64,000 nucleotides of DNA, from assembly GCA_913062865.1 (NCBI GenBank), contig CAJXWO010000008.1:1-64000 (forward strand), in the 5' to 3' direction. The stretch is from an uncultured Paracoccaceae bacterium. GTDB lineage: Bacteria; Pseudomonadota; Alphaproteobacteria; Rhodobacterales; Rhodobacteraceae. This document shows, one piece after another, positions 1-64,000 of this stretch. The position numbers and the translations under genes are program-made. The notes under the pieces are model-generated. The model worked only from the letters and a program-made list of their open reading frames with translations. It did not search any database and was not told where the DNA came from. How positions within the stretch are numbered: position 1 is the stretch's first letter; each line of letters begins with the position of its first letter.

Positions 1-85
1 AGAAAGCATCGTTCCCATGGACCAGAGGCCCATGATGCAATAACAATTAATCTGGAACACCCAATGGGGGAACGCCAGACCGGAC

Positions 86-424
86 ATGCCGGTGGCGTTG
101 GATCGGGGCGGTACCATCCGCAGCTATCGTGAGATTCTCGAGACGGACGCCGAAATTCTGGAGACCACGTCAGACGGAGAGCCGGTTGTGGTCGCCGAGG
201 GCCGGCTGCTTTACGTGGCCGGATGGCTCGACCCCGAGGCGATGCGCCGATTGGTCGGAATGGCATCAGAACGCGCCGGTCTCACGTCGCTGGACCTGCC
301 CGAAGCCGTGCGCTGCCGCGACACCGCCACCGAACGGTTCTGGTTCAACTACGCGACCGAGCCTCAGAGGGTCGGGGACAAGACCCTGCCGCCGCTTTCG
401 GTGACGCGCGACCCGCACCCATGA
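86..424 (+). pseudogene. C-terminal remnant of a GH42 beta-galactosidase
   Basis: About 110 residues that resemble the C-terminal domain of GH42 beta-galactosidases: a stretch like LLYVAGWLDPEAM, then LDLPEAVRCRDTATERFWFNY and a TLPP segment near the end, a pattern I associate with the last strand-rich domain of these enzymes. Full GH42 enzymes are about 640-690 residues, so the TIM-barrel catalytic domain is absent. The frame is closed by a TAA at 41-43, only 45 bases upstream of the ATG, so the gene cannot simply run off the left edge in this frame. A frameshift or an internal deletion is therefore likely. There is no convincing ribosome binding site at the ATG. I infer a decayed gene fragment. 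It could be translated as an orphan small protein, but without a catalytic domain it would have no hydrolase activity. Confidence 0.6.
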
Positions 425-514
425 TCCGTGACCGTGCAGGCGCGCGGCGTGTGAACGAGACGGGCCGGTTTTTCACGCAATCCCGGACGCGGCGCCAAAA
501 GATCGCGGCGGACA

Positions 515-1564
515 TCACGGCCCAGGCTTGTTGGCAACCACCAGTTTGGTCATGGCCGGGATCAGGTTGTCGACATCCCCAACCGTGAAACCAAGACGAC
601 CGAGCGTTTCGGTCAACCAGCCGACGGACAGCGACCGCGCGTCGGGGGTAAAGGCCATATGCTGCAACTGCCAAAGCGCCGCCAGCGCCGGGCCGCGGCG
701 ATTTTCCTCGACCATGAAGTCATGCAGCATCAGCGTGCCGCCCGGTGCCAGGGCGTCAAAGGCATTGGCCAACAGGCGCTCCACGTCCTTGCCCGGCACA
801 CCGCTCAGCAGATAGGACATCAGGATCGCGTCCTGGTGTCCCGGCCACTGCGCTTCGACCGCATTGCCGGGGATATAGCGCACACGATCGACCAGGCCTG
901 CCTCGGTGATGAACCCCCAGCCGATCTCTGCGACATTGGGGAAATCGATGATCGTCGCATGCAGGTTCTCGTAAGCCTTGCACACGCTGATCGTCATGGC
1001 GCCCGTGCCGCCGCCCACGTCCAGCAGGCTTCGCGCCGCGCCAAGGTCGACCTTGCGCGCAAGTGTCCGCCCCGGACCCAGGGACCCCGCATGCTGGCTT
1101 TCGGAATAGACCGAGGCCTGTGCCTCGTCGGCCATCCAGTGCCGGTAAGACGCGATCGCATCTTCATCCAGCTGGTCCTTCATCACCGCGTTCAGTTGAA
1201 GCAGGAACGGATACATCTGCTGGTCGATCTGATAGCGCAGGTAATCGCCGAAATCGTACTTGGATGCCCGCGACAGAAAGCTTTGGGCGGCAGGGGAATT
1301 CGCGATCGTTTTATCCTTTTCGATCGTCAGCACCCCGATCCCCGCCAATGCATTGGTCAGGATCACCACACGGTTCACCGGAATGCCCGTGGCTTGGGCC
1401 AGAGCCTCTGCCGTCATCGGTCCATCAGACAAGTGTGTGAAGATGTCCACATGCAACCCGGCGAACAACGCCTTCGACGCCATGAAGCTGAACGCGATCG
1501 ACGAGAGGTCTTCGGCGGTTTCAATGGGCTCGGGGCCGGGCGACGGCGCTGCTGAGCGGGACAT
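515..1564 (-). CDS. Class-2 (Dimerisation2 + Methyltransf_2) SAM-dependent methyltransferase
   Basis: A 349-residue protein with the two-part layout of acetylserotonin/hydroxyneurosporene-type methyltransferases. An N-terminal winged-helix dimerisation domain (about 20-105, with FMASKALFAGLHVDIF) is followed by a Rossmann SAM-binding domain whose glycine motif DVGGGTG lies at 182-188, then an acidic IDFPNV strand and an HDFM segment near 287. The family methylates O, N or S atoms of small acceptors. The same family contains DsyB, the methylthiohydroxybutyrate S-methyltransferase of marine alphaproteobacterial DMSP synthesis, and the general look of this protein makes that a real possibility, but I cannot align it here. 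It lies 117 bp downstream of the CoA ligase and may or may not be part of that operon. There are no carotenoid genes nearby, which argues against CrtF. Confidence 0.8.
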   Translation of the reverse strand: MSRSAAPSPGPEPIETAEDLSSIAFSFMASKALFAGLHVDIFTHLSDGPMTAEALAQATGIPVNRVVILTNALAGIGVLTIEKDKTIANSPAAQSFLSRASKYDFGDYLRYQIDQQMYPFLLQLNAVMKDQLDEDAIASYRHWMADEAQASVYSESQHAGSLGPGRTLARKVDLGAARSLLDVGGGTGAMTISVCKAYENLHATIIDFPNVAEIGWGFITEAGLVDRVRYIPGNAVEAQWPGHQDAILMSYLLSGVPGKDVERLLANAFDALAPGGTLMLHDFMVEENRRGPALAALWQLQHMAFTPDARSLSVGWLTETLGRLGFTVGDVDNLIPAMTKLVVANKPGP

Positions 1565-1630
1565 GCTGCTCCTTCACGATCTGGTTCTGGATACGTGCAG
1601 CATAGCGGTCCGACCCTCGGGCGCAACGAA

Positions 1631-1649
1631 CCGTCCCGGTTCGGGACGG
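1631..1649. repeat. Perfect inverted repeat between CoA ligase and methyltransferase
   Basis: Arms CCGTCCCG and CGGGACGG flank a 3-base GTT spacer. The hairpin would form in the 117-bp gap upstream of the methyltransferase. There is no T-run on either side, so it is not a standard terminator. It could be an operator or a processing hairpin separating the methyltransferase from the catabolic operon. Confidence 0.45.
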
Positions 1650-1681
1650 AACCGGCCGAGTTGCCGGACGCCCGATGAAAA

Positions 1682-3169
1682 TCAGAGCATGTCCGCGAAA
1701 TGGATAAGCAGACGGTGTTTGAGGATCTTGCCCGTGGCCGCCGCCGGCAGCGCATCGACCAGAAAAATGCGCGACGGACGCTTGTATCCGGCCAGCCGCT
1801 CGGCCGCGAAGCCTCGCAATGCATCCGCCGTCACGCTGCCCGGCGCACGGGTCTGGACAAAGGCCAGCACCTCTTCGTCCCCGTCCACCGCGCGGCCGAT
1901 CACGGCTGACTGCACCACGTCCGGGTGGTCGTTCAGCGCTGCCTCCACCTCGGGCGGGTAGACGTTGAAGCCCGAGCGGATGATCAGCTCTTTCGCCCGG
2001 CCTACGATATGAAGCCGCCCTTGCGGGTCGATCCGCCCCAGGTCGCCGGTGCGCAACCACCCTTGTGGCGACACCGCCTGGGCCGTGGCCTCGGGGTTGC
2101 GGAAATAGCCCTTCATGACATGGGGCCCGCGGGTCAGCACCTCGCCCACATCGGCATCGACACCCACGCTTGTATCGAGCTTGACCTCGATCCCCGGCAG
2201 GGGCGGGCCCACGCTCGTGTCCGGGTCACCGATCGCGTTGCGGGTGCCGCTGACCCCCGCTGTGCTTTCGGTCATGCCATAGCCGTTTTGCAGGGGCAGT
2301 CCATAGAAGGCCTCGGCCTTGCGCTTCCACGCGGGATCGAGCGGCGCAGCACCAGAGGACACGTAGCGCAACCGCTCGGCGCCCAGGGTCTTGTGCCCCT
2401 GCTTTTCGGCATAGGCCATCAAAAGCGCATGCATCTGGGGCACCGCGGGCATCACCGTCGCGCCGTCCCGCAGCGCCTGGAAAAGCGCGGCGGGATCGAA
2501 GCGCGTGGCCAGTTCCACCATCGCACCGGCCTCGGCCGACGCCATCAGCATCGAGGCAACGCCGAAAACATGGGTCAGCGGCAGCGCGCCGTAGACATGG
2601 TCGGCGGCCGTCAATTGCCGCAACTCGACCGAGGCCTTGGCGGCAAAGACCAGGTTGTCATGGGTCAGCATCACGCCTTTCGGGTCACCCGTGGTCCCGG
2701 TCGTATACAGCAGGATTGCAGGGGTGTGCGGGCCCTGCTCCACCGGTTCGGGGTCGGACCGGCCCTTGCGGACGTGAAGCGCGCCAAAGCCGGTCTTGAC
2801 CGGTTCTGCGCCACTTGCATGGGCCCCGGCCTCCTTCGAGACATGGGAGGTATAGAAGACCACGACCGGGTTTGCGTGGGCGGTGATGCGCGCGATCTCG
2901 GCCTCGGACATGCGGGCATTCACGGGCACGGCCCAGGCACCGATCCGCGATGCGGCCATCATCAGGACCGGCAGCGCGAGACAATTCTCGGCCACCACAA
3001 GCACCCGCTCGCCCGGTGCCGCGCCATGGGCGCGCAACAGCGCCTCGGCCTCGTCGATCAGCGCGGCATAGTCCGACCAGGTATAGACCTGCCCATCGCA
3101 ATCCTTGATCGCCGGGGTGTCGGGCCGCGTGGTCAGGTGCTGTCGGACAAGCTCGTGAATGAGGGTCAT
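1682..3169 (-). CDS. Acyl-CoA ligase (AMP-binding, class I adenylate-forming)
   Basis: A 495-residue ANL-superfamily enzyme that activates a carboxylic acid with ATP and CoA. The visible core motifs are the P-loop LLYTTGTTGDPKG (154-166), GYGMTES, the hinge region with TGDLGRID, then GRAKELIIRSGFNVYPPEVE and the C-terminal ATGK lysine (about 481) that drives adenylation. Length and motif order are normal for medium-chain or dicarboxylate/aromatic acyl-CoA ligases. It starts within the last codons of the flavoprotein gene (ATGA overlap at 3166-3169), so it is translationally coupled to the beta-oxidation genes. By position it matches PimA, the pimeloyl-CoA ligase of pim operons, and it would supply the CoA thioester that the downstream enzymes degrade. 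The substrate cannot be read from sequence. Confidence 0.88.
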   Translation of the reverse strand: MTLIHELVRQHLTTRPDTPAIKDCDGQVYTWSDYAALIDEAEALLRAHGAAPGERVLVVAENCLALPVLMMAASRIGAWAVPVNARMSEAEIARITAHANPVVVFYTSHVSKEAGAHASGAEPVKTGFGALHVRKGRSDPEPVEQGPHTPAILLYTTGTTGDPKGVMLTHDNLVFAAKASVELRQLTAADHVYGALPLTHVFGVASMLMASAEAGAMVELATRFDPAALFQALRDGATVMPAVPQMHALLMAYAEKQGHKTLGAERLRYVSSGAAPLDPAWKRKAEAFYGLPLQNGYGMTESTAGVSGTRNAIGDPDTSVGPPLPGIEVKLDTSVGVDADVGEVLTRGPHVMKGYFRNPEATAQAVSPQGWLRTGDLGRIDPQGRLHIVGRAKELIIRSGFNVYPPEVEAALNDHPDVVQSAVIGRAVDGDEEVLAFVQTRAPGSVTADALRGFAAERLAGYKRPSRIFLVDALPAAATGKILKHRLLIHFADML

Positions 3170-4149
3170 GGGGTCTCCTTTGGACAGAGCCGGTCGCGGG
3201 CTCTGTGCATTTCCTCTTCCAACTGGGCCACGATCTGCGCGATGGGGGCCAGCTCGTCGGTCAGGCCCAGCGCCTGCCCCGCTGACAACATGCCCTTCGA
3301 GACGTCTCCGGTCTCATAGGCTGCGCGGCCGATCTTGCCAGAGACGAGCGGCATGAGCTCTTCGATGGTGACATGGGGGTTGTCCCGCTCCATCTGCGCC
3401 ACCGCCTCGGTCGTCTCGTTCTTCAACGTGCGGATCGTGTTGCGGACGCTCGACATGGTCAGCGCGGTATCCCGCTCGGATGCCTGGGCCAGCGCCGTCT
3501 TGTAGCCCGGATGCGCCGGGATCTCTTCGGCCACCAGAAAGCGCGTGCCGATCACCACGCCCTCGGCCCCGTTGGCCATCGCCGCCAAAATCTGCTCGCC
3601 TGTGGCGATGCCTCCGCCGATCAGGAAGGGGATCGTCAGCCGCCGCTCGGCCAAAGCGATGTTCACAAGACTGCCCACCAGATCCATGCCGGGATGCCCG
3701 CCGCATTCCGCACCCACGATCGACACCATATCGACCCCGGCCCGCTGGGCCGACACCGCATAGCGGACCGACGGCACCTTGTGCAGCACGGTGACGCCTG
3801 CGGCCTTGAGCGGGGCCAGGTAAGGTTCGGGATTGCGCCCCGAGGTCTCGACGATTCGCAGGCCTTCGTCGATGGCCATCTGGAAAACCGCCTCGGTCCG
3901 GTCACCCGGCACGAGCTTGGGCAGCATCGACACGTTCAGTCCGAACGGCCGGTCGGTCATGTCCTTTGCACGCCGGATCTCGGCGCGCAGCGCATCCGGG
4001 TCGGGAAAGCTTGCAGCCGTCAGGAAAGGCAGCACACCGGCATTGGCTGCTGCGGCGACATAGTCGGCATTCGCCAGCCATTGCAGCCCACCTGCCACGA
4101 CCGGCAGCCGCAGCCCCCACCGTTTCGCAAAAGGCGTGGTCAGGCTCAT
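3166..4149 (-). CDS. Nitronate monooxygenase/IpdC-type FMN oxidoreductase
   Basis: A 327-residue TIM-barrel FMN protein of the 2-nitropropane dioxygenase family. Visible landmarks are the N-terminal LPVVAGGLQWLANADYVAA segment, the central ECGGHPG motif (148-154) that carries the active-site His of the family, and a later IGGGIATGEQILAAMANGA phosphate-binding motif. Family members include true nitronate monooxygenases, FabK enoyl reductases and IpdC, a flavoenzyme in the CoA-thioester part of steroid-ring breakdown. Sitting inside a beta-oxidation operon, with ATGA overlaps on both sides, it is more likely to act on an acyl-CoA (IpdC/FabK-like) than on nitroalkanes. I chose the start at 4149, which overlaps the thioesterase stop; the longer open frame upstream of it lies inside the thioesterase gene. 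Confidence 0.82.
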   Translation of the reverse strand: MSLTTPFAKRWGLRLPVVAGGLQWLANADYVAAAANAGVLPFLTAASFPDPDALRAEIRRAKDMTDRPFGLNVSMLPKLVPGDRTEAVFQMAIDEGLRIVETSGRNPEPYLAPLKAAGVTVLHKVPSVRYAVSAQRAGVDMVSIVGAECGGHPGMDLVGSLVNIALAERRLTIPFLIGGGIATGEQILAAMANGAEGVVIGTRFLVAEEIPAHPGYKTALAQASERDTALTMSSVRNTIRTLKNETTEAVAQMERDNPHVTIEELMPLVSGKIGRAAYETGDVSKGMLSAGQALGLTDELAPIAQIVAQLEEEMHRARDRLCPKETP

Positions 4150-4565
4150 GCGTCCCCACCCCGGTCGAGCCGCGCGCGTTTGAACACGCCCGTCCCCGTG
4201 GCGATCAGACGGCCCTCCTGGTCCACAAGCGCTGCCGCGAGAAACAAAAGCGACCGGCCACCGCCAGTGACCCGTCCCGTGGCCGTGACCCGCGTGCCGG
4301 CATGGGCCGGCGCCAGGAACTGGGTCGACATGGACACGGTCAGGAACGGCGTGCGTCCAGTGTCGTCTACCGTCAGCGACGACGTGGCCCCCATCGCATT
4401 GTCCAGAAGCGTCGCGGCAATCCCGCCATGGAGCACATCGTGGCGATTGGCATGCGCCTCGGTCACGTCCAGGTGACAGCGTGCGCCGCCATCCGGATGC
4501 CCGATCTCGAGCACATAGCCCAGCGTCCGCTGGGTGCCGGTCTCGGCCACGATGGTCTGGGTCAT
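4146..4565 (-). CDS. PaaI-family hotdog thioesterase
   Basis: A 139-residue single hotdog-fold protein with the PaaI/YbdB signature HANRHDVLHGGIAATLLDNAMG, in which the HGG loop with a following acidic residue forms the active site. Such enzymes hydrolyse acyl- or aryl-CoA thioesters, often to free CoA trapped in dead-end intermediates. It overlaps its neighbours on both sides by ATGA, so it is made together with the acyl-CoA dehydrogenases and the flavoprotein. A housekeeping (CoA-recycling) role within the operon is my inference. Confidence 0.85.
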   Translation of the reverse strand: MTQTIVAETGTQRTLGYVLEIGHPDGGARCHLDVTEAHANRHDVLHGGIAATLLDNAMGATSSLTVDDTGRTPFLTVSMSTQFLAPAHAGTRVTATGRVTGGGRSLLFLAAALVDQEGRLIATGTGVFKRARLDRGGDA

Positions 4566-5668
4566 GCCGCCGCCAGCCGGATGAAACGCTCCAGGTGATA
4601 ATCCGCATCGCCAAAGCGGTGGTCGACCATGGTCAGGCGTTTCGCGAAATGGCCCAGGGCGTATTCCTGGGTCATGCCGATGCCGCCATGCATCTGGATC
4701 GATTCCTCGACCACAAGCCTGGCCGCGCGACCGATCAGGTTCTTGGTGGCCGAGACATGCATATCACAGTCGTCCGTGTCGAGGTGGCCGCACAGGTTGA
4801 TGACCGCGCTGCGGGCCTGTTCGATCTCGATCAGAACATCGGCCATGCGGTGCTGCAGCGCCTGGAACTTGCCGATGGGCTGGCCGAACTGCTTGCGCTG
4901 GCGCAGATAGTCGACCGTCAGGTGCTTGATGGTCTCCATCAGGCCCAGCGCCTCGGCGCATTGCGCCGCCGTCGCGCGGGCATTGGCCGCTGCAATCAGT
5001 GGATAGGCCGCGCCTGTCTCACCCAAAACGGCGCTGTCCGGAACAACCGTATCGAGCGTGATCTCGGCAGCACGGCCGCCCCCGTTGAGGGGATAGTCAC
5101 GCATGTGCAATTCGGCCGTCGGCACAAGGAACAGCGAGATGCCGTCCTGATCCGTGACGTCGCCACCCGTGCGCGCCGACACGATCACCGTGTCAGTGGC
5201 GGGCGCGTGCTGCACTACGGCCTTCGCGCCCGTCAGGTGCCAGCCTGCATCTGTCTTTTCCGCCCGTGTCTGCACATGCGCCAGGTCGTAACGGCTGGCA
5301 GGCTCACCATGGGCAAAGCCGATGATCCGCCCGCCGATGATTTCTTCGACCAGGTCCATGTGCCCGACCTCGGCCAGGATCCCCCCGGCCAGAACCGCGC
5401 TTTCGATCAGCGGCACAGGGGCACCCGCGCGGCCCAGTTCTTCGAACACGACCATGAGGTCAAAGCCCGCGCCGCCAAAGCCGCCCTGCTCCTCGGTGAA
5501 CATCGCACCGGGCACGCCCATTTCCGTCAGGCCCGCCCAGAGTTCGGCATCCAGCCCGGTCGCCCCATCGGTGGCAGCAGCGATCGCCTCGGGCGTGACG
5601 GTGTCGGACAGATAGCGGCGCAGCCCGTCCTGCAGCATTTGGCGTTCTTCGGTCAGTTGGAAATTCAT
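4562..5668 (-). CDS. pimD: Acyl-CoA dehydrogenase, PimD-like small subunit
   Basis: A 368-residue acyl-CoA dehydrogenase of the form usually labelled pimeloyl-CoA dehydrogenase small subunit. It begins MNFQLTEERQMLQDGLRRYL and shows the central RKQFGQPIGKFQALQHRMAD segment and IQMHGGIGMTQEY near the C-terminus. The C-terminal YEGT motif that carries the catalytic Glu of medium-chain dehydrogenases is not present; the corresponding region reads TMVDHRFGDADYH. This is typical of subunits that work as alpha2beta2 heteromers with a paired dehydrogenase. The partner is the next gene, 3 bp away. The complex would introduce a 2,3-double bond into an acyl-CoA and pass electrons to ETF. Confidence 0.85.
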   Translation of the reverse strand: MNFQLTEERQMLQDGLRRYLSDTVTPEAIAAATDGATGLDAELWAGLTEMGVPGAMFTEEQGGFGGAGFDLMVVFEELGRAGAPVPLIESAVLAGGILAEVGHMDLVEEIIGGRIIGFAHGEPASRYDLAHVQTRAEKTDAGWHLTGAKAVVQHAPATDTVIVSARTGGDVTDQDGISLFLVPTAELHMRDYPLNGGGRAAEITLDTVVPDSAVLGETGAAYPLIAAANARATAAQCAEALGLMETIKHLTVDYLRQRKQFGQPIGKFQALQHRMADVLIEIEQARSAVINLCGHLDTDDCDMHVSATKNLIGRAARLVVEESIQMHGGIGMTQEYALGHFAKRLTMVDHRFGDADYHLERFIRLAAA

Positions 5669-5671
5669 GTC

Positions 5672-6868
5672 TCAGAGCTCCAGGATCGCCTTGGAAATGA
5701 TCTGCCGCTGCACCTCGTTCGAGCCGCCGTAGATCGACAGTTTCCGGTTGTTGAAATAGGCCTGCGTCGCGGGCATCGCGGCCTCGGGTCCGACGGGTTC
5801 GGCATTGCTGCCCTCGTCCAGGATCTCGGACACGAAGGGCGCCGCATAGGGCCCCACCGCCTGCCGGGTGAGCGCGTTGATCTCTTGCCGGATCACGGTG
5901 CCCTTGATCTTGAGCATCGAGGATTCCGCACCGGGGGCCTGCCCCGCCGCCGCAGCAGCGATGGTGCGCAGGTTGGTGGTGGCCATCGCCATCAGGTCGA
6001 TCTCGACCTGGGCCACCTTGGCGGCGAAGAACGGGTTGGCGATCAACGGCTGGCCGCCCTGCATCTGCTCGCCCGCGATCCGCTTGAGCGCCGAAAGCCC
6101 CGCCCGGGCAAAACCCACGCCAGCGATATTAGTCCGCTCATGGGTCAGCAGGTACTTGGCATAGGTCCAGCCCGCGTTCTCTTCGCCCACAAGGTTTTCG
6201 ACCGGGACGCGCACGTCCTTGAACCAGACCTCGTTCACCTCTGCCTCACCGTCGATCAGCACGATTGGACGTACCTCGATCCCGGGGCTGTCCATGTCGA
6301 TCAACAGAAACGAAATGCCCTGCTGCGGCTTGCCCTCTTTCGAGGTGCGCACAAGGCAGAAGATCTTGTTGGCGTATTGACCCAGGGTGGTCCATGTCTT
6401 TTGGCCATTGACGATGTAGTGTTCCCCGTCACGCACCGCCTCGCAGCGCAGCGATGCGAGGTCAGAGCCCGCGCCGGGCTCTGAATAGCCCTGGCACCAC
6501 CAGTCGTCCCCGTTCAGGATCCGCGGCAGGTAGTGGTCTTTCTGGGCGTCGCTGCCGAATTTCATCAGCACGGGCCCCAGCATGTTCAGCCCGAAGGGCA
6601 CGATGCGGGGCGCACCGGCTGCGGTGGTCTCTTCCTCGAAGATATGCCGCTCGACCGCGTCCCAGCCGGTGCCGTCATGCTCCTTGGGCCAGGTCACGCC
6701 CAGCCAGCCTTTGGCGTTCAGGATCGCGTGCCATTCCTCGTAATCGGCCTTGGTCAGGCGCTTGCCGCCCTTGACCTTGTCCGACAGGCGCTGCGGCAGA
6801 TGATCGGCCAGAAAGGCGCGCACCTCGTCACGAAAGGCTTTCTGATCGTCCGTATAATTCAGGTCCAT
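5672..6868 (-). CDS. pimC: Acyl-CoA dehydrogenase, PimC-like large subunit
   Basis: A 398-residue acyl-CoA dehydrogenase with a classical N-terminal helical domain (MDLNYTDDQKAFRDEVRAFL), the FAD/substrate region WWCQGYSEPGAGSDLASL and NGQKTWTTLGQYA, and a C-terminal SIYGGSNEVQRQIISKAIL segment. In ordinary members this last part reads YEGTSE with the catalytic Glu; here it is YGGSNE, as in PimC and ChsE/FadE-type heteromeric dehydrogenases. Together with the small subunit directly downstream it should form the first oxidation step of the pathway. It lies 15 bp after the thiolase. Pimeloyl-like dicarboxylates or side-chain/ring-derived acyl-CoAs are both compatible. Confidence 0.87.
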   Translation of the reverse strand: MDLNYTDDQKAFRDEVRAFLADHLPQRLSDKVKGGKRLTKADYEEWHAILNAKGWLGVTWPKEHDGTGWDAVERHIFEEETTAAGAPRIVPFGLNMLGPVLMKFGSDAQKDHYLPRILNGDDWWCQGYSEPGAGSDLASLRCEAVRDGEHYIVNGQKTWTTLGQYANKIFCLVRTSKEGKPQQGISFLLIDMDSPGIEVRPIVLIDGEAEVNEVWFKDVRVPVENLVGEENAGWTYAKYLLTHERTNIAGVGFARAGLSALKRIAGEQMQGGQPLIANPFFAAKVAQVEIDLMAMATTNLRTIAAAAAGQAPGAESSMLKIKGTVIRQEINALTRQAVGPYAAPFVSEILDEGSNAEPVGPEAAMPATQAYFNNRKLSIYGGSNEVQRQIISKAILEL

Positions 6869-6883
6869 TGCGTCGCTCTTTCC

Positions 6884-8059
6884 TCAGAAGATTTCGAACA
6901 GGCCGGCAGCCCCCTGGCCGCCGCCGATACACATGGTGACAACGCCCAGCCTGGCGCCGCGCCGCCGCCCCTCGCGCAAGAGATGCCCGGTCATCCGGGC
7001 ACCGGTCATGCCGAACGGGTGACCGATCGAAATCGACCCGCCATTCACGTTCAGCTTGGCGTCGTCGATGCCAAGCCGGTCGCGGCAATGGATCACCTGG
7101 CTTGCAAAAGCCTCGTTCAGCTCCCACAGGTCGATATCTGCAACCTTAAGGCCATGCCGGTCGAGCAGGCGGGGCACCGCAAAGACAGGGCCGATCCCCA
7201 TTTCGTCGGGCTCGCATCCGGCGACGGCGAAGCCCAGGTAGCGGCCCAGGGGCTTCAGCCCCTGTTGCGCGGCCGCGGCCTCGTCCATCATGACAAGCGC
7301 CGCGGCCCCGTCGGACAGCTGCGAGGCGTTCCCCGCGGTCACGCATTTATCCTCGCCCATGACGGGCGACAGGCCCTGCAAGCCTTCGAGGGTTGTGGAG
7401 GGCCGGTTGCACTCATCGGCGGCAATGGTCAGCGTCTCCTCGCGGACCTCGCCGGTTTCCTTGTCCTTGATGGCCTTCGTGACCTCCATCGGCACGATCT
7501 CGTCGGCGAAAAGGCCAGCCTCTTGCGCCGCGGCTGTGCGCTGTTGCGACTGAAGCGCCAGCGCGTCCTGCGCGGCGCGGCTGACAGCGTAGCGCGCCGC
7601 AACCGTGTCAGCGGTGTCGATCATGGTCATGTAAAGTTCGGGCTTGTTCGCCTCGTTCCAGGGCTCGCGGGCATGGCGCGGCGGCGGCTGGTTCAGGCTG
7701 ATGCTTTCCACCCCGCCGACCAGAACGGCCTTTGCCCCTTCGCCCGCGATCATCTGGCCGCCCATGGCGATGGCCTGCAGGCCCGAGGCGCAGAACCGGT
7801 TCACGGTCGTGCCTGCCACGCTGACAGGCAGGCCTGCGCGGATCACGGCCTGACGGCCGAGATTTCCGCCCGTCACATGCTCAGGGTAGCCGGTGCCCCA
7901 GATCGAGTCCTCGATCAGGGCGGGGTCAATCCCCGCACGGTCCACCGCATGGCGCGCCACATGGCCTGCCATGGTCACCCCGTGGGTGCGGTTGAAGGCG
8001 CCGCGCGCGGCCTTGCCGATGGCGGTCCGTGCTGTCGAGACGATGACGGCGCGGGTCAT
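6884..8059 (-). CDS. Acetyl-CoA acyltransferase (thiolase)
   Basis: A 391-residue thiolase. The nucleophilic Cys90 sits in NRFCASGLQAIAMGG; the GHPFGMTGAR and CIGGGQGAA motifs near the C-terminus supply the catalytic His and second Cys. It cleaves 3-ketoacyl-CoA into acetyl-CoA and a shortened acyl-CoA. I took the start at 8059, whose ATG overlaps the stop of the FadJ-like gene (ATGA); the much longer open frame to 8728 lies inside that gene. The place in the operon corresponds to PimB. Confidence 0.93.
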   Translation of the reverse strand: MTRAVIVSTARTAIGKAARGAFNRTHGVTMAGHVARHAVDRAGIDPALIEDSIWGTGYPEHVTGGNLGRQAVIRAGLPVSVAGTTVNRFCASGLQAIAMGGQMIAGEGAKAVLVGGVESISLNQPPPRHAREPWNEANKPELYMTMIDTADTVAARYAVSRAAQDALALQSQQRTAAAQEAGLFADEIVPMEVTKAIKDKETGEVREETLTIAADECNRPSTTLEGLQGLSPVMGEDKCVTAGNASQLSDGAAALVMMDEAAAAQQGLKPLGRYLGFAVAGCEPDEMGIGPVFAVPRLLDRHGLKVADIDLWELNEAFASQVIHCRDRLGIDDAKLNVNGGSISIGHPFGMTGARMTGHLLREGRRRGARLGVVTMCIGGGQGAAGLFEIF

Positions 8060-10140
8060 GCGGCCTCCGTGTTCAGATCGGCAAAGCTGCGGCCCTCGGC
8101 CACCAGCCGCTCCAGAAGCGGTGCGGGCTGCCAGAAATAGGGATCGGCATCGGCCCAGAGGCGGATATCGGCCAGCAGCCCACCAAGCCCGACCGTGTCG
8201 GCCCAATGCATCGGGCCGCCGCGCCAGCGCGGAAAGCCGTAGCCATAAAGCAGCGTCACATCCACATCGAGCGGTCGCTGCGCGATCCCCTCGCCCACCA
8301 CCTTGGCCGCCTCGTTCACCATGGCCGCCATGTAGAAGCGCTGGATCTCTTCGGGGGTGAACCCGCGTTGTGGCCGGTTGCCGCGCGCCTCTTCGATCAG
8401 GGGCATCACGGCCTCGTTGGGCGTGCCCTTGCGGCCGTCGTAGGTGTAGTAGCCCTGCCCGGTCTTCTGACCCAACCAGCCCTTGTGATACATCGCGTCC
8501 GCCCAAGTGGGCACAACATCGCGCGGGTCGCGGGTGGCGGCCTTGCGCTGCCGGGTCATGTAGCCAATGTCGAGCCCTGCCAGATCGCCCATCTCGAACG
8601 GGCCCATGGGCAGGCCGAACGCCTTGATCGCGGCGTCGATTTCCCAGGGCGAGGCGCCATCCAGGATCAGCCGGTCCGCCGCCCCGCGATAGGTGGCCAG
8701 GATGCGGTTGCCGATGAACCCGTCGCAAACGCCTGCGCGCACGGCGACCTTGCCCAGCCGCTTGGCCAGGGCAAAGGCGGTCGCGGTCACATCCGGGGCA
8801 GTGGCGTCGGGCACCACCACCTCGAGCAGTTTCATCACATGGGCCGGTGAAAAGAAGTGCAGCCCGATCACATCCGCCGCGCGGGACGTGGACTGCGCGA
8901 TCGCGTCGATATCAAGATACGAGGTATTCGTGGCCAGGATCGCGCCGGGCTTCATGACCGCGTCGAGTTGGGCAAAGACCTCTTTCTTCACGCCCATATC
9001 CTCGAACACAGCCTCGATGGCGAGATCGGCGTCCGAGAGCGCGGCATAGTCGGTCACGGTCTGCAGGCGCGCGAGCGTCGCCTCCTGTTGCGCCTCGGTC
9101 AGCTTGCCGCGTTTCACGGCCCCGTCGAGATTGCCGGTGATGGTCTGGCGGGCCTTGTCGGCAGCGGTATCGTCGCGCTCGATCAAGGTGACGGACAGGC
9201 CCGAAAGCAGGCAAGCGGTGGCGATCCCGGCTCCCATTGTGCCGCCGCCGATCACGCCCACTTGGGCCACGTCCCGGGGCGCGATGCCGTCGATCTCGGG
9301 CAGCTTGGACACCTTGCGGTCGTTGAAGAAGGCATGGATGAGCCCTGCGCGCTGGGGCGTTTCCATCAGTTCGAGGAAGATGCGCCGCTCTTCCTGCACG
9401 CCTTGGTCCAGGTCCATCTTGGTGGCCGCGTCCACGGCGTCGATGGCGCGCAGGGGCGCGACCTCTCCGCGGGCTTTTCGGGCCCAGAGCGCGCGCGCGG
9501 CCTCAAAGGCCTCGGCATCATAGGCCGGACGGGGCAACGCGCCCACCGGGCGCACAGGCGCACCAGCGGCAAGCAATTCTTGCGCGTAGGCCAGACCGGC
9601 GGCGCGCACATCGTCGCCCTCGCCCAGCCGGTCAACCAACCCGATCCTTAACGCCTCTTCGGCCGAGACGCTGCCGCCTGCGGGCATCATGTCCAAGGCC
9701 GGGCCAACCCCTGTGAGGCGCGGCATCCGCTGGCTGCCGCCGGCGCCGGGGATCAGGCCCAGCTTGACCTCGGGAAAGCCAAAGCGCGCGTCTTTCATGG
9801 CCAGACGGTAATGCGCGCCCAGCGCCACCTCGCATCCACCACCCAGCGCCGGGCCATGCACGGCTGCGACCACCGGTTTCGGGCTGCGTTCGATATGGGT
9901 GCAGGTGTCTGGCAGGAAGGGCCGGGTCGGCGGCTTGCCGAATTCCGAGATATCTGCCCCCCCGATGAAAAGCCGCCCCTCGCCCAGGATCAGCGCAATC
10001 TGTGCATCATCCTCGGCAAAGCGGTCGGCGGCGTCCCACAGGCCCTGGCGCACCGCTTGGCCCAGCGCGTTGACCGGCGGGTTCGCCACGGTGATCACCG
10101 CCACCGGGCCTTCGCGTTCGTATCTGACAACGTCCGACAT
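8056..10140 (-). CDS. Bifunctional enoyl-CoA hydratase / 3-hydroxyacyl-CoA dehydrogenase
   Basis: A 694-residue FadJ/FadB/PimF-type multifunctional enzyme. Residues 1-190 are a crotonase domain with the oxyanion glycines near GPALGGGCE and the two acid/base glutamates at about 104 and 124. An NAD-binding domain starts near 298 with VGVIGGGTMGAGIA, followed by the 3-hydroxyacyl-CoA dehydrogenase domains including HFFSPAHVMKLLE and the C-terminal FGLPMGPFEMGDL repeat. It hydrates the 2-enoyl-CoA and oxidises the 3-hydroxyacyl-CoA. The gene follows the IclR regulator by 15 bp and overlaps the thiolase. It supplies the middle two steps between the PimCD-like dehydrogenase and the thiolase. Confidence 0.93.
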   Translation of the reverse strand: MSDVVRYEREGPVAVITVANPPVNALGQAVRQGLWDAADRFAEDDAQIALILGEGRLFIGGADISEFGKPPTRPFLPDTCTHIERSPKPVVAAVHGPALGGGCEVALGAHYRLAMKDARFGFPEVKLGLIPGAGGSQRMPRLTGVGPALDMMPAGGSVSAEEALRIGLVDRLGEGDDVRAAGLAYAQELLAAGAPVRPVGALPRPAYDAEAFEAARALWARKARGEVAPLRAIDAVDAATKMDLDQGVQEERRIFLELMETPQRAGLIHAFFNDRKVSKLPEIDGIAPRDVAQVGVIGGGTMGAGIATACLLSGLSVTLIERDDTAADKARQTITGNLDGAVKRGKLTEAQQEATLARLQTVTDYAALSDADLAIEAVFEDMGVKKEVFAQLDAVMKPGAILATNTSYLDIDAIAQSTSRAADVIGLHFFSPAHVMKLLEVVVPDATAPDVTATAFALAKRLGKVAVRAGVCDGFIGNRILATYRGAADRLILDGASPWEIDAAIKAFGLPMGPFEMGDLAGLDIGYMTRQRKAATRDPRDVVPTWADAMYHKGWLGQKTGQGYYTYDGRKGTPNEAVMPLIEEARGNRPQRGFTPEEIQRFYMAAMVNEAAKVVGEGIAQRPLDVDVTLLYGYGFPRWRGGPMHWADTVGLGGLLADIRLWADADPYFWQPAPLLERLVAEGRSFADLNTEAA

Positions 10141-10155
10141 ATCCGTCCTTCTGTT

Positions 10156-10977
10156 TCAACCGCGCATGGTGATCGAGGACGGCTGCCCCATCACCAGTTC
10201 CAGTTCCTTGACCTCATCGGTCAGCTTCGGGCCGACCTCGGTCTCCATCCGCTCCACGCTCAGATCCTGAGGCATGGCACCACAGGTAAAGACCACAGGC
10301 TCGGCAAGTTCGCGCGCGTGAAACGGTTTCGACACCGCATGGATGTTCGCCGCGAAATACTCGTCGGGCGGCATGATGACAAAGCCGCGTCCGATCAGCT
10401 GGCCGTAGGCCTCGCGTCGCACCTGGTCGGCACGCTCTTGCGTGAGGCCCCGGTCGCCCCCCGCCGTCGCGACCATCTCGGCAAAAAGATCCTCGGACGC
10501 CGCCGCCAGCAGCGCCGCCCCCGACGAGGAGCCATTGATCGGCACCCGGTGCCCGACCTCGAGCCACAGGGACGACACGCCACGCGGCCGCCATGTCTTG
10601 ACGATCAAAAGCTTCGTGTCGTCGCGCACCAACAGCAGCGACAGGGTGCCCGTCTCGTCCGCCAGCCGCTGCATGATCGGGCCCGACAGGTCCACGAAAG
10701 AGATCGACGCCTGCGCCACGTTGCCCAACGCCAGAAGGGCCGGCCCCGGTCGATACCGGTCGAGTCGCCGGGCATGGGTCAGGTAGCCCAGCGATTGCAG
10801 CGTGAATGTCAGCCGACTGACCGTGCTTTTCGGAATGCCCGTGCGCTCGGATATTTCGGCATTGCCCAGGCCGTCATCCGACGCCCGAAAGGCCCGCAAC
10901 ACCTGAAGCCCACGGGCCAGCGTCGTGGCGAAACGGCGGTCGGTGGTGTCTGGCAGCTTGTTCATGGCGCGGCTCAC
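10156..10977 (-). CDS. IclR-family transcriptional regulator
   Basis: A 273-residue IclR regulator. The N-terminal winged helix-turn-helix (about 15-80) contains GLGNAEISERTGIPKSTVSRLTFTLQSLGYL, and the C-terminal effector domain contains SSSGAALLAA and the typical RRGYGQL/RGFVI-like segment. The start ATG overlaps the dctM stop. Being encoded inside the operon, between transporter and enzymes, it probably controls that operon in response to a pathway acid or its CoA ester. A palindrome at 13957-13979 in front of dctP is the candidate binding site. Confidence 0.9.
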   Translation of the reverse strand: MSRAMNKLPDTTDRRFATTLARGLQVLRAFRASDDGLGNAEISERTGIPKSTVSRLTFTLQSLGYLTHARRLDRYRPGPALLALGNVAQASISFVDLSGPIMQRLADETGTLSLLLVRDDTKLLIVKTWRPRGVSSLWLEVGHRVPINGSSSGAALLAAASEDLFAEMVATAGGDRGLTQERADQVRREAYGQLIGRGFVIMPPDEYFAANIHAVSKPFHARELAEPVVFTCGAMPQDLSVERMETEVGPKLTDEVKELELVMGQPSSITMRG

Positions 10978-12311
10978 ATCGAATAGGGTATCAGCAGCGA
11001 CAGTATCGGAAACGCCATGATCAGGCCCAGCACGATCACGTCGATGCTCAGAAACCGCAGGATACCCGAGAAGATGCGGTCGATCGGCACCTCTTTACCC
11101 ACGACAGAGGCGATGACGAACACGTTCAGCCCCACCGGCGGCGTGATCAGGCCGATCTCGAGAAGCTTGATGACCACGACGCCAAACCAGATCAGGTCGA
11201 GCCCGTAGCCTTCGACCAAAGGCACCAGGAGCGGCAAGGTCAGCACCATGATCCCGATCGGATCAAGAAACATGCCAAGCAACAGGTAGATCGCTGCGAT
11301 GGCCAGCATCAGGACGATCACGCTCAGGTCCGCGGCCTGCACGGCATTGACGATATCGCCCGCCACGCCGGTCAGCGCGATGAAGGCCACGAAGATCTTT
11401 GCGCCCGCAGCGATGATGAAGATCGAGGTCGTCTGGATCACCGTTTCGCGCAGCGCGTCTATGACGGCAGAAATGGTCAGGCGGCGCTGCGCAAATCCTA
11501 TGAGAAGCGCAGCCGAGACACAGACAGCCGCCGCCTCGGTCGCGGTGAAGATGCCGCCATAGATGCCGCCCACGATGATCACGAACAAAAGCACCGCGGA
11601 CCAGGCATCCAGCGCGGCCTGCAACCGTTCGCGGCTTGTGGTGACGCCCTCACCCGCCGGTGCGGCCGACGGGTCACGCAGGACCCAGATCCAGATCACG
11701 AGGATGAACCCCAGAAGCGAGATCAGGCCCGGAATGATGCCTGCCAGGAACAGCGACGCGATCGAGGTTTCCGTGAAGATGCCGTAGATGATGAACAAGA
11801 CCGAAGGCGGGATCAGGCTGCCCAGCGTGCCGCCCGCCGCGACCGACGCCGTGGCCAGCCGCTTGTCATACCCCATGCGCAGCATCTCGGGCGCACAGAT
11901 ACGCCCCATGGTCGAGGCGCAGGCGATGGACGAGCCGGTGATGGCCGAGAACCCGCCGCAGCCCATGACCGATGCCATCGCGACACCGCCGGGGATCGAC
12001 GCCAGCCAGACCCGCGCGGCGTGATAGATGCGCGTCGTGATCTCGGCCTTGTAGGCGATGTGACCCAGCGCCACGAAAAGCGGGATCATCGACAGATCGT
12101 AGCTGTGGATCAGGTCGAAGCTGTTCGAAAACACCATCGACGACGTGGGGCGGATCGCCCGTTCGGGCATGAACGCGCCCGTGCGGAACGCGAAGATGAC
12201 AAAGGTGCCTACGGTCGCCACACCGGCCAGAGCAAAGGCGATGGGCACGCGCAGGGCCAACAGACCCAAAAGCGCGGCAAAAGCGACAAGACCGACAACG
12301 GTTCCGTCCAT
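10974..12311 (-). CDS. dctM: TRAP transporter large permease DctM
   Basis: A 445-residue integral membrane protein with about 12 hydrophobic helices. It has the DctM features GHIAYKAEITTRIYHAARVWL, GGFSAITGSSIACASTMG and AAGGTLGSLIPPS in the first half and MFLDPIGIMVLTLPLLVPL plus GLITPPVGLNVFV in the second. It is the ion-coupled transport subunit of a tripartite ATP-independent periplasmic importer. Start at 12311 shares one base with the dctQ stop; the open frame to 12446 lies in dctQ. Its partner solute-binding gene is interrupted, so import may be impaired. Confidence 0.93.
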   Translation of the reverse strand: MDGTVVGLVAFAALLGLLALRVPIAFALAGVATVGTFVIFAFRTGAFMPERAIRPTSSMVFSNSFDLIHSYDLSMIPLFVALGHIAYKAEITTRIYHAARVWLASIPGGVAMASVMGCGGFSAITGSSIACASTMGRICAPEMLRMGYDKRLATASVAAGGTLGSLIPPSVLFIIYGIFTETSIASLFLAGIIPGLISLLGFILVIWIWVLRDPSAAPAGEGVTTSRERLQAALDAWSAVLLFVIIVGGIYGGIFTATEAAAVCVSAALLIGFAQRRLTISAVIDALRETVIQTTSIFIIAAGAKIFVAFIALTGVAGDIVNAVQAADLSVIVLMLAIAAIYLLLGMFLDPIGIMVLTLPLLVPLVEGYGLDLIWFGVVVIKLLEIGLITPPVGLNVFVIASVVGKEVPIDRIFSGILRFLSIDVIVLGLIMAFPILSLLIPYSM

Positions 12312-12820
12312 CACGCGGCCTCCTCCGGGTGATCGTCCAGCAGTCGGCCACAGGCCCGCATCGTGGCGATGTCCTGCCAGACCATGAGCGCCAGGCGCAG
12401 CCAGCAGAAAGTGATGCCGATCAGAAAGATCAGGCGTCCGGGCCATTTGGGCAGGTTCAGTTCCCCGTAGAAGAACGCCCCGGCCTCAAGCGTGCTGGTC
12501 ACTTCGCGCCAGCCCGCCCAGATCAGGGGGGCAAGCGCGATCAGACCGAAGGCCGATCCGAAGACGATGAGCGCGTCATGCACCCGCGGGGGCAGGCGCT
12601 TGGCCACCAGCTCGACCGCGATGTGGGCGCGGGCGGTGGTTGTCGCGGCCAATGGCAGCAGCACCGCGGCCACCATCAGCTCGGCCACGATCACGGTGCT
12701 GTCGGGCACGCCGGAATTGAACAGCGCCCGCATCAGCACGTTGACCGTGATCAGAAGGCCCAGCCCCAGGACGCAGACAATGGAAAAGTCTACGAGCAAA
12801 CGCTCGATCCGGCGCAACAT
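12311..12820 (-). CDS. dctQ: TRAP transporter small permease DctQ
   Basis: A 169-residue protein with four hydrophobic segments, beginning MLRRIERLLVDFSIVCVLGLGLLITVNV, as in DctQ subunits that scaffold DctM and receive the solute-binding protein. It lies 78 bp after dctP and is translationally linked to dctM. The sequence is intact. Confidence 0.9.
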   Translation of the reverse strand: MLRRIERLLVDFSIVCVLGLGLLITVNVLMRALFNSGVPDSTVIVAELMVAAVLLPLAATTTARAHIAVELVAKRLPPRVHDALIVFGSAFGLIALAPLIWAGWREVTSTLEAGAFFYGELNLPKWPGRLIFLIGITFCWLRLALMVWQDIATMRACGRLLDDHPEEAA

Positions 12821-12898
12821 GGCGTCACCTTAGGTAAAGTGTGGATCCAGGTTGGTTGAGAGGGCCGGCCCCGGGCAGATCCGGAGCCGGTCAGAGCG

Positions 12899-13945
12899 TC
12901 AGCGTTCCCAGGGATACCCCTGTGCGTCGCGCTCGGCCGCGTATTGGGCCAGAAGCGCCTGATACTCTTCAAGCAATGCGTCGCCGTCCAGGCCAACACC
13001 CGCGGCCAGCGCTTTCCATTCGTCAACATAGGTTGCACCGGCCTCGACCAGCATGTCACGGTCCGCGTCGGGCAGCTCGATGACCTCTACCCCGGCGGAT
13101 TTCATCGTCTCGATCGCGCGCTCGTTGTCGGCTGTGATCAGGCGACCCAGCTCGTCGGCCATGCCCTCGCCCGCTTGCAGCAAAGCCTGCTGGTTTTCGG
13201 GCGACAGGCTGTCGAACATATCCTTGTTCATCAGGATGCCCAATGCGCCGACCTGGCCCCAGTTCAAGAGCGTGTAGCTGTCGATCACTTCTTGCTGCTT
13301 CAGCGCGGCGATGGCGTAGCTGTAGCCCTGGCTGCAATCCAGAAGGCCGGAATCCAGCCCCTGGTAGGCGTCGTAGATCGACATCGGCACCATGTTTGCA
13401 CCCATGTCGTTGAACGTCTTGCCATAGGCACCCACACCGCGCACCTTCAGGCCCTCGATATCGGCGACCGACCGGATCGCTGTGTCCTTGCAGCCGATAT
13501 GCACGGCCGAGGTGGTGAAGGTGCCGATATAGACCAAGTTCATGTCAGCCAGATTCTGCTGGATCTGCGCATTGTTGCGCATCAGTGCATCGGTCGCGCG
13601 CATACCCACCCAGGCGTCATCGTTCTGCAGCGGCAGATCGGCGATACCGTAGGCCACCATCTCTTGCGGAAAATAGACGCTGATCACGGTGCCCAGGTCG
13701 GCCACGCCATCGGCCACACCCGACAAGGCCGCACCGGCCTTGAACAGTGCGCCTCCTCACTGGATGTCGAATTGCAGGTCGCCACCCGACAATTCGGTTG
13801 CCTTTTCGGCGAACCAGTTCAACGACTCGGCACGCGCGCCGCGGTTGGGCCCGGCCTCACCCAGGATCAGCGTGGTTTCAGCTTGCGCAACGGTCGCGCC
13901 GGCAAGCAGCGCGGCAGTCAGACCGGCTTTTACGAGATTTCGCAT
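12899..13945 (-). pseudogene. dctP: TRAP solute-binding protein DctP interrupted by an in-frame TGA
   Basis: The frame from 13945 begins with a Sec signal peptide (MRNLVKAGLTAALLAGATVAQA) and a normal DctP N-terminus ending GGDLQFDIQ. Codon 63 is TGA (complement of 13757-13759), and the same frame then continues without a shift as GGALFKAGAALSGVADGVADLG to a normal C-terminus at 12899. In DctP proteins this place normally reads QWGGALF, so TGG (Trp) has become TGA by one transition. Everything else looks intact (348 codons, the R-G-V-G-A-Y region and the C-terminal helices present), so the change is either very recent, a strain polymorphism or a sequencing error. A good Shine-Dalgarno (AGGAG on the minus strand) precedes the ATG. 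Re-initiation at the Met at 13726 would give a 275-residue protein without a signal peptide. Confidence 0.82.
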
Positions 13946-13956
13946 GTTCTCCTCCC

Positions 13957-13979
13957 AAAATTCTACTATGCGGAATTTT
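13957..13979. promoter_or_regulatory. Candidate IclR operator upstream of dctP
   Basis: Perfect arms AAAATTC and GAATTTT flank 9 bp, and the core TTCTAC-TAT-GCGGAA is itself nearly symmetric, a form common for IclR-family sites. It lies just upstream of the dctP Shine-Dalgarno. A further TTCTAC half-site follows at 13981-13986. The regulator would be the IclR protein encoded in the same operon. The assignment is by symmetry and position only. Confidence 0.5.
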
Positions 13980-14064
13980 ATTCTACTTATTTGATCTGAA
14001 TCGGGTTGGTGTGACAAGTCTTTTTCTTTTTGCCCCGACAGGGAGTTGACGGATTGATCCCGAA

Positions 14065-14099
14065 AAAGGACCAGCGCGACCCCGGGAAGGGTCGCGCTG
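14065..14099 (-). terminator. Rho-independent terminator after the rhodanese gene
   Basis: An 11-bp perfect stem (14072-14082 with 14089-14099, CAGCGCGACCC arm) and a 6-base loop. On the minus strand it is followed by TCC and five T residues (14065-14069). It lies about 60 bp past the rhodanese stop and separates that operon from dctP. Confidence 0.75.
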
Positions 14100-14159
14100 A
14101 TTTGCGTCCAAGAGAATGGTCCCGGCCGACGCGATGGCAGGCACCCGGCGAAGAACAGG

Positions 14160-15017
14160 TCAGGCCGTGAAAGGCAGCCCCTCTTCGATGGGCAGGCTGG
14201 GATCGCGGGACCACTCGTTCCACGATCCAAAGTAGATCGACACATCCTTGATCCCCGCCTCTTTCAACGCGAGGAAGGTGTTCGACGCGCGTGCGCCCTT
14301 GAAGCAATAGAGCTTGACCGGCGTGTCAGGCGTGATGCCGACTGTCGCGCATTCGGCCAAAACCTCTTCGCGCGACTTGAGCACAGGCCCGGCCTCGGAC
14401 GGCTTCATCATCCGGTACCATTCGATCCAGACGGCCCCCGGGATGCGCCCCTTGCGCGGGCAGAAATCCACGCCATAGGGCGAAGAGGAGGTCCCGATCC
14501 ATTCGTCGATATCGCGCACGTCCAGGATGACCGCGTCGTCGTCCTCGATGGCCGCTTTCATGTCGTCCATGTCCATCATGATCCCGGCGGCGGCCTCGTC
14601 GATCTCGAACCCGGCGGGCGCGGGCGACACCGCGTCGGTCGACACCGGCATGCCTGCCGCCTGCCACGCGGCGAAGCCGCCATGCAGCACCTTGACCGAC
14701 GGGTAGCCCAGGAACGACAGCAGGTAGAACCCGCGACAGGACTGGCCGAAACCCGTATTCATCGACGCCTCGTAGATCACGGCGGTCTTTTCGCCATCGA
14801 GCCCGGCGGCCCCGAATTCGGAGGCGAATTTGTCCTTCAGCTCAGCCATCCCAGACGCGTCCGAGGTGGCGAGGTAGGTGAAGATGTCATGCATGTTGAC
14901 CGCACCCGGGATGTGGCCCGCGGCATAGCTTTCGGGGTCGCGGGTATCGATCACGACGGCGGTGCCGGCGTCGATCATGGCGGTGAGGTCTTCGGGGGTG
15001 GCAAGTGAAGAGGTCAT
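14160..15017 (-). CDS. Two-domain rhodanese (thiosulfate/3-mercaptopyruvate sulfurtransferase)
   Basis: A 285-residue protein made of two rhodanese domains. The first (about 1-125) has VIDTRDPESYAAGHIPGAVN but no cysteine at the active-site loop position. The second (about 150-280) has VILDVRDIDEWIG and the catalytic loop CFKGAR with Cys238 as the persulfide carrier. This is the normal arrangement for sulfurtransferases that move sulfane sulfur from thiosulfate or mercaptopyruvate to a thiol or cyanide. There is no signal peptide, so it is cytoplasmic. It is the last gene of the ABC/OsmC/flavoprotein cluster, which suggests that sulfane sulfur is made or consumed there. Confidence 0.88.
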   Translation of the reverse strand: MTSSLATPEDLTAMIDAGTAVVIDTRDPESYAAGHIPGAVNMHDIFTYLATSDASGMAELKDKFASEFGAAGLDGEKTAVIYEASMNTGFGQSCRGFYLLSFLGYPSVKVLHGGFAAWQAAGMPVSTDAVSPAPAGFEIDEAAAGIMMDMDDMKAAIEDDDAVILDVRDIDEWIGTSSSPYGVDFCPRKGRIPGAVWIEWYRMMKPSEAGPVLKSREEVLAECATVGITPDTPVKLYCFKGARASNTFLALKEAGIKDVSIYFGSWNEWSRDPSLPIEEGLPFTA

Positions 15018-15064
15018 GGCGCGTTTCCTTTTCTTTACATCCCTGTTGGCAATCCGGTCCCGTG

Positions 15065-15087
15065 CGGCAGCGGCGGGTCCGCTGCCG
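15065..15087. repeat. Hairpin between flavoprotein and rhodanese genes
   Basis: Arms CGGCAGCGG and CCGCTGCCG with a 5-base loop lie in the 105-bp gap between two genes of the same operon. There is no T-run, so it is more likely an mRNA-stability or processing hairpin than a terminator. Confidence 0.45.
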
Positions 15088-15122
15088 GTGGGTCAGTTCT
15101 TGTTTCGGGGCTTGCGCCCGTC

Positions 15123-16217
15123 TCAGGCGTCGAGCGCCGCCAGCATCTTGCGCAGGTGCTTGGTGGCCGGGGTCACGATGGCCACGAAATAGGCCTCGCG
15201 CAGGCGGCGTTGCGCATCCCCGCCGGAAACGTATCCGCGCGCACCGCAATGAAGCATCGCGTAATGCGCGGCCTCCACGGCCAGTTCACCGCCCTTCAGC
15301 CGCGCCTGAAGCACGCGCTTCCAGAAGGCATCGGTCATGTCGTAGGGCGTCTTCGACATCTCGAGCACATCGGCCACGAGAGCGTCGTACTCGGCCTCCA
15401 GATCGTCGGCGCCCTTTTCGAGATATTGGTTCACATGGCCCAGCGGGCCTTCCATCTTGCGAATGAGGTCGATGGAGCTTTTGATCATGCCCGCGGCCAT
15501 CCCGCATTGCAGTAGCACAAAACCGCCGCGGATGCGCTTGATGAACGCAGGTGCCGGGTCGCCGATGACCTGCTCATCGGGGATGAAAACGTCGCGGAAC
15601 ATCACCTGGCAGGTGGCAGTGCCGCCCATGGCAACGAAGTCATGGTCCAGCCGCAGCTTGACGCCCTTGGCTTCGTCCGCGTGGGCGATGGCCATCACGG
15701 TCTTGTCGCTCGCATCGAACATCACGCCGAACCAGCCGTCCTCGGACAGGTTCGACACCCAGGGCAACACGCCCTTGACCATGTAACCGCCCTCGACCCG
15801 GGTGCCCTTGAGCTTGAGCTTTTCGATCTCGGCAATGGCCTTCATCGGGTTCGACATGCCTGTGCCGCCCAGGATCTCGCCGGTGGCGACCTTGGGCAGG
15901 ATGTTTTCCTTGAGCCAGTCATTGTCCGAGGACGAGATGTACCAGCCCAGCGCGTCCTGGCACCAGATGCAGAAGCCGGTCGACAGGCAGGCCTCGGACG
16001 CGCGGGCCATCGACAGGATCGCCGGCCCAAGATCGCAGGGCGCGTCGACACCCGCCAGATGCGTGCCATAGGCACCGGCATCGCCCATCGCCCGCATCAC
16101 GGGTTCGGGGTAATACTTTTCATCGTCGATCTTGCGCACGACCGAGGTCAGGTCGGTGCAGGTGATCCGGTCGACGGCGTCGAAATCAACGGTATTCAGG
16201 GGGGTCGCGATATTCAT
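15123..16217 (-). CDS. Acyl-CoA-dehydrogenase-fold flavoprotein, catalytic Glu not apparent
   Basis: A 364-residue protein with the overall acyl-CoA dehydrogenase layout: an N-terminal helical part (to about 110), a beta domain with GEILGGTGMSNPMKA, the FVAMGGTATCQVMFRDVFIP segment, and a C-terminal four-helix domain. The usual C-terminal motif YEGT with the proton-abstracting Glu is missing: the end reads YFVAIVTPATKHLRKML. This resembles members that act as FMN/FAD monooxygenases (DszC/SfnB-type) more than true dehydrogenases. I placed the start at 16217 after an AAGGAA ribosome site. It is Cys-rich in its first half. Neighbours (OsmC, rhodanese, NitT/TauT ABC) suggest oxidation of an organosulfur or similar small compound; this is inference. 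Confidence 0.75.
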   Translation of the reverse strand: MNIATPLNTVDFDAVDRITCTDLTSVVRKIDDEKYYPEPVMRAMGDAGAYGTHLAGVDAPCDLGPAILSMARASEACLSTGFCIWCQDALGWYISSSDNDWLKENILPKVATGEILGGTGMSNPMKAIAEIEKLKLKGTRVEGGYMVKGVLPWVSNLSEDGWFGVMFDASDKTVMAIAHADEAKGVKLRLDHDFVAMGGTATCQVMFRDVFIPDEQVIGDPAPAFIKRIRGGFVLLQCGMAAGMIKSSIDLIRKMEGPLGHVNQYLEKGADDLEAEYDALVADVLEMSKTPYDMTDAFWKRVLQARLKGGELAVEAAHYAMLHCGARGYVSGGDAQRRLREAYFVAIVTPATKHLRKMLAALDA

Positions 16218-16315
16218 CTCTGCGGTTCCTTGCAGCTGGCGGACAGGAGGGGTTGGGGTGGCCCGCCCCCCGCCTGCGTCGCGCTGCGCGATGCGGGGAA
16301 CGGGCCGGATCGGGA

Positions 16316-16870
16316 TCACACGGTTTCGGCAACCATGTTCACGGGACGCGAAAAGGTGTTGAACACCGGGGACCACTGCACGACGTGCTGGATCAGGCCA
16401 TCGACCTCTTCCTTCGAGACGCCTTCGGCCTCCATGTCGACTTTGATGCGCACATCGGTAAAGCCAACGGGCTTTTCGCTGGTGTCGCCCGTGCCCCAGA
16501 CGGCGGTGATGTTCAGATCACCCTCGAGCTCCAGCTCGAGCTTTTGAACGGTCCAGCCACGCGCCACGGCGTTGGCATGCAGGCCCACCGCCACGCACGA
16601 TCCCAGGGCGGCAAGCGATGCCTCGGACGGGTTGGGCGCGGTGTCGTCGCCCAACAGAGCGGGCGGCTCGTCCACGATGTAGGGCTCGAGGTTCCGGATG
16701 TAGTTGGCATGGCGGAACTTGCCCTCGGCCACGGTCTTGCACTTGAGCGTCTTGATGGCCTGGGGGTTTTCCTTGCCCTTGGCGATCAGCCCTTCAAGGC
16801 CGGTCTTGTCGATGGGTGCCAGGCCTTCGGGGGTCAGGCAGCCGGTCAGGACGGTTGCGGGTTCAGACAT
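16316..16870 (-). CDS. OsmC/Ohr-family protein with a Ser at the second active-site position
   Basis: A 184-residue OsmC-like protein. The helix with the first redox Cys is clear (ALGSCVAVGLHANA, Cys92). The second conserved Cys, normally in a CPV motif, is replaced: the region reads VVQWSPVFNTF with Ser167. Two other cysteines, 11 and 44, lie in an unusual N-terminal extension. Classical OsmC/Ohr enzymes reduce organic hydroperoxides with a Cys pair; a one-Cys version could instead bind or transfer sulfur species. It stands between the ABC permease and the flavoprotein on the same strand. Confidence 0.8.
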   Translation of the reverse strand: MSEPATVLTGCLTPEGLAPIDKTGLEGLIAKGKENPQAIKTLKCKTVAEGKFRHANYIRNLEPYIVDEPPALLGDDTAPNPSEASLAALGSCVAVGLHANAVARGWTVQKLELELEGDLNITAVWGTGDTSEKPVGFTDVRIKVDMEAEGVSKEEVDGLIQHVVQWSPVFNTFSRPVNMVAETV

Positions 16871-16906
16871 GGGGTCCTCCTTGGATTATCTGTCTGTGGT
16901 TCGAGA

Positions 16907-17725
16907 TCAGTGCGCGGTGTCGCGCACCCAGTTGAAACGTTTGATGAGCAGCATGCAGATGTAGTCGAGCGCGAAGCCGATCATGCCGATCACCACCACC
17001 ACGGCGGCCAGCCGCGAATAGTCGAGGATGTCGCGCGCATCGTTGATCGAGTAGCCAAGCCCCGAGGTCACACCGAGGTATTCGGCCGGCACCAGCACGA
17101 CCCAGGCCACGCCCAGCGCAAGGCGGATGCCGGTCAGAACATCCACCGCGATGGCGGGCAGGATGACCGTGAAGAGCATGTGCAGCGGGTTGGCGCCGAG
17201 GTTGCGCGCCACCTTGAGCCATGCGGGGTCGATCCGGCGCACGCCCGCGGCGGTCGAGAACAGGATCGGCCAGATGGCCGCCACAGCGATAAGGAACACG
17301 ATCGCCCCGTCCCAGGTGTCGTAGACCATCACCGCGATGGGCATCCACGACAGCGGAGAGATCATGCGCAGGAACTGAAACGGCACATTCGTGATCTCGC
17401 GCAGCCAGGGCGTGCGGCCGATGGCGATGCCCATGGGCACCCCCAGCGCCGCAGCGATGGCAAGGCCCATGCCCACGCGGTAAAGCGACGGGCCCGACAT
17501 CTCGAACACCTCGCCCGTCGACAGGATGTCCCACAGCGCGGCCAGGGTCGGCCCCGGCGCAAAGTCGGAAAAGGCATACATGTCGGGGTCGTTGGCCACC
17601 GCGACGCCGCCCAGCCACCATAGGCCCAGCAGGATCGCGATGCCAAGGGCCGCGTTGGCCAGGCCGCGAAAGCGGCCAAGCCGGGGCAGCGCAAAGCCGC
17701 CTTGGGTGTCGGGGATCGCGGTCAC
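16907..17725 (-). CDS. NitT/TauT-type ABC transporter permease
   Basis: A 272-residue inner-membrane protein with six predicted helices, beginning near the TM segment LANAALGIAILLGLWWLGG. It has the binding-protein-dependent transport loop around ARNLGANPLHMLFTVILPAIAVDVLTGIRLALGVAWVVLVPAEYLG, which matches the SsuC/TauC/NrtB EAA loop. It overlaps the solute-binding gene by 4 bp. These importers carry nitrate, sulfonates, taurine, pyrimidine precursors or thiamine precursors; the substrate is not determined here. Confidence 0.9.
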   Translation of the reverse strand: MTAIPDTQGGFALPRLGRFRGLANAALGIAILLGLWWLGGVAVANDPDMYAFSDFAPGPTLAALWDILSTGEVFEMSGPSLYRVGMGLAIAAALGVPMGIAIGRTPWLREITNVPFQFLRMISPLSWMPIAVMVYDTWDGAIVFLIAVAAIWPILFSTAAGVRRIDPAWLKVARNLGANPLHMLFTVILPAIAVDVLTGIRLALGVAWVVLVPAEYLGVTSGLGYSINDARDILDYSRLAAVVVVIGMIGFALDYICMLLIKRFNWVRDTAH

Positions 17726-18978
17726 AGCTTCAGAACCTCATCCCGGTTGAACGGGTCGCCGACACTGACCGACGGGTCGTTCTTCCACTCGGGGAACTTG
17801 TCCAGAGCGGCCTTGACGTAGTCGTAGTTGACCAAATCCTCGGCCACGAACTCCGGATCGAGATCGGCGAGAAAGGTGGTATCGCCCGAGACAACCGTCT
17901 TGGTCATCTCTTCGACAATCAGCTTCGTGGCCGACGGATAGGGCCAGGGCTGGAAGTCGATGCGCCCGTTCTGCCACTCGGCCACATGCTTGTTCGCGCC
18001 AATATCGGTATAGTCGTCGTCCTCGTAATAGGTCATGGCACGCTTCACGACAGGCGCGGGCGCGGGCAGGTAGCCCATGCCGTCCTTCGACAGCATTTCG
18101 GCCACTTCTTCCTTGTTCTGGCTGGAGTAGATCGCGCCGCGCACGACGGCGTTCATCACCGCCTGCGTCCACTCTTTCTTCTGCTCCGTCACCTCTTCGT
18201 GCATGCAGACGACGCAGCAGGGGTGGTTCTTCCAGATGTCGCCGGTAAAGCGCAGCATCCGCGCGCCGGCCTTCAGCTCGCCCAGCGCGTTGAACGGCTC
18301 GGCCACGATATAGGCGTCGATCTTTTGCGCCGCGAGCGCCGGGGGCATCTCGGGCGGCGGCAGGACCTGCAGGTTCACCTCGTTCGGCGCCAACGGCTCA
18401 CCCTGCGGCTTGATCACCGGGGTCACGCCGGACTCGCGCAGGGCGTATTGCAGGACAACGTTGTGCATCGAGTACCAGAACGGCACCGCGACCTGCTTGC
18501 CGCCCAGCTGGCTGAAATCGGTGATGTCGGTATGACGGCCCACCACGAGGCCCGAGCCGTTGGTATGGGCCCAGGACATGATCTTGACCGGGAAGTCGTT
18601 GTTGTAGCGCATCCAGACCGGGATCGGCTTGAGGAAGTGCACGAGGTTGAATTTGTTCGCGGCAAAGCCCTCGATCAGCGGCGACCAGCCGCGGATCAGC
18701 GTGGGCTGCTCGGTCTCGAGCCCCTCGTCCTCGAAATAGCCCATGCCATGGGCGACCAGAAGCGCGGTCGCGTCGGTGATCGGCAGGTAGCCGATGCGCA
18801 CGACCTCGTCTTCCTGCGCGTAGGACATGTTTGGCATGCCGCCCAGCATCGACGCGAGCGAGGCGAACAGCCCGCCCTTGGCCATCATGTCGAGCGTCTG
18901 TCGGCGGGTGAAATCCGAGGCAAAGTATTCCTCGTCATTCCAGGCATCGTTCTGCGGAGAGATCGGCGTTTTCGTCAT
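17722..18978 (-). CDS. NrtA/SsuA-like ABC solute-binding protein with an N-terminal twin-arginine-like signal
   Basis: A 418-residue periplasmic binding protein of the NMT1/THI5-like, CmpA/NrtA class. Residues 1-55 form an unusually long leader with FTRRQTLDMMAKGGLFASLASMLGG, a twin-arginine-like motif before a hydrophobic stretch, so export in folded form is plausible. The mature part begins with VRIGYLPITDATALLVAHGMGYFEDEGL. A CCVVCMHEE segment adds three closely spaced cysteines, which is odd for a periplasmic binding protein and could hold a metal or disulfide. It is transcribed between the ATPase and the permease. Confidence 0.88.
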   Translation of the reverse strand: MTKTPISPQNDAWNDEEYFASDFTRRQTLDMMAKGGLFASLASMLGGMPNMSYAQEDEVVRIGYLPITDATALLVAHGMGYFEDEGLETEQPTLIRGWSPLIEGFAANKFNLVHFLKPIPVWMRYNNDFPVKIMSWAHTNGSGLVVGRHTDITDFSQLGGKQVAVPFWYSMHNVVLQYALRESGVTPVIKPQGEPLAPNEVNLQVLPPPEMPPALAAQKIDAYIVAEPFNALGELKAGARMLRFTGDIWKNHPCCVVCMHEEVTEQKKEWTQAVMNAVVRGAIYSSQNKEEVAEMLSKDGMGYLPAPAPVVKRAMTYYEDDDYTDIGANKHVAEWQNGRIDFQPWPYPSATKLIVEEMTKTVVSGDTTFLADLDPEFVAEDLVNYDYVKAALDKFPEWKNDPSVSVGDPFNRDEVLKL

Positions 18979-19013
18979 CGTGCTATCCTTTCGGGCGGAG
19001 AGGGAGAGAGGGG

Positions 19014-19850
19014 TCAGGAAATGGCGGCGGGCAGATCGCCATGGGCGACTTGCGTGTAAAGCTGCATCAGGCGGGCCTGTTCGGCCTGGAACGGGTCCGA
19101 CCCGCTGGTGCGGCCGGCATCGTCGAGGTCGATGGTCACATCGTCGGCGATCCGGCCCGGATTGGCATCGAGCACCAATACCCTGTCGGCCATCAGCACC
19201 GCTTCCGACACATCATGGGTGACCAGCACCAGCGTCAGCCCCAGCGATTTGGCGATCTCGCGCACGTCGCGCTGCAGCGACCGCCGGGTGAAGGCGTCGA
19301 GCGCCGAGAACGGCTCGTCAAGCAGGAGCATTTCGGGATTGGTGGCCAGCGACCGGGCCAGGGCCACGCGCTGCTGTTGCCCGCCCGACAGCTCTTGCGC
19401 GTTGCGGTCGGAATAAGCGCCGAGGTCGACCAGATCCAGCACCTCGGGCACGCGCTTGACAACCTCGTGGCTGCGGCGACCGAAGCGGAGCCCAAGCCCC
19501 GCGTTCTGCGCGACCGTCATCCAAGGATAGAGCGATGGCGCCTGGAACATCATGACCCAACGGTTCGACGGGCCGCGCACGGTGTTGCCGTTCACCACCA
19601 CCTCGCCTTCACTCGGCAGGGTCAGACCCGACAGCATGTGCAGGAGCGTGGACTTGCCGCAACCGGACCGCCCCAAGAGCGCCAGCACCTCGCCGGGCTG
19701 GATCTCGAAGTCGATGCCGTCGAGCACACGCCCATCCTTCTTGCGGTAGGTGTGGCTCAGCCCCATGACGGCGACGTGCGAGCCGTTGGCCGATCGCACC
19801 GCGCGGGGGGCTGTCCGAAGGGTTGTATTGGAAAAGGCGGTTGCGATCAT
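19014..19850 (-). CDS. NitT/TauT-type ABC transporter ATPase
   Basis: A 278-residue ATP-binding subunit with Walker A GRSGCGKST, Q-loop MFQAPSLYPWMTV, signature LSGGQQQRVALARSL and Walker B MLLLDEPFSALD, followed by the H-loop LVTHDVSEAVL. It belongs to the SsuB/TauB/NrtD group. I prefer the ATG at 19850; an in-frame ATG at 19916 would place the palindrome at 19879-19894 inside the gene. It is the first gene of the cluster, divergent from the TetR gene. Confidence 0.87.
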   Translation of the reverse strand: MIATAFSNTTLRTAPRAVRSANGSHVAVMGLSHTYRKKDGRVLDGIDFEIQPGEVLALLGRSGCGKSTLLHMLSGLTLPSEGEVVVNGNTVRGPSNRWVMMFQAPSLYPWMTVAQNAGLGLRFGRRSHEVVKRVPEVLDLVDLGAYSDRNAQELSGGQQQRVALARSLATNPEMLLLDEPFSALDAFTRRSLQRDVREIAKSLGLTLVLVTHDVSEAVLMADRVLVLDANPGRIADDVTIDLDDAGRTSGSDPFQAEQARLMQLYTQVAHGDLPAAIS

Positions 19851-19878
19851 GTCGACGACGCTCCGGGTCAATGTGATA

Positions 19879-19894
19879 GACAAAACGTTCTGTC
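19879..19894. promoter_or_regulatory. Candidate TetR operator at the ABC-operon start
   Basis: The 16-mer GACAAAACGTTCTGTC is palindromic at 14 of 16 positions. It lies 29 bp upstream of the chosen ATPase start. Its right part plus flank (GTCCTCTATTT) resembles the half-site GTCGTCTATTT of the second palindrome at 20066-20090. Together with the region 19851-20179 (329 bp, no gene, AT-rich for this genome) it forms the divergent promoter region. Confidence 0.5.
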
Positions 19895-20065
19895 CTCTAT
19901 TTCGCGGTCGCGGCACAGATTGGTCAAATTCGAAGGGACGAAAAGCCGTCCAGATTCAAAAAAGGCTGATTTTCAGGCGAAATTTTCGAAAGTGGGAAGT
20001 TTTTTCAGCGCAGTCCGATCTGGAGAACACATGTTCCGGTGCTGCGATGCCGCATTTTTCACCTT

Positions 20066-20090
20066 AAATAGTGGACAGAGTCGTCTATTT
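20066..20090. promoter_or_regulatory. Candidate TetR operator upstream of the TetR gene
   Basis: A 25-bp palindrome of the form AAATAG-N2-GAC-N3-GTC-N2-CTATTT lies about 90 bp in front of the TetR start. It shares GTCnTCTATTT with the site at 19879. Dual sites in a divergent region are typical of TetR regulators that repress themselves and the opposite operon. Confidence 0.55.
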
Positions 20091-20179
20091 TCTTGCAAAT
20101 CGGGGAACAGGCGGCCTATCTCTGTTGAAGGGACAGAACACGCGGCCCGGCAAGGCCCCCACAAAAGGACAGATAACCC

Positions 20180-20830
20180 ATGGCCGATGCAGCAGCAGTT
20201 GTCGCCGAAACGACTCATGGCACCCACTGGAGTTTCGCGGCAATCGATCCGTCGAGCGCGCGCGAACGTATACTTTCGGCCGCCACGCGGTTGTTCTGCC
20301 ATCACGGTTTCGCCGCCACGGGGGTCGACGCCGTCATCGCCGAGGCCGGCACCGCTAAGGCCACGCTCTACAAGCACTTCACCTCCAAGGAAGAGCTCAT
20401 TGCCGCCGTGCTCGAGGCAGAGGGCGCAACCTGGCGCGAATGGTTCTTTGGTCGCCTGTCCCAGGTGAACGGGCCCGCCCAGACGCGACTGCTTGCGGTG
20501 TTCGACATTCTGGAGGAGTGGCTGGCCGATCCGCATTTCTACGGCTGCCCCTTCATCAACGCCGTGGCGGAGTTCGACACCGACAATGACGCCGTTCGCG
20601 CCGCCGCCGACCGTCACAAGGCGCATCTTATGACCTGGCTCAAGGCCCAGGCGCTTGAACTGGGCGCGCCCGATGCGACGGAAACCGCGCGCAGTTTCGC
20701 GGTTCTGATCGATGGTGCCATCGTCGCGGCACAGAACGCGCGCGATCCCGGTTTTGCCCGCACCGCAAAGGCGCTGGCCGCGACCTATCTGGCCCAGATC
20801 ACACAAGGCCCGGTCAGCCGGGCGACGTAA
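20180..20830 (+). CDS. TetR/AcrR-family transcriptional regulator
   Basis: A 216-residue regulator. After a 25-residue lead, the helix-turn-helix is clear: ARERILSAATRLFCHHGFAATGVDAVIAEAGTAKATLYKHFTSKEELI (about 27-75). The C-terminal ligand domain contains DPHFYGCPFINAVAEF, a stretch I associate with a common TetR subgroup. It is divergent from the ABC/OsmC/flavoprotein/rhodanese operon with candidate operators between, so it probably represses that operon. An AGGA site precedes the ATG. Confidence 0.9.
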   Translation: MADAAAVVAETTHGTHWSFAAIDPSSARERILSAATRLFCHHGFAATGVDAVIAEAGTAKATLYKHFTSKEELIAAVLEAEGATWREWFFGRLSQVNGPAQTRLLAVFDILEEWLADPHFYGCPFINAVAEFDTDNDAVRAAADRHKAHLMTWLKAQALELGAPDATETARSFAVLIDGAIVAAQNARDPGFARTAKALAATYLAQITQGPVSRAT

Positions 20831-20879
20831 CACCGCCGCCGCGCTTGCCCGGCCCTGCGCAGACCGGCATGCTGCGGAT

Positions 20880-21233
20880 ATGGCAGCCTCTTCTCCACAA
20901 TTTCGCATCCGGGTCGTCTTTGGACCCAATGGCATGATGGGACCGGGCAAGGCGGATCTGCTCGACGCGATCGCGCGCACGGGCTCCATCGCGGCGGCAG
21001 GCCGCGAAATGGGGATGAGCTACCGGCGGGCCTGGGCACTGGTCGAAACGATGAACGGGATGTTCAACGCCCCCCTGGTAGAACGCAGCCGTGGCGGCGC
21101 CTCGGGCGGCGGGGCACGAATCACGCCCACGGGTCAGTCCGTCCTGGATGCATATCGCGAGCTGGAGCATGCCGCCCGCGCGGCTGGTGCGGCGCCCCTG
21201 AAGCGGCTGCAAACCCTCGTGCGCGACGACTAG
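20880..21233 (+). CDS. modE: ModE-type molybdate regulator, DNA-binding domain only
   Basis: A 117-residue LysR-like winged helix protein: KADLLDAIARTGSIAAAGREMGMSYRRAWALVETMN followed by APLVERSRGGASGGGARITPTGQSVLDAYREL. This is the N-terminal half of ModE. The molybdate-binding Mop domains of full-length ModE (about 260 residues) are missing, as in the short ModE forms of many proteobacteria. It is immediately upstream of modABC, with a Mo-box between, so it probably controls molybdate uptake. How it senses molybdate without a Mop domain is not visible. Confidence 0.88.
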   Translation: MAASSPQFRIRVVFGPNGMMGPGKADLLDAIARTGSIAAAGREMGMSYRRAWALVETMNGMFNAPLVERSRGGASGGGARITPTGQSVLDAYRELEHAARAAGAAPLKRLQTLVRDD

Positions 21234-21258
21234 GCCCTTGTGCACCACCGGGTGGCTG

Positions 21259-21282
21259 CGATATGTCCGTCGAAACATATCG
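21259..21282. promoter_or_regulatory. Mo-box (ModE operator) in front of modA
   Basis: Perfect 8-bp arms CGATATGT and ACATATCG with 8 bp between them, close to the known Mo-box pattern ATCGnTATATA-N6-TATATAnCGAT. It ends 14 bp before the modA ATG, where binding would block transcription or translation initiation of modABC. Confidence 0.72.
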
Positions 21283-21296
21283 AATGGACCCGCCCT

Positions 21297-22049
21297 ATGC
21301 ATCGCCTGATCCTAGCGCTTTTCCTTCTCATCACGGCCCCGGCGGTCCGTGCGGCGGACCAGGTGACGGTCTTTGCCGCTGCCAGCCTCAAGAACGCCAT
21401 GGAAGAGATCGCCCGCACCTACGAAGACGATACCGGCGCGCAAGTGGTGCTGTCCTTTGCGGGGTCGTCGGCACTGGCCCGTCAGATTCAGTTCGGCGCA
21501 CCAGCGGATGTGTTCATATCGGCCAACACGGACTGGATGGATGCGCTCGGGGCCGGACGGCACCTTGCCCCCGACAGCCGCTTTGACCTGGCCTCGAACC
21601 GGATCGTCCTGATCGGCGCGGCTGGCACAGACCCTGTCGACCTGTCCGATACGGATGCCTTGACCACGGCCTTGCAAGGTGGACGCCTAGCCATGGCACT
21701 CGTCGATGCGGTGCCCGCAGGGATCTACGGCAAGGCTGCGCTGCAAAGCCTGGACCAGTGGGAGAGGCTCGCCCCCCACGTGGCGCAGGCCGACAACGTG
21801 CGCGCGGCACTGGCCCTGGTGGCCTTGGGCGAGGCACCGCTTGGCATCGTCTACGCAACCGATGCCGCGGCAGAGCCCCGTGTCGAGATACGCGCCACCT
21901 TTCCGGATACCAGCCACCCGCCGATCCGCTACCCCGCCGCCGCACTGTCCGGGACCGGGCCGGAGACACAGCGGTTCCTGAGCTATCTCAAGGGCACGAC
22001 GGTGGAGGAGATCCTGCGCGACCACGGCTTCCTGCCCGTGGCGGACTGA
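21297..22049 (+). CDS. modA: Molybdate ABC transporter solute-binding protein ModA
   Basis: A 250-residue periplasmic protein with a Sec signal (MHRLILALFLLITAPAVRA) and the ModA core: VTVFAAASLKNAMEEIARTYE, FAGSSALARQIQFGAPADVFISAN and the later ALVDAVPAGIYGKAAL. The two SS/SA loops bind the oxyanion. Start at 21297 gives the signal peptide directly; upstream in-frame codons would run into the Mo-box. It is the first gene of modABC. Confidence 0.94.
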   Translation: MHRLILALFLLITAPAVRAADQVTVFAAASLKNAMEEIARTYEDDTGAQVVLSFAGSSALARQIQFGAPADVFISANTDWMDALGAGRHLAPDSRFDLASNRIVLIGAAGTDPVDLSDTDALTTALQGGRLAMALVDAVPAGIYGKAALQSLDQWERLAPHVAQADNVRAALALVALGEAPLGIVYATDAAAEPRVEIRATFPDTSHPPIRYPAAALSGTGPETQRFLSYLKGTTVEEILRDHGFLPVAD

Positions 22050-22052
22050 GCG

Positions 22053-22745
22053 GTGGATTGGCTCGGCCCGGAAGAATGGCAGGCGGTCCGCCTGTCCCTG
22101 CGCGTGTCGATCTGGGCCACCCTGTGCAGCCTGCCCCTCGGGATCCTCACGGCCTATGCGCTGGCACGGTGGCGCTTTCCGGGCAAGGCGCTGGTCAACG
22201 GACTGGTCCACCTGCCGCTGATCCTACCGCCTGTCGTGACGGGCTATGTGCTTTTGCTGGGCTTTGGCACCCAGGGCCCCTTTGGCGCGGTCCTCTCCCA
22301 GCTGGGCATCACGGTGGCCTTTCGCTGGACCGGTGCGGCGCTTGCGGCCGCGATCATGGCCTTTCCGCTCATGGTCCGGGCCATCAGGCTCGCCATAGCG
22401 GCGGTCGACCCGAAGCTTGAAGAGGCCGCGGCGACCCTTGGTGCCTCTCGGCCCTGGGTTTTCGTCACGATCACCCTGCCCCTGATCTTGCCCGGCGTGC
22501 TGGCCGGGGCAATCCTGGCCTTTGCCAAGGCCATGGGCGAGTTCGGCGCGACCATCACCTTCGTGTCGAACATTCCCGGACAGACCCGAACTGTGCCGTC
22601 GGCGATCTACGCCTTTCTTCAGGTGCCCGGCGGAGAAACGGCCGCATTGCGGCTCGTGCTGGTCTCGGTCGCGGTGGCCATGGGCGCGCTTCTGGCGTCC
22701 GAGGTGCTGGCCCGGCGGGTCGAGCGTACGGTGCGCGGCACATGA
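22053..22745 (+). CDS. modB: Molybdate ABC transporter permease ModB
   Basis: A 230-residue membrane protein with five to six helices, a PLILPPVVTGYVLLLGFG segment and the cytoplasmic loop EEAAATLGASRPWVFVTITLPLILPGVLAG that docks on ModC. It starts with GTG 3 bp after the modA stop and overlaps modC by 4 bp. Confidence 0.94.
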   Translation: MDWLGPEEWQAVRLSLRVSIWATLCSLPLGILTAYALARWRFPGKALVNGLVHLPLILPPVVTGYVLLLGFGTQGPFGAVLSQLGITVAFRWTGAALAAAIMAFPLMVRAIRLAIAAVDPKLEEAAATLGASRPWVFVTITLPLILPGVLAGAILAFAKAMGEFGATITFVSNIPGQTRTVPSAIYAFLQVPGGETAALRLVLVSVAVAMGALLASEVLARRVERTVRGT

Positions 22746-23830
22746 CCCTGTCGGTCGCACTGCACCATCGGCTCGGGGATCTGGATGCCGATATCGCCTT
22801 CGACGCCCCTCCGGGCGTGACCGCGCTGTTCGGCCATTCGGGCGCGGGCAAGACCACCGTGGTCAACTCGGTTGCGGGACTGTTGCGCCCCGATCGCGGT
22901 CGCGTGGCGGTGGGCGACTGGGTGCTCTACGATACGGAGCGCGCCCGCTGGCTGCCGCCCCATCGACGGCAACTGGGCTACATCTTTCAGGAGGCCCGGC
23001 TGTTTCCCCACCTGACCGTCCGGCAGAACCTGCTTTATGGCCGCTGGTTCGCGGGTGCGGCGCGCAGGGCCGAAGGGCCCGAGCGGATCATAGACTTGTT
23101 GGGCATCGGCAACCTGCTGGAGCGGCGTCCCAACGGGTTGTCCGGCGGCGAAAGACAGCGCGTGGCCATCGGCCGGGCGCTGTTGTCCGCGCCGCGGCTG
23201 ATCCTTGCTGACGAACCGCTTGCTGCACTGGACACCGCCCGCAAGGACGAGATCCTTCCCTATTTCGAGCGGCTGCGCGACGAGGTGGGCATCCCAATCC
23301 TTTATGTCAGCCATTCCGTTGCCGAGGTCGCGCGGCTCGCCACGACCGTCGTCGTTCTCGACCAGGGCAAGGTCGTGCGCGCGGGCCCCACGGCCTCGGT
23401 CCTGTCGGATCCCGCTGCCGTGCAGGGGATCGCCCCCCGTGAACTGGGCGCCGTTCTGACGGCACGGGTGCTGTGTCATCACGCGGACGGCCTGAGCGAA
23501 TTGCAGACCGCGGGCGGCACGCTTTTCCTGCCCCGCGTCGAGGCCGCGCCGGGCCGGACGCTGCGGGTGCGCATCGCCGCGCAGGACGTGATCCTGTCGA
23601 CCGCTCGGCCCGAAGGGTTGTCGGCCTTGAACATCCTGTCCGGCACCATCGCCGACCTGCACGAGGGCAAGGGCCCTGGCACGCTGGTCCGGATCAGGCT
23701 GGGGCAGCAGGATCTGCTGGCGCGCATCACGCGGCGCTCGGCCCGGGCCATGGGGCTGGCCCCCGGACAAGCCTGCCATGCGGTGATCAAGACGGTCTCT
23801 GTTGCGCAGACGGATATCGGCCAAGGTTAG
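22742..23830 (+). CDS. modC: Molybdate ABC transporter ATPase ModC
   Basis: A 362-residue ATPase. Walker A GHSGAGKTT, signature LSGGERQRVAIGRALL and Walker B LILADEPLAALD are all intact, and the C-terminal 75 residues form a Mop/TOBE domain (SALNILSGTIADLHEGKGPGTLVRI) that senses molybdate. The stop codon TAG shares two bases with the stop of the convergent znuB gene. Confidence 0.94.
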   Translation: MTLSVALHHRLGDLDADIAFDAPPGVTALFGHSGAGKTTVVNSVAGLLRPDRGRVAVGDWVLYDTERARWLPPHRRQLGYIFQEARLFPHLTVRQNLLYGRWFAGAARRAEGPERIIDLLGIGNLLERRPNGLSGGERQRVAIGRALLSAPRLILADEPLAALDTARKDEILPYFERLRDEVGIPILYVSHSVAEVARLATTVVVLDQGKVVRAGPTASVLSDPAAVQGIAPRELGAVLTARVLCHHADGLSELQTAGGTLFLPRVEAAPGRTLRVRIAAQDVILSTARPEGLSALNILSGTIADLHEGKGPGTLVRIRLGQQDLLARITRRSARAMGLAPGQACHAVIKTVSVAQTDIGQG

Positions 23831-24621
23831 TCGCTGCCGCGCACCAGCGCGACCACCGAAGAGGCCACGAAGAAAAGCGCCGCCACGCAGACGACCGTCG
23901 GGCCGGTGGGCGTGTCCAGGAGATAGGACGCCCAAAGACCACCCAGCGCCGACACCCCACCGATCCCGGCCGCACGCAGGGCCATGCCCTCGGGCGTATG
24001 CGAAAAAGGCCGCGCCGCCGCCGGCGGCACGATCAGCAGCGCCGCGATCAGCAAAACACCCACAACCTTGATCGCCACAGCCACCACCACCGCAAGCGAC
24101 AGGGTCAGAACCAGTTGCTCGCGTTTCGGGTCGATCCCGCCGGCATGGGCCAGCTCCGGGTTCAGCGTGGCGGTCAGCAAAGCCGACCAGCGCCACCAAA
24201 GCAGCCCCAGCACCAGACCGGCCCCGATCCAGACCACACCGAGATCGGTCCAGGACACCGACAGGATGTCTCCGAACAGGTAGGCCATCAGATCAATCCG
24301 GACGCCCTCGATGAACGACACCGCCACTAGCCCGAAGGCCAGCGCCGAGTGGGCCAGCACGCCCAGCAACGTGTCGATCGCGTAGCCACGCCCCGACAGC
24401 GTCGAAACCGTCATCGCCATGATCAGCGCCATGGCCAACGTGCCAAGAACAATGGGCAGCGAAAGGGCAAGCGACAGCGCCACGCCCAGGATCGCCGCAT
24501 GGGCGGTGGCATCCCCGAAATAGGCCATGCGCCGCCACACCACGAAACACCCCAACGGTGCGGCCGCCAGCGCGACACCCAGTCCGGCAAGCGCCGCACG
24601 CAACAGAAAATCGTCAATCAT
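23827..24621 (-). CDS. znuB: Zinc ABC transporter permease ZnuB
   Basis: A 264-residue ABC-3 family membrane protein with about eight helices: LGCFVVWRRMAYFGDATAHAAILGVALSL, the central LAHSALAFGLVAVSF segment, and VVGVLLIAALLIVPPAAAR near the end. Start at 24621 overlaps the znuC stop by 8 bp. It forms the membrane channel for zinc uptake with ZnuC and ZnuA. Confidence 0.94.
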   Translation of the reverse strand: MIDDFLLRAALAGLGVALAAAPLGCFVVWRRMAYFGDATAHAAILGVALSLALSLPIVLGTLAMALIMAMTVSTLSGRGYAIDTLLGVLAHSALAFGLVAVSFIEGVRIDLMAYLFGDILSVSWTDLGVVWIGAGLVLGLLWWRWSALLTATLNPELAHAGGIDPKREQLVLTLSLAVVVAVAIKVVGVLLIAALLIVPPAAARPFSHTPEGMALRAAGIGGVSALGGLWASYLLDTPTGPTVVCVAALFFVASSVVALVRGSD

Positions 24622-25411
24622 GGGGGGCGTGGGCCTTTCCGGGGGACGGGCCGGCGTTATCATCGGATCCGTGTGCATGGTCGTGGGAATGCCCATGCGC
24701 GTGGTCGTGATGGTGATCGTGATCGTGACGGTAAAGCGCCAGCGCACCCTGTGTGCCCGACCCGAAAAGGGCGCGGTATTCCGGGGCCGACGCGACGACC
24801 TCGGGGGCACCCTGACAGCAGACATGACCATTCAGACACACCACCCGGTCCGATGCCGCCATCACCACATGCAGTTCGTGACTGACCATAAGGACCGCGC
24901 ACCCCAACTCACGGCGGATCCGCTCGATCTGAAGGTAGAACGCCGCCGAGCCCGGCTGGTCTAGCCCCTGTGTGGCCTCGTCGAGAATGAGCAGGTTCGG
25001 CTCTTCCAGAAGGGCGCGGGCCAGTAGCACCCGCTGATGCTGGCCGCCTGACAGACCGCTCATGGGCCGATCGGCGAGGTCGGGCACACCGGCCGATTCG
25101 AGCGCCTGACGCGCCCTCGACCGGCTGACGGATCGCGGCAGGCCCAGAAACCGGCGTACGGTCAGCGGCAGGGTCGGGTCCACATGCAGTTTTTGCGGCA
25201 CGTAGCCGATCCGAAGGTCCGTCGCGCGCGTGATCCGACCCGCGTCCGGGCGTATCGCGCCGATGATGCAGCGCAAAAGCGTGGACTTGCCCGACCCGTT
25301 CGGTCCCACGATCGTGACGATCTCGCCCGGATCGATGTGAAAGCTCACATCCTCGAGCACCCGGTTCGATCCAAAGGTCACCTGCAGACCAGAGACATCG
25401 ACAAGGCTCAT
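24614..25411 (-). CDS. znuC: Zinc ABC transporter ATPase ZnuC with a His-rich tail
   Basis: A 265-residue ATPase with Walker A GPNGSGKST, signature LSGGQHQRVLLARALL and Walker B LLILDEATQGLD. The last 40 residues form a tail very rich in His and Asp (YRHDHDHHHDHAHGHSH and onward), which could buffer zinc on the cytoplasmic side. Its start overlaps the zur stop by ATGA (25408-25411), giving a zur-znuC-znuB operon. Confidence 0.94.
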   Translation of the reverse strand: MSLVDVSGLQVTFGSNRVLEDVSFHIDPGEIVTIVGPNGSGKSTLLRCIIGAIRPDAGRITRATDLRIGYVPQKLHVDPTLPLTVRRFLGLPRSVSRSRARQALESAGVPDLADRPMSGLSGGQHQRVLLARALLEEPNLLILDEATQGLDQPGSAAFYLQIERIRRELGCAVLMVSHELHVVMAASDRVVCLNGHVCCQGAPEVVASAPEYRALFGSGTQGALALYRHDHDHHHDHAHGHSHDHAHGSDDNAGPSPGKAHAPHD

Positions 25412-25887
25412 GGCGAGACGTCCTGGCAGGCCGGACATAGGCCCTCGGCCTCGATCACGGCGCGTTCGATCTGAAATCCGGCCGCTTTCGCCAGCTCGGG
25501 CAGCCCGCCCTCGGGCAGTCTGGCCTGCGCCTCTGCCACAGTCTTGCAGCCGCGGCAGATCATGAAGGCGGGCACATGGCGCAATTCGGGATGCACGCAG
25601 GCGATAAAGGCGTTCAGCCGCTCGATCTTGTGGACCAATCCGTTCGCCACGAGGAAATTGAGTGCGCGGTAGACGACAGGCGGCTGTGACCCGAGCCCCT
25701 CGCGCCGCAACACATCGAGGATCTCATAGGCCCCAAGCGCGCGGTGATCCTCGAGAAGGATTTCAAGCACGCGGCGGCGCACGGGTGTCAGTTTCAGACC
25801 TTTGGAGTCGCAATAGCGATCTGCCCCCGCGATCCCTTCACGGATGCAGTCCGTATGGTCATGCGCTTCGAACCCGATGGCTGTCAT
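25408..25887 (-). CDS. zur: Fur-family zinc regulator Zur
   Basis: A 159-residue Fur-family repressor. The winged helix is LKLTPVRRRVLEILLEDHRALGAYEILDVLRR, then QPPVVYRALNFLVANGLVHKIERLNAF. A structural zinc site is given by CRGC and C-terminal CPAC, with His/Cys residues in ACVHPELRH for the sensory site. It heads the zur-znuC-znuB operon and is divergent from znuA, with the Zur box between them. Confidence 0.94.
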   Translation of the reverse strand: MTAIGFEAHDHTDCIREGIAGADRYCDSKGLKLTPVRRRVLEILLEDHRALGAYEILDVLRREGLGSQPPVVYRALNFLVANGLVHKIERLNAFIACVHPELRHVPAFMICRGCKTVAEAQARLPEGGLPELAKAAGFQIERAVIEAEGLCPACQDVSP

Positions 25888-25920
25888 GCGCTTTACATCG
25901 CGCGCTTCGAAGGGGATTGC

Positions 25921-25940
25921 AATGTTATATTATAACAGTT
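25921..25940. promoter_or_regulatory. Zur box between zur-znuCB and znuA
   Basis: The core TGTTATATTATAACA (25923-25937) has perfect 7-bp arms around a single central base and fits the proteobacterial Zur site GAAATGTTATAnTATAACATTTC closely. It lies 39 bp before the znuA ATG and 35 bp before the zur ATG, so one dimer pair could repress both directions when zinc is sufficient. Confidence 0.88.
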
Positions 25941-25976
25941 ACTGCATCGGCAAACGCAACCGACTGGGGAAAGACG

Positions 25977-26999
25977 ATGATCAAACGTAGACTCATGGGT
26001 GCCGCCCTTGCCACGACAGCCCTTGTCGGCAGCCTCTCGGCAGAGGTGCCCAAGGTTGCCACTGATATTGCCCCGGTCCAATCGCTCGTGGCCATGGTGA
26101 TGGGCGAGCTTGGCAACCCTGACGTGGTGGTGCGCCCCGGGGCATCGCCCCACGGCTACGCGATGCGTCCGTCCGAGGCGCGCGCGCTCAACGATGCCGA
26201 TCTGGTGTTCTGGGTGGCCCATGGCCTGACCCCCTGGCTCGAAGGCCCGATCGAAACCCTTGCGGGCGATGCACATGTGATCGAGCTGGCCACTGTCGAC
26301 GGCGTGACGGTTCTGGAGAACCGGGAAACGCCGGTCTTTGCCAAGGCGGAAGATCATGACCACGACCACGAAGGCGAACACGACGATCATGCCGGACACG
26401 ACCATGGCCACGAAGAACATGTCGAGGATGCGCATGATCACGGGCACGACCATGGGCATGATCACGACCACCGCGCCTTCGATCCGCATCTCTGGCTCGA
26501 TCCGATGAACGCCACGGTCTGGCTGGGGGCCATCGCCGATGAGCTGGCCGAGCACGACCCGGACAATGCAGACACCTACCGCGCCAATGCCGAGGACGCG
26601 ACCGCGCAGATCACGGCGCTGATCGACAAGACGCAGGCCGATCTCGCCCCATACCGCGACGTGAATTTCATCGTCTACCACGACGCCTACCAGTATTTCG
26701 AAACCCGTTTTGGTCTGCGCGCAACCGGCGCCATCGCGTTCAGCGACGCCACAGACCCGGGCCCGGCACGCATTGCCGCGATCCGCGAGGCGGTTCAGGA
26801 CAACAAAGTCAGCTGCGTCTTTGCAGAACCACAGTTCCAGACCAACCGCGTGAACACGGTCTTCGAAGGCTCCGGCGCGCGGACGGCCGTGATCGACCCG
26901 CTGGCCCGCAGCCACGAACCGGGACCGACCCTCTACCTCAACCTGATCGAGGATCTGAGCCGCACCATGATCGAATGCCTGTCGGGCAGCGACGGCTGA
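25977..26999 (+). CDS. znuA: Zinc ABC transporter solute-binding protein ZnuA
   Basis: A 340-residue cluster A-I binding protein. The zinc ligands of the family are all visible: His59 in GASPHGYAMRPS, His171 in FDPHLWLDP and His235 in YHDAYQYFETRFG, plus an acidic residue near FAEPQF. Between residues 127 and 165 is a long His/Asp loop (about 15 His) typical of high-affinity ZnuA. A signal peptide occupies residues 1-22. I chose the ATG at 25977 because the longer open frame upstream crosses zur and the Zur box. Confidence 0.95.
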   Translation: MIKRRLMGAALATTALVGSLSAEVPKVATDIAPVQSLVAMVMGELGNPDVVVRPGASPHGYAMRPSEARALNDADLVFWVAHGLTPWLEGPIETLAGDAHVIELATVDGVTVLENRETPVFAKAEDHDHDHEGEHDDHAGHDHGHEEHVEDAHDHGHDHGHDHDHRAFDPHLWLDPMNATVWLGAIADELAEHDPDNADTYRANAEDATAQITALIDKTQADLAPYRDVNFIVYHDAYQYFETRFGLRATGAIAFSDATDPGPARIAAIREAVQDNKVSCVFAEPQFQTNRVNTVFEGSGARTAVIDPLARSHEPGPTLYLNLIEDLSRTMIECLSGSDG

Positions 27000-27072
27000 T
27001 CCCCGCCGATCCTGAAACGCTGTGGGCATTTTCCCTGCATCCTCCTATATCGGAGGAGACAGGGAGAGGCCC

Positions 27073-27675
27073 ATGGCACCACGCAGCACCATTGTCAGCG
27101 GACTGGCGATCCTCGCCATTGGCGCCGGTGTGGGCTTTGCCGTGTTGCGGCCCACGGAACCGGCGGCCTATGCCGCGCCCGGCTTCGAGGCGTTGACCCC
27201 GCAAGAAGCCGCGCGGGAAAGCTACCAGCTGGCCCCCGAAATGCTGCGACAGGTCTACGAGGCCTTTGCCGCAACCGACGAGGCTGCGGTTTATGACGGG
27301 CTGGCCCTGGTCGCGGGCGGGGATGCGCTCGACCAGCTCTACCTCGACCGGATGGGCGCGCTGGCCGGCGGCGGGCTGACCGAAAGCGACCAGACCATAC
27401 ACGAGATGCGCCTGATCCAGCTTGAGGCACGGCAAAAGGCCGAGACCGTCACGATGGATGCCACATGGCGTGTCATCGGCACGGTGGGCCATGCGGAACA
27501 CATGCATGTGCGCGGAAATGTCTATTCCGCCAGCCTGACGCTAGAGCCCGTCGATGGCGCCTGGCGGATCACCGGTTTTGACCTGCGCGATATCGACCGC
27601 ACCGGCGCAGGCGAGATGTTCGAAGTGCCCCCAGAGGACGTCACCCCCATGACCGAGGCCGACGCGACCCAATGA
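27073..27675 (+). CDS. Exported/anchored protein of unknown function at the head of the hybrid metal operon
   Basis: A 200-residue protein that I do not recognise by name. Residues 8-24 are a single hydrophobic segment (signal or membrane anchor), so most of the protein is periplasmic. Residues 58-190 look like one alpha+beta domain similar to NTF2/Tim44-like folds: a long helix around LAPEMLRQVYEAFAATDEAAVYDGLA, then strands ending EPVDGAWRITGFDL. The motif GHAEHMHVRGNVY holds three His and could bind a metal. A strong GGGAGAGG ribosome site precedes the ATG. It overlaps the following ATPase by 4 bp, so it is probably a periplasmic part of that ABC system. Confidence 0.72.
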   Translation: MAPRSTIVSGLAILAIGAGVGFAVLRPTEPAAYAAPGFEALTPQEAARESYQLAPEMLRQVYEAFAATDEAAVYDGLALVAGGDALDQLYLDRMGALAGGGLTESDQTIHEMRLIQLEARQKAETVTMDATWRVIGTVGHAEHMHVRGNVYSASLTLEPVDGAWRITGFDLRDIDRTGAGEMFEVPPEDVTPMTEADATQ

Positions 27676-28343
27676 TCGAGATCCGCGATCTGGACTTTGC
27701 CTATCCCGGGGGCGGCTTTCGCCTGACCGTGCCCGAGCTTGTGCTGGAAAGCGGCGAACGCACCGCCATCGTCGGGCCAAGCGGCACCGGCAAGACCACG
27801 CTTCTGAACCTGATCGCCGGGCTGGTCACGCCGGATCGGGGCACGATCCGACTGGACGGCGAAGACATCGCCGGGCTGGGCGACGGTGCCCGCCGGGCCT
27901 TTCGCGCGCGGCGCATCGGCTTTGTGTTTCAGGATTTCGCCCTGCTCGACTACCTGACGGCGCGCGACAACATCCTGTATCCCTTCCGCATCGGTGCGGG
28001 CCTGAACGTCGATGCGTCTGCCCGGGACCGCGCCGATGCGCTGGCCCGGGCCTGCGGCATCGGCGACAAGCTCGCCCGCCACCCGGCACAACTCAGCCAG
28101 GGCGAGCAACAGCGCGTGGCGCTGTGCCGGGCGCTCGTCACCGAACCGCAGCTTGTGCTGGCGGACGAGGCCACGGGCAATCTCGACCCGTCGAACAAGA
28201 CCGCGATCCTCGACCTGATGTTCGACCGCGCCGCCGATCAGGGGGCCACGCTGCTGGCAGTCACCCACGATCACGATCTTCTGCCGCGCTTCGACCGGGT
28301 GATCGACTTTGCCACCTTCCGGCAACCCGAGGGCACGGCATGA
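27672..28343 (+). CDS. LolD/MacB-type ABC ATPase
   Basis: A 223-residue ATPase with Walker A GPSGTGKTT, Q-loop FVFQDFALLDYLTARDNIL, signature LSQGEQQRVALCRAL (LSQGE in place of LSGGQ) and Walker B LVLADEATGNLD. Length and the FQDFALLDYLT segment are those of type VII (LolD/MacB/FtsE) exporters and mechanotransmission ATPases, not of metal importers. It overlaps both neighbours and pairs with the FtsX-type permease that follows. Confidence 0.88.
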   Translation: MIEIRDLDFAYPGGGFRLTVPELVLESGERTAIVGPSGTGKTTLLNLIAGLVTPDRGTIRLDGEDIAGLGDGARRAFRARRIGFVFQDFALLDYLTARDNILYPFRIGAGLNVDASARDRADALARACGIGDKLARHPAQLSQGEQQRVALCRALVTEPQLVLADEATGNLDPSNKTAILDLMFDRAADQGATLLAVTHDHDLLPRFDRVIDFATFRQPEGTA

Positions 28344-29497
28344 GCATTCTCTACCTCGCCTTCGCCTATCTGCGCTTTCACTGGATCCGCAGCCTTGTGC
28401 TGGTTCTTGTAGCAGCGCTGATCCTCGCCGTGCCCATGGTCAGCCACACGCTCTTGCGCGGCAGCCAGGAGGCGCTGACCAACCGCGCCGAGGCGACGCC
28501 GCTCCTGCTTGGCCGCCGTGGCAGCCAGATCGACATGGTGATGAACGCGCTCTACTTTGCCGATGAACGCGCCACGCCAATCACCATGGCTGCCACCGAA
28601 GAGATCTGGGACAGCGGGCTGGCGATTCCCGTGCCGCTGCATACCGCGTTCGAAACGAACGGTGCGCGCATCGTTGGCACCACGCTTGACTATTTCGACT
28701 ACCGCGCTCTCGAGGTCGCCGACGGCCGCCAGATCGCGGTCTTGGGCGAAGCGGTCCTGGGTGCCGCCGTCGCCCAGCGGCTGGGGCTTGGCCCCGGCGA
28801 CACGGTCGTGTCCGCGCCGCAGAACCTGTTCGATCTTGACGGGGTCTATCCGCTCGAACTGAAGATCACCGGCATACTGGCCCCCACCGGCACCCCCGAT
28901 GACGAGGCCGTTTTCACCGATATCAAGACCGCCTGGGTCATCGCCGGGATCGGGCATGGACATGACGATGTCGTCTCGGTCGATGCCAGTGACGAGAATG
29001 TCGCCGCTGCCGCCAGCCTCCTGCAATTCAACCGCATCACGCCCGACAATATAGACAGCTTCCATTTCCATGGCGATCCGGACGACTACCCGGTGTCGTC
29101 CATCGTGGTGTCACCCTATGATGATCGGTCTGCCACGATCCTGCGCGGCCGATACCTGGACCCCGAGAACCCGCTGCAGATGGTCGTCCCGTCAGAGGTG
29201 ATCGGCGACCTCGTGGCGCGGATCTTCCGGATCAAGACGCTGCTCGATGCCGTGACGGTGATCGTGGGCGCCGCCGCGCTGGCCGCTGTCGCGCTGGCGG
29301 TGTTCCTGTCCTACCGCCTGCGCGCGCCCGAAATGCGCACCGCCTTCAAGATCGGTGCCGGCCGCGGTACGATCCTGCGCTTGCTTGGGGCGGAAACCGC
29401 GTTGATTTTGTCCGCGTCAGCGGTGCTGGCCGCCCTATGTGTCATACTCGTGCAATCGCGCGGCGACAGGTTGGTCGCGTATCTCTTGTCCCTGTAA
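28340..29497 (+). CDS. FtsX/LolC-type ABC permease
   Basis: A 385-residue protein with an N-terminal helix (RSLVLVLVAALILAVPMVSHTLL), a large periplasmic domain of about 240 residues, and two to three helices near the C-terminus (VTVIVGAAALAAVALAVFLSY and ALILSASAVLAALCVIL). The short cytoplasmic segment RAPEMRTAFKIGAGRGTILRLLGAE is the typical FtsX/MacB coupling region. The domain order is that of FtsX/LolC permeases, slightly short because the last helix is followed by only a few residues. It is the membrane partner of the preceding ATPase. Confidence 0.85.
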   Translation: MSILYLAFAYLRFHWIRSLVLVLVAALILAVPMVSHTLLRGSQEALTNRAEATPLLLGRRGSQIDMVMNALYFADERATPITMAATEEIWDSGLAIPVPLHTAFETNGARIVGTTLDYFDYRALEVADGRQIAVLGEAVLGAAVAQRLGLGPGDTVVSAPQNLFDLDGVYPLELKITGILAPTGTPDDEAVFTDIKTAWVIAGIGHGHDDVVSVDASDENVAAAASLLQFNRITPDNIDSFHFHGDPDDYPVSSIVVSPYDDRSATILRGRYLDPENPLQMVVPSEVIGDLVARIFRIKTLLDAVTVIVGAAALAAVALAVFLSYRLRAPEMRTAFKIGAGRGTILRLLGAETALILSASAVLAALCVILVQSRGDRLVAYLLSL

Positions 29498-29516
29498 CCC
29501 GAGAACGGAGGCTTTC

Positions 29517-30284
29517 ATGCGTTCCATTACCCTTGCCACCCTCACCGCCGCCCTTCTGGGCACCGCCGCGCAGGCCCATTACGGCATGATCATCCCCAGC
29601 GATCCGATGCTCGAACAGGACGAGGGGCGCGAGATCGACCTGACCTTGTCCTTTTCCCACCCGTTCGAAGACCTTGGCATGACGCTCGATCGGCCCGTGT
29701 CCTTTGGGATGACCCATGACGGTACCCGGACCGACCTGCTGGACGCCCTGACCGAGACCGAGGTCATGGGCGAGGCGGGCTTTGGCCTGACCCAGCGCCT
29801 CGAACGTCCCGGCACCTACATCTTCACCATGGAGCCGCAGCCCTATTGGGAGCCGGCCGAGGACGCGTTCATCATCCACTACACCAAGACCTATGTCAGC
29901 GCCTACGGCGAGGACGAGGGCTGGGACAGCGAACTGGGCCTGAAGACCGAGATCGTACCGCTGTCGAAACCCTTTGGCCTGTGGTCAGGCAACGTCTTCC
30001 AGGGCATCGTGAAACTGGATGGCGAGCCGGTCCCCTACGCCGAGGTCGAGGTGGAATACTACAACGAAGACCTCAGCGCCCAGGCGCCGAGCGATCTGAT
30101 GATCACCCAGACGGTCAAGGCCGATGCCGATGGCGTCTTTACCTATGCCGCGCCGCAATCCGGCTGGTGGGGCTTTGCCGCGCTAAACACTGCTGATTAC
30201 ACCCTCCCGCAGGATGGCGAGGACAAGGCCGTGGAACTGGGCGCGGTGATCTGGGTGCATTTCGAAGAGTGGATGACCGAATGA
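29517..30284 (+). CDS. DUF4198 periplasmic protein (NikK-like)
   Basis: A 255-residue exported protein with a cleavable signal ending AAQA and a mature start HYGMIIPSDP, which places a His at or near the N-terminus. The rest is two beta-sandwich parts: FGMTHDGTRTDLLDAL, TYIFTMEPQPYWEPAEDAFIIHYTKTYV, then a transthyretin-like domain with GEPVPYAEVEVEYYN and ADGVFTYAAPQSGWWGFAA. DUF4198 proteins are known as periplasmic partners (NikK) of nickel/cobalt ECF importers; here no NikMQO genes are present. It overlaps the next gene by ATGA. A metal-delivery role is inferred. Confidence 0.83.
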   Translation: MRSITLATLTAALLGTAAQAHYGMIIPSDPMLEQDEGREIDLTLSFSHPFEDLGMTLDRPVSFGMTHDGTRTDLLDALTETEVMGEAGFGLTQRLERPGTYIFTMEPQPYWEPAEDAFIIHYTKTYVSAYGEDEGWDSELGLKTEIVPLSKPFGLWSGNVFQGIVKLDGEPVPYAEVEVEYYNEDLSAQAPSDLMITQTVKADADGVFTYAAPQSGWWGFAALNTADYTLPQDGEDKAVELGAVIWVHFEEWMTE

Positions 30285-30613
30285 GGAAACTCCTGATCGC
30301 ACTGGCGGTGGTGGCGGCCTGGCCCGCCATCGCCCATCAACTGAACGTCTTCGCGTCGGTCGACGGAACCGATGTTGTGGTCGAGGCCAAGTTCTCTTCC
30401 GGCAAGGTGCCCCAGGTGGGCGAGGTGCGCGTCTATGACGCCACCGATGCCCTGCTGGTCACGCTGCCCCTGACCGGCGAAGAAACCCTGCGCTTTCCGC
30501 TGGACCCTGTCGCCGCCCAACAGGGTCTGCGGATCGAGGTCAACACCGGTGAAGGGCACGAGGATTACTGGATCCTGACGCCCGACGACATCGCCGCGGG
30601 CCAAACCAACTGA
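30281..30613 (+). CDS. Small NikL/CbiL-like periplasmic protein
   Basis: A 110-residue exported protein: signal peptide to about residue 18 ending AIA, then HQLNVFASVDGTDVVVEAKFSSGKVPQVGEVRVYD, a pattern like the start of NikL/CbiL (AH-LNVF...FSGG). The usual C-terminal membrane helix of NikL is absent; the protein ends in ILTPDDIAAGQTN. It again exposes a His directly after the signal. It is translationally coupled to the DUF4198 gene. Confidence 0.72.
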   Translation: MRKLLIALAVVAAWPAIAHQLNVFASVDGTDVVVEAKFSSGKVPQVGEVRVYDATDALLVTLPLTGEETLRFPLDPVAAQQGLRIEVNTGEGHEDYWILTPDDIAAGQTN

Positions 30614-30624
30614 GGAGTGTGCCG

Positions 30625-31494
30625 ATGCGCTGGATTGCCCTGACGATCGCCCTTCTTACGGCAGCGCCGCTCGCCGCCCAGGACCGGACGCGGATCGTCG
30701 CCGTGAACCACCCCCTTGCCTATTTCGCCAAACGCCTTGCGGGTGACGCGGCCGAGGTGGTCTATCCGGTGCCAGAGGGGCGGGATCCGTCATTCTGGCG
30801 TCCTGGCATCGCGGATATCGCGGCGATCCAGCAGGCTGACCTGATCGTGCTGAACGGCGCCGGTTTCGCGGACTGGGTCAAGAAGGCGTCGCTGCCCCGA
30901 TCGCGCATCGTCGACACCTCGCGCGGGTTCGCGGGCGAATTCATCGCCACCGACACCGTGACCCACAGCCACGGGGCCGACGGGGCGCATTCCCATACCG
31001 GCACGGCCAGCTATACCTGGATGGATTTCAGCCTGGCCGAACGGCAGGCAGAGGCGCTGTCCATCTCGCTCAAGCGGATGCTGCCCGAGGCCGATGTCGA
31101 TCCGGTCCTCGACGCGCTGCGCAACGACCTGCAGGCGCTGCACGACCGCGCGACCGAGATCGCCGCACGTCTGGAGGGGCAGACGCTTATCGCCTCGCAT
31201 CCGCGCTACCAGTATTTCGCGCGCGCCTACGGGCTCGACATCCGTTCGGTCAGCTGGGACGCCGGCGCAGCGCCGGACCCGGCGCAGATCGACGAATTGA
31301 CCGGCTTGGTTCAGGACACCGGCGCGACCATCTTCCTGTGGGAAGCAGCACCCCCGGAAGACGCCCGCACCGCCGTAACCGAAACAGGCCTGCGCGACGT
31401 GATCTTCCCGCCCCTGGCGGTGCCCGGCCCGAGCGGGGATTTCGTCGCGGACATGAATGCGGCCTTGGATCGGCTGGCCGCGCTGTCGGGCTAA
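30625..31494 (+). CDS. Divergent ZnuA/TroA-like metal-binding protein
   Basis: A 289-residue cluster A-I-like periplasmic protein with a signal peptide (1-18). Compared with ZnuA, the first two ligand motifs are changed: PEGRDPSFWRP stands where GASPHGY is expected, and TASYTWMDF where DPHLW is expected. A His in VNHPLAYF (29), a short THSHGADGAHSH cluster (113-124), His192 in SHPRYQYFARAYG and an acidic LWEAAPPED segment remain. It probably binds a transition metal, but not in the standard ZnuA way. I chose the ATG at 30625, 8 bp after GAGGAG; a GTG at 30619 is too close to that site. There is no ABC-3 permease next to it. Confidence 0.8.
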   Translation: MRWIALTIALLTAAPLAAQDRTRIVAVNHPLAYFAKRLAGDAAEVVYPVPEGRDPSFWRPGIADIAAIQQADLIVLNGAGFADWVKKASLPRSRIVDTSRGFAGEFIATDTVTHSHGADGAHSHTGTASYTWMDFSLAERQAEALSISLKRMLPEADVDPVLDALRNDLQALHDRATEIAARLEGQTLIASHPRYQYFARAYGLDIRSVSWDAGAAPDPAQIDELTGLVQDTGATIFLWEAAPPEDARTAVTETGLRDVIFPPLAVPGPSGDFVADMNAALDRLAALSG

Positions 31495-32399
31495 CGCAGG
31501 GTGATCGTGAAGCGCCGCTGCGCCCCGGGCGGAGGTTTGGGGAACGGGGCGGCCCGACGCACCACCGCAAGCGCCTCCTGATCGAAGCGTGCCCGGCCCG
31601 AACTGCGCGCAAGCGACACCGACCCAAGGCCGCCGCCCGCGGTGACCGTGAAACTGACGACGGCGCCCTCCGGGGCCTTGGCCCGCACGCGGCCTGCGCG
31701 GGCCAGTCGCTGGTAGACTTTCCGGGGATAGGCCTTGGCCGCCGCGTCCGTTCCCATCGGCGCGGCCTGTCGGGCAGGTGCCGCCGCCGCAGCACCTGGA
31801 TCCGTGGTACCTTGACCGGTGGTTTTCGGCACAGGGGTCGGCGTTGGTTTGCGCGTTGTGGCCTGCTGCACCGCCTGCTCGGGTTGGCGCGGCGCGGTTT
31901 CGCGTTTGGGTACCACGAAGTCACGCGGGCGTGGCGCCGGTCGGCGGGAGCGATCGGGGGCCGTGGTTTCAGGCACCGCCGCCACAACGCGGTCCGCCGG
32001 TGTTGCCGCCACGACCGCCGTGCGCGGTGCCGTTTCCGCCTGCACCGCTGGGGTCGATGGCTTCAACGCGGGCACGCGTGGCGCGACGGGCCGCGGGCGC
32101 ACGGTCTCTGGCTCCGCTGCATTGGCATTCGGGCGTTCCGGTCTCAGGGGCTCGGCGGCTGAGGGCACCAAGGCACGCGCCGGACGCTCTGGCGACGTCG
32201 CTGCCGGTACCGTCTGAGGTTCGGGCGGCATCGTTCGGGTGGCAAAGCTGGCGAAGCCCGTCCCGATGCTGCCAAGCTCGACCGCGTCGGTGCCGTTCTG
32301 CGCATCCGCCGCGGGCTCTGGTATCAAGGCCCAGATCGCCCCTGCATGAACGATCACAGCGAGCGCCGCCGCCACGGCCTTTGCCGCGCCACACGTCAT
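31491..32399 (-). CDS. tonB: TonB-family energy transducer
   Basis: A 302-residue protein with one N-terminal membrane helix (AAALAVIVHAGAIWALIP), a long Pro/Ala/Arg-rich periplasmic spacer (about 55-215) and a C-terminal TonB domain with YPRKVYQRLARAGRVRAKAPEGAVVSFTVTAGGGLGSVSLARSSGRARFDQEALAVVRRAAPFPKPP. It transmits the proton-motive force to outer-membrane receptors. Its stop codon shares bases with that of the convergent ZnuA-like gene. It is the last gene of the exbB-exbD-exbD-tonB operon. Confidence 0.9.
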   Translation of the reverse strand: MTCGAAKAVAAALAVIVHAGAIWALIPEPAADAQNGTDAVELGSIGTGFASFATRTMPPEPQTVPAATSPERPARALVPSAAEPLRPERPNANAAEPETVRPRPVAPRVPALKPSTPAVQAETAPRTAVVAATPADRVVAAVPETTAPDRSRRPAPRPRDFVVPKRETAPRQPEQAVQQATTRKPTPTPVPKTTGQGTTDPGAAAAAPARQAAPMGTDAAAKAYPRKVYQRLARAGRVRAKAPEGAVVSFTVTAGGGLGSVSLARSSGRARFDQEALAVVRRAAPFPKPPPGAQRRFTITLR

Positions 32400-32779
32400 C
32401 GCAGCCCCTCTTCGGTGACGATGACAACACGCGCGGCCCCCCTTTCGGCCAGATCCCGGGCGAGGCCCACAAGGGTCGTCGCCGGCAAGGCGCGGTCCGG
32501 TACCAGGCGCACGGTATCCCGCGCCACGTCACCGCCTTGATCCAGGAAGTCGGCGACCGACGCCACCTCTGCGCCCCGGTAACTCAGACGCCCATCCGGA
32601 TGCACCACAAGCGCGTCGGGCGGCGGGGTCCGGTCGAGCTCGGCGGTACGCACGAGCCTCAGCTCCCGGTCCATGGGCGGTCCCAGCGTTCCCGCGACAA
32701 GAAAAAAGACAAGCATCAGGAACACGACATTGATCAGCGCGATCGTGGGTTCACGGCGGGTCTGGCTCACACGCCGCAT
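32396..32779 (-). CDS. Second ExbD-like subunit with Asn in place of the membrane Asp
   Basis: A 127-residue ExbD/TolR-type protein with one N-terminal helix. The membrane motif reads TIALINVVFLMLVFFLV: residue 17, where ExbD carries the proton-pathway Asp (Asp25 in E. coli), is Asn. The periplasmic part (HPDGRLSYRGAEV, VARDTVRLVPDRAL, GAARVVIVTEEG) is normal. It overlaps tonB by 4 bp and follows the first ExbD by one shared base. It probably forms a mixed dimer with the Asp-containing copy. Confidence 0.88.
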   Translation of the reverse strand: MRRVSQTRREPTIALINVVFLMLVFFLVAGTLGPPMDRELRLVRTAELDRTPPPDALVVHPDGRLSYRGAEVASVADFLDQGGDVARDTVRLVPDRALPATTLVGLARDLAERGAARVVIVTEEGLR

Positions 32780-33150
32780 TATCCGTCCCCCAGCACGGTC
32801 ACGTCCAGCCCGGGCACGCGGCCCAGCGTGACGAGAAGGTCGGTCAGCCGCTGGGCATCCACCGCGCCGCGCAAGCTCACGAGTACCTGGGTCTCGACGC
32901 GGTCGCCAAGGCGGTCCCGCATGTCGGCCAGCGACACCGGCAGTCCGTTCAAGAGCACCCTGTCGGGCGACAGTTGCACGAAAACGGGCGGTGCGTCCGT
33001 CCCTGCCCCGCCGCCCCGGCCCGTGACCAGGGGCACCTCGCTGAACTGCGAAAAGGTGGAGCTGAGCATGAAGAACAAAAGCAGCAGAAAGATCACGTCG
33101 ATCAGTGGGGTCAGGGCGATCCGCCGCATACGCCGGCGCGCGCTAGGCAT
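32779..33150 (-). CDS. exbD: ExbD biopolymer transport protein
   Basis: A 123-residue ExbD with the standard membrane motif ALTPLIDVIFLLLLFFML, where Asp18 is the proton-carrying residue. The periplasmic domain includes SPDRVLLNGLPVSLADMRDRLGDRVETQVLVSLRGAV. Start at 33150 overlaps the exbB stop by 8 bp; a longer frame to 33222 lies within exbB. Confidence 0.9.
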   Translation of the reverse strand: MPSARRRMRRIALTPLIDVIFLLLLFFMLSSTFSQFSEVPLVTGRGGGAGTDAPPVFVQLSPDRVLLNGLPVSLADMRDRLGDRVETQVLVSLRGAVDAQRLTDLLVTLGRVPGLDVTVLGDG

Positions 33151-33799
33151 GGACAGACCCGCTGTCCTGCACCGCCACCGTCTGGGCCCGCCCCCGCGGG
33201 CGCAGGATCGTGTGCAGCGCACGTTCTGCGAAAACGCGATCGCGTTCGAGACGCCCCTCGAGCCAGCTGAGAACCAGAGCTGTCGGCATCGCGACCGCGA
33301 GGCCCAAAGCCGTGGTCAGAAGCGCGACCCAGATCCCGCCCGCAAGGCGCGCAGGGTTCACCTGGGCGCCCGCCTCCTGCATGGCCTGGAAGGCCTCGAT
33401 CATGCCCAGAACCGTTCCGAACAGGCCCAGAAGCGGGGCCAGTTGCGCCACGCTGTCGAGAAAGCGCAGACCGCCCTCGAGCCGTGCGAACCGCGCCTCG
33501 GCCTCTGCCCGGAGGCGTGGCGTATCCAGGGCCCCGGCGCCCATCGCGTCGCTGAGGAGCGGGGCAAGGTAGCTGCTTGCGGGCGCAAGCTCGGCCAGGG
33601 CGCGGGGCCTGTCGCCCTCGTCCCACGCGGAAAGCGCGCGCTGCAACCGGGCCTGCCGCCCCACACCTTCGGCTGTGAACTGCCAGATCTTGTAGAAGAT
33701 GACCCCAAGCGTAAGCACCGACACGGCAAGCAGTACCATGACGACCGGACCGCCCAGTTCGAGCACGCGCGCAACAGGCTGGCCCACCGCACCCATCAC
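33143..33799 (-). CDS. exbB: ExbB (MotA/TolQ/ExbB proton channel)
   Basis: A 218-residue membrane protein with three helices: a first near residues 10-35, then LDSVAQLAPLLGLFGTVLGMIEAFQAM and GGIWVALLTTALGLAVAMPTALVLSWLEGRLERDRV. The two pore threonines (GTVLG and LLTTALG) are present. It forms the pentameric channel around ExbD. It overlaps the upstream small exported protein by ATGA. Confidence 0.92.
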   Translation of the reverse strand: MMGAVGQPVARVLELGGPVVMVLLAVSVLTLGVIFYKIWQFTAEGVGRQARLQRALSAWDEGDRPRALAELAPASSYLAPLLSDAMGAGALDTPRLRAEAEARFARLEGGLRFLDSVAQLAPLLGLFGTVLGMIEAFQAMQEAGAQVNPARLAGGIWVALLTTALGLAVAMPTALVLSWLEGRLERDRVFAERALHTILRPRGRAQTVAVQDSGSVHA

Positions 33800-34242
33800 C
33801 CGATGGCCTCCACATCCGTGCGGGACGACAGGGTCAGGGCGTTCTCGCAGATCGGGCTGTCAGCACCTGCCACGGTGCATGTTTCGGCCCCGTTGAAAAG
33901 CACGCGCCCCAGCCCTTCGCATGCCAGCCCCGGCACGACGAACTGGCGAACGCGGGGCCGTCTGGACGGAAGTGCCTGAAAATCGAACAGAGTCAGGCGG
34001 TCAACCTGCCCGGTGGCATCGAACAGGACCGTCTCGAACACCACCGCGTCGATGTCATCGGCATGGCCGTTCTGGATGAGAAAGGTCAGGGCACAGCCGC
34101 TCTCCACCGTCTCGACCGCGTTCAATTCGACCGAGAGCTGCCCATCGGCGGCCTCTTGGGCAAGCGCTGGGGCAGCCAGCGCGGTCAAACCCAGTGCCGC
34201 AAGGGCGCCTCGAATCCAGGGACCTGTTCCGAGTGGTATCAT
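33796..34242 (-). CDS. Small exported protein of the TonB operon
   Basis: A 148-residue protein with a signal peptide (GALAALGLTALAAPALA) and a compact beta-rich mature part with four Cys (SGCALTFLIQN, GLACEGL, ETCTVAGADSPICENAL), likely two disulfides. I do not know its function. It is translationally coupled to exbB. By position it may be a periplasmic helper of the energy-transducing complex. Confidence 0.75.
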   Translation of the reverse strand: MIPLGTGPWIRGALAALGLTALAAPALAQEAADGQLSVELNAVETVESGCALTFLIQNGHADDIDAVVFETVLFDATGQVDRLTLFDFQALPSRRPRVRQFVVPGLACEGLGRVLFNGAETCTVAGADSPICENALTLSSRTDVEAIG

Positions 34243-34363
34243 GGGCCGCTCCGCCGTTCTCCGTTTCGACCAAGGGCGTCGGGATCACCCGACCCCGGCG
34301 CTCCTTTCCGACCAAGCCGCTAGCACAGGCCCGACCCGCTTGACCAGTCTCGCCAAGCGTCGT

Positions 34364-34885
34364 TCAGGCAACGCGGGCCGTGCCGCGGCTGACACTCAGC
34401 GCCCAGTCGAGCAACGCATCGTCACCGGAGGGAACAGCCTGCGCCAGATCGCCCGCGAAAGCATCGAAGGCCACGCGATTGCGGGGATGCACCGATGTCA
34501 GAACCGGGATCTCCTGCATGAGCGCGATACCGATCGCGTCGCGAAAGCCGCTGCCCTCGGCCTCCTGCTTGCCGAACTTGTTCACGAGCAACAGGTCCGG
34601 GCCGGTGTCGAGCGATGCCGTCACCTGGCCCACGACGTCTTCGAGCGCGGCGGGATCGAGCCTGCACCCCGAGGCCAGTGCACCGAGGTCCTGGGAAATG
34701 AGCCGCCGCGCGCCATCCGGCAGGACACGCGCCTGCATTCGGCATTTGCCAGTGTCGCCGCAATCGAGATTGTATTGCACGCATCCCGCCAGCCGCACCC
34801 CGCGCCGGATAAGCCGGTCCGCCAAGGCGGCCAGACGGCGGTCGCTGCCACCGCGCGCGTCGTGGCTGATCACTCCCAATTTCAT
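34364..34885 (-). CDS. DUF2478 protein
   Basis: A 173-residue protein of the DUF2478 type: KLGVISHDARGGSDRRLAALADRLIRRGVRLAGCVQYN, the Cys pair DCGDTGKC, and PDLLLVNKFGKQEAEGSGFRDAIGIALMQEIPVLTSVH. It has the shape of a small P-loop-like nucleotide-binding protein without a clear Walker A. Relatives are often near molybdenum genes, but here the mod genes are 11 kb away. Start at 34885 was chosen because the upstream frame enters the ectoine terminator. It is followed after 121 bp by the TonB operon. Confidence 0.72.
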   Translation of the reverse strand: MKLGVISHDARGGSDRRLAALADRLIRRGVRLAGCVQYNLDCGDTGKCRMQARVLPDGARRLISQDLGALASGCRLDPAALEDVVGQVTASLDTGPDLLLVNKFGKQEAEGSGFRDAIGIALMQEIPVLTSVHPRNRVAFDAFAGDLAQAVPSGDDALLDWALSVSRGTARVA

Positions 34886-34967
34886 CACGCGCCTCACAGG
34901 GTTCAGGCCGGGACTATCGCGCAACCGGCGCCCGCGCACCAGAGCCCGCTGTGACGCAGGCCGCCAC

Positions 34968-34999
34968 AAAAAAAATCCCGCACGGACGCACCGTGCGGG
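34968..34999 (-). terminator. Rho-independent terminator of the ectABC-ask operon
   Basis: A perfect 9-bp stem CCCGCACGG / CCGTGCGGG (34977-34985 and 34991-34999) with a 5-base loop. On the minus strand it is followed by one A and eight T residues (34968-34975). It lies about 27 bp past the ask stop. Confidence 0.93.
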
Positions 35000-35025
35000 C
35001 AAAGCTAAGCAAATGGTCCCGGACC

Positions 35026-36462
35026 TTAGGCCGCCTTCTTGGGGGCGATCTCTTCCGGAGCGGGAAACGCGATGTCGTGCAGGATCTTTATGGCATCATC
35101 CAACTTGTCCCGCGCGACCATGAATTGAACGTCGACCCGGCGCGTGCCCTGGCTCACGGCCATTACGTCGATCTCGGCCGCCTCGAGCGCGGCAAGGCCA
35201 CGACTGAGGATCTTGAGCCCCGAAAGGTCGCGGCCGATGACGGACGCAATGCCGATGCCGCTGATCGAGACGTCCGCGTTCGGAAACTTCTCGACCAGAT
35301 CGCTTTCCACGCGCCGCAGGGCCTTGAGTGGCGCATTGACGTAGTGGGTGATCGTGTTGGCGTTCGAATTCTTGGATACGATCCAGATGTTGTGGCGCGT
35401 CAGCGCCTCCAGAATCGTGGCGTCATACCCTTTGACGCCCACCATGTCCGGTTCGAACACCTCGAGCGTGTGGGCCTCGAGCCCTGTCACGATCTGCACC
35501 GCGGCCTTCGGGGCCTCGGTCTCGTCGATCAGCGTGCCGGGATCGGCGGGCTCGAACGCGTTGGTGACACGCAGCGGGATATCGGATTGCCGAAGACTCT
35601 TGGCGGCCTTGGGATGAATCGCCTCCATCCCCATGTTCGACAACTGATCGGCCACGTCGTAATTCGTGTGGCCCACCTTTTTCACCCGATCGTCGCCCAC
35701 GAGGCGTGGATCGGCCGAAGACAGGTGGAATTCCTTGTGGATGATCGCCTCTCGCGCGCCGGTCTGCGCGGCGATGCGGCTGAACGTGACCTCGGAGTAT
35801 CCGCGGTCGAATTCCTTCATCAGGCCTTCGCTGCATTGGGCATAGCCCGTGACGATCGGCAGCTCGGTTTCGAGATCCACATCACTAAGCCCATCGGCGA
35901 TCCGGTCGTCGAGCGACATCTCGCCCTCGTCTCGCCAACCACTCAGATCGACAAAGCGCGCGTTGACGTCCGCGCGACGCAAGAGCAGCGTCGCGACAAA
36001 GGCAGAATGAGCCTCGCCCAGACCCGAAAGCAGTTCCCGGATCACAAGCAGCTGCTTGTTCAGACGGAAATGGCCGTAAGAACACAGGCGCTGCAGGTCC
36101 AGCAGACAGCTGCGGGCCCCTTCGATGCGCTCGCGCACGAAATCATCGGCATCCTTGCGATCCGCCGGGTCGCTCAGGATTTCACCGTGCACATCGCGCA
36201 TCGCGTTGGCGACGTTGTCGAGCGCCACGTGCCAGCCATGGTCATCCTCGGTGTCGGCGAAAAGCGCATAGACACCCGGCGTGCCGGTCTTCTTGTGTTC
36301 GAGCAGCAGGTTGGTGATGCCGCCAAAGGCCGACACGACGAAGATGCGGCCGTAGACCGGACGGCTGCCATCTTTGGCAATGAACAGCGTGTCCCGCAGC
36401 TCGTTCAGGCGCGACATCGACGTGCCGCCAATCTTTTCGACGGTATGGTTTTGTGAAGTCAT
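35026..36462 (-). CDS. ask: Aspartate kinase of the ectoine pathway (Ask_Ect)
   Basis: A 478-residue aspartokinase that phosphorylates aspartate. It differs from LysC: the N-terminus reads TVEKIGGTSMSRL and the core holds FVVSAFGGITNLLLEHKKTGTPGVYALF, as in the Ask_Ect group that is insensitive to normal feedback. Two ACT-like domains follow (about 320-470, with GYDATILEALTRHNIWIVSKNSNANTITHYV and VSISGIGIASVIGRDLSGLKILSR). I took the ATG at 36462. It is the last gene of ectA-ectB-ectC-ask and supplies aspartyl phosphate for ectoine. Confidence 0.93.
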   Translation of the reverse strand: MTSQNHTVEKIGGTSMSRLNELRDTLFIAKDGSRPVYGRIFVVSAFGGITNLLLEHKKTGTPGVYALFADTEDDHGWHVALDNVANAMRDVHGEILSDPADRKDADDFVRERIEGARSCLLDLQRLCSYGHFRLNKQLLVIRELLSGLGEAHSAFVATLLLRRADVNARFVDLSGWRDEGEMSLDDRIADGLSDVDLETELPIVTGYAQCSEGLMKEFDRGYSEVTFSRIAAQTGAREAIIHKEFHLSSADPRLVGDDRVKKVGHTNYDVADQLSNMGMEAIHPKAAKSLRQSDIPLRVTNAFEPADPGTLIDETEAPKAAVQIVTGLEAHTLEVFEPDMVGVKGYDATILEALTRHNIWIVSKNSNANTITHYVNAPLKALRRVESDLVEKFPNADVSISGIGIASVIGRDLSGLKILSRGLAALEAAEIDVMAVSQGTRRVDVQFMVARDKLDDAIKILHDIAFPAPEEIAPKKAA

Positions 36463-36509
36463 GTCCCTTGCACCCGGGGCCGAAACGCCCCGGGTGTCCC
36501 TTAAACTGG

Positions 36510-36902
36510 TCATTGATCGGGCAGCGCGTAAGAGCCGTCGGCCTGGTGCACCTCGTTGCCCGTCACGGGCGGGTTGAACACGCAGGCCATCACCAGCTCT
36601 TCCTCGGCGCGCAGGATGTGGCGGTCATGCTCGTTCAAGGCATACATCACACCCGGCTCGATCTGGTGCGTTTCGCCCGTGCCGAGGTCGGTGATCGACC
36701 CCTTGCCCTGGACGCAATAGACGCTTTCAAAGTGGTTCTTGTATTCGAACGTGTGCTCGGACCCGGCTTCGAGAAAGGTGATGTGGAACGAAAAACCCAT
36801 CCCGTCATCGGCCAGAAGCATCCGCACGCTTGTCCACTGCGCATCAGATACCACCCGGTCACGCTCGTCTTTGACGATCTTGTTGAAATCACGAACAATC
36901 AT
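36510..36902 (-). CDS. ectC: L-ectoine synthase EctC
   Basis: A 130-residue cupin that cyclises N-gamma-acetyl-diaminobutyrate to ectoine. The motifs [66 protein letters not shown] and [14 protein letters not shown] carry the Glu, Tyr and His metal ligands of EctC. Length is normal. There is 47 bp to ask and 4 bp to ectB. Confidence 0.95.
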
Positions 36903-36906
36903 CGGG

Positions 36907-38199
36907 TTACTCCGCCGCCATCTTTGTTGCGCCGCGCACCTCTTGCGTGGCCTCGAGAAGGATCGACAGACCCTTCTGGAATGTCTCCATCGGCGTGGTC
37001 AACGGGGCCAGCACCTTGACGACCTCGTCATGGGCGCCAGACGTTTCGATGATCAGGCCCTTTTCGAAGGCACGCGCACAGATGTCGCCGGCCAGCTCGC
37101 CCGAGCCTACATCGACACCCTGCATCAGGCCACGACCCTTGAGCTTTGCGCCCGGGATTTCATCGGCGATCGCCTGAAGGCCGCTGGTCAGAACCATGGC
37201 CTTTTCAGCCAGTTCCTTCTGGAACGTATCGTCCTTCCAGAACTTCTGGATCGCGACGCGCGCGGTGATGAAGGCATGGGTATTGCCGCGGAAGGTGCCG
37301 TTATGCTCGGCGGGCCTCCAGATGTCATGCTCGCGCTTCACCAGCAGGGCTGCAAAAGGCAGGCCCATGCCCGACAGCGACTTGGCCATCGGGATGAGGT
37401 CGGGCTCGATACCCATCTCCTCGAAGCTGAAGAAGGTGCCGGTCCGGCCACAGCCCGCCTGAATGTCATCGACGATCAGAAGCGCACCATGCTTCTTGGC
37501 AAGGCGTGCGATGCCTTGCATCCATTCGGTCGAGGCGGCGTTCAGACCACCCTCGCCCTGGACAGGCTCGACGATGAACGCGGCAGGAGCGTCGACGCCC
37601 GAGGACGGGTTGTCGAGCATCATCTCGATCTGGGCCAGCGTATCGACATCGTCGCCAAAGGCACCGTCAAACGGCATGCGCGACACGCCACACAGCGGCC
37701 CGCCGCCGGCACCGGCACGCTTGCCGGCATTACCAGTGCAGCTGAGCGCACCCATGGTCATGCCATGAAAGCCGTTGGTAAAGGCGATAATGTTGCGGCG
37801 GCCGGTGACCTTGCGCGCCAGCTTCATCGCGGCCTCGACCGCGTTGGTGCCGGTCGGGCCGGTCATCATGACCTTGTAGTCCATGTTGCGCGGCTTGAGG
37901 ATGATATCCTCGAATGCCTGCAGGAACTCGGCCTTGGTGTCGGTGTGCATGTCCAAGCCATGGGTCACGCCATCCGCCGCGATATGGGCAATCAGCGCAT
38001 CCTTCATGTCCGGGTCGTTGTGACCGTAGTTCAGCGACGAACACCCGGCCAGAAAATCGATATAGGTGCGGCCCTCGGCATCGGTCATCTCGGACCCGCG
38101 TGCTGAGGTAAAGACCGTGTCAAAGCTGCGGCAATAGCTGCGTGCCTCGGATTCACGGCGAGCGAAAATGGTGGTGTCGGCTGACGTGTCAGTCGGCAT
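36907..38199 (-). CDS. ectB: Diaminobutyrate-2-oxoglutarate aminotransferase EctB
   Basis: A 430-residue class III aminotransferase that makes L-2,4-diaminobutyrate from aspartate semialdehyde. Visible are [51 protein letters not shown], the [15 protein letters not shown] acidic motif and the PLP-binding Lys in [10 protein letters not shown] used the ATG at 38199. It is 52 bp downstream of ectA. Confidence 0.95.
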
Positions 38200-38251
38200 G
38201 ATACATCCTTTGGTATGATTTGATTGGGGGTTCGGAGTGAAGGCGCGGGCC

Positions 38252-38788
38252 TCAGGCAGCCTTGCGCATCTCCTCCTTATCGAGCGTGATGGTGACCATG
38301 TGCTCGGTCGCGTGACGCCCGTCGAAATGAGCGTCGCGGGTGAAATAGGCTTCGCTGTCAAGCGACGCGCCTTCGCGCTTGGCAAACCGCTTGAACAGGT
38401 TCCACGACGCGTCGTTGTCACGCGTGATCGTGGTCTGCAGACGCTCGACCTCGTCACAGGCCTCGCGGCTCAACAGGTCGGCCAGCATCCGGCCACCCAG
38501 TCCCTGACCGCGGGCCTTCTCCGAGACGGCGACCTGCCAGACAAAAACCGTTTTCGGATCATGGGGCAGCACATAGGCCGACACCCAGCCGACCACCTCG
38601 CCGTCCAGCTCCGCCAACACGCAAGTGTCCCGGAAGTGATCCGCCTGGATCAGGTTGCAATACATCGAGTTTTCGTCAAGCGGCTTGCAGGCACGCACAA
38701 GTTCCCAGACCGCAGCGCCATCGGTGCCGTCCGGCTTGCGCAGGGTCAGCTTGGGGGCCTTGATCGGGGTTGCAGAATTGGTCTGCAC
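38252..38788 (-). CDS. ectA: Diaminobutyrate acetyltransferase EctA
   Basis: A 178-residue GNAT enzyme that acetylates diaminobutyrate with acetyl-CoA. Visible are the ectoine-specific KPLDENSMYCNLIQADHFRDTCVLAELDGEVVGWVSAY and the acetyl-CoA loop VSEKARGQGLGGRML, then RDNDASWNLFKRFAKREGA. It is the first gene of the operon. No ectoine hydroxylase gene (ectD) is adjacent, so the product is probably ectoine, not hydroxyectoine. Confidence 0.95.
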   Translation of the reverse strand: MQTNSATPIKAPKLTLRKPDGTDGAAVWELVRACKPLDENSMYCNLIQADHFRDTCVLAELDGEVVGWVSAYVLPHDPKTVFVWQVAVSEKARGQGLGGRMLADLLSREACDEVERLQTTITRDNDASWNLFKRFAKREGASLDSEAYFTRDAHFDGRHATEHMVTITLDKEEMRKAA

Positions 38789-38803
38789 TGTTTCAGTCCT
38801 CCA

Positions 38804-38821
38804 TTTGCTTAGCTAAGCAAA
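38804..38821. promoter_or_regulatory. Perfect 18-bp palindrome at the ectA start region
   Basis: The sequence TTTGCTTAGCTAAGCAAA is fully symmetric and lies 16 bp upstream of the ectA ATG. It would sit over or just after the predicted -10 of the ectA promoter. In methylotrophs EctR1 is known to bind a palindrome overlapping the ectA -10, so this is a candidate EctR operator. Confidence 0.6.
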
Positions 38822-38849
38822 AGATATAGGGCACAAACCGACAGATCAA
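38821..38849 (-). promoter_or_regulatory. Candidate ectA promoter
   Basis: On the minus strand a -35-like TTGATC (38844-38849) and a -10-like TATCTT (38821-38826) are separated by 17 bp. The match is moderate. Transcription would start in or near the 18-bp palindrome. Alternative -10 choices (TATATC, spacing 15) are also possible. Confidence 0.35.
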
Positions 38850-38871
38850 GGGGGGACTTCAGCGGAAAACC

Positions 38872-38902
38872 TTGAAATTCGCCCGATAAAACGCAATATA
38901 TA
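38872..38902 (+). promoter_or_regulatory. Candidate ectR promoter
   Basis: TTGAAA (38872-38877) and AATATA (38895-38900) with a 17-bp spacer, in an AT-rich stretch. An ATG at 38910 would be too close to be translated from it, which supports the ectR start at 39042 and a leader of about 130 bases. Confidence 0.4.
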
Positions 38903-39041
38903 CAACATCATGACTGTCACATCATTTAATAAACAAAGCAAAATACCCTCGCGCAGCTCTGCCGGGCGAAACGCGAAAGGCGTTGAAAACACAAGCTTTC
39001 TTTGCAACGGTGACGGACGATCCGCGAAGCCGCAGGGAGTG

Positions 39042-39524
39042 ATGGAGTTGGACCGTACCGATATCAGTCTGGTTGCGATCCGCCGCATTCTGCGGGCAAC
39101 CGAAATATACGGTCGACGGCTGGCAGCGGCGTCCGGACTGACGCCCGTCCAGTTCCGCGTCATGCAGATTGTGGGCGAGACCGGGCAGAGCACACCCAAG
39201 GCGATTTCACAGCGCATGGGCGTGTCGCAGGCCACGATGACCGCGCTGATCGACAAGCTCGTGCGCAAGGGTCTGGTCGAACGCCAACGATCCGAAACCG
39301 ACCGCCGTCAGACCAACATCCTTATGACGGCTAAGGGCCGAGATACGGTCCGCGAGGCGCCCGATCCCCTTCAGCAGCAATATGTGCGGCAATTCGAAAA
39401 GCTCGAAGATTGGGAACAGGCGATGATCGTCGCCGCGTTAGAACGGGTGGCGACCATGCTCGACGCAAGTGACATCGACGCCTCTCCCGTGCTTGATCTT
39501 GGTGATATCGCAAAGCAGGCCTAA
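39042..39524 (+). CDS. ectR: MarR-family regulator of ectoine synthesis, EctR-like
   Basis: A 160-residue MarR regulator beginning MELDRTDISLVAIRRILRATEIYGRRLAAASGLTPVQFRVMQI. The winged helix contains TPKAISQRMGVSQATMTALIDKLVRKGLVERQRSETDRRQTNILMT. The start at 39042 has an AGGGAG site 4-9 bp before it and matches the usual EctR N-terminus; longer frames to 38910 are less likely. It is divergent from ectABC-ask and probably represses it until osmotic stress. Confidence 0.87.
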   Translation: MELDRTDISLVAIRRILRATEIYGRRLAAASGLTPVQFRVMQIVGETGQSTPKAISQRMGVSQATMTALIDKLVRKGLVERQRSETDRRQTNILMTAKGRDTVREAPDPLQQQYVRQFEKLEDWEQAMIVAALERVATMLDASDIDASPVLDLGDIAKQA

Positions 39525-39704
39525 CCATCCCTGAGAGCGATAGACGGCGCGTGCGCAGCCGGGTCGAGGCAACCGATCTTCCCCGTCTCATACAGAAAAG
39601 GAAGATGGGTGACGACCAGTGGGGTCCCTGGCTGCACGCTTGTCACATGCGACGGTTTCCTCCAAAGAAACGAAATGGACGCCAGCAAGAAAGGCGGATT
39701 GCAG

Positions 39705-40187
39705 ATGACAGGATCCCCTGGCGGCGACGGCCATTTTGCCCTAGCCGAAACGCACCGCACGCTTCCCATTGCGCTCCTGCGCGCACGTGAGGCGGTGATG
39801 GATCGTTTCCGCCCCTTGCTCAAACGTCACAACGTGACCGAACAGCAATGGCGTGTCCTGCGCGTTTTGCGCGAACTGGTCGAGACCGACGCGACCGCGC
39901 TGGCACACACGGCCTGCATTCTGCCTCCGTCCCTGACCCGCATCCTCAAATCGCTCGATGCCGCGGGCCTCGTGTCGGTGGCACGGGACAGTCGGGACGG
40001 TCGGCGCATGCTGGTGACCCTGACCGATGACGGGCATGACTTTCTGAACCGGATTTCAGCAGAAAGCGCAGCCATCTACGCCGATGTGGAGCACCGGATC
40101 GGGCCTGACAGGCTGTCGCGCATCCTAGACGAGTTGGAATACCTGCAAGACGCGCTCAGCGCCCCCGAGGTGGCCGAACGCCCGTAG
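39705..40187 (+). CDS. HpaR-like MarR-family regulator
   Basis: A 160-residue MarR regulator with the HpaR pattern RTLPIALLRAREAVMDRFRPLLKRHNVTEQQWRVLRVLRELVETDATALAHTACILPPSLTRILKSLDAAGLVSVARDSRDGRRMLV. HpaR proteins control aromatic (homoprotocatechuate-type) degradation. ATGs at 39675 and 39705 are both possible; I chose 39705. Only one base separates its stop from that of the convergent FAH-family gene. The 180-bp gap before it holds nothing I can name. Confidence 0.82.
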   Translation: MTGSPGGDGHFALAETHRTLPIALLRAREAVMDRFRPLLKRHNVTEQQWRVLRVLRELVETDATALAHTACILPPSLTRILKSLDAAGLVSVARDSRDGRRMLVTLTDDGHDFLNRISAESAAIYADVEHRIGPDRLSRILDELEYLQDALSAPEVAERP

Positions 40188-40188
40188 A

Positions 40189-40884
40189 TCAGCCGGGCGC
40201 GCCGATCGGGGTCGTCAGGGGGCTGAGCCCGTCAATGGTGACCTTGCAGGTTTGTCCTGTGTCGATGGCCCCGACACCCGCGGGCGTGCCCGTCATGATC
40301 AGATCCCCGGGCGCAAGCGCGACATACCGCGACAGGATTGCAATGATTTCGGGCACCGACCAGATCATGTCGGCCAGGTCGCCCTCCTGTCGAAGCGCGC
40401 CCTCCACGCACAGCGCGATGCGCCCCCTGTCGAGATGCCCCACCTGTGCCACCGGATGCAAGGTGCCGATCACGGCCGAACGGTCGAAACCCTTGGCCAG
40501 ATCCCACGGACGTCCCAGCGCCTTGGCGGTGGACTGAAGATCGCGCCGGGTCAGGTCGTTGCCCGTGGCATATCCCCAGACATGGTCAAGCGCCTGCGCC
40601 GCCGCGATGTCGCGGCCGCCCTTGCCGAGGGCAACCACCAGTTCGGCTTCGAAATGCAGGTGGTGTGTTTCGGGCGGATAGGGCACCACCTGTCCGTCAT
40701 GGACCACCGCATCGGCGGGCTTCGTGAAGAAAAAGGGCGGCTCCCGGTCGGGATCATTGCCCATTTCCCGCGCATGTGCCGCATAGTTCCGCCCCACACA
40801 GAAAATCCGACGCACGGGAAACCGGTCGTCCCCGCCTGCTACGGGCACCCAGGGCGTTTCTTTCACCGGCAGGACATAGGCCAT
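40189..40884 (-). CDS. FAH-family fumarylpyruvate/acylpyruvate hydrolase
   Basis: A 231-residue enzyme of the fumarylacetoacetate hydrolase family. The motifs are RRIFCVGRNYAAHAREMG, PPFFFTKPADAVV, the metal-binding FEAELVVALGKGG, GYATGNDLTRRDLQ and LIMTGTPAGVGAI. Acidic residues in FEAELV and the following D/E positions bind Mg2+ or Mn2+. Similar enzymes cleave fumarylpyruvate (gentisate path) or related C-C bonds. Start at 40884. It is convergent with the HpaR-like gene, though other aromatic genes are not in this window. Confidence 0.86.
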   Translation of the reverse strand: MAYVLPVKETPWVPVAGGDDRFPVRRIFCVGRNYAAHAREMGNDPDREPPFFFTKPADAVVHDGQVVPYPPETHHLHFEAELVVALGKGGRDIAAAQALDHVWGYATGNDLTRRDLQSTAKALGRPWDLAKGFDRSAVIGTLHPVAQVGHLDRGRIALCVEGALRQEGDLADMIWSVPEIIAILSRYVALAPGDLIMTGTPAGVGAIDTGQTCKVTIDGLSPLTTPIGAPG

Positions 40885-41039
40885 GGAAACCTCGCGTTGC
40901 TTGATCCGGGATGGCGTCGCGCAGCCTCGTACACGGTGCACCGGATTGCAACAGGCCCGCCCGTTGCTTACCGCGGTGATGGACCCATGCGCGTTCCGGC
41001 GCTAGACACCGGCCCAGTCTGTGACCAAAGGCGGCTTAG

Positions 41040-41471
41040 ATGACCCAGATCCATGTCCTGAACGGCCCGAACCTGAACCTTCTGGGCAAACGTGAGCCCG
41101 AGATCTACGGTGCCGCGACGCTCGAAGACGTGGAGGCGCTGTGCCGGTCCGCCTGTGCCGAAGGGATCGACATCCGGCTGCGGCAATCGAACCACGAGGG
41201 CCAGCTGATCGACTGGATTCACGACGCGCGCGAGACAGCGGCGGGCATCGTCATCAACCCAGGCGCGTATACCCATACCTCGATCGCAATCCTCGATGCG
41301 CTTAACGCCTACGCGGGACCGGTCGTCGAGGTGCATATCTCCAACGTACACAAGCGCGAATCGTTCCGACACGTCTCGTACGTTTCGCTGCGCGCCGATG
41401 GCGTGATCGCCGGCCTCGGGGTCGAGGGCTACGCCGCGGCGGTGCGTTACCTGGTCCAACGGATCCGGTGA
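41040..41471 (+). CDS. aroQ: Type II 3-dehydroquinate dehydratase
   Basis: A 143-residue enzyme of the shikimate pathway that converts 3-dehydroquinate to 3-dehydroshikimate. The signature [20 protein letters not shown] (with the catalytic Tyr and Arg), [37 protein letters not shown] and [18 protein letters not shown] are all intact. Confidence 0.95.
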
Positions 41472-41609
41472 CCGGGCGTCTTGCCGCGACACGGGCCGAG
41501 CGCCCGCGTCGGGTTGTCATGCCCAGGGCGACATTCGTCGTATCTTAACCCGAACGCCCGATCAAAGGGCGATGCGGATACAGTTGGCCTCAGCAAAGGG
41601 ATCAGCCCG

Positions 41610-43487
41610 GTGAACGGGGCGCGGTGGCTTCTCGACCGCTCCCGCGCGTTCAAGTGCAGGCTGACCTATGCCGTCGACATGGGTCTCGTGATCGGCGCGT
41701 TTCATGCCGGGCTCGCCCTGCGCTACGGCCTGCCCGTTCCCGAGACCGTTGGACGGCTTCTCTGGCCGCTCGGCCTGGTCGTTGCGGGCTCTGACGCGGT
41801 GCTTCTCGCGGTTCTGCAACTTCACCGGATCAAGCTGACGGCGATTGAGGGCAGCGCGATACTCAGGATCGCCGCGGTCTCGGCCGGTCTGGCCGCTACG
41901 GCGGCATGGGCCGGACACCAGCTGAACGCGCCCGATCCGTTTGCCGTGCCGCTGGTCTTCGCCGCCGTGTTCTTCGCCGCTGCGGTCAGCGTACGGGTCG
42001 GCGGGCTGCACCTTCTGACCCTGCTGGCGGACCAGACCGGCCATCGCCGCCCGGTCCTGATCTACGGGGCCGGGGCCGCAGGCATCCAGCTGGCCGCGGC
42101 GTTGCGCCAATCGCACGACACCCGGGCCGTAGGCTTTGTCGACGACACCCCCGCGCTGCACGGCCTGACCGTGGGCGGCCTGATGGTATGGTCCCCTGCA
42201 CGGCTGTCGGATCTGGCCGAACGGCACGCCGTCCGGCGCATCCTTCTGGCGATCCCGTCAAGCCCTCGGGCCCGGCAGAACGCGCTGATCGCGGACTTGT
42301 CCGCTCGTGGATTTGAAGTGCATGTTCTGCCATCCTACAGCGGCATGATCACCGGACGCGGCACAAGCACCACGCCGCACCCGGTGACGCCGGACGCGCT
42401 TCTGGGCCGGGACAAGGTCGATCTGGACGTGCCCGAGATCGCCCGGACCTATGCTGGGCGCGTGGTCATGGTGACCGGCGCTGGCGGCTCTGTCGGAGCC
42501 GAACTCTGCCGTCAGCTGATCGAGTGCAAACCCGCCCGGATCGTGTTGTTCGAACATAATGAATATGCCCTCCACGCCATCGACCATGAACTGCGGCCAC
42601 GGGTCGAGGGAGCGGGGGTCGCCCTTACGGTGCGGCTGGGCTCAGTCACGGACAGGTCACGCGTCGCGGCGGTCATGGACGAGGACCGGGTCGAGATCGT
42701 GCTGCACGCAGCCGCGTACAAACATGTCCCGCTGGTCGAAGAAAACGCCCTGGAAGGCGCCCGCAACAATGTTCTGTGCACGCAGATCGTGGCCGAGGTG
42801 GCGCAGGCACGCGGCGTGGAGCGTTTCATCCTGATCTCGACCGACAAGGCCGTGCGTCCGACCAATGTCATGGGGGCCACGAAACGCATGGCCGAACTCG
42901 TGGTCCAGGATCTGCAGACGCGCAGTCGGGACACGCGGTTCTCCATGGTGCGTTTCGGCAATGTGCTTGGCTCATCGGGATCGGTTCTGCCACTGTTCCG
43001 CAAACAGATCGAGGCCGGCGGCCCCGTCACCGTGACCCATCCGGAGGTGACGCGTTTCTTCATGACGATCCCCGAGGCCGCGCGGCTCGTTCTGCTGGCC
43101 GGTGCCTACTCGACCGGGGGCGATGTCTTCGTACTCGACATGGGGCAGCCCCGCCGGATCCTCGACATCGCGCGCAAGATGATCACCTTGTCCGGCCGCA
43201 GCGTCCGGGATCCGGCCAGCGGCGCCGGCGATATCGAGATCCGGATCACCGGGTTGCGCCCCGGTGAAAAGTTGCGCGAGGAGCTGCTGATCGACGGTGC
43301 CAGCCTGCGAAGCACGCCCCATGCAAAGATCCTGCGCGCCGAAGACCCCATGCTGAGCCAGATCGAGGTGGCCGCGATGCTACGCGACCTGACCCGGGCC
43401 ATTGAACAGGGCGATCCCGACCATCTGCGCCGCCTGATCGCGGCCCGGGTCGAGGGATACGGCCCTCCCGACCGCGCGGCCCTCTGA
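41610..43487 (+). CDS. WbpM/CapD-type nucleotide-sugar 4,6-dehydratase
   Basis: A 625-residue membrane-bound dehydratase. Four hydrophobic helices occupy about residues 20-150, followed by a CoA-binding-like domain (RPVLIYGAGAAGIQLAAALRQS) and an SDR domain starting VVMVTGAGGSVGAELCRQL. The catalytic triad region reads ISTDKAVRPTNVMGATKRMAEL, with Met in place of the usual Tyr, as in WbpM. It makes UDP-4-keto-6-deoxy sugars for surface polysaccharides. GTG at 41610 (AAAGGG site 9 bp upstream) is the chosen start; the open frame extends to 41481 in non-conserved sequence. Confidence 0.85.
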   Translation: MNGARWLLDRSRAFKCRLTYAVDMGLVIGAFHAGLALRYGLPVPETVGRLLWPLGLVVAGSDAVLLAVLQLHRIKLTAIEGSAILRIAAVSAGLAATAAWAGHQLNAPDPFAVPLVFAAVFFAAAVSVRVGGLHLLTLLADQTGHRRPVLIYGAGAAGIQLAAALRQSHDTRAVGFVDDTPALHGLTVGGLMVWSPARLSDLAERHAVRRILLAIPSSPRARQNALIADLSARGFEVHVLPSYSGMITGRGTSTTPHPVTPDALLGRDKVDLDVPEIARTYAGRVVMVTGAGGSVGAELCRQLIECKPARIVLFEHNEYALHAIDHELRPRVEGAGVALTVRLGSVTDRSRVAAVMDEDRVEIVLHAAAYKHVPLVEENALEGARNNVLCTQIVAEVAQARGVERFILISTDKAVRPTNVMGATKRMAELVVQDLQTRSRDTRFSMVRFGNVLGSSGSVLPLFRKQIEAGGPVTVTHPEVTRFFMTIPEAARLVLLAGAYSTGGDVFVLDMGQPRRILDIARKMITLSGRSVRDPASGAGDIEIRITGLRPGEKLREELLIDGASLRSTPHAKILRAEDPMLSQIEVAAMLRDLTRAIEQGDPDHLRRLIAARVEGYGPPDRAAL

Positions 43488-43493
43488 CGGGGT

Positions 43494-43509
43494 CCGGGCA
43501 CAAGCCCGG
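43494..43509. repeat. Short hairpin between convergent genes
   Basis: CCGGGC and GCCCGG flank ACAA in the 43-bp gap between the dehydratase gene and the convergent GT39 gene. There is no T-run. It could weakly stop transcription from both sides. Confidence 0.4.
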
Positions 43510-43530
43510 GACACAGGCCCGTGCCGCGCC

Positions 43531-45240
43531 CTAACCTCGGACCTCTGCTGCCCGGGTGGCGACAAAGACAGGCGTGCCATGGCCCACCGCGAGTGCCGCA
43601 CGATCACCGGATCGCAGCGCTGCAACGATCTCTGCGAGCGAAAGATCCAGGTCGCGCAGCAAGAACGCCCGTTCAACCGCGAACCCGGCGCCGCGCAGCC
43701 CGTCCAGATGCGATTCGGACAGGAACACCACTGTCTCGGCATCGGTATCCCTCGAAGGATCGAAATGCTTAGCATATCGGAACCGGGCCAACCCACCGGT
43801 CCTAAGTCCGATTTCGTCCACGAGCTTGGCATCGTCAAGCACAAGACGCGGCCGCGCCGCGCCACGCCCGGCGGCGCCCTCGATCCGGGCGACGAGCGGG
43901 CCGACCGTGGGCGACAGGACCGTTGCGAAGATCGGCAGGCGTGCCAGGTCGAGCAGTGGAAACACGAGCGCCACACCCAGCATTGCACCGAAAAGGCGCC
44001 TTCCCGACACCAACCATGCAAGCGCGACCGCCCCGCCGCCCGCGAGCAGCGTTCCCGCCCCCCAGGCAGGGCCGCCGAAACGCCACGCCACCAGCGCGGC
44101 GAGGGCAAAGCCGAGACCGGGCAGCCACAGGAACAGGCGCGCCCCACGGCGCAGCCCGTCCTGCAGGACAGCCTGCGGCACGCGACCCGCCGCCAGCGCC
44201 ATGAGCGCCGCAAGCGCAGGTGCCGCCGGCAACGTATAGCGTTCGTAAAGCTGGCTGGAAAAGGCGAACAGCACTATGTTCAGCGCGCACCATACCAGCA
44301 GGAACAGGACGGCAGGCGTGGCCGAAAACGGGGTCCGCACCGCCCGACCGCGCCACAACGCAATCGACAGGCCCGCCACCCCCGGCAAGAGGGGCAGCAC
44401 CATGTCACCTGTGTTCTTGGCGACCCCGGCCAGGACCATGCCGACGTCGAACGCGGCCTTGTCGGTCACCTGATCGCCGAAGAACTGGGCCACCATCTCG
44501 TCAGGATAGCGCTGCCAGACCACGACGAACCATACCGCTGCCAGCCCCAAGGCCAGCAACCCCGCGAAGGCGTCGTGGCGCGACGGGCCCGCATGCCCCC
44601 ACCCGCGCAAGGAAAGACCGGCGCGCCAAGACAGGGCCAGCACAAGGAGAAGGAGCGCCAGCATTCCCTTGGCCAGTATCGCCACAGCGATGCCGAGGTA
44701 GACCGCGTAATAGGTCCAGACCGGTGGGCGGTCCCCGCGCAAGAGCCGTACCACCCCGATCAGCGCCACCGTCGTGCCGAGGATCAGGGGCATGTCGGGA
44801 ATGTGCTGGCTGGCGGTGCTGAAGAACACCCGGTGACCCGCCATCAGCGCCGTTGCGAAGACGGCAACCGGGGCGGACGCGCCCAACGCCCGTGCAAGGA
44901 CATAGCTCAGCGCGAGGATCGCCGCGGCGCTCGACACGAACAGCAGCTTCGCCCCGGCCAGCGTCTGGCCCAGCGCGGCAAACCCTGCAACCACGTAGTA
45001 GTAGGTCAGCGGCGGCTTCTTGAGGCGGATCGCGCCATCCTCGGCCCGGGGGATCAGGTAGTCCCCGGTCGCCATCATCTGTGCGGCCGCGATGGTATAG
45101 CGCCGCTCGTCCGGGTGCGGATTGAGCGGCCAGATCAGCGAGGGCAGACTGGCCAGCACGAAGACCGCGATCAGCAGACCGAGCGCAAGACGCGCCCCTT
45201 GTGCCGGGCGCGACCCAACGGATGTCTGTGTGGCTGACAT
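43531..45240 (-). CDS. ArnT/PMT-like membrane glycosyltransferase (GT39 type)
   Basis: A 569-residue integral membrane protein with 10-12 helices. The first periplasmic loop has the acidic motif NPHPDERRYTIAAAQMMATGDYLIPRAEDGAIRLKKPPLTYYYVV, with the Asp-Glu of GT39/GT83 enzymes. A soluble C-terminal part of about 130 residues follows. Such enzymes transfer a sugar from a polyprenyl phosphate to lipid A or proteins. It is divergent from the GT2/LABN genes that could make and move that lipid-linked sugar. Start at 45240. Confidence 0.85.
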   Translation of the reverse strand: MSATQTSVGSRPAQGARLALGLLIAVFVLASLPSLIWPLNPHPDERRYTIAAAQMMATGDYLIPRAEDGAIRLKKPPLTYYYVVAGFAALGQTLAGAKLLFVSSAAAILALSYVLARALGASAPVAVFATALMAGHRVFFSTASQHIPDMPLILGTTVALIGVVRLLRGDRPPVWTYYAVYLGIAVAILAKGMLALLLLVLALSWRAGLSLRGWGHAGPSRHDAFAGLLALGLAAVWFVVVWQRYPDEMVAQFFGDQVTDKAAFDVGMVLAGVAKNTGDMVLPLLPGVAGLSIALWRGRAVRTPFSATPAVLFLLVWCALNIVLFAFSSQLYERYTLPAAPALAALMALAAGRVPQAVLQDGLRRGARLFLWLPGLGFALAALVAWRFGGPAWGAGTLLAGGGAVALAWLVSGRRLFGAMLGVALVFPLLDLARLPIFATVLSPTVGPLVARIEGAAGRGAARPRLVLDDAKLVDEIGLRTGGLARFRYAKHFDPSRDTDAETVVFLSESHLDGLRGAGFAVERAFLLRDLDLSLAEIVAALRSGDRAALAVGHGTPVFVATRAAEVRG

Positions 45241-45304
45241 GGTGCTGCCTCCTGTCACGGGCCTCGCCGCACCGATAGGCCAACGGGCCCCTGCGTTCCA
45301 GCAC

Positions 45305-45325
45305 GCTCTGCCCACGTGCGGCAGA
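45305..45325. repeat. Inverted repeat in the GT39/GT2 divergent region
   Basis: CTCTGCC and GGCAGAG with 7 bp between lie in the 182-bp region between two divergent start codons. It could be an operator; nothing else in the region is clear. Confidence 0.35.
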
Positions 45326-45422
45326 GACCCGCCCGCCCCCGGTCACGCCGTTGACGGGACGGGGGAACGGGCATAGAGCGAGGCATCCGTTTCTGACCCT
45401 GCCTCGCGAGGCCGTCGCGTCC

Positions 45423-46181
45423 ATGTCCGCCACCGATCCTGCCCCGACCACCGCTCCGGATGCACCTCTGGTGTCGGTCGTGATCCCGATGCACAACGAA
45501 GGCGCGGCCATTCCGGACCTGATCGCCGGTGTCGCGCGCGCGCTCGACGGCATGGCGTCGGCTGAGATCATCGCCGTCGATGACGGATCGACGGACGACA
45601 CGCTGACCCGGCTGCGCACTGCCCAAGCCACCCAACCGCGCTTGCGCGTGCTGAGCCATGACCGCTGCGGCGGTCAGAGTGCGGCCGTGCATTCCGGCGT
45701 CATGGCGGCGCGGGCACCGATCTGCTGTACGCTCGATGGCGACGGGCAGAACCCACCAGAGGAATTGCCCAAGCTCTGGCAACCGATCCTCGACGACGCG
45801 TCCGGAACCGTGGCGCTGGTCGCCGGGCAGCGGCAGGGACGCAAGGATACGTTGTCGAAAAAGCTCGCCTCGCGCGCGGCGAACGCGATCCGAGGCCGGA
45901 TCCTCCGTGATGGCACGCGCGACACGGGCTGCGGGCTCAAGGGCTTTCGCACCGAAGCGTTCCGGACACTGCCCTATTTCGACCATATGCACCGCTACCT
46001 GCCCGCTTTGTTCAAGGCCCATGGCTGGGATGTGGCGCTGGTGGATGTCAGCCATCGGCCGCGCGTGGCGGGGCAGTCGAAATATACCAATCTGGGCCGC
46101 GCCATAGCCGGGGCCTGGGATCTTCTCGGCGTGGTCTGGCTGATCCGACGCGCCAAGAAAAGCCGCGCCAGCGAGGTTTGA
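45423..46181 (+). CDS. Family 2 glycosyltransferase (dolichol-phosphate-sugar synthase-like)
   Basis: A 252-residue cytoplasmic GT-A enzyme: VSVVIPMHNEGAAIPDLIAGV, AEIIAVDDGSTDDTLTRLR, the metal site CTLDGDGQNPPEELP (DGD), and DTGCGLKGFRTEAFRTLPYFDHMHRYLPALFKAHG. No membrane helices follow. It transfers a sugar from a nucleotide to polyprenyl phosphate. It is 6 bp from the LABN gene and forms an operon with it. Confidence 0.89.
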   Translation: MSATDPAPTTAPDAPLVSVVIPMHNEGAAIPDLIAGVARALDGMASAEIIAVDDGSTDDTLTRLRTAQATQPRLRVLSHDRCGGQSAAVHSGVMAARAPICCTLDGDGQNPPEELPKLWQPILDDASGTVALVAGQRQGRKDTLSKKLASRAANAIRGRILRDGTRDTGCGLKGFRTEAFRTLPYFDHMHRYLPALFKAHGWDVALVDVSHRPRVAGQSKYTNLGRAIAGAWDLLGVVWLIRRAKKSRASEV

Positions 46182-46186
46182 GGCAG

Positions 46187-46492
46187 ATGATCGAGGCAAT
46201 CCTGAATTTCCTGCAGGTGGACACTCCGACCGAGGCCGCCTGGGTGGCCATCGGCCTTGTCGGGCAGCTTTTGTTCACCGCCCGTTTCCTCGTGCAATGG
46301 ATTTCGTCGGAACGGGCGCGCCGCTCGATCATTCCAATGGCCTTCTGGTATTTCTCGATTGGCGGCGGACTGATCCTCTTGAGCTACGCGATCTACCGCA
46401 AGGATCCGGTGTTCATCCTCGGCCAGTCCATGGGCGTGTTCATCTACCTGCGCAACATCTGGCTGATCCGGACCGAGGCGCGGCAGGGCTGA
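46187..46492 (+). CDS. LABN (lipid A biosynthesis N-terminal) domain membrane protein
   Basis: A 101-residue protein with three membrane helices: AAWVAIGLVGQLLFTARFLVQWISSE, IPMAFWYFSIGGGLILLSYAIY and PVFILGQSMGVFIYLRNIWLI. The SWEET/PQ-loop-like motif FLVQWISSERARRSIIP-FW is typical of LABN domains, which often accompany GT2 and ArnT-like proteins. It could help move a lipid-linked sugar. Start ATG 46187 is preferred over TTG at 46178. Confidence 0.85.
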   Translation: MIEAILNFLQVDTPTEAAWVAIGLVGQLLFTARFLVQWISSERARRSIIPMAFWYFSIGGGLILLSYAIYRKDPVFILGQSMGVFIYLRNIWLIRTEARQG

Positions 46493-46593
46493 TCCGCGGG
46501 CCGTCGGATCAGCAATTTTCCGCGATCATGCCCCCGGGCGATGGCCGAACCCTGCGCCGGGCCTTATCTATCGGATCGAAAGGTTCGTCGCCA

Positions 46594-48432
46594 ATGTCCT
46601 ACCTCCGTTCCAGTCTGCATGCCGCCCTTGTCGGGCTCGGGCTTTGCCTGTGCGGACCGGCTGTCGCGTTGGACGATGTGACATTCCGCGTAAGCGGCCC
46701 CGCCGCCCAGGAAATCACCGAGACCCTGCGCGCAGCATCCCTGGCCCGGCAGCTCGAACGGGACGGGGTCGACGATCCGCGCGATGTGCTGAGTGCCGCG
46801 CAGGGCGATTACGCCCGCATGGTCGAGGCGCTCTATGCGCTCGGATATTACGGCAGCACGGTGCAGATCCGTGTCGACGGGCAAGAGGCGGCCCTCATGG
46901 ATCCCTTCGCCCGACCAACTGCCGTGGACCAGGTCGAGATCCGCGTCGATCCAGGCCCGCAGTTCCGCTTCGAACGTCTCGACATCGCGCCGCGCGCGCC
47001 CGGCACCGTCCTGCCCGAGGGCTTGGCACCCGGGCAACCCGCGCGCGCCACACATATCACCCAGGCCGCCCGCGACGCGGTCGAAGGGTGGCGCCAGCAG
47101 GGTCATGCCAAGGCACGCGTCGCAGCGCAGGACATCCGGGCGCAACATGACAATGGCACGCTTGACCTCGGCATACGGCTGGATCCCGGCCCGCGCGTGA
47201 CCTTCGGCGATGGGGTCGTGTCGGGCGACACGCGAGTCAAACCACCGCGCATCCGCCAGATCGCAGGGTTGCCCCGGGGCGAGGTCTTCGACCCTGCGGC
47301 GCTGGCCAAGGCCGAAAGCCGCTTGCGACGTACCGGCACCTTCGGATCGGTCCAGCTGACCGAAGCCGAGACCGTCATGCCCGATGGCAGGATGGACATC
47401 CTGATCGACGTTACCGACCGCGCGCCGCGGCGCATCGGGGCGGGGGCGGAATTGTCAAGCTTCGACGGCCTGACCCTGTCGGGCTTCTGGCTGCATCGCA
47501 ACATCCTGGGCGGGGCCGAGCGCCTGCGCCTCGAGGGCGAGGTCACCCAGCTGGGCACCGAGGGTGTCGGAGACGGCAGCAGCACCGATTACAGCCTGTC
47601 TGCCCGCTTCGAAAAGCCGGCGGTTTACGGCCCGGACACGCTATTCTTCGCCGAAGCCGGCCTGTCCTACCTCGACGAGGACAACTACTCCGAAGAGCTT
47701 GCCGCGCTGACCTTCGGTGCCTCGCGGGAATTCTCTGACCAACTGACCGGCGATCTGGGGATCGGCCTGTCCTATGCCCGGGTGACCGACCGTTATGCGC
47801 AAGAATTCGTGCCGCCGCGCCCGCGCGAACGGGAATTGCTCGTGGCCTCGCTGCCCGTGGCGTTGACCTGGGACACGCGCGACGACCCGCTGGATGCCGC
47901 GCGCGGCTTTTTCCTGCGCGGCGAGATCGAACCCTTCCGAGAGACATACCGCGGTGAGAATGGCGCGCGATTGGGTTTTGACGGACGCGCCTATCGGCGT
48001 CTGGGCGAAGACAGCCGAACGGTTCTGGCTGGGCGGCTGCAACTTGGGTCGCTTGCCGGGCCCGACGCACGGGACGCGCCACCGGACTTCCTGTTCTACT
48101 CGGGCGGCGGTGGGACGGTGCGCGGCCAGCCCTTCGACTCGCTCGAAGCCGACTACGGGGAAGTCTCCCTTGGCGGGCGCAGCTTTGCCGCCCTGTCCGG
48201 CGAGGTCCGCGTCGACCTGACGGACCGGGCGGGCCTCGTGGCCTTCGCGGACGCGGGATATGTGGACACGGGCAGCTTCTTTTATGGCGACGGCGACTGG
48301 CATGCCGGTGCCGGGCTTGGGTTTCGCTACCAGACCCCGGTCGGGCCGATCCGTTTCGATATCGCCGGACCGCTGACCGATAACACGGCGGATGGCGTGC
48401 AATTCTATGTCGGCATCGGGCAGGCGTTTTGA
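46594..48432 (+). CDS. tamA: TamA outer-membrane assembly protein
   Basis: A 612-residue Omp85 protein. After a signal peptide (ending AVA) come three POTRA domains (to about 270), then a 16-strand barrel: ADVTDRAPRRIGAGAELSSFDG through the signature VRGQPFDSLEADYGEVSLGGRSFAALSGEVRVDL and the final FRYQTPVGPIRFDIAGPL...QFYVGIGQAF with a terminal aromatic residue. With TamB it helps insert outer-membrane proteins or transport phospholipids. It overlaps tamB by ATGA. Confidence 0.93.
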   Translation: MSYLRSSLHAALVGLGLCLCGPAVALDDVTFRVSGPAAQEITETLRAASLARQLERDGVDDPRDVLSAAQGDYARMVEALYALGYYGSTVQIRVDGQEAALMDPFARPTAVDQVEIRVDPGPQFRFERLDIAPRAPGTVLPEGLAPGQPARATHITQAARDAVEGWRQQGHAKARVAAQDIRAQHDNGTLDLGIRLDPGPRVTFGDGVVSGDTRVKPPRIRQIAGLPRGEVFDPAALAKAESRLRRTGTFGSVQLTEAETVMPDGRMDILIDVTDRAPRRIGAGAELSSFDGLTLSGFWLHRNILGGAERLRLEGEVTQLGTEGVGDGSSTDYSLSARFEKPAVYGPDTLFFAEAGLSYLDEDNYSEELAALTFGASREFSDQLTGDLGIGLSYARVTDRYAQEFVPPRPRERELLVASLPVALTWDTRDDPLDAARGFFLRGEIEPFRETYRGENGARLGFDGRAYRRLGEDSRTVLAGRLQLGSLAGPDARDAPPDFLFYSGGGGTVRGQPFDSLEADYGEVSLGGRSFAALSGEVRVDLTDRAGLVAFADAGYVDTGSFFYGDGDWHAGAGLGFRYQTPVGPIRFDIAGPLTDNTADGVQFYVGIGQAF

Positions 48433-51400
48433 TGCGGTTGGGCCTTCTTGTCCTGGCACTCATCCTGATGCCGCTCTGCGCCATGGCCCAGGATCGGGCC
48501 GCAGACGACCGCGGCTTTATCCAGGGGCTTCTGGAGGACGCGCTGTCCGGGCCCGGGCGCAGCGTCCGGATCGAAGGTTTCGAAGGGGCGCTCAGCGCGC
48601 GGGCAACGATCGAGACAATCACGGTGGCCGACCGCGACGGGGTCTGGTTGACCCTGAGCGATGTTGCGCTGGTCTGGACGCGTTCTGCGCTGCTGAATGG
48701 CCGGATCGAGATCGACGAGATCACGGTGGACCGGATCGCGCTGCCCCGTGCGCCGCTGCCCACCGAAACGGACCTGCCAAGCCCCGAGGCGCGGGGCAGC
48801 TTTTCCTTGCCGGACCTGCCGGTATCGGTGCGTATCGACGCGCTGAACGTGGGTCGGGCAGAGCTGGGCGCGCCCCTTTTCGGAGAGGCCGCGGCGCTGT
48901 CTCTGTCCGGGCGGGCCGACCTTTCGCGAGGCACCGGATCGGCCGAGCTGGCGATCAACCGGCTGGACGCGGAGGGCGCACTGACCCTCGATGGCGCCTT
49001 CGACAACGCCAGCCGCCAGCTTCGGCTGGACCTGTCGCTTGACGAGCCCGAGGGCGGCATCGCCGTGCGCCTGCTAGGGATTCCCGAGCGCCCGTCCCTG
49101 CGCCTGAGGGTCGATGGCAACGATCCGATCACCGCCTTCGAGGCCCGGGTGCAGCTCGCCACAGCCGGTGAGGAGCGGCTGGCAGGCACGGTGACCCTGC
49201 AAGGCGACCAGACCGGCACGGCGGGCATCGGCCTCGATGTGGGGGGCGACCTCGCGCCGGTGTTCGCACCGGCCTATCGCGATTTCCTGGGCGACAGCGT
49301 CGCGCTGAAGGCACGTGGCAGCCGGTCCACCGATGGCGCGCTGTCGCTCGAGGATTTCACCCTGCGCGCCGCGGCACTGCGCCTGACTGGATCGGGCCGG
49401 ATCGCGCCCGATGGCTGGCCAGAGCGGTTGGCGCTGGACGGTCGGATCGTACCGCCCGAAGGCGACCGGGTCATCCTGCCGTTGCCCGGTGGCCGCAGTT
49501 CAGTGGCATCGGTCACACTCAGCGGCCAGTTCGACGCCGCGCGCGGGGACAGCTGGCAACTGACCGGCGCGGCCCAGGGCCTGCGCAGCAGGGGCTTTTC
49601 GGCCGAGCGGCTGGCCTTTTCCGGGGCAGGCGAAATCGGACGCCGCAACGAACGGGTCGCCGGAACGCTACAACTTAACGGGACGGGGCTCGCCCCCGCC
49701 GACCCGGCGCTCGCCCGGGCGATCGGCCCCGTGCTGGCCGGGCGCATCGGCTTTGACTGGTCACGCGGCGCCCCTTTGCGGCTGGCCGATATCGACCTGG
49801 GCGGTGCGGATTACGGGCTGACCGGCGCGCTGAACGTATCGGGCCTGAACGGCCCGGCCGACCTGGTGCTGGAACCCGATGCCCGGCTAGAGGCGCGCGA
49901 CCTGAGCCGTTTCGCGGGCCTTGCGGGGGTCGACCTATCGGGGTCCGCGCAGCTGGGTGTATCGGGCAGTGTGGCACCTTTGACGGGTCTCTTGTCGGTG
50001 CGGTTCGATGGCATGACGCGCGACCTTGCCACCGGAATCGGTCCTGTCGATCCGCTCGTGACGGGCGAGGGCCGCCTGGCACTGGGCATTCAGCGCGACA
50101 CGGCGGGCACGCGCATCACGCCGCTGGCAATCGTCACGTCCAATGGCCGGATCACTGGCGAGGCCGTTCTGCGCAACGGGGCGAGCCGCGCCGATCTGGC
50201 GGTCGAGATACCTGATCTTGCCGTGGCACTCCCGGACCTAAGCGGCGCAGCGACGCTGGACCTATCGGCCCGACAGACTGGGGATGTTTGGGATGTCACG
50301 GGCCGTACGGACCTTCCCGGCGCCACAGTTGCCGACCTGTCCGGGCAGATCACCCGGACTGCCGAGAACACCACCCGGGCGGAGGGCCGCATCAGCGCCG
50401 AGATCGGGCGACTGTCGGCCTTCAGCCGCGTCACCGGGCGATCGCTGGCCGGGTCGGCCACGCTGTCAGCCTCCGGTGAAACGGACCTTTCTACCGGGGC
50501 CTACGACGTCGATGCCCGGGGACGCACGACCGGCTTGCGATTTGACCAGCCGATGCTGGCGCCGCTCTTCAGCGGTACCACCGCCTTCGAGCTGTCCGCC
50601 GCGCGCGACCCGGACGGACGGGTCCGGATCGACACGGCCGACCTGACCGGACCCGGTCTGTCAGCCGACCTTTCCGGCACCATCGACGGTGCCCAAAGCG
50701 CGATCGACTACCGCCTTTCGGTGCCGGATCTCGGCCGCGTCGTGGCCGAGCTTCCCGGGGCGGCGACCCTGACCGGCACCGCGCGGCGCGATGGGGGTCC
50801 TTGGCAGGTCGCGGCATCGGGCACCGGTCCGGGCGGGTTGACCCTGACAACTGACGGCACCGTTTCCCCGGATGGCCGGCGCCTGGATCTGTCCCTGTCC
50901 GGCGGCCTGCCGCTTGCCTTGGCCAACCCGCAATTGAACGGGCAGACCCTGTCGGGCCGCATGCGATACGACGTGACGGTGCTGGGCCCGCCGGCCCTGC
51001 GTTCGGTGTCCGGGCGTCTGAGCGTGGCGGAGGGCCGCGTCTCTGCACCCGCGCTCAACATCGCGGTCGAGGGGATCTCCGGGCCGATTACGCTGGCCGG
51101 CGGACAGGCCCGCGCAGACCTTGCAGGCAACATCGCCACGGGGGGACGCGTCACCCTGACCGGACCGGTGGCGCTCGCAGCCCCCTTCAATGCAGATCTC
51201 GGAGCCACCATCACTGCGGCAACCCTACGCGATCGCGCGCTTTACGAGGCAGGGCTGGGCGGCCGCGTCACGCTGACGGGCCCGCTTGAAGGCGGGGCAC
51301 GTATCGGCGGGCAGATTGCGCTCGATACGGTGGAACTGCGCATTCCGCAGCTCGGCCCAAGCTATTCCCCGCTCGACGGGCTGCGCCATATCGCGCCGGA

Positions 51401-52172
51401 TGCAGGGGTGCGCCGCACGCTGCGCTTTGCGGGACTCGACGATGGCGCGGACAATGGCCGCACCACAACCGCCGGGCCGCGCTACCCGATCGACCTGCTG
51501 ATCTCTGCGCCCAACCGGCTTTTCGTGCGCGGACGCGGCCTTGACGCCGAGCTTGGTGGCGAGTTGCGCCTGACCGGCACGACCGACGACATCGTGCCCG
51601 TCGGGCAGTTCGACCTGATCCGCGGTCGGCTCGACCTTCTGGCGCGTCGCCTGACGCTGACCGAGGGCGCGGTGCTCTTGCGGGGCAGCTTCGACCCGGT
51701 GATCCGTTTCGCCGCCGCGACCATGGTCGACGACACCGAGATCACGGTCCGTCTTGACGGGCTTGCCTCCGCGCCCGAGCTTTCCGTATCCTCGGTTCCG
51801 GACCTGCCCCAAGACGAGGCGCTGTCACTTTTCCTTTTCGGACGCGAGGCCACCTCGATCTCGCCGCTACAGGCCATTCGGCTGGCCGCCGCAATCCGTA
51901 CACTCGCGGGCAGCGGACCGGGCTTTACGGAAAATATCCGGCTCGGACTCGGGGTCGACGATTTTGATATTTCCACCGATGCGGACGGCAAAACCCAGGC
52001 CCGGGTCGGTGCCTACCTGTCGGAAAACATATATTCCGACGTGACGGTGAACAGCGAGGGCGACAGCCAGATCAACCTCAACCTCGACGTGACGCCCAGT
52101 GTCACCGTCCGCGGGCGGGTCGGGTCGGATGGCGACAGCGGCGTCGGCGTCTTCTGGGAGCGGGACTATTGA
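48429..52172 (+). CDS. tamB: TamB translocation/assembly protein
   Basis: A 1247-residue protein anchored by one N-terminal helix, with a long periplasmic part made of beta-taco repeats (about 30-1000). The C-terminal DUF490 domain has DLLISAPNRLFVRGRGLDAELGGELRLTGTTDDIVPVGQFDLIRGRLDLLARRLTLTEGAVLLRGSFDPVIRFAA and EALSLFLFGREATSISPLQAIRLAAAIRTL. It forms the inner-to-outer-membrane bridge that works with TamA. Length and layout are normal for alphaproteobacteria. Confidence 0.93.
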   Translation: MMRLGLLVLALILMPLCAMAQDRAADDRGFIQGLLEDALSGPGRSVRIEGFEGALSARATIETITVADRDGVWLTLSDVALVWTRSALLNGRIEIDEITVDRIALPRAPLPTETDLPSPEARGSFSLPDLPVSVRIDALNVGRAELGAPLFGEAAALSLSGRADLSRGTGSAELAINRLDAEGALTLDGAFDNASRQLRLDLSLDEPEGGIAVRLLGIPERPSLRLRVDGNDPITAFEARVQLATAGEERLAGTVTLQGDQTGTAGIGLDVGGDLAPVFAPAYRDFLGDSVALKARGSRSTDGALSLEDFTLRAAALRLTGSGRIAPDGWPERLALDGRIVPPEGDRVILPLPGGRSSVASVTLSGQFDAARGDSWQLTGAAQGLRSRGFSAERLAFSGAGEIGRRNERVAGTLQLNGTGLAPADPALARAIGPVLAGRIGFDWSRGAPLRLADIDLGGADYGLTGALNVSGLNGPADLVLEPDARLEARDLSRFAGLAGVDLSGSAQLGVSGSVAPLTGLLSVRFDGMTRDLATGIGPVDPLVTGEGRLALGIQRDTAGTRITPLAIVTSNGRITGEAVLRNGASRADLAVEIPDLAVALPDLSGAATLDLSARQTGDVWDVTGRTDLPGATVADLSGQITRTAENTTRAEGRISAEIGRLSAFSRVTGRSLAGSATLSASGETDLSTGAYDVDARGRTTGLRFDQPMLAPLFSGTTAFELSAARDPDGRVRIDTADLTGPGLSADLSGTIDGAQSAIDYRLSVPDLGRVVAELPGAATLTGTARRDGGPWQVAASGTGPGGLTLTTDGTVSPDGRRLDLSLSGGLPLALANPQLNGQTLSGRMRYDVTVLGPPALRSVSGRLSVAEGRVSAPALNIAVEGISGPITLAGGQARADLAGNIATGGRVTLTGPVALAAPFNADLGATITAATLRDRALYEAGLGGRVTLTGPLEGGARIGGQIALDTVELRIPQLGPSYSPLDGLRHIAPDAGVRRTLRFAGLDDGADNGRTTTAGPRYPIDLLISAPNRLFVRGRGLDAELGGELRLTGTTDDIVPVGQFDLIRGRLDLLARRLTLTEGAVLLRGSFDPVIRFAAATMVDDTEITVRLDGLASAPELSVSSVPDLPQDEALSLFLFGREATSISPLQAIRLAAAIRTLAGSGPGFTENIRLGLGVDDFDISTDADGKTQARVGAYLSENIYSDVTVNSEGDSQINLNLDVTPSVTVRGRVGSDGDSGVGVFWERDY

Positions 52173-52214
52173 TGTCCCTCGCAGCCGGGACCAAGGCGGT
52201 CTAGGTTCGGTGCC

Positions 52215-53303
52215 ATGACACGACCCGAACGCTTTGAACTTCCCGATCTGTCCGCCTTCGACACGATCATCGACGTGCGCTCACCTGCCGAATATGCCGA
52301 GGACCATGTGCCAGGCGCGATCAGCCTGCCCGCCTTGTCGGACAGCGAGCGCGCCCGCGTCGGCACGATCTACACCCAGGAAAGCCCGTTCCTGGCCCGC
52401 AAGATCGGCGCGGCACTGGTCGCGCGCAACGTGGCCAACCACCTGGACACGGCGCTGCGGGACAAGCCGGGCGACTGGCGGCCACTGGTCTATTGCTGGC
52501 GCGGCGGGCAGCGATCGGGCTCGGTTGCGACCATCCTGCGTCAGATCGGCTGGCGGGTCGAGGTCATCCCCGGAGGCTACCGCACCTATCGCCGCGCGGT
52601 GGTCGATCTTGTCCAGACAGGCCCCTTGCCCCACAGGCTTGTCCTTGTTGACGGCAATACCGGCACGGCCAAGACCGACGTCCTGACCATGCTGCACGAC
52701 CGGGGTGTGCAGACCGTCGACTTGGAAGGACTGGCCAATCACCGCGGTTCGTTCCTCGGCGCGCGGACGGGCGGGCAACCCAGCCAGAAAGCCTTTGAAA
52801 GCGCGCTTTGGACGGCGTTTCGCACGCTCGACCCGGCCCGGCCGGTATTGCTCGAGGCGGAATCGAGCAAGATCGGCGCACTCAACCTGCCGCAGGCCCT
52901 GTGGACGGCGATGAAATCAGCACCGCGCATCACGATTGGTGCCCCGGTCGCGGCGCGCGCCACCTATCTCACACAATCCTACGCCGACCTAACGGCAGAC
53001 AGTGACGCGCTGAAGGAGCGGCTGGCCCTTCTTAAGCGGCTCTGTGGCAACGAAACGGTGGCCCGATGGCAGGCCCTGGTTGACGAGGGTCGGACGGAGC
53101 AACTTGCCGCCGAACTGGTCGAACAGCATTACGATCCGGCCTATGCGCGCTCGCGCCGCAAGGAAAACCGCCCGCGACTGGCGCAGGTCGAAGCCGAAAG
53201 GCTCGATGACGCGGGGATCGCGGCTCTGGCCGACCGGATCGCGGCGTTAGTCGACAATCTCGATCTGACCGCTGCGGGCGGTGACACGCCCGATCTGGAC
53301 TGA
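52215..53303 (+). CDS. mnmH: tRNA 2-selenouridine synthase
   Basis: A 362-residue enzyme with an N-terminal rhodanese domain (TIIDVRSPAEYAEDHVPGAISLPALSD) whose catalytic Cys94 lies in VYCWRGGQRSGS, followed by a P-loop domain with DGNTGTAKTD (about 144-153). It replaces the sulfur of 2-thiouridine at the tRNA wobble position by selenium using selenophosphate. The last 57 bp overlap the 3' end of selD on the other strand. Confidence 0.93.
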   Translation: MTRPERFELPDLSAFDTIIDVRSPAEYAEDHVPGAISLPALSDSERARVGTIYTQESPFLARKIGAALVARNVANHLDTALRDKPGDWRPLVYCWRGGQRSGSVATILRQIGWRVEVIPGGYRTYRRAVVDLVQTGPLPHRLVLVDGNTGTAKTDVLTMLHDRGVQTVDLEGLANHRGSFLGARTGGQPSQKAFESALWTAFRTLDPARPVLLEAESSKIGALNLPQALWTAMKSAPRITIGAPVAARATYLTQSYADLTADSDALKERLALLKRLCGNETVARWQALVDEGRTEQLAAELVEQHYDPAYARSRRKENRPRLAQVEAERLDDAGIAALADRIAALVDNLDLTAAGGDTPDLD

Positions 53304-55415
53304 CGGTTCACCCGCGGCCTTGAGCGCCGCAAGAACCCGCGCCACTTTCTCGGAGGGGACGGCGGCCAGGAATCCGCCGGCGGTCTGCGGATCACAGAGC
53401 AACGCGCCGCGCGGGGTCTCTGGCACCGCCACCCCGGCCACCGCCGCGCGGTTTTCCGGCCAGAGGGTCGACCGCACGCCGCGCGCGGCCAACACCTTGG
53501 CCCCGGGAAGGAGCGGCACAGCGTCAAGCATGATCTTGGCCCCGACGCCGGAAGCCTCGCACAGGCCGAGAAGATGCCCGGCCAAGCCAAAGCCGGTGAC
53601 ATCGGTCAGCGCGGTCGCGGCGTCGCGCAGCACTTCGGCGGCTGCCCCCTGCGGACGCGCCATCTGGTCCCAGGTCGCCACCACGTCGACGCCACGCGCA
53701 GCCAGCTGCATCTCGGCCGCCAGAACCGTTCCGGTGCCGATGGGCCGCGTCAAGATCAACGCATCGCCAGGGCGCGCACCGGCAAGCGTGATCGCCGGGC
53801 CCTCGAGCAGACCTGTCACCGTGAACCCGAGCGTCAGCTCGGTTCCGGTGCTGCTGTGGCCGCCCACGAGGTCAGCCCCGGTGGCGGTTACCGCCCGTCC
53901 CGCCTCGGCCATGATGGCGCGCAGGGTCCGGTCCTGAAGCTCGGGTGCAAGACGCGGCAGCGTCACATGGGCCAGCACCGCCTGAGGCACCGCCCCCATC
54001 GCCCAGACATCGCCCATGGAGTGGTTTAGCGCGACGCGGGTCATCAGCACCGGGTCTTCACAGAAGGCCCGAAGATGATCGGTGCTGACCACCTGTTCGA
54101 CTCCGCCGACGCGCAGGACCGCCGCGTCATCACCGGGAAGGCTCAGCACATCCGGGCGCGCGGGCTCGGGCACCTGGGCCAGCGCTGCCACCAGCGCGCC
54201 GCGCCCGACTTTCGCACCGCACCCGCCGCATTGGGGTTTCGGCCCCATGGCCGCCCGCAGACCCCTGACCGAGTCCTTCGGCGGCTCAGGAGCGGGCATC
54301 GGCGTCAGGGCCTGGAATTGGTCCATGAATTTCCGGTCGATCCGATCCTTCCAGCGCCACATCCAGGCCCCGGACAGGGTTAGTCCGTTCTTCTCGGCGA
54401 TGGCGCGCTTGCCGCCCATCGAGACGAGCTTCAGGTAATCCTTTTGTGGACGGTAGGTCCTGCGCTGGCTGCCGGTCAGATCGGCGCGCAGGTTGGTGAA
54501 AAGCGTCGGCGCCTCGCGCACGGCAAAGACCCCGGCCTTCGGCCGCGGCGCATGGGTCAGATGGGCACAATCACCCACCGCGTAGACCGATGGGTCGGTC
54601 AGGCTGCGCAGCTGCGCATCGACCGAGATATAGCCGCGATGCAGCTCCAGCCCCGTATTGCGCAACCAGGCATGGGGTTTCGGCCCGCCCGCTCCCAAGG
54701 GGAAATCCGACACGATTTCGCGCCCGTCGTCCAGAACCACCGCATCGCCACGCACCCGTTCGACGCCCGTGTTTTCGTAAAGGGTGACCCCCATCTCGCT
54801 CAGACCGTTGCGCAGAACCCGCTGGGCCGTCGCGCCGAGGACCGCCAGCGCAGGCCCCTTATCGATCAGGCTGACACTGGGCGTGCGGCCTGCGTCCCGC
54901 AAACGGTGCGCGGCGGCCATGGCCAGTTCGACCCCCGCGACACCCGCACCGATGATCACAACCCGCGCAGGTCCTTGACCCGCCGTGAAGCGGGCCCAGG
55001 CATCGGCAAAGTCGTCCAGCGGCTTGGCAGGATGCCCATGCTCGGCAAAGCCCGGCACCTCGGGAAGCGGCGTGTGGATGCCAACGTCGAAAGAGCACAG
55101 ATCGTAACCGATCGGATCGCCGTTTTCGAGATGGATCCGACGCGCATCCGGGTCGAGGCCGAATACCCGGTCGAGCACCAGCCGCGCCCCCGCCGCCCGC
55201 GCAAGGCGCACCAGGTCGATATCCAGCGTGTCGCGGTCGTAGTGCCCCGCCACGTGCCCGGGCAGCATGCCACTATAGGCCGCCGTCGGCCCCGGCGTGA
55301 TCAGGGTCACCCGGACCCCCGCAAGCGGCTTCATCGCCCAGCGCCTCAGGACAAGGGCATGGGTGTGGCCACCGCCGACAAAGACAAGATCACGGATGAG
55401 CGGATAGGTGTGCAT
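53247..55415 (-). CDS. selD: Selenophosphate synthetase fused to an NADH-dehydrogenase-like flavoprotein
   Basis: A 722-residue fusion. Residues 1-370 are a pyridine-nucleotide disulfide oxidoreductase/NDH-2-like domain with the FAD site VFVGGGHTHALVL and the second Rossmann site VVIIGAGVAGVELAMA, ending with a VYAVGDCAHL FAD motif. Residues 385-722 are SelD, with the catalytic region QCGGCGAKVG (Cys396, Cys399, Lys402), then SLPGDDAAVLRVGG and STDHLRAF nucleotide-binding motifs. It makes selenophosphate from selenide and ATP. The flavoprotein part could reduce or deliver selenium; that is inference. No selA or selB is in the window. Confidence 0.92.
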   Translation of the reverse strand: MHTYPLIRDLVFVGGGHTHALVLRRWAMKPLAGVRVTLITPGPTAAYSGMLPGHVAGHYDRDTLDIDLVRLARAAGARLVLDRVFGLDPDARRIHLENGDPIGYDLCSFDVGIHTPLPEVPGFAEHGHPAKPLDDFADAWARFTAGQGPARVVIIGAGVAGVELAMAAAHRLRDAGRTPSVSLIDKGPALAVLGATAQRVLRNGLSEMGVTLYENTGVERVRGDAVVLDDGREIVSDFPLGAGGPKPHAWLRNTGLELHRGYISVDAQLRSLTDPSVYAVGDCAHLTHAPRPKAGVFAVREAPTLFTNLRADLTGSQRRTYRPQKDYLKLVSMGGKRAIAEKNGLTLSGAWMWRWKDRIDRKFMDQFQALTPMPAPEPPKDSVRGLRAAMGPKPQCGGCGAKVGRGALVAALAQVPEPARPDVLSLPGDDAAVLRVGGVEQVVSTDHLRAFCEDPVLMTRVALNHSMGDVWAMGAVPQAVLAHVTLPRLAPELQDRTLRAIMAEAGRAVTATGADLVGGHSSTGTELTLGFTVTGLLEGPAITLAGARPGDALILTRPIGTGTVLAAEMQLAARGVDVVATWDQMARPQGAAAEVLRDAATALTDVTGFGLAGHLLGLCEASGVGAKIMLDAVPLLPGAKVLAARGVRSTLWPENRAAVAGVAVPETPRGALLCDPQTAGGFLAAVPSEKVARVLAALKAAGEPSVQIGRVTARSGQIEIVD

Positions 55416-55502
55416 GGCAGGCCTGCTTGCTGCGGTCGCGCCTCGCTTAGCGCAAAGCGGGCGACGGCATAAGGGGCGCTGCCGTCACAGGCGGGTGAGC
55501 GC

Positions 55503-56063
55503 CTAGGGGGCGAGCCATTGACCCGTCCAGCCTGCCTCGGCCTGAAACAGGACCCGTCTGTGCAGGGTACGCCCCAGATGCAGCGCCTCGATCCACTGAA
55601 GGGCGCCATCGAGCACGGCGAAGGCGGCCGGATCGGCCTCGCGCGAAAACCCTGTCTCGTCGGCGATGGGCGTGCCGGGGGCTGGCGTGACGCCGTAGTT
55701 GCCCCGCGCCCCGTCGGGAAGGCGCGCCCACATGTCGGCCACCGCGTCGCCGCTCCGGATCGTCACGCTGACCCCTGCCCGAATCTGAAGCCGTGCCCTC
55801 GGGGCCCAGACATGCAGCGCCGCCATCGGTTGATGCCGAAGCGCACCGATCTTGGCACTGTTCAGGTCCGTGTGGATCTCGATCCGCGCGGCGCTGCGTT
55901 CGGCCGCGCGCAGGACCACCGTGCGCGCTTCGGGCAGCCCATCGGAACTGACGGTGGCCAGGACAGGGTGCCGTGCCGGGGCCTTGGCATCGGCCACGCC
56001 CCGGGTCAGCTGGCGCCACACCTCGTCAAGCATGCCCGCCTGCGTTTCGAACCACTCACTCAT
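55503..56063 (-). CDS. PNPOx-like flavin-binding protein
   Basis: A 186-residue split-barrel protein. It resembles the FMN-binding part of pyridoxamine 5'-phosphate oxidase: RHPVLATVSSDGLPEARTVVLRAAERSAARIEIHTDLNSAKIGALRHQPMAALHVW and the C-terminal LHRRVLFQAEAGWTGQWLAP. Its substrate is unknown; true PdxH carries a longer C-terminal motif that I do not see. Its start lies inside the end of the AttH-like gene, so it is part of that operon. Confidence 0.82.
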   Translation of the reverse strand: MSEWFETQAGMLDEVWRQLTRGVADAKAPARHPVLATVSSDGLPEARTVVLRAAERSAARIEIHTDLNSAKIGALRHQPMAALHVWAPRARLQIRAGVSVTIRSGDAVADMWARLPDGARGNYGVTPAPGTPIADETGFSREADPAAFAVLDGALQWIEALHLGRTLHRRVLFQAEAGWTGQWLAP

Positions 56064-57102
56064 ATCCCGTCATCTCCAGATAGCCACGTCCCCCATGGCT
56101 GCCCCTGACGCGCACAGGGCCCTCCCAATAGGGCACCGAGGTCTCCATCCACGCCTGATCGTTCATAGCCTCGACCGTCACGTCGAGTCCCCGGTCAGGC
56201 AATTCGACCTGCCATTGCACGGGCACGTCGCGCCCCGCGACTCGGGTCGTGCTCAGGGGCGTCGCGGTCAGAGCGCCATCGCCAAAGGCCGACGCCGTGC
56301 CGTCGGGCGCGATCCACGTGCCCGATGTGAACTGGCCACCATCGGTTTCGCGCAACCGAAACGCCATCAACCGCTCGCCAGTGTCCAGAACGAGCGAGAA
56401 CCAGTCCCACCCGCTCTGATTCTCTGACAGCGGCTGGGAGGACCATTCCCGGTCAAGCCACGCGCCCCCGGTCACCTCGACCGGTCCCTCGGGCAGGTTC
56501 AGCGTACCCTCGACCCGGTAGAAGGGCTGCGAGTAGTAATAGCTGGCCTGCCCTTCCGAGGACTTGACCGAATAACCGTTTTCCCCATGCCGCACGATGG
56601 GCCCTTCGGCGACGAGGTCGAGATCATAGGCGAAGTCCGGTGCGCTCGCGGTCAGGGACAGGTCCGAGATGTCGGACGTCCCCGCCATGCGCCATTCGTC
56701 GATCCAGGCGGCAAAGGGCGCGGTCTCGACCCCTGCCTGCCCGATGCCGCCCCGTGCCAGACGCTCTGCCACGAAATGTCGGTCGGGCGTGGTCAGCGCG
56801 GCGTGCCCCATCCAGATCTGCGGTGCGCTCCAGCCCTCTCCGGCTTCCGGCGCCAGCGCCGAACGGAACAGCGTCCATTGCACACCGTACTCGATGCCAT
56901 CCGCTCCGGTCAGGTTGGAGGTGAGGTACCACCATTCGATCCGGTACTCTGGATGCGCGCCATGATCTTCGGGAAACACGATCTCGGTTCCCAGCCGGGG
57001 CACGGAAAACCCCTCCGCATCCGTTCCCAAACCGGCAAAGCCTTGGGCCAAGCCCCCCAGAGGCCAGGCCGCCATCACGCAGATCATCACAAGGAACCGC
57101 AT
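56056..57102 (-). CDS. Lipocalin-like AttH/CrtC-family exported protein
   Basis: A 348-residue protein with a Sec signal (ending GGLAQG). The mature part is the AttH/CrtC double lipocalin-like fold: YRIEWWYLTSNLTGADGIEYGVQWTLFRSAL, HAALTTPDRHFVAERLAR, GYSVKSSEGQASYYYSQPFYRVEGTL and TGGAWLDREWSSQPL. CrtC hydrates carotenoids, but relatives next to an ABC pair (AttEFGH) are secreted lipid- or metabolite-binding proteins. Start at 57102. It is 9 bp after the permease gene. Confidence 0.83.
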   Translation of the reverse strand: MRFLVMICVMAAWPLGGLAQGFAGLGTDAEGFSVPRLGTEIVFPEDHGAHPEYRIEWWYLTSNLTGADGIEYGVQWTLFRSALAPEAGEGWSAPQIWMGHAALTTPDRHFVAERLARGGIGQAGVETAPFAAWIDEWRMAGTSDISDLSLTASAPDFAYDLDLVAEGPIVRHGENGYSVKSSEGQASYYYSQPFYRVEGTLNLPEGPVEVTGGAWLDREWSSQPLSENQSGWDWFSLVLDTGERLMAFRLRETDGGQFTSGTWIAPDGTASAFGDGALTATPLSTTRVAGRDVPVQWQVELPDRGLDVTVEAMNDQAWMETSVPYWEGPVRVRGSHGGRGYLEMTGYE

Positions 57103-57110
57103 CGACACCC

Positions 57111-59471
57111 CTATCTTTCTTGACTGAACACGCGCAGCAGGCTGCCCGGTTGCAGGCGTGCCATGCGCAGTGCGGGCCAGGCCGCCGCCAGGGCCGCTGC
57201 CACCAGGGCCCAGCCCCACAGCTCTACGTAGTCGGGCCAGAACAGATACATGGGCAGGCGCCAGCCGAACGCTTCTACATTGACCACCGCCAGAAGAACC
57301 CAGGCCAGCGCAAGTCCAAGGGGCAGCGACAGGACCGCCACCACCGCCGCAAGCGCCACGGCGCGCAGCAGTTCCAGCCGCGCCAGACGCCCGGTCGTGA
57401 CCCCCATTGCCCACAGCGGGGCCAATTGCGGCAGGCGCATCCCCGCAAGCGTCAGCAAGCTCATGAGGATCGCGAACCCCGCCACGGCCAGGGTCAGCAC
57501 GTTGAGCGCGCGCGTCACGGTAAAGGTCCGCTCGAAAATCCTCAGCGAGAACGCCTTGATACCCGCCTGGTCGACGACGCCGTCAGGGCCCAGCGCGAAG
57601 GTGGCGGTGATCTCCTGCGCCAGCGCCTCGGCACGTTCGGGCGGCACGCGCACCCCGAATTGCCGCGCGGCGACCTGCGGGTAGCGGTCGCGGAACGTCT
57701 CGAGCCCGACCAGCAGCTGGCCGGCTGGATTGCCATAATCGCTGTAGATGCCCAGCACCCGCTCGCCTTCGGGCAGGGTATCGCCCGGGGCCAGGGACAG
57801 GCGGCGGGACAGCTGTTCATTGATCAGAACGCCCTCGCCTTCGGCGACCCGGTCCCAAACCCCGGGAACAGCCGACAGAAGGGGCCAGTTGTCGCGGTAG
57901 GTCGGATGATCGGCCACGCCGAAGATATCCGCCGGAAGGCCCGCGATCCGGGTTTCCACGCTCACGATCGGCAGCACGGCGGTCGCCCTTGGCTCCAGCC
58001 ACGCAACGAGGTCCTGAGCCTGTCCGGCATCCTGAGCGCGCACATACAACTCGGACGCCAGCCGCTGATCGAGCCAGCCGGTAAAGGTCAGCCGAAAGCT
58101 CGACACCATGGTAGAGACGCCGATATTCGCCGCCATCGCGAGAAGAAGCGCCATGAGCGCCATCGACAGGCCGGGCACCTGTTGACGCCCGTCGGCCCAG
58201 AACCAGCGCGCCAGGGGGGCGCGGGCCGGATGCGCGGCCAGCCCCAGGATCGTGTCGAGGATCAGCGGCAGCAGCAGCGCCGCACCCACGAGCAGGCTGG
58301 CCAGCATCGCGAAACCCGCGATCAGCCCCTGTCCCGCGACGCCCAGAGCCGCCGAGAGCCCCAGGAGCAGCACACCCCCGACCGCCATCCGGCGCAACGT
58401 GCGCTGCGTGCGCAGGCGCCAGGCCTCGGGACGAGCGGTTTCGAGGATGGGCATCCGCAAGAGGCGCAACACGGCACCCGTCGCGGCAAGACCGGTGCCC
58501 AGGATTGCGATGCCCAGACCCGAAAGCCACCAGACCGGCCGCAGGCGGATCGCACCGGGCACATCCGCGCCGTAAAGGCCGCTGAGCGTGGCGGCCACAT
58601 CGGGCAAAAGCGCCGCTGCGATCGCGTATCCCAGCGCGATGCCGATGGCCCCTGCGATCAGTGCAAGGCCGAGAAGTTCCACCGCCAGAAGCCCGACGAT
58701 ATCGCGCAGCGGCACACCCAAAGCACGCAGCGTACGCACCACCGTGCGACGCTGTTCGAAGGCAAGGCTTATCGCGCTGTAGACGATGAAGATACCAACC
58801 GCGGCCGACAGCAACCCGAAAGCGGTCAGGTTCAGGTGAAAGCTGTCGGTCAGCCGGGCCACGTCGCTTTGGCCGTCGCCACCGGGCGCCCGTGCCAGTT
58901 CGGGTGACACCGTGCCCAGCTCTGCGGCGCCGCGCGGCAAGGGTCCCGTCAACACCAGGTACGATATCGCCCCCGGCCGACCCAGAAGCCCCTGGGCGAT
59001 GCCGATATCCGCATAAGCGACACCTGCGGGCACGTCTTCGGACCGCAAGAGCCGCACCTCGGCCTCGATCCTTGTGTCGGGCCCGACGACGACCGCACCG
59101 GGCGGGCGCAAAAAGGCAGACGGGTCCTCCAGATCGCCCACGGCCACGGCATTGCCCGGCGGCGCGGTCAGCGGGTCGACCCCGATCAGCCGCAGACCCT
59201 GCCAGTCGCCTTCGAGCACGGGCGACACCGGCCACCCGGCACGGCGCAGGGCGACATATGTCTGCTGATCCAAGGGGCCTTCGATCCGATCCAGCCCCGG
59301 TGCGCCGACCACGTCCGCGGCGCGGTCATAGCTGGCCCGCGCCTCGGCATTGATGGCCTGCACCCCGGACCAGAGCGCCGTGGCCAGCGCCAGTCCGGCG
59401 ATCAGCGCGAATGCCTGAAGCGGATGCCGCTTCCAATGGGACAGCAAGGCGACGAGAGCCCGGCGTTTCAT
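57111..59471 (-). CDS. FtsX-type ABC permease (AttF/AttG-like, fused)
   Basis: A 786-residue membrane protein with two FtsX-type halves: a helix at 16-36, a periplasmic domain, then helices around 215-430 including FGLLSAAVGIFIVYSAISLAFEQRRTVVRTLRALGVPLRDIVG, and a second periplasmic domain before LAVAGFAILMSLLTLAGMRLPQLAPLWAMGVT near the end. This is the normal length for a fused lipoprotein-type (ABC-4) permease. It overlaps the ATPase by ATGA. Confidence 0.88.
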   Translation of the reverse strand: MKRRALVALLSHWKRHPLQAFALIAGLALATALWSGVQAINAEARASYDRAADVVGAPGLDRIEGPLDQQTYVALRRAGWPVSPVLEGDWQGLRLIGVDPLTAPPGNAVAVGDLEDPSAFLRPPGAVVVGPDTRIEAEVRLLRSEDVPAGVAYADIGIAQGLLGRPGAISYLVLTGPLPRGAAELGTVSPELARAPGGDGQSDVARLTDSFHLNLTAFGLLSAAVGIFIVYSAISLAFEQRRTVVRTLRALGVPLRDIVGLLAVELLGLALIAGAIGIALGYAIAAALLPDVAATLSGLYGADVPGAIRLRPVWWLSGLGIAILGTGLAATGAVLRLLRMPILETARPEAWRLRTQRTLRRMAVGGVLLLGLSAALGVAGQGLIAGFAMLASLLVGAALLLPLILDTILGLAAHPARAPLARWFWADGRQQVPGLSMALMALLLAMAANIGVSTMVSSFRLTFTGWLDQRLASELYVRAQDAGQAQDLVAWLEPRATAVLPIVSVETRIAGLPADIFGVADHPTYRDNWPLLSAVPGVWDRVAEGEGVLINEQLSRRLSLAPGDTLPEGERVLGIYSDYGNPAGQLLVGLETFRDRYPQVAARQFGVRVPPERAEALAQEITATFALGPDGVVDQAGIKAFSLRIFERTFTVTRALNVLTLAVAGFAILMSLLTLAGMRLPQLAPLWAMGVTTGRLARLELLRAVALAAVVAVLSLPLGLALAWVLLAVVNVEAFGWRLPMYLFWPDYVELWGWALVAAALAAAWPALRMARLQPGSLLRVFSQER

Positions 59472-60139
59472 GCCACGATACGCCCACGGCTCAGATGCGC
59501 GACACGATCCAGACGCTCGGCCAGGCGGCGGGAATGGGTGACCATCACCAGCGCCGTGCCGGTGTCGCGCACGATCCGGAGCATCATGTCCAGCACAGCA
59601 TCGGCCCTCGGCTCGTCAAGATTGCCGGTCGGCTCGTCGGCCAGAACCAGTTTCGGCCGCGCCGCGAGAGTGCGGGCGATGGCCACGCGTTGCTGCTGCC
59701 CACCCGAAAGCGCCTCGGGATACTTGCCCAGCTGGTCGGCCACGCCGATCTGGTCGGCAAGCGTCTTCACAAGCGCGCCATCGTACCGCCCGGCAAGCTG
59801 CGCCTGAAAGGCGATATTGTCGCCCACGCTCAGGGACGGGATCAGGTTGAACTGCTGGAACACAAGCCCAACGTCGCTGCGGCGCAGCCGCGCCCGGCCT
59901 GCGTCGTCCAGCGTATCGGTGCGCAAACCGCCGATCTCGATGACACCGTCATCCGGTGCCTCCAGCCCGGCGATCAGGTGCAAGAGCGTGCTCTTGCCGC
60001 TCCCGGACTCTCCGGTCAGCGCAAGGCTCTGGCCCGCATCCAGATGCAACGAAACCCCGTTCAGGACATCGATCCTGCGGCCTGCGTCCGAAAAGCTCTT
60101 TGTCAGGTCCGAAACCCTGAGAAGCGGCGTGTCAGTCAT
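59468..60139 (-). CDS. LolD-type ABC ATPase (AttE-like)
   Basis: A 223-residue ATPase: Walker A GESGSGKST, Q-loop LVFQQFNLIPSLSVGDNIAFQ, signature LSGGQQQRVAIARTL, Walker B LVLADEPTGNLD. It is the first gene of the ATPase-permease-AttH-PNPOx operon and belongs to the same group as the ATPase at 27672. Confidence 0.92.
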   Translation of the reverse strand: MTDTPLLRVSDLTKSFSDAGRRIDVLNGVSLHLDAGQSLALTGESGSGKSTLLHLIAGLEAPDDGVIEIGGLRTDTLDDAGRARLRRSDVGLVFQQFNLIPSLSVGDNIAFQAQLAGRYDGALVKTLADQIGVADQLGKYPEALSGGQQQRVAIARTLAARPKLVLADEPTGNLDEPRADAVLDMMLRIVRDTGTALVMVTHSRRLAERLDRVAHLSRGRIVA

Positions 60140-60198
60140 ATCCCATACCTAGGACGTCGCTGGCCCGGAAAAGGGGCAAAGCGCGCAAAGACCACGTC

Positions 60199-61395
60199 TC
60201 AACCGGTCTGCCCTGCCCCGCAGGCGGCCAACCGCGCCGCGGCCCGGGCGATCACCCTTTCCTCGTCCGTGGGCAGAACCATAACGCGCACGCGGCTCTG
60301 CTCGGTGCTGATGACCTGCGCATGGGCGGCGTTGCGCGCCGGGTCGATCTCGATCCCCAACCAGCCGGTGCCGCGGCAGACCTCTTCGCGCACACGGGCC
60401 GAGTTCTCTCCGATGCCCGCCGTGAAGACGAGCGCGTCGATCCCGTCGAGCGCGGCGGCGAGCCCGCCCAGCTCGCGCCGGATACGAAAGGTGAAGTAGT
60501 CGATGGCCTCGCGCGCATGCGGATCGTCTGACGCCTCGAGCCTGCGCATGTCGTTCGACACGCCCGACAGCCCCAGCAGCCCCGAGTGCTTGTAGAGCAG
60601 GTCAGAGATCTCGGACGCGCTCAACCCCTCCTGCTCCATGAGGTACAGCATCACACCGGGGTCGAGCTGGCCCACGCGGGTGCCCATGGGCAGACCGTCA
60701 AGCGCGGAAAACCCCATCGACGACGCGATGGACCGCCCGTCGATCATCCCGCACATGGACGCACCGTTGCCCAGATGCGCGACGATCACGCGACCCTTGG
60801 CGATCTGCGGCGCGATGCGGGCCAGCTCACCCGCGATGTAGTCGTAGCTCAGCCCGTGGAAGCCATACCGCCGCACGCCCTTGTCGTAATAGGCGCGCGG
60901 CAGGGCAAAGACATCGTTCACGAACGGGTGGTTTCGGTGGAAGGCCGTGTCGAAGCACGCCACCTGCCGTGCCTTGGCAAAGGCGGCCTGCGCGGCACGA
61001 ATGCCCGACAGGTTGTGCGGCTGGTGCAGCGGGGCGAAGGGGCTCAGGCGTTCGAGCGCGTCCAGAACATCCGGGGTGACCTCGGTCGGTGCCGCGAACG
61101 CGGGCCCGCCATGGACCACGCGATGGCCCACCACATCGACCCGAGCATCGGGGAAATGCGCAGCAAGGTCGGCGAGGCCTGCGGCCAGTGCGGCGGCATG
61201 GGTCGCGCCCTCGTCCGCGGTCAGCTGGCGACGGGACAGATCCTGTCCCGTCGCGTCATGAAGGTTCAGGACCGCAGCGCCGCCGATCCGGTCGACCAGC
61301 CCGCCCGCCAGCTCTTCGGGCTCGTTCGCCCCGGTCAGGAAGAGCCCGAACTTGAGTGACGAGGAGCCCGCGTTCAGCGTCAGAACGTGGCTCAT
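60199..61395 (-). CDS. ackA: Acetate kinase
   Basis: A 398-residue kinase that interconverts acetyl phosphate and acetate. The family motifs are present: HVLTLNAGSSSLKFGLF, GHRVVHGGPAF, ACFDTAFHRNHPF, HLGNGASMCGMIDGRSIASSMGFSALDGLPMGTR. It overlaps pta by 4 bp and probably works with it in overflow metabolism or in the last step of sulfoacetaldehyde/taurine-type routes. Confidence 0.95.
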   Translation of the reverse strand: MSHVLTLNAGSSSLKFGLFLTGANEPEELAGGLVDRIGGAAVLNLHDATGQDLSRRQLTADEGATHAAALAAGLADLAAHFPDARVDVVGHRVVHGGPAFAAPTEVTPDVLDALERLSPFAPLHQPHNLSGIRAAQAAFAKARQVACFDTAFHRNHPFVNDVFALPRAYYDKGVRRYGFHGLSYDYIAGELARIAPQIAKGRVIVAHLGNGASMCGMIDGRSIASSMGFSALDGLPMGTRVGQLDPGVMLYLMEQEGLSASEISDLLYKHSGLLGLSGVSNDMRRLEASDDPHAREAIDYFTFRIRRELGGLAAALDGIDALVFTAGIGENSARVREEVCRGTGWLGIEIDPARNAAHAQVISTEQSRVRVMVLPTDEERVIARAAARLAACGAGQTG

Positions 61396-62783
61396 GCCGC
61401 ATCCTCTCCCACCCGACGGTGGTGCAGCGCGGCCACCGCGCAGGAGGCCAGCCGTGCCATATCGTCATCGGCGCGGCTGTTGAGGATGATCGGCACCCGC
61501 GCGCCAAGCACAAGGCCCGCGCCCTCGGCGTGCGAGATGTAAGTCAGCTGCTTGGCCAGCATGTTGCCCGCATCGAGGTTCGGCACCACCAGCACCTCGG
61601 CCCGGCCTGCTACTGGCGAGGTGATACCCTTGGTACGGGCCGCGGCCATGTCCACCGCGTTGTCCATCGCCAGGGGGCCGTCGACGAGCCCGCCCTTGAT
61701 CTGGCCGCGCTCGGCCATCTTGGACAGCAGCGCCGCGTCGATGGACGACGGCATCTCGGGGTTCACGGTCTCGGTCGCCGACAAGACGCCCACCTTGGGC
61801 ACCTCGATCCCGAGCGAGATGCCGAGGTCGATGGCGTTCTGCACGATGTGCATCTTGGTCTTCAGATCAGGGGTGATGTTGATCGCCGCGTCCGTGACCA
61901 GGAGCGGATGGGCAAGCCCAGGCACATCCATCACGAAGATATGGGTGAACCGGCGCCCCGCGCGCAGCCCCGTCGCCTTGTCGAGCGTCGGACGCAACAA
62001 CTCATCGGTGTGCAGGTGGCCCTTAATCAACGCGCCCGCCCGGCCCTCGTGGACCAGCTCGACAGACCGGCGCGCGGCGTCGCGGTGATTGGGCAGGTCG
62101 ATGATCTCGACCCCGGTCAAATCGGCGCCCATCGCCTCGGCCACGGCGCGGATCTTGGTCGCGCTGCCCACCAGGATGGGCTCGATCAGGGTATGCGCCC
62201 GGGCCAGGAGCGCCCCGCCCAGCGCGTTCTCTTCTTCGGGGCAGACAACCGCCGTGCGAAGCGCAGGCAGCGGTTCGGCCTTTTGCAGCAGCGCCTCGAA
62301 ATGGCGGTGCCGCTGCACGATCAGCCCGGGCAGGTCGCGCGCATCGTAATGGACCTTCTTGCGCGGTGCCTCGACCACGGCGATGCCGGTGACCACAAGC
62401 GCATCGTCAGCGGCCCGGCGCACCTCGGTCCGCAAGGTCAGGGTACCGTCGCCCGGGGATTTCTCGGTGACGGTGACGCGCGCGATCAGCTCGTCCCCTG
62501 CATGGGCGCGCCCGACGAAGTCGCAGTGCTGCGACCTATAGAGCGTTCCGGCCCCCGGCAGCACATTGCCCAGCACAGCCGAAATCAGCGATCCGATGAA
62601 CATGCCGGGCGCGATGGCCTCGTTCTGGCCATCGCCGTCGCCGTCATGATCGTACAGATGCATCGGGTTGTGGTTGCCCGACACGTTGGCAAAGGCGATC
62701 AGGTCATCCTGCGTGCACAACCTCCGGATCTCCGAGCTGTCGCCCACTTTGAGCTCATCGAATGTGCGGTTTTCGATCATCAT
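61392..62783 (-). CDS. pta: Phosphate acetyltransferase with an N-terminal MaoC hotdog domain
   Basis: A 463-residue fusion. Residues 1-145 form an R-hydratase-like (MaoC) hotdog with the motif DDLIAFANVSGNHNPMHLYDHD. Residues 155-463 are the PTA_PTB domain (ALRTAVVCPEEENALGGALLARAHTLIEPILVG to SATETVNPEMPSSIDAALLSKMAERGQIKGGLVDGPLAMDNAVD). It makes acetyl phosphate from acetyl-CoA. This fusion is known in alphaproteobacteria; what the MaoC part does is unclear. Confidence 0.92.
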   Translation of the reverse strand: MMIENRTFDELKVGDSSEIRRLCTQDDLIAFANVSGNHNPMHLYDHDGDGDGQNEAIAPGMFIGSLISAVLGNVLPGAGTLYRSQHCDFVGRAHAGDELIARVTVTEKSPGDGTLTLRTEVRRAADDALVVTGIAVVEAPRKKVHYDARDLPGLIVQRHRHFEALLQKAEPLPALRTAVVCPEEENALGGALLARAHTLIEPILVGSATKIRAVAEAMGADLTGVEIIDLPNHRDAARRSVELVHEGRAGALIKGHLHTDELLRPTLDKATGLRAGRRFTHIFVMDVPGLAHPLLVTDAAINITPDLKTKMHIVQNAIDLGISLGIEVPKVGVLSATETVNPEMPSSIDAALLSKMAERGQIKGGLVDGPLAMDNAVDMAAARTKGITSPVAGRAEVLVVPNLDAGNMLAKQLTYISHAEGAGLVLGARVPIILNSRADDDMARLASCAVAALHHRRVGEDAA

Positions 62784-62938
62784 CGGTCCGGGTCCTCAAC
62801 GGTTGCCTGCGCGGGGCCATGAAAACGGACCAGCGGGCCCACGGCAAGGGATGACCCCGTGGAAAGCGTTAGACCGGTCCGATGACGCGCCGGTGACAGG
62901 CCGGCCCGTCTTCGAAACCCGGCGCGATGCCGCGCACC

Positions 62939-63169
62939 CTACAGGTAGTAGATGTCGCGAAAAACGTGATGGACGATCTGGTCGCGCCGGATGCCGCGTG
63001 CCTTCAGCTCTGCGTCCGACATCGCGTCAAGTCGCTTGACCTGCTCGATGCGCGAATGGGTTTCGGCGGTCGCGACCAGCGCCCGTCCAAGTGATGCAAA
63101 ACCGCCGGCGATGCGTGCGGCGATACCGTCCAGAAAGGGCCGGGTTTCAGAATGCGTGACATGAGCCAT
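62939..63169 (-). CDS. DUF1127 small protein
   Basis: A 76-residue protein with the YjiS-like C-terminus RIEQVKRLDAMSDAELKARGIRRDQIVHHVFRDIYYL. DUF1127 proteins are short, Arg-rich and can bind RNA. The first 35 residues form an amphipathic helix. The 155-bp gap before pta shows nothing I can name. Confidence 0.85.
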   Translation of the reverse strand: MAHVTHSETRPFLDGIAARIAGGFASLGRALVATAETHSRIEQVKRLDAMSDAELKARGIRRDQIVHHVFRDIYYL

Positions 63170-63259
63170 GTGACCGCTCCGTTTGGATCGTTGGCTCCTC
63201 CCCTGTTCTCAGGATATGTCATGATCGCTGACTTTTCCACGGCGGGGCATGCATAGCCG

Positions 63260-63475
63260 CTATTCGCCACGCTCCACGGACTCGGGCGGCAGACGGCATG
63301 TCAGGGGGTGGCCCGATGACAGGCAGGCCGGGCAGAAGTACCCGCAGCCGGATTTGACCCAAACGGCGCCTGGCGTTGCGACCAGTTCACACCCGCAACC
63401 GTCGCAGCGCAGCGCAGGATACAGCTGAGCAAGACGGTCCGCAGTGATTTCGAAACCGACGGGCCCGCCCGTCAA
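63260..63475 (-). CDS. Small Cys-rich (zinc-ribbon-like) protein
   Basis: A 71-residue protein with Cys pairs CDGCGC, SGCGYFCPAC and a later TC, spaced as in zinc ribbons. I do not recognise a family. It starts 3 bp after the stop of the next gene on the same strand, so they probably form an operon. Confidence 0.6.
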   Translation of the reverse strand: MTGGPVGFEITADRLAQLYPALRCDGCGCELVATPGAVWVKSGCGYFCPACLSSGHPLTCRLPPESVERGE

Positions 63476-63478
63476 GGT

Positions 63479-64000
63479 CTATTCCGCGGCGCGCGACGAC
63501 TGCGGCATCGCCGGCGGCTTCGACGGCGCGCGGCGCCGACGGGTTTTGGGCTTGGCATCCTCTGTCGACGCCTCGGTAGACGGTGTCGCCTTGGCAGGAG
63601 CCTTCGTGGCGGCCGCTTTGCGCTTGGTCGCCTGGGGTTTCGCGGTCGCGGTTTTCTGGGTCGCGCTCTTGGGCGCGGCGGATGTCCCGGCGGCGCCGAC
63701 TGCCGCGCCGGGCTTCGCGGGCTGCGCCTTGGCGGCAGGCACATCGTCAGCGGCGGTCTTTGCGGCAGGGCGGGCGGGTTTGCGCTTGGCAGGTGCCGCC
63801 GCGGTCTTCGGCTTCGCCTTTGCCTCGGGTGCGGCAGGTGTGATTGCGGCAGGGCTCGCGACAATCGGAGAGGTCTCCATCGCGGTGCGGGTCAGCACCT
63901 GCATCACGCGCAGCTGCTGCAGCATGATGTGATTGCCCACCCCCATCGCGCGCAGGGTCATTTGCATCGGCAAGGTCGCGGTCGCGGCGAGAACTGGCAT
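63479..64000 (-). CDS. Ala/Lys/Pro-rich protein, possibly cut by the window edge
   Basis: A 173-residue frame whose ATG is the last three bases of the window (63998-64000), so the true start may lie outside. Residues 1-50 look ordinary and partly helical (LRAMGVGNHIMLQQLRVMQVLTRTAMETSPIVAS). Residues 55-165 are low-complexity, rich in Ala, Lys, Pro and Thr, like histone H1-type or granule-associated tails that bind DNA or polyhydroxyalkanoate. No specific family can be named. Confidence 0.55.
   Translation of the reverse strand: MPVLAATATLPMQMTLRAMGVGNHIMLQQLRVMQVLTRTAMETSPIVASPAAITPAAPEAKAKPKTAAAPAKRKPARPAAKTAADDVPAAKAQPAKPGAAVGAAGTSAAPKSATQKTATAKPQATKRKAAATKAPAKATPSTEASTEDAKPKTRRRRAPSKPPAMPQSSRAAE

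Follow-up and report, generated by a model that had tools for sequence, protein, structure and literature searches.

The metal ABC systems described so far act as importers or exporters, and to our knowledge no energised step moving a metal solely between periplasmic proteins has been shown. ZnuA-fold proteins normally feed importers, and type VII permeases typically have four transmembrane (TM) helices, or ten in the case of YbbAP/BceAB. Type VII ABCs typically carry out mechanical work in the periplasm without moving their substrate across the inner membrane, and a transmembrane path is usually absent from their permeases (PMC12646458). The closest described systems are ZrgABCDE of Vibrio and PA4063-PA4066 of Pseudomonas aeruginosa, in which ZrgBC and PA4064-PA4065 are examples of a Zur-regulated MacB-type ABC (PMC9820375, PMC11481552). 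In Vibrio, ZrgABCDE has been shown to be important for zinc (PMC9820375, PMC9817125). V. cholerae without znuA depends on the zrg genes, among them a MacB-type ABC pair, for growth in low zinc (PMC9820375). For PA4063-PA4066, a MacB-type exporter with an effect on cobalt has been proposed, PA4064-PA4065 being read as the exporter of pyochelin-cobalt (PMC11481552). The views of these systems are split between importer and MacB exporter, and the module described here bears on that debate; it makes a good test case because it combines a clearer metal signature (invariant histidines in permease, carrier and anchor) with a reduced permease.

The window, i.e., the whole stretch of 64,000 nucleotides that was analysed, belongs to an alphaproteobacterial contig (assembly of 2.79 Mb, 86% complete). 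Six ORFs, all on the + strand, span positions 27073-31494. On one side of them lie the zur-znuCB / znuA genes, a divergent pair, and on the other the convergent block tonB-exbD-exbD-exbB. The features, with profile assignments from Pfam/NCBIfam models, are as follows.

25924..25936, no strand given: Zur box GTTATATTATAAC between zur and znuA, 0 mismatches
25977..26999, + strand: canonical znuA (PF01297, 222 bits), ending 73 bases upstream of the module
27073..27675, + strand: X, membrane-anchored exported protein (no Pfam match; AF2, Foldseek and alignment)
27672..28343, + strand: ABC ATPase of FtsE/LolD/MacB type (PF00005, ABC_tran, 120 bits)
28340..29497, + strand: FtsX/MacB-fold permease (MacB_PCD, PF12704, 38.5 bits, cut-off 27)
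29517..30284, + strand: DUF4198 (NikK-like) periplasmic protein (198 bits)
30281..30613, + strand: NikL-like soluble protein (NF058648, 65 bits, under the cut-off of 100)
30625..31494, + strand: divergent ZnuA-fold protein (PF01297, 132 bits)

ATGA overlaps occur at three junctions (27672, 28340 and 30281), and the two non-overlapping junctions have gaps of 19 and 11 bases. The six coupled or closely spaced same-strand genes proposed in the earlier note were therefore all found, and its statement that the cluster holds no ABC-3 or NikM permease agrees with the ORFs and Pfam matches, among which ABC-3 permease, NikM, NikQ and NikO were all missing within the six genes. Its naming of the ATPase as LolD stood only as far as the ABC type is concerned: the LolD and FtsE models both scored well under their cut-offs, and the label is generic.

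Like ZrgABCDE / PA4063-PA4066, the module has separate ATPase and MacB-like permease genes, putative periplasmic metal-binding partners and a probable link to zinc. However, ZrgABCDE contains ZrgA (DUF2796, PF10986) and ZrgE (DUF3299) and is under Zur control, whereas the module has X, the ZnuA-fold protein, DUF4198 and NikL, and the Pfam scan of its six proteins detected neither ZrgA (PF10986) nor a DUF3299 protein. Both systems are present in Vibrio hangzhouensis and Anianabacter. DUF4198 (NikK) and NikL homologues are shared with the nickel/cobalt ECF importers NikKMLQO, but NikM, NikQ and NikO, present there, are absent here, and the NikL of the module lacks the C-terminal TM helix. The ZnuA fold (PF01297) is common to the module and the cluster A-I importers ZnuABC / AztABC; in contrast to these, the module has no ABC-3 permease, and its ZnuA-like protein has lost ligands 1 and 2 and has a new His loop. 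Finally, the permease fold, the ATPase type and the reliance on periplasmic partners recall MacAB-TolC, LolCDE-LolA, FtsEX-EnvC and YbbAP-TesA, from which the module differs in its three TM helices, invariant histidines and metal-type partners and in having no MacA, LolA, EnvC or TesA. The earlier note had stated that a mechanotransmission ABC driving metal handover between periplasmic proteins, or release from an outer-membrane carrier, would be new. With ZrgBC / PA4064-PA4065 already known, a MacB-type ABC involved in zinc biology is not entirely without precedent; what stands is that the module is distinct in its clade and partners, and our literature search found no description of the six-gene operon.

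The conservation of the module was surveyed in 198 genomes from the family to which the window belongs (permease E < 1e-80; ZnuA-like protein E < 1e-40). The permease and the ZnuA-like protein were found in an identical set of 17 genomes, the genome of the window included, and each time at the same locus. All six genes in unchanged order were present in 16 of these carriers, the exception being G007 (L048), which is devoid of DUF4198 and NikL; a close DUF4198 subtype (at least 358 bits) occurred in 16 of the 17 carriers and in no other genome of the 198. A wide scan of 84,980 species genomes yielded more than 300 relatives, from which 80 named loci were retained. The six-gene order was observed in 44 of them, another 18 have the four-gene core (X, ATPase, permease and ZnuA-like protein), and several of the remaining 18 lie on short or cut contigs. 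The members belong to Rhodobacterales, Gammaproteobacteria, Methylococcaceae, Vibrio hangzhouensis, and Thermodesulfobacteriota and Myxococcota MAGs, with the four-gene core reaching Gammaproteobacteria and delta-type lineages. As this order is kept while the neighbouring genes are mostly unrelated, the six genes form a true unit rather than a chance assembly, and the gene order that the earlier note had wanted to see in other genomes is indeed there. Neither a scattering of the genes nor an association of the ABC pair with lipoprotein genes, which had been set beforehand as evidence against the idea, was seen. The module is real and widespread, is apparently undescribed, belongs to the type VII ABCs and bears a strong signature of metal binding. 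We also observed that dozens of marine bacteria keep the six-gene operon intact, and that the absence of DUF4198 and NikL from locus L085 is probably due to an assembly gap (an N-derived run is located there).

The Walker A and signature motifs of the ATPase are kept in 77-78 of 79 relatives. In the permease, two histidine pairs of the periplasmic domain, H206 and H208 (GHGH) and H242 and H244 (FHFH), are invariant (80/80). A sequence search of the PDB with this protein gave no match, and the top structural matches of its AF2 model (pLDDT 80, pTM 0.71) were MacB, LolC/LolE and HrtB (Foldseek, including 5gko and LolCDE; VIA Z up to 17.5). Together with the MacB_PCD assignment, the modelled MacB/LolC fold supports the proposal that the permease is of the mechanotransmission type. 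Hydropathy and the AF2 model both predict three TM helices; TM4 is missing, because the module permeases end 54 residues past the coupling Glu, whereas ZrgB and other type VII permeases continue for 97-100 residues. The ZrgB compared has TM4 and lacks HGH/HFH, the module permease shows the reverse, and in the permease tree the 81 family members are split from ZrgB and the others at 100/100. The fold, being nearest to LolC/LolE, MacB and HrtB, could also belong to an ordinary envelope ABC acting on lipoproteins or lipids, with incidental or structural metal-binding proteins, but the strict coupling to a ZnuA-fold protein across several phyla and the invariant His in every exported part make this very improbable. 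MacB-like efflux of a metal or a metal-ligand complex from the periplasm has a precedent in PA4064-PA4065, taken as a pyochelin-cobalt exporter (PMC11481552). Nevertheless, the permease has no TM4, and a MacA-like adaptor or TolC-like gene is found neither in the module nor recurring beside it, so we regard efflux as unlikely.

The profile search placed the ZnuA-like protein with ZnuA/AdcA in the PDB. It lacks the canonical His ligands 1 and 2, having DPxFW and, almost always, TWLD/YTWMD instead, and it carries an HxHGxxxxHxH loop (H114, H116, H122 and H124) that is invariant in 73/73 relatives, while H192 is conserved in 99%. The description of this protein as divergent is thereby confirmed. 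The DUF4198 protein has invariant H21, H48 and H121, and the NikL-like protein has invariant H19 and H93 (46/46 relatives in both cases). An AxA-His junction was recognised in 43 of 48 DUF4198 and in all 45 NikL-like relatives, and H21 and H19 lie directly after the predicted cleavage site, as judged by the AxA pattern rather than by a signal-peptide predictor. For this reason, His may be the first mature residue of both proteins. NikK and NikL are additional parts of nickel ECF importers, and orphan copies with an unknown role have been noted (PMC2667541). This, and the finding that the closest DUF4198 homologues outside the module sit with NikL and ECF genes, supports a derivation of the two proteins from Ni/Co ECF importers, in line with the earlier view of them as usual partners of such importers. 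The NikL-like protein does not have the C-terminal TM helix of ECF NikL. With invariant His in every one of them, all the periplasmic parts look metal-binding, as had been suggested, and judging from their sequences the module likely handles a divalent metal. The His clusters could instead bind haem or serve a structural role.

X is predicted to have one TM helix followed by an NTF2/Tim44-like domain (AF2 pLDDT 91), in which the invariant H140, H143 and H145 (GHxxHxH, 67/67 relatives) are placed at the turn that links strand 2 to strand 3. Sequence and profile searches of the PDB revealed no relative, and Foldseek returned ARC6/PARC6, VirB8 and Tim44, i.e., only the generic fold. We considered that the helix of X could stand in for the missing TM4 of the permease; this was not supported, since the helix apparently has the opposite orientation (N-in). 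Outside the alphaproteobacteria, X forms the C-terminal portion of a larger protein of about 600-640 residues (about 610 aa in the gamma/delta relatives), which consists of a signal peptide, a periplasmic domain of about 370 residues, two TM helices and the X domain. The N-terminal domain of long X occurred in 19 of the 80 loci plus L048, and in none having DUF4198. The alphaproteobacterial X is short, having lost its N-terminal domain of about 370 residues, and the DUF4198 and NikL-like genes have been added there between the permease and ZnuA-like genes. In the permease tree the architecture label needs just 3-4 changes, and the non-alpha loci all fall into one 99/100 clade. In view of these two architectures, NikK/NikL plausibly substitute for the domain that X has lost, which hints at what NikK/NikL accessory proteins do.

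A force-transmitting ABC accompanied by periplasmic proteins with invariant His points to a probable movement of metal between carriers outside the cytoplasm. Our leading but tentative reading, to which we give not quite an even chance, is that the module is a self-contained type VII (MacB/LolC-fold) ABC which passes a divalent metal between carriers in the periplasm at the expense of ATP. When the cytoplasmic ATPase hydrolyses ATP, the periplasmic, His-rich domain of the permease would move and exchange metal with two partners, the ZnuA-fold carrier and the membrane-tethered NTF2-like X, joined in alphaproteobacteria by the NikK/NikL-like pair; ATP would thereby power the transfer of metal from one periplasmic carrier to another, or its release. 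We infer that zinc is the likeliest metal, and as the mechanism we would prefer handover to transport across the membrane. It is more doubtful whether the three-helix His-bearing permease strips metal and hands it over in the periplasm, never across the membrane, as a distinct class of ABC machine, which by analogy would be a metal counterpart of LolCDE passing a lipoprotein to LolA. A non-canonical importer, in which, along the lines suggested for ZrgABC, the ZnuA-like protein delivers metal to the permease for passage into the cytoplasm, would suit the usual service of ZnuA-fold proteins to importers. The requirement for the MacB-type zrg pair of V. cholerae in low zinc without znuA (PMC9820375) also favours it. 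However, the permease has three TM helices and not four, type VII permeases usually have no transmembrane path (PMC12646458), the ZnuA-like protein is without two canonical ligands and most loci have no Zur box, all of which render the importer rather unlikely.

The handover reading was also weighed against the genes surrounding the module. A gene for a GntH-type MBL hydrolase is located upstream of long X in 11 loci; the four proteins tested scored 400-491 bits against a cut-off of 333, and a literature search on GntH retrieved nothing. The presence of this hydrolase beside gamma/delta modules suggests a function beyond simple metal supply. It would fit a module that metallates exported enzymes, for example the periplasmic GntH-type hydrolase of the gamma/delta loci, as would one Methylomonas locus that adjoins genes resembling pmoCAB (by eye). 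On the other hand, no such enzyme adjoins the module in the DUF4198-bearing alphaproteobacteria, and the Pfam scan of 121 flanking ORFs detected no recurring partner, outer-membrane receptors included, which leaves metal insertion as an improbable explanation. Since no outer-membrane gene recurs beside the module in these ORFs, the suggestion that metal might be released from an outer-membrane carrier found no support either.

The Zur box of the window precedes znuA only, and the module is reachable only by read-through from that gene. When 500 bp upstream of the module were scanned for Zur boxes in 68 loci, boxes directly upstream were found in one, Anianabacter salinae (L049), where they are common to the module and the divergent zrg operon. 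A znuA gene next to the module is missing in nearly all relatives, so that adjacency to znuABC is the exception and canonical znuA is a neighbour of the conserved module, not a member; the idea of a Zur operon was not supported. For 46 alphaproteobacterial copies, a de novo search of the upstream regions for dyads yielded nothing above shuffles. ZnuA-type genes were detected in the flanks of three other alphaproteobacterial loci, where 0.2 would be expected from their density, an enrichment of only three loci over a rough background rate. With Zur boxes in 1/68 loci, no common operator and mostly unrelated neighbours, the zur-znu neighbourhood is suggestive of zinc but mostly incidental and not a defining trait. 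Elsewhere in the genome, a second perfect Zur box (C52:7307) lies, as judged by eye, near a ribonuclease HII-like gene, with no metal gene recognised, and the sole TonB-dependent receptor found adjoins a FecCD-like permease (by eye), which is not a zinc context. At one locus (L035/L062), a Fur/Mur-like palindrome is common to the module and a divergent metal ABC operon.

In Anianabacter salinae, the module, i.e. the six-gene, probably metal-handling ABC cluster, was found divergent from an operon for a ZrgABCDE-type zinc system (L049:2910-5560), with three Zur boxes lying between the two. At one other locus (L035/L062), the module and a Sit/Znu-type metal ABC operon point away from each other, and a Fur/Mur-like palindrome, AAATGAGAATTATTCTCATTT, lies in the gap separating them. 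In the window itself, modABC-like genes for a molybdate importer were read by eye upstream of the znu genes (21240-23830).

Immediately 5' of X, the first module gene, we observed a near-perfect inverted repeat, TCCCTGCATCCTCCTATATCGGAGGAGACAGGGA (27032-27067), with an RNA fold of -23 kcal/mol. It is not followed by a T run on its 3' side, and it was not seen in relatives.

The module is convergent with a TonB block:

31491-33799, - strand: tonB, two exbD genes and exbB

The genome search revealed only one TonB-dependent receptor, which is located on a different contig from this block. A DUF2478-like protein was noted by eye at 34364-35002.

In gamma/delta lineages, a conserved arrangement was observed in which a gene for a GntH-type periplasmic MBL hydrolase precedes that of the ~610-aa protein whose C-terminal part corresponds to X (L093, L099, L123 and L125); this ~610-aa protein had no Pfam match. 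A 175-aa exported protein encoded 3' of the ZnuA-like gene is common to L097 and the Methylomonas MAG locus L118. At the latter (L118:237-3195), pmoC-, pmoA- and pmoB-like genes, as read by eye, adjoin the module.
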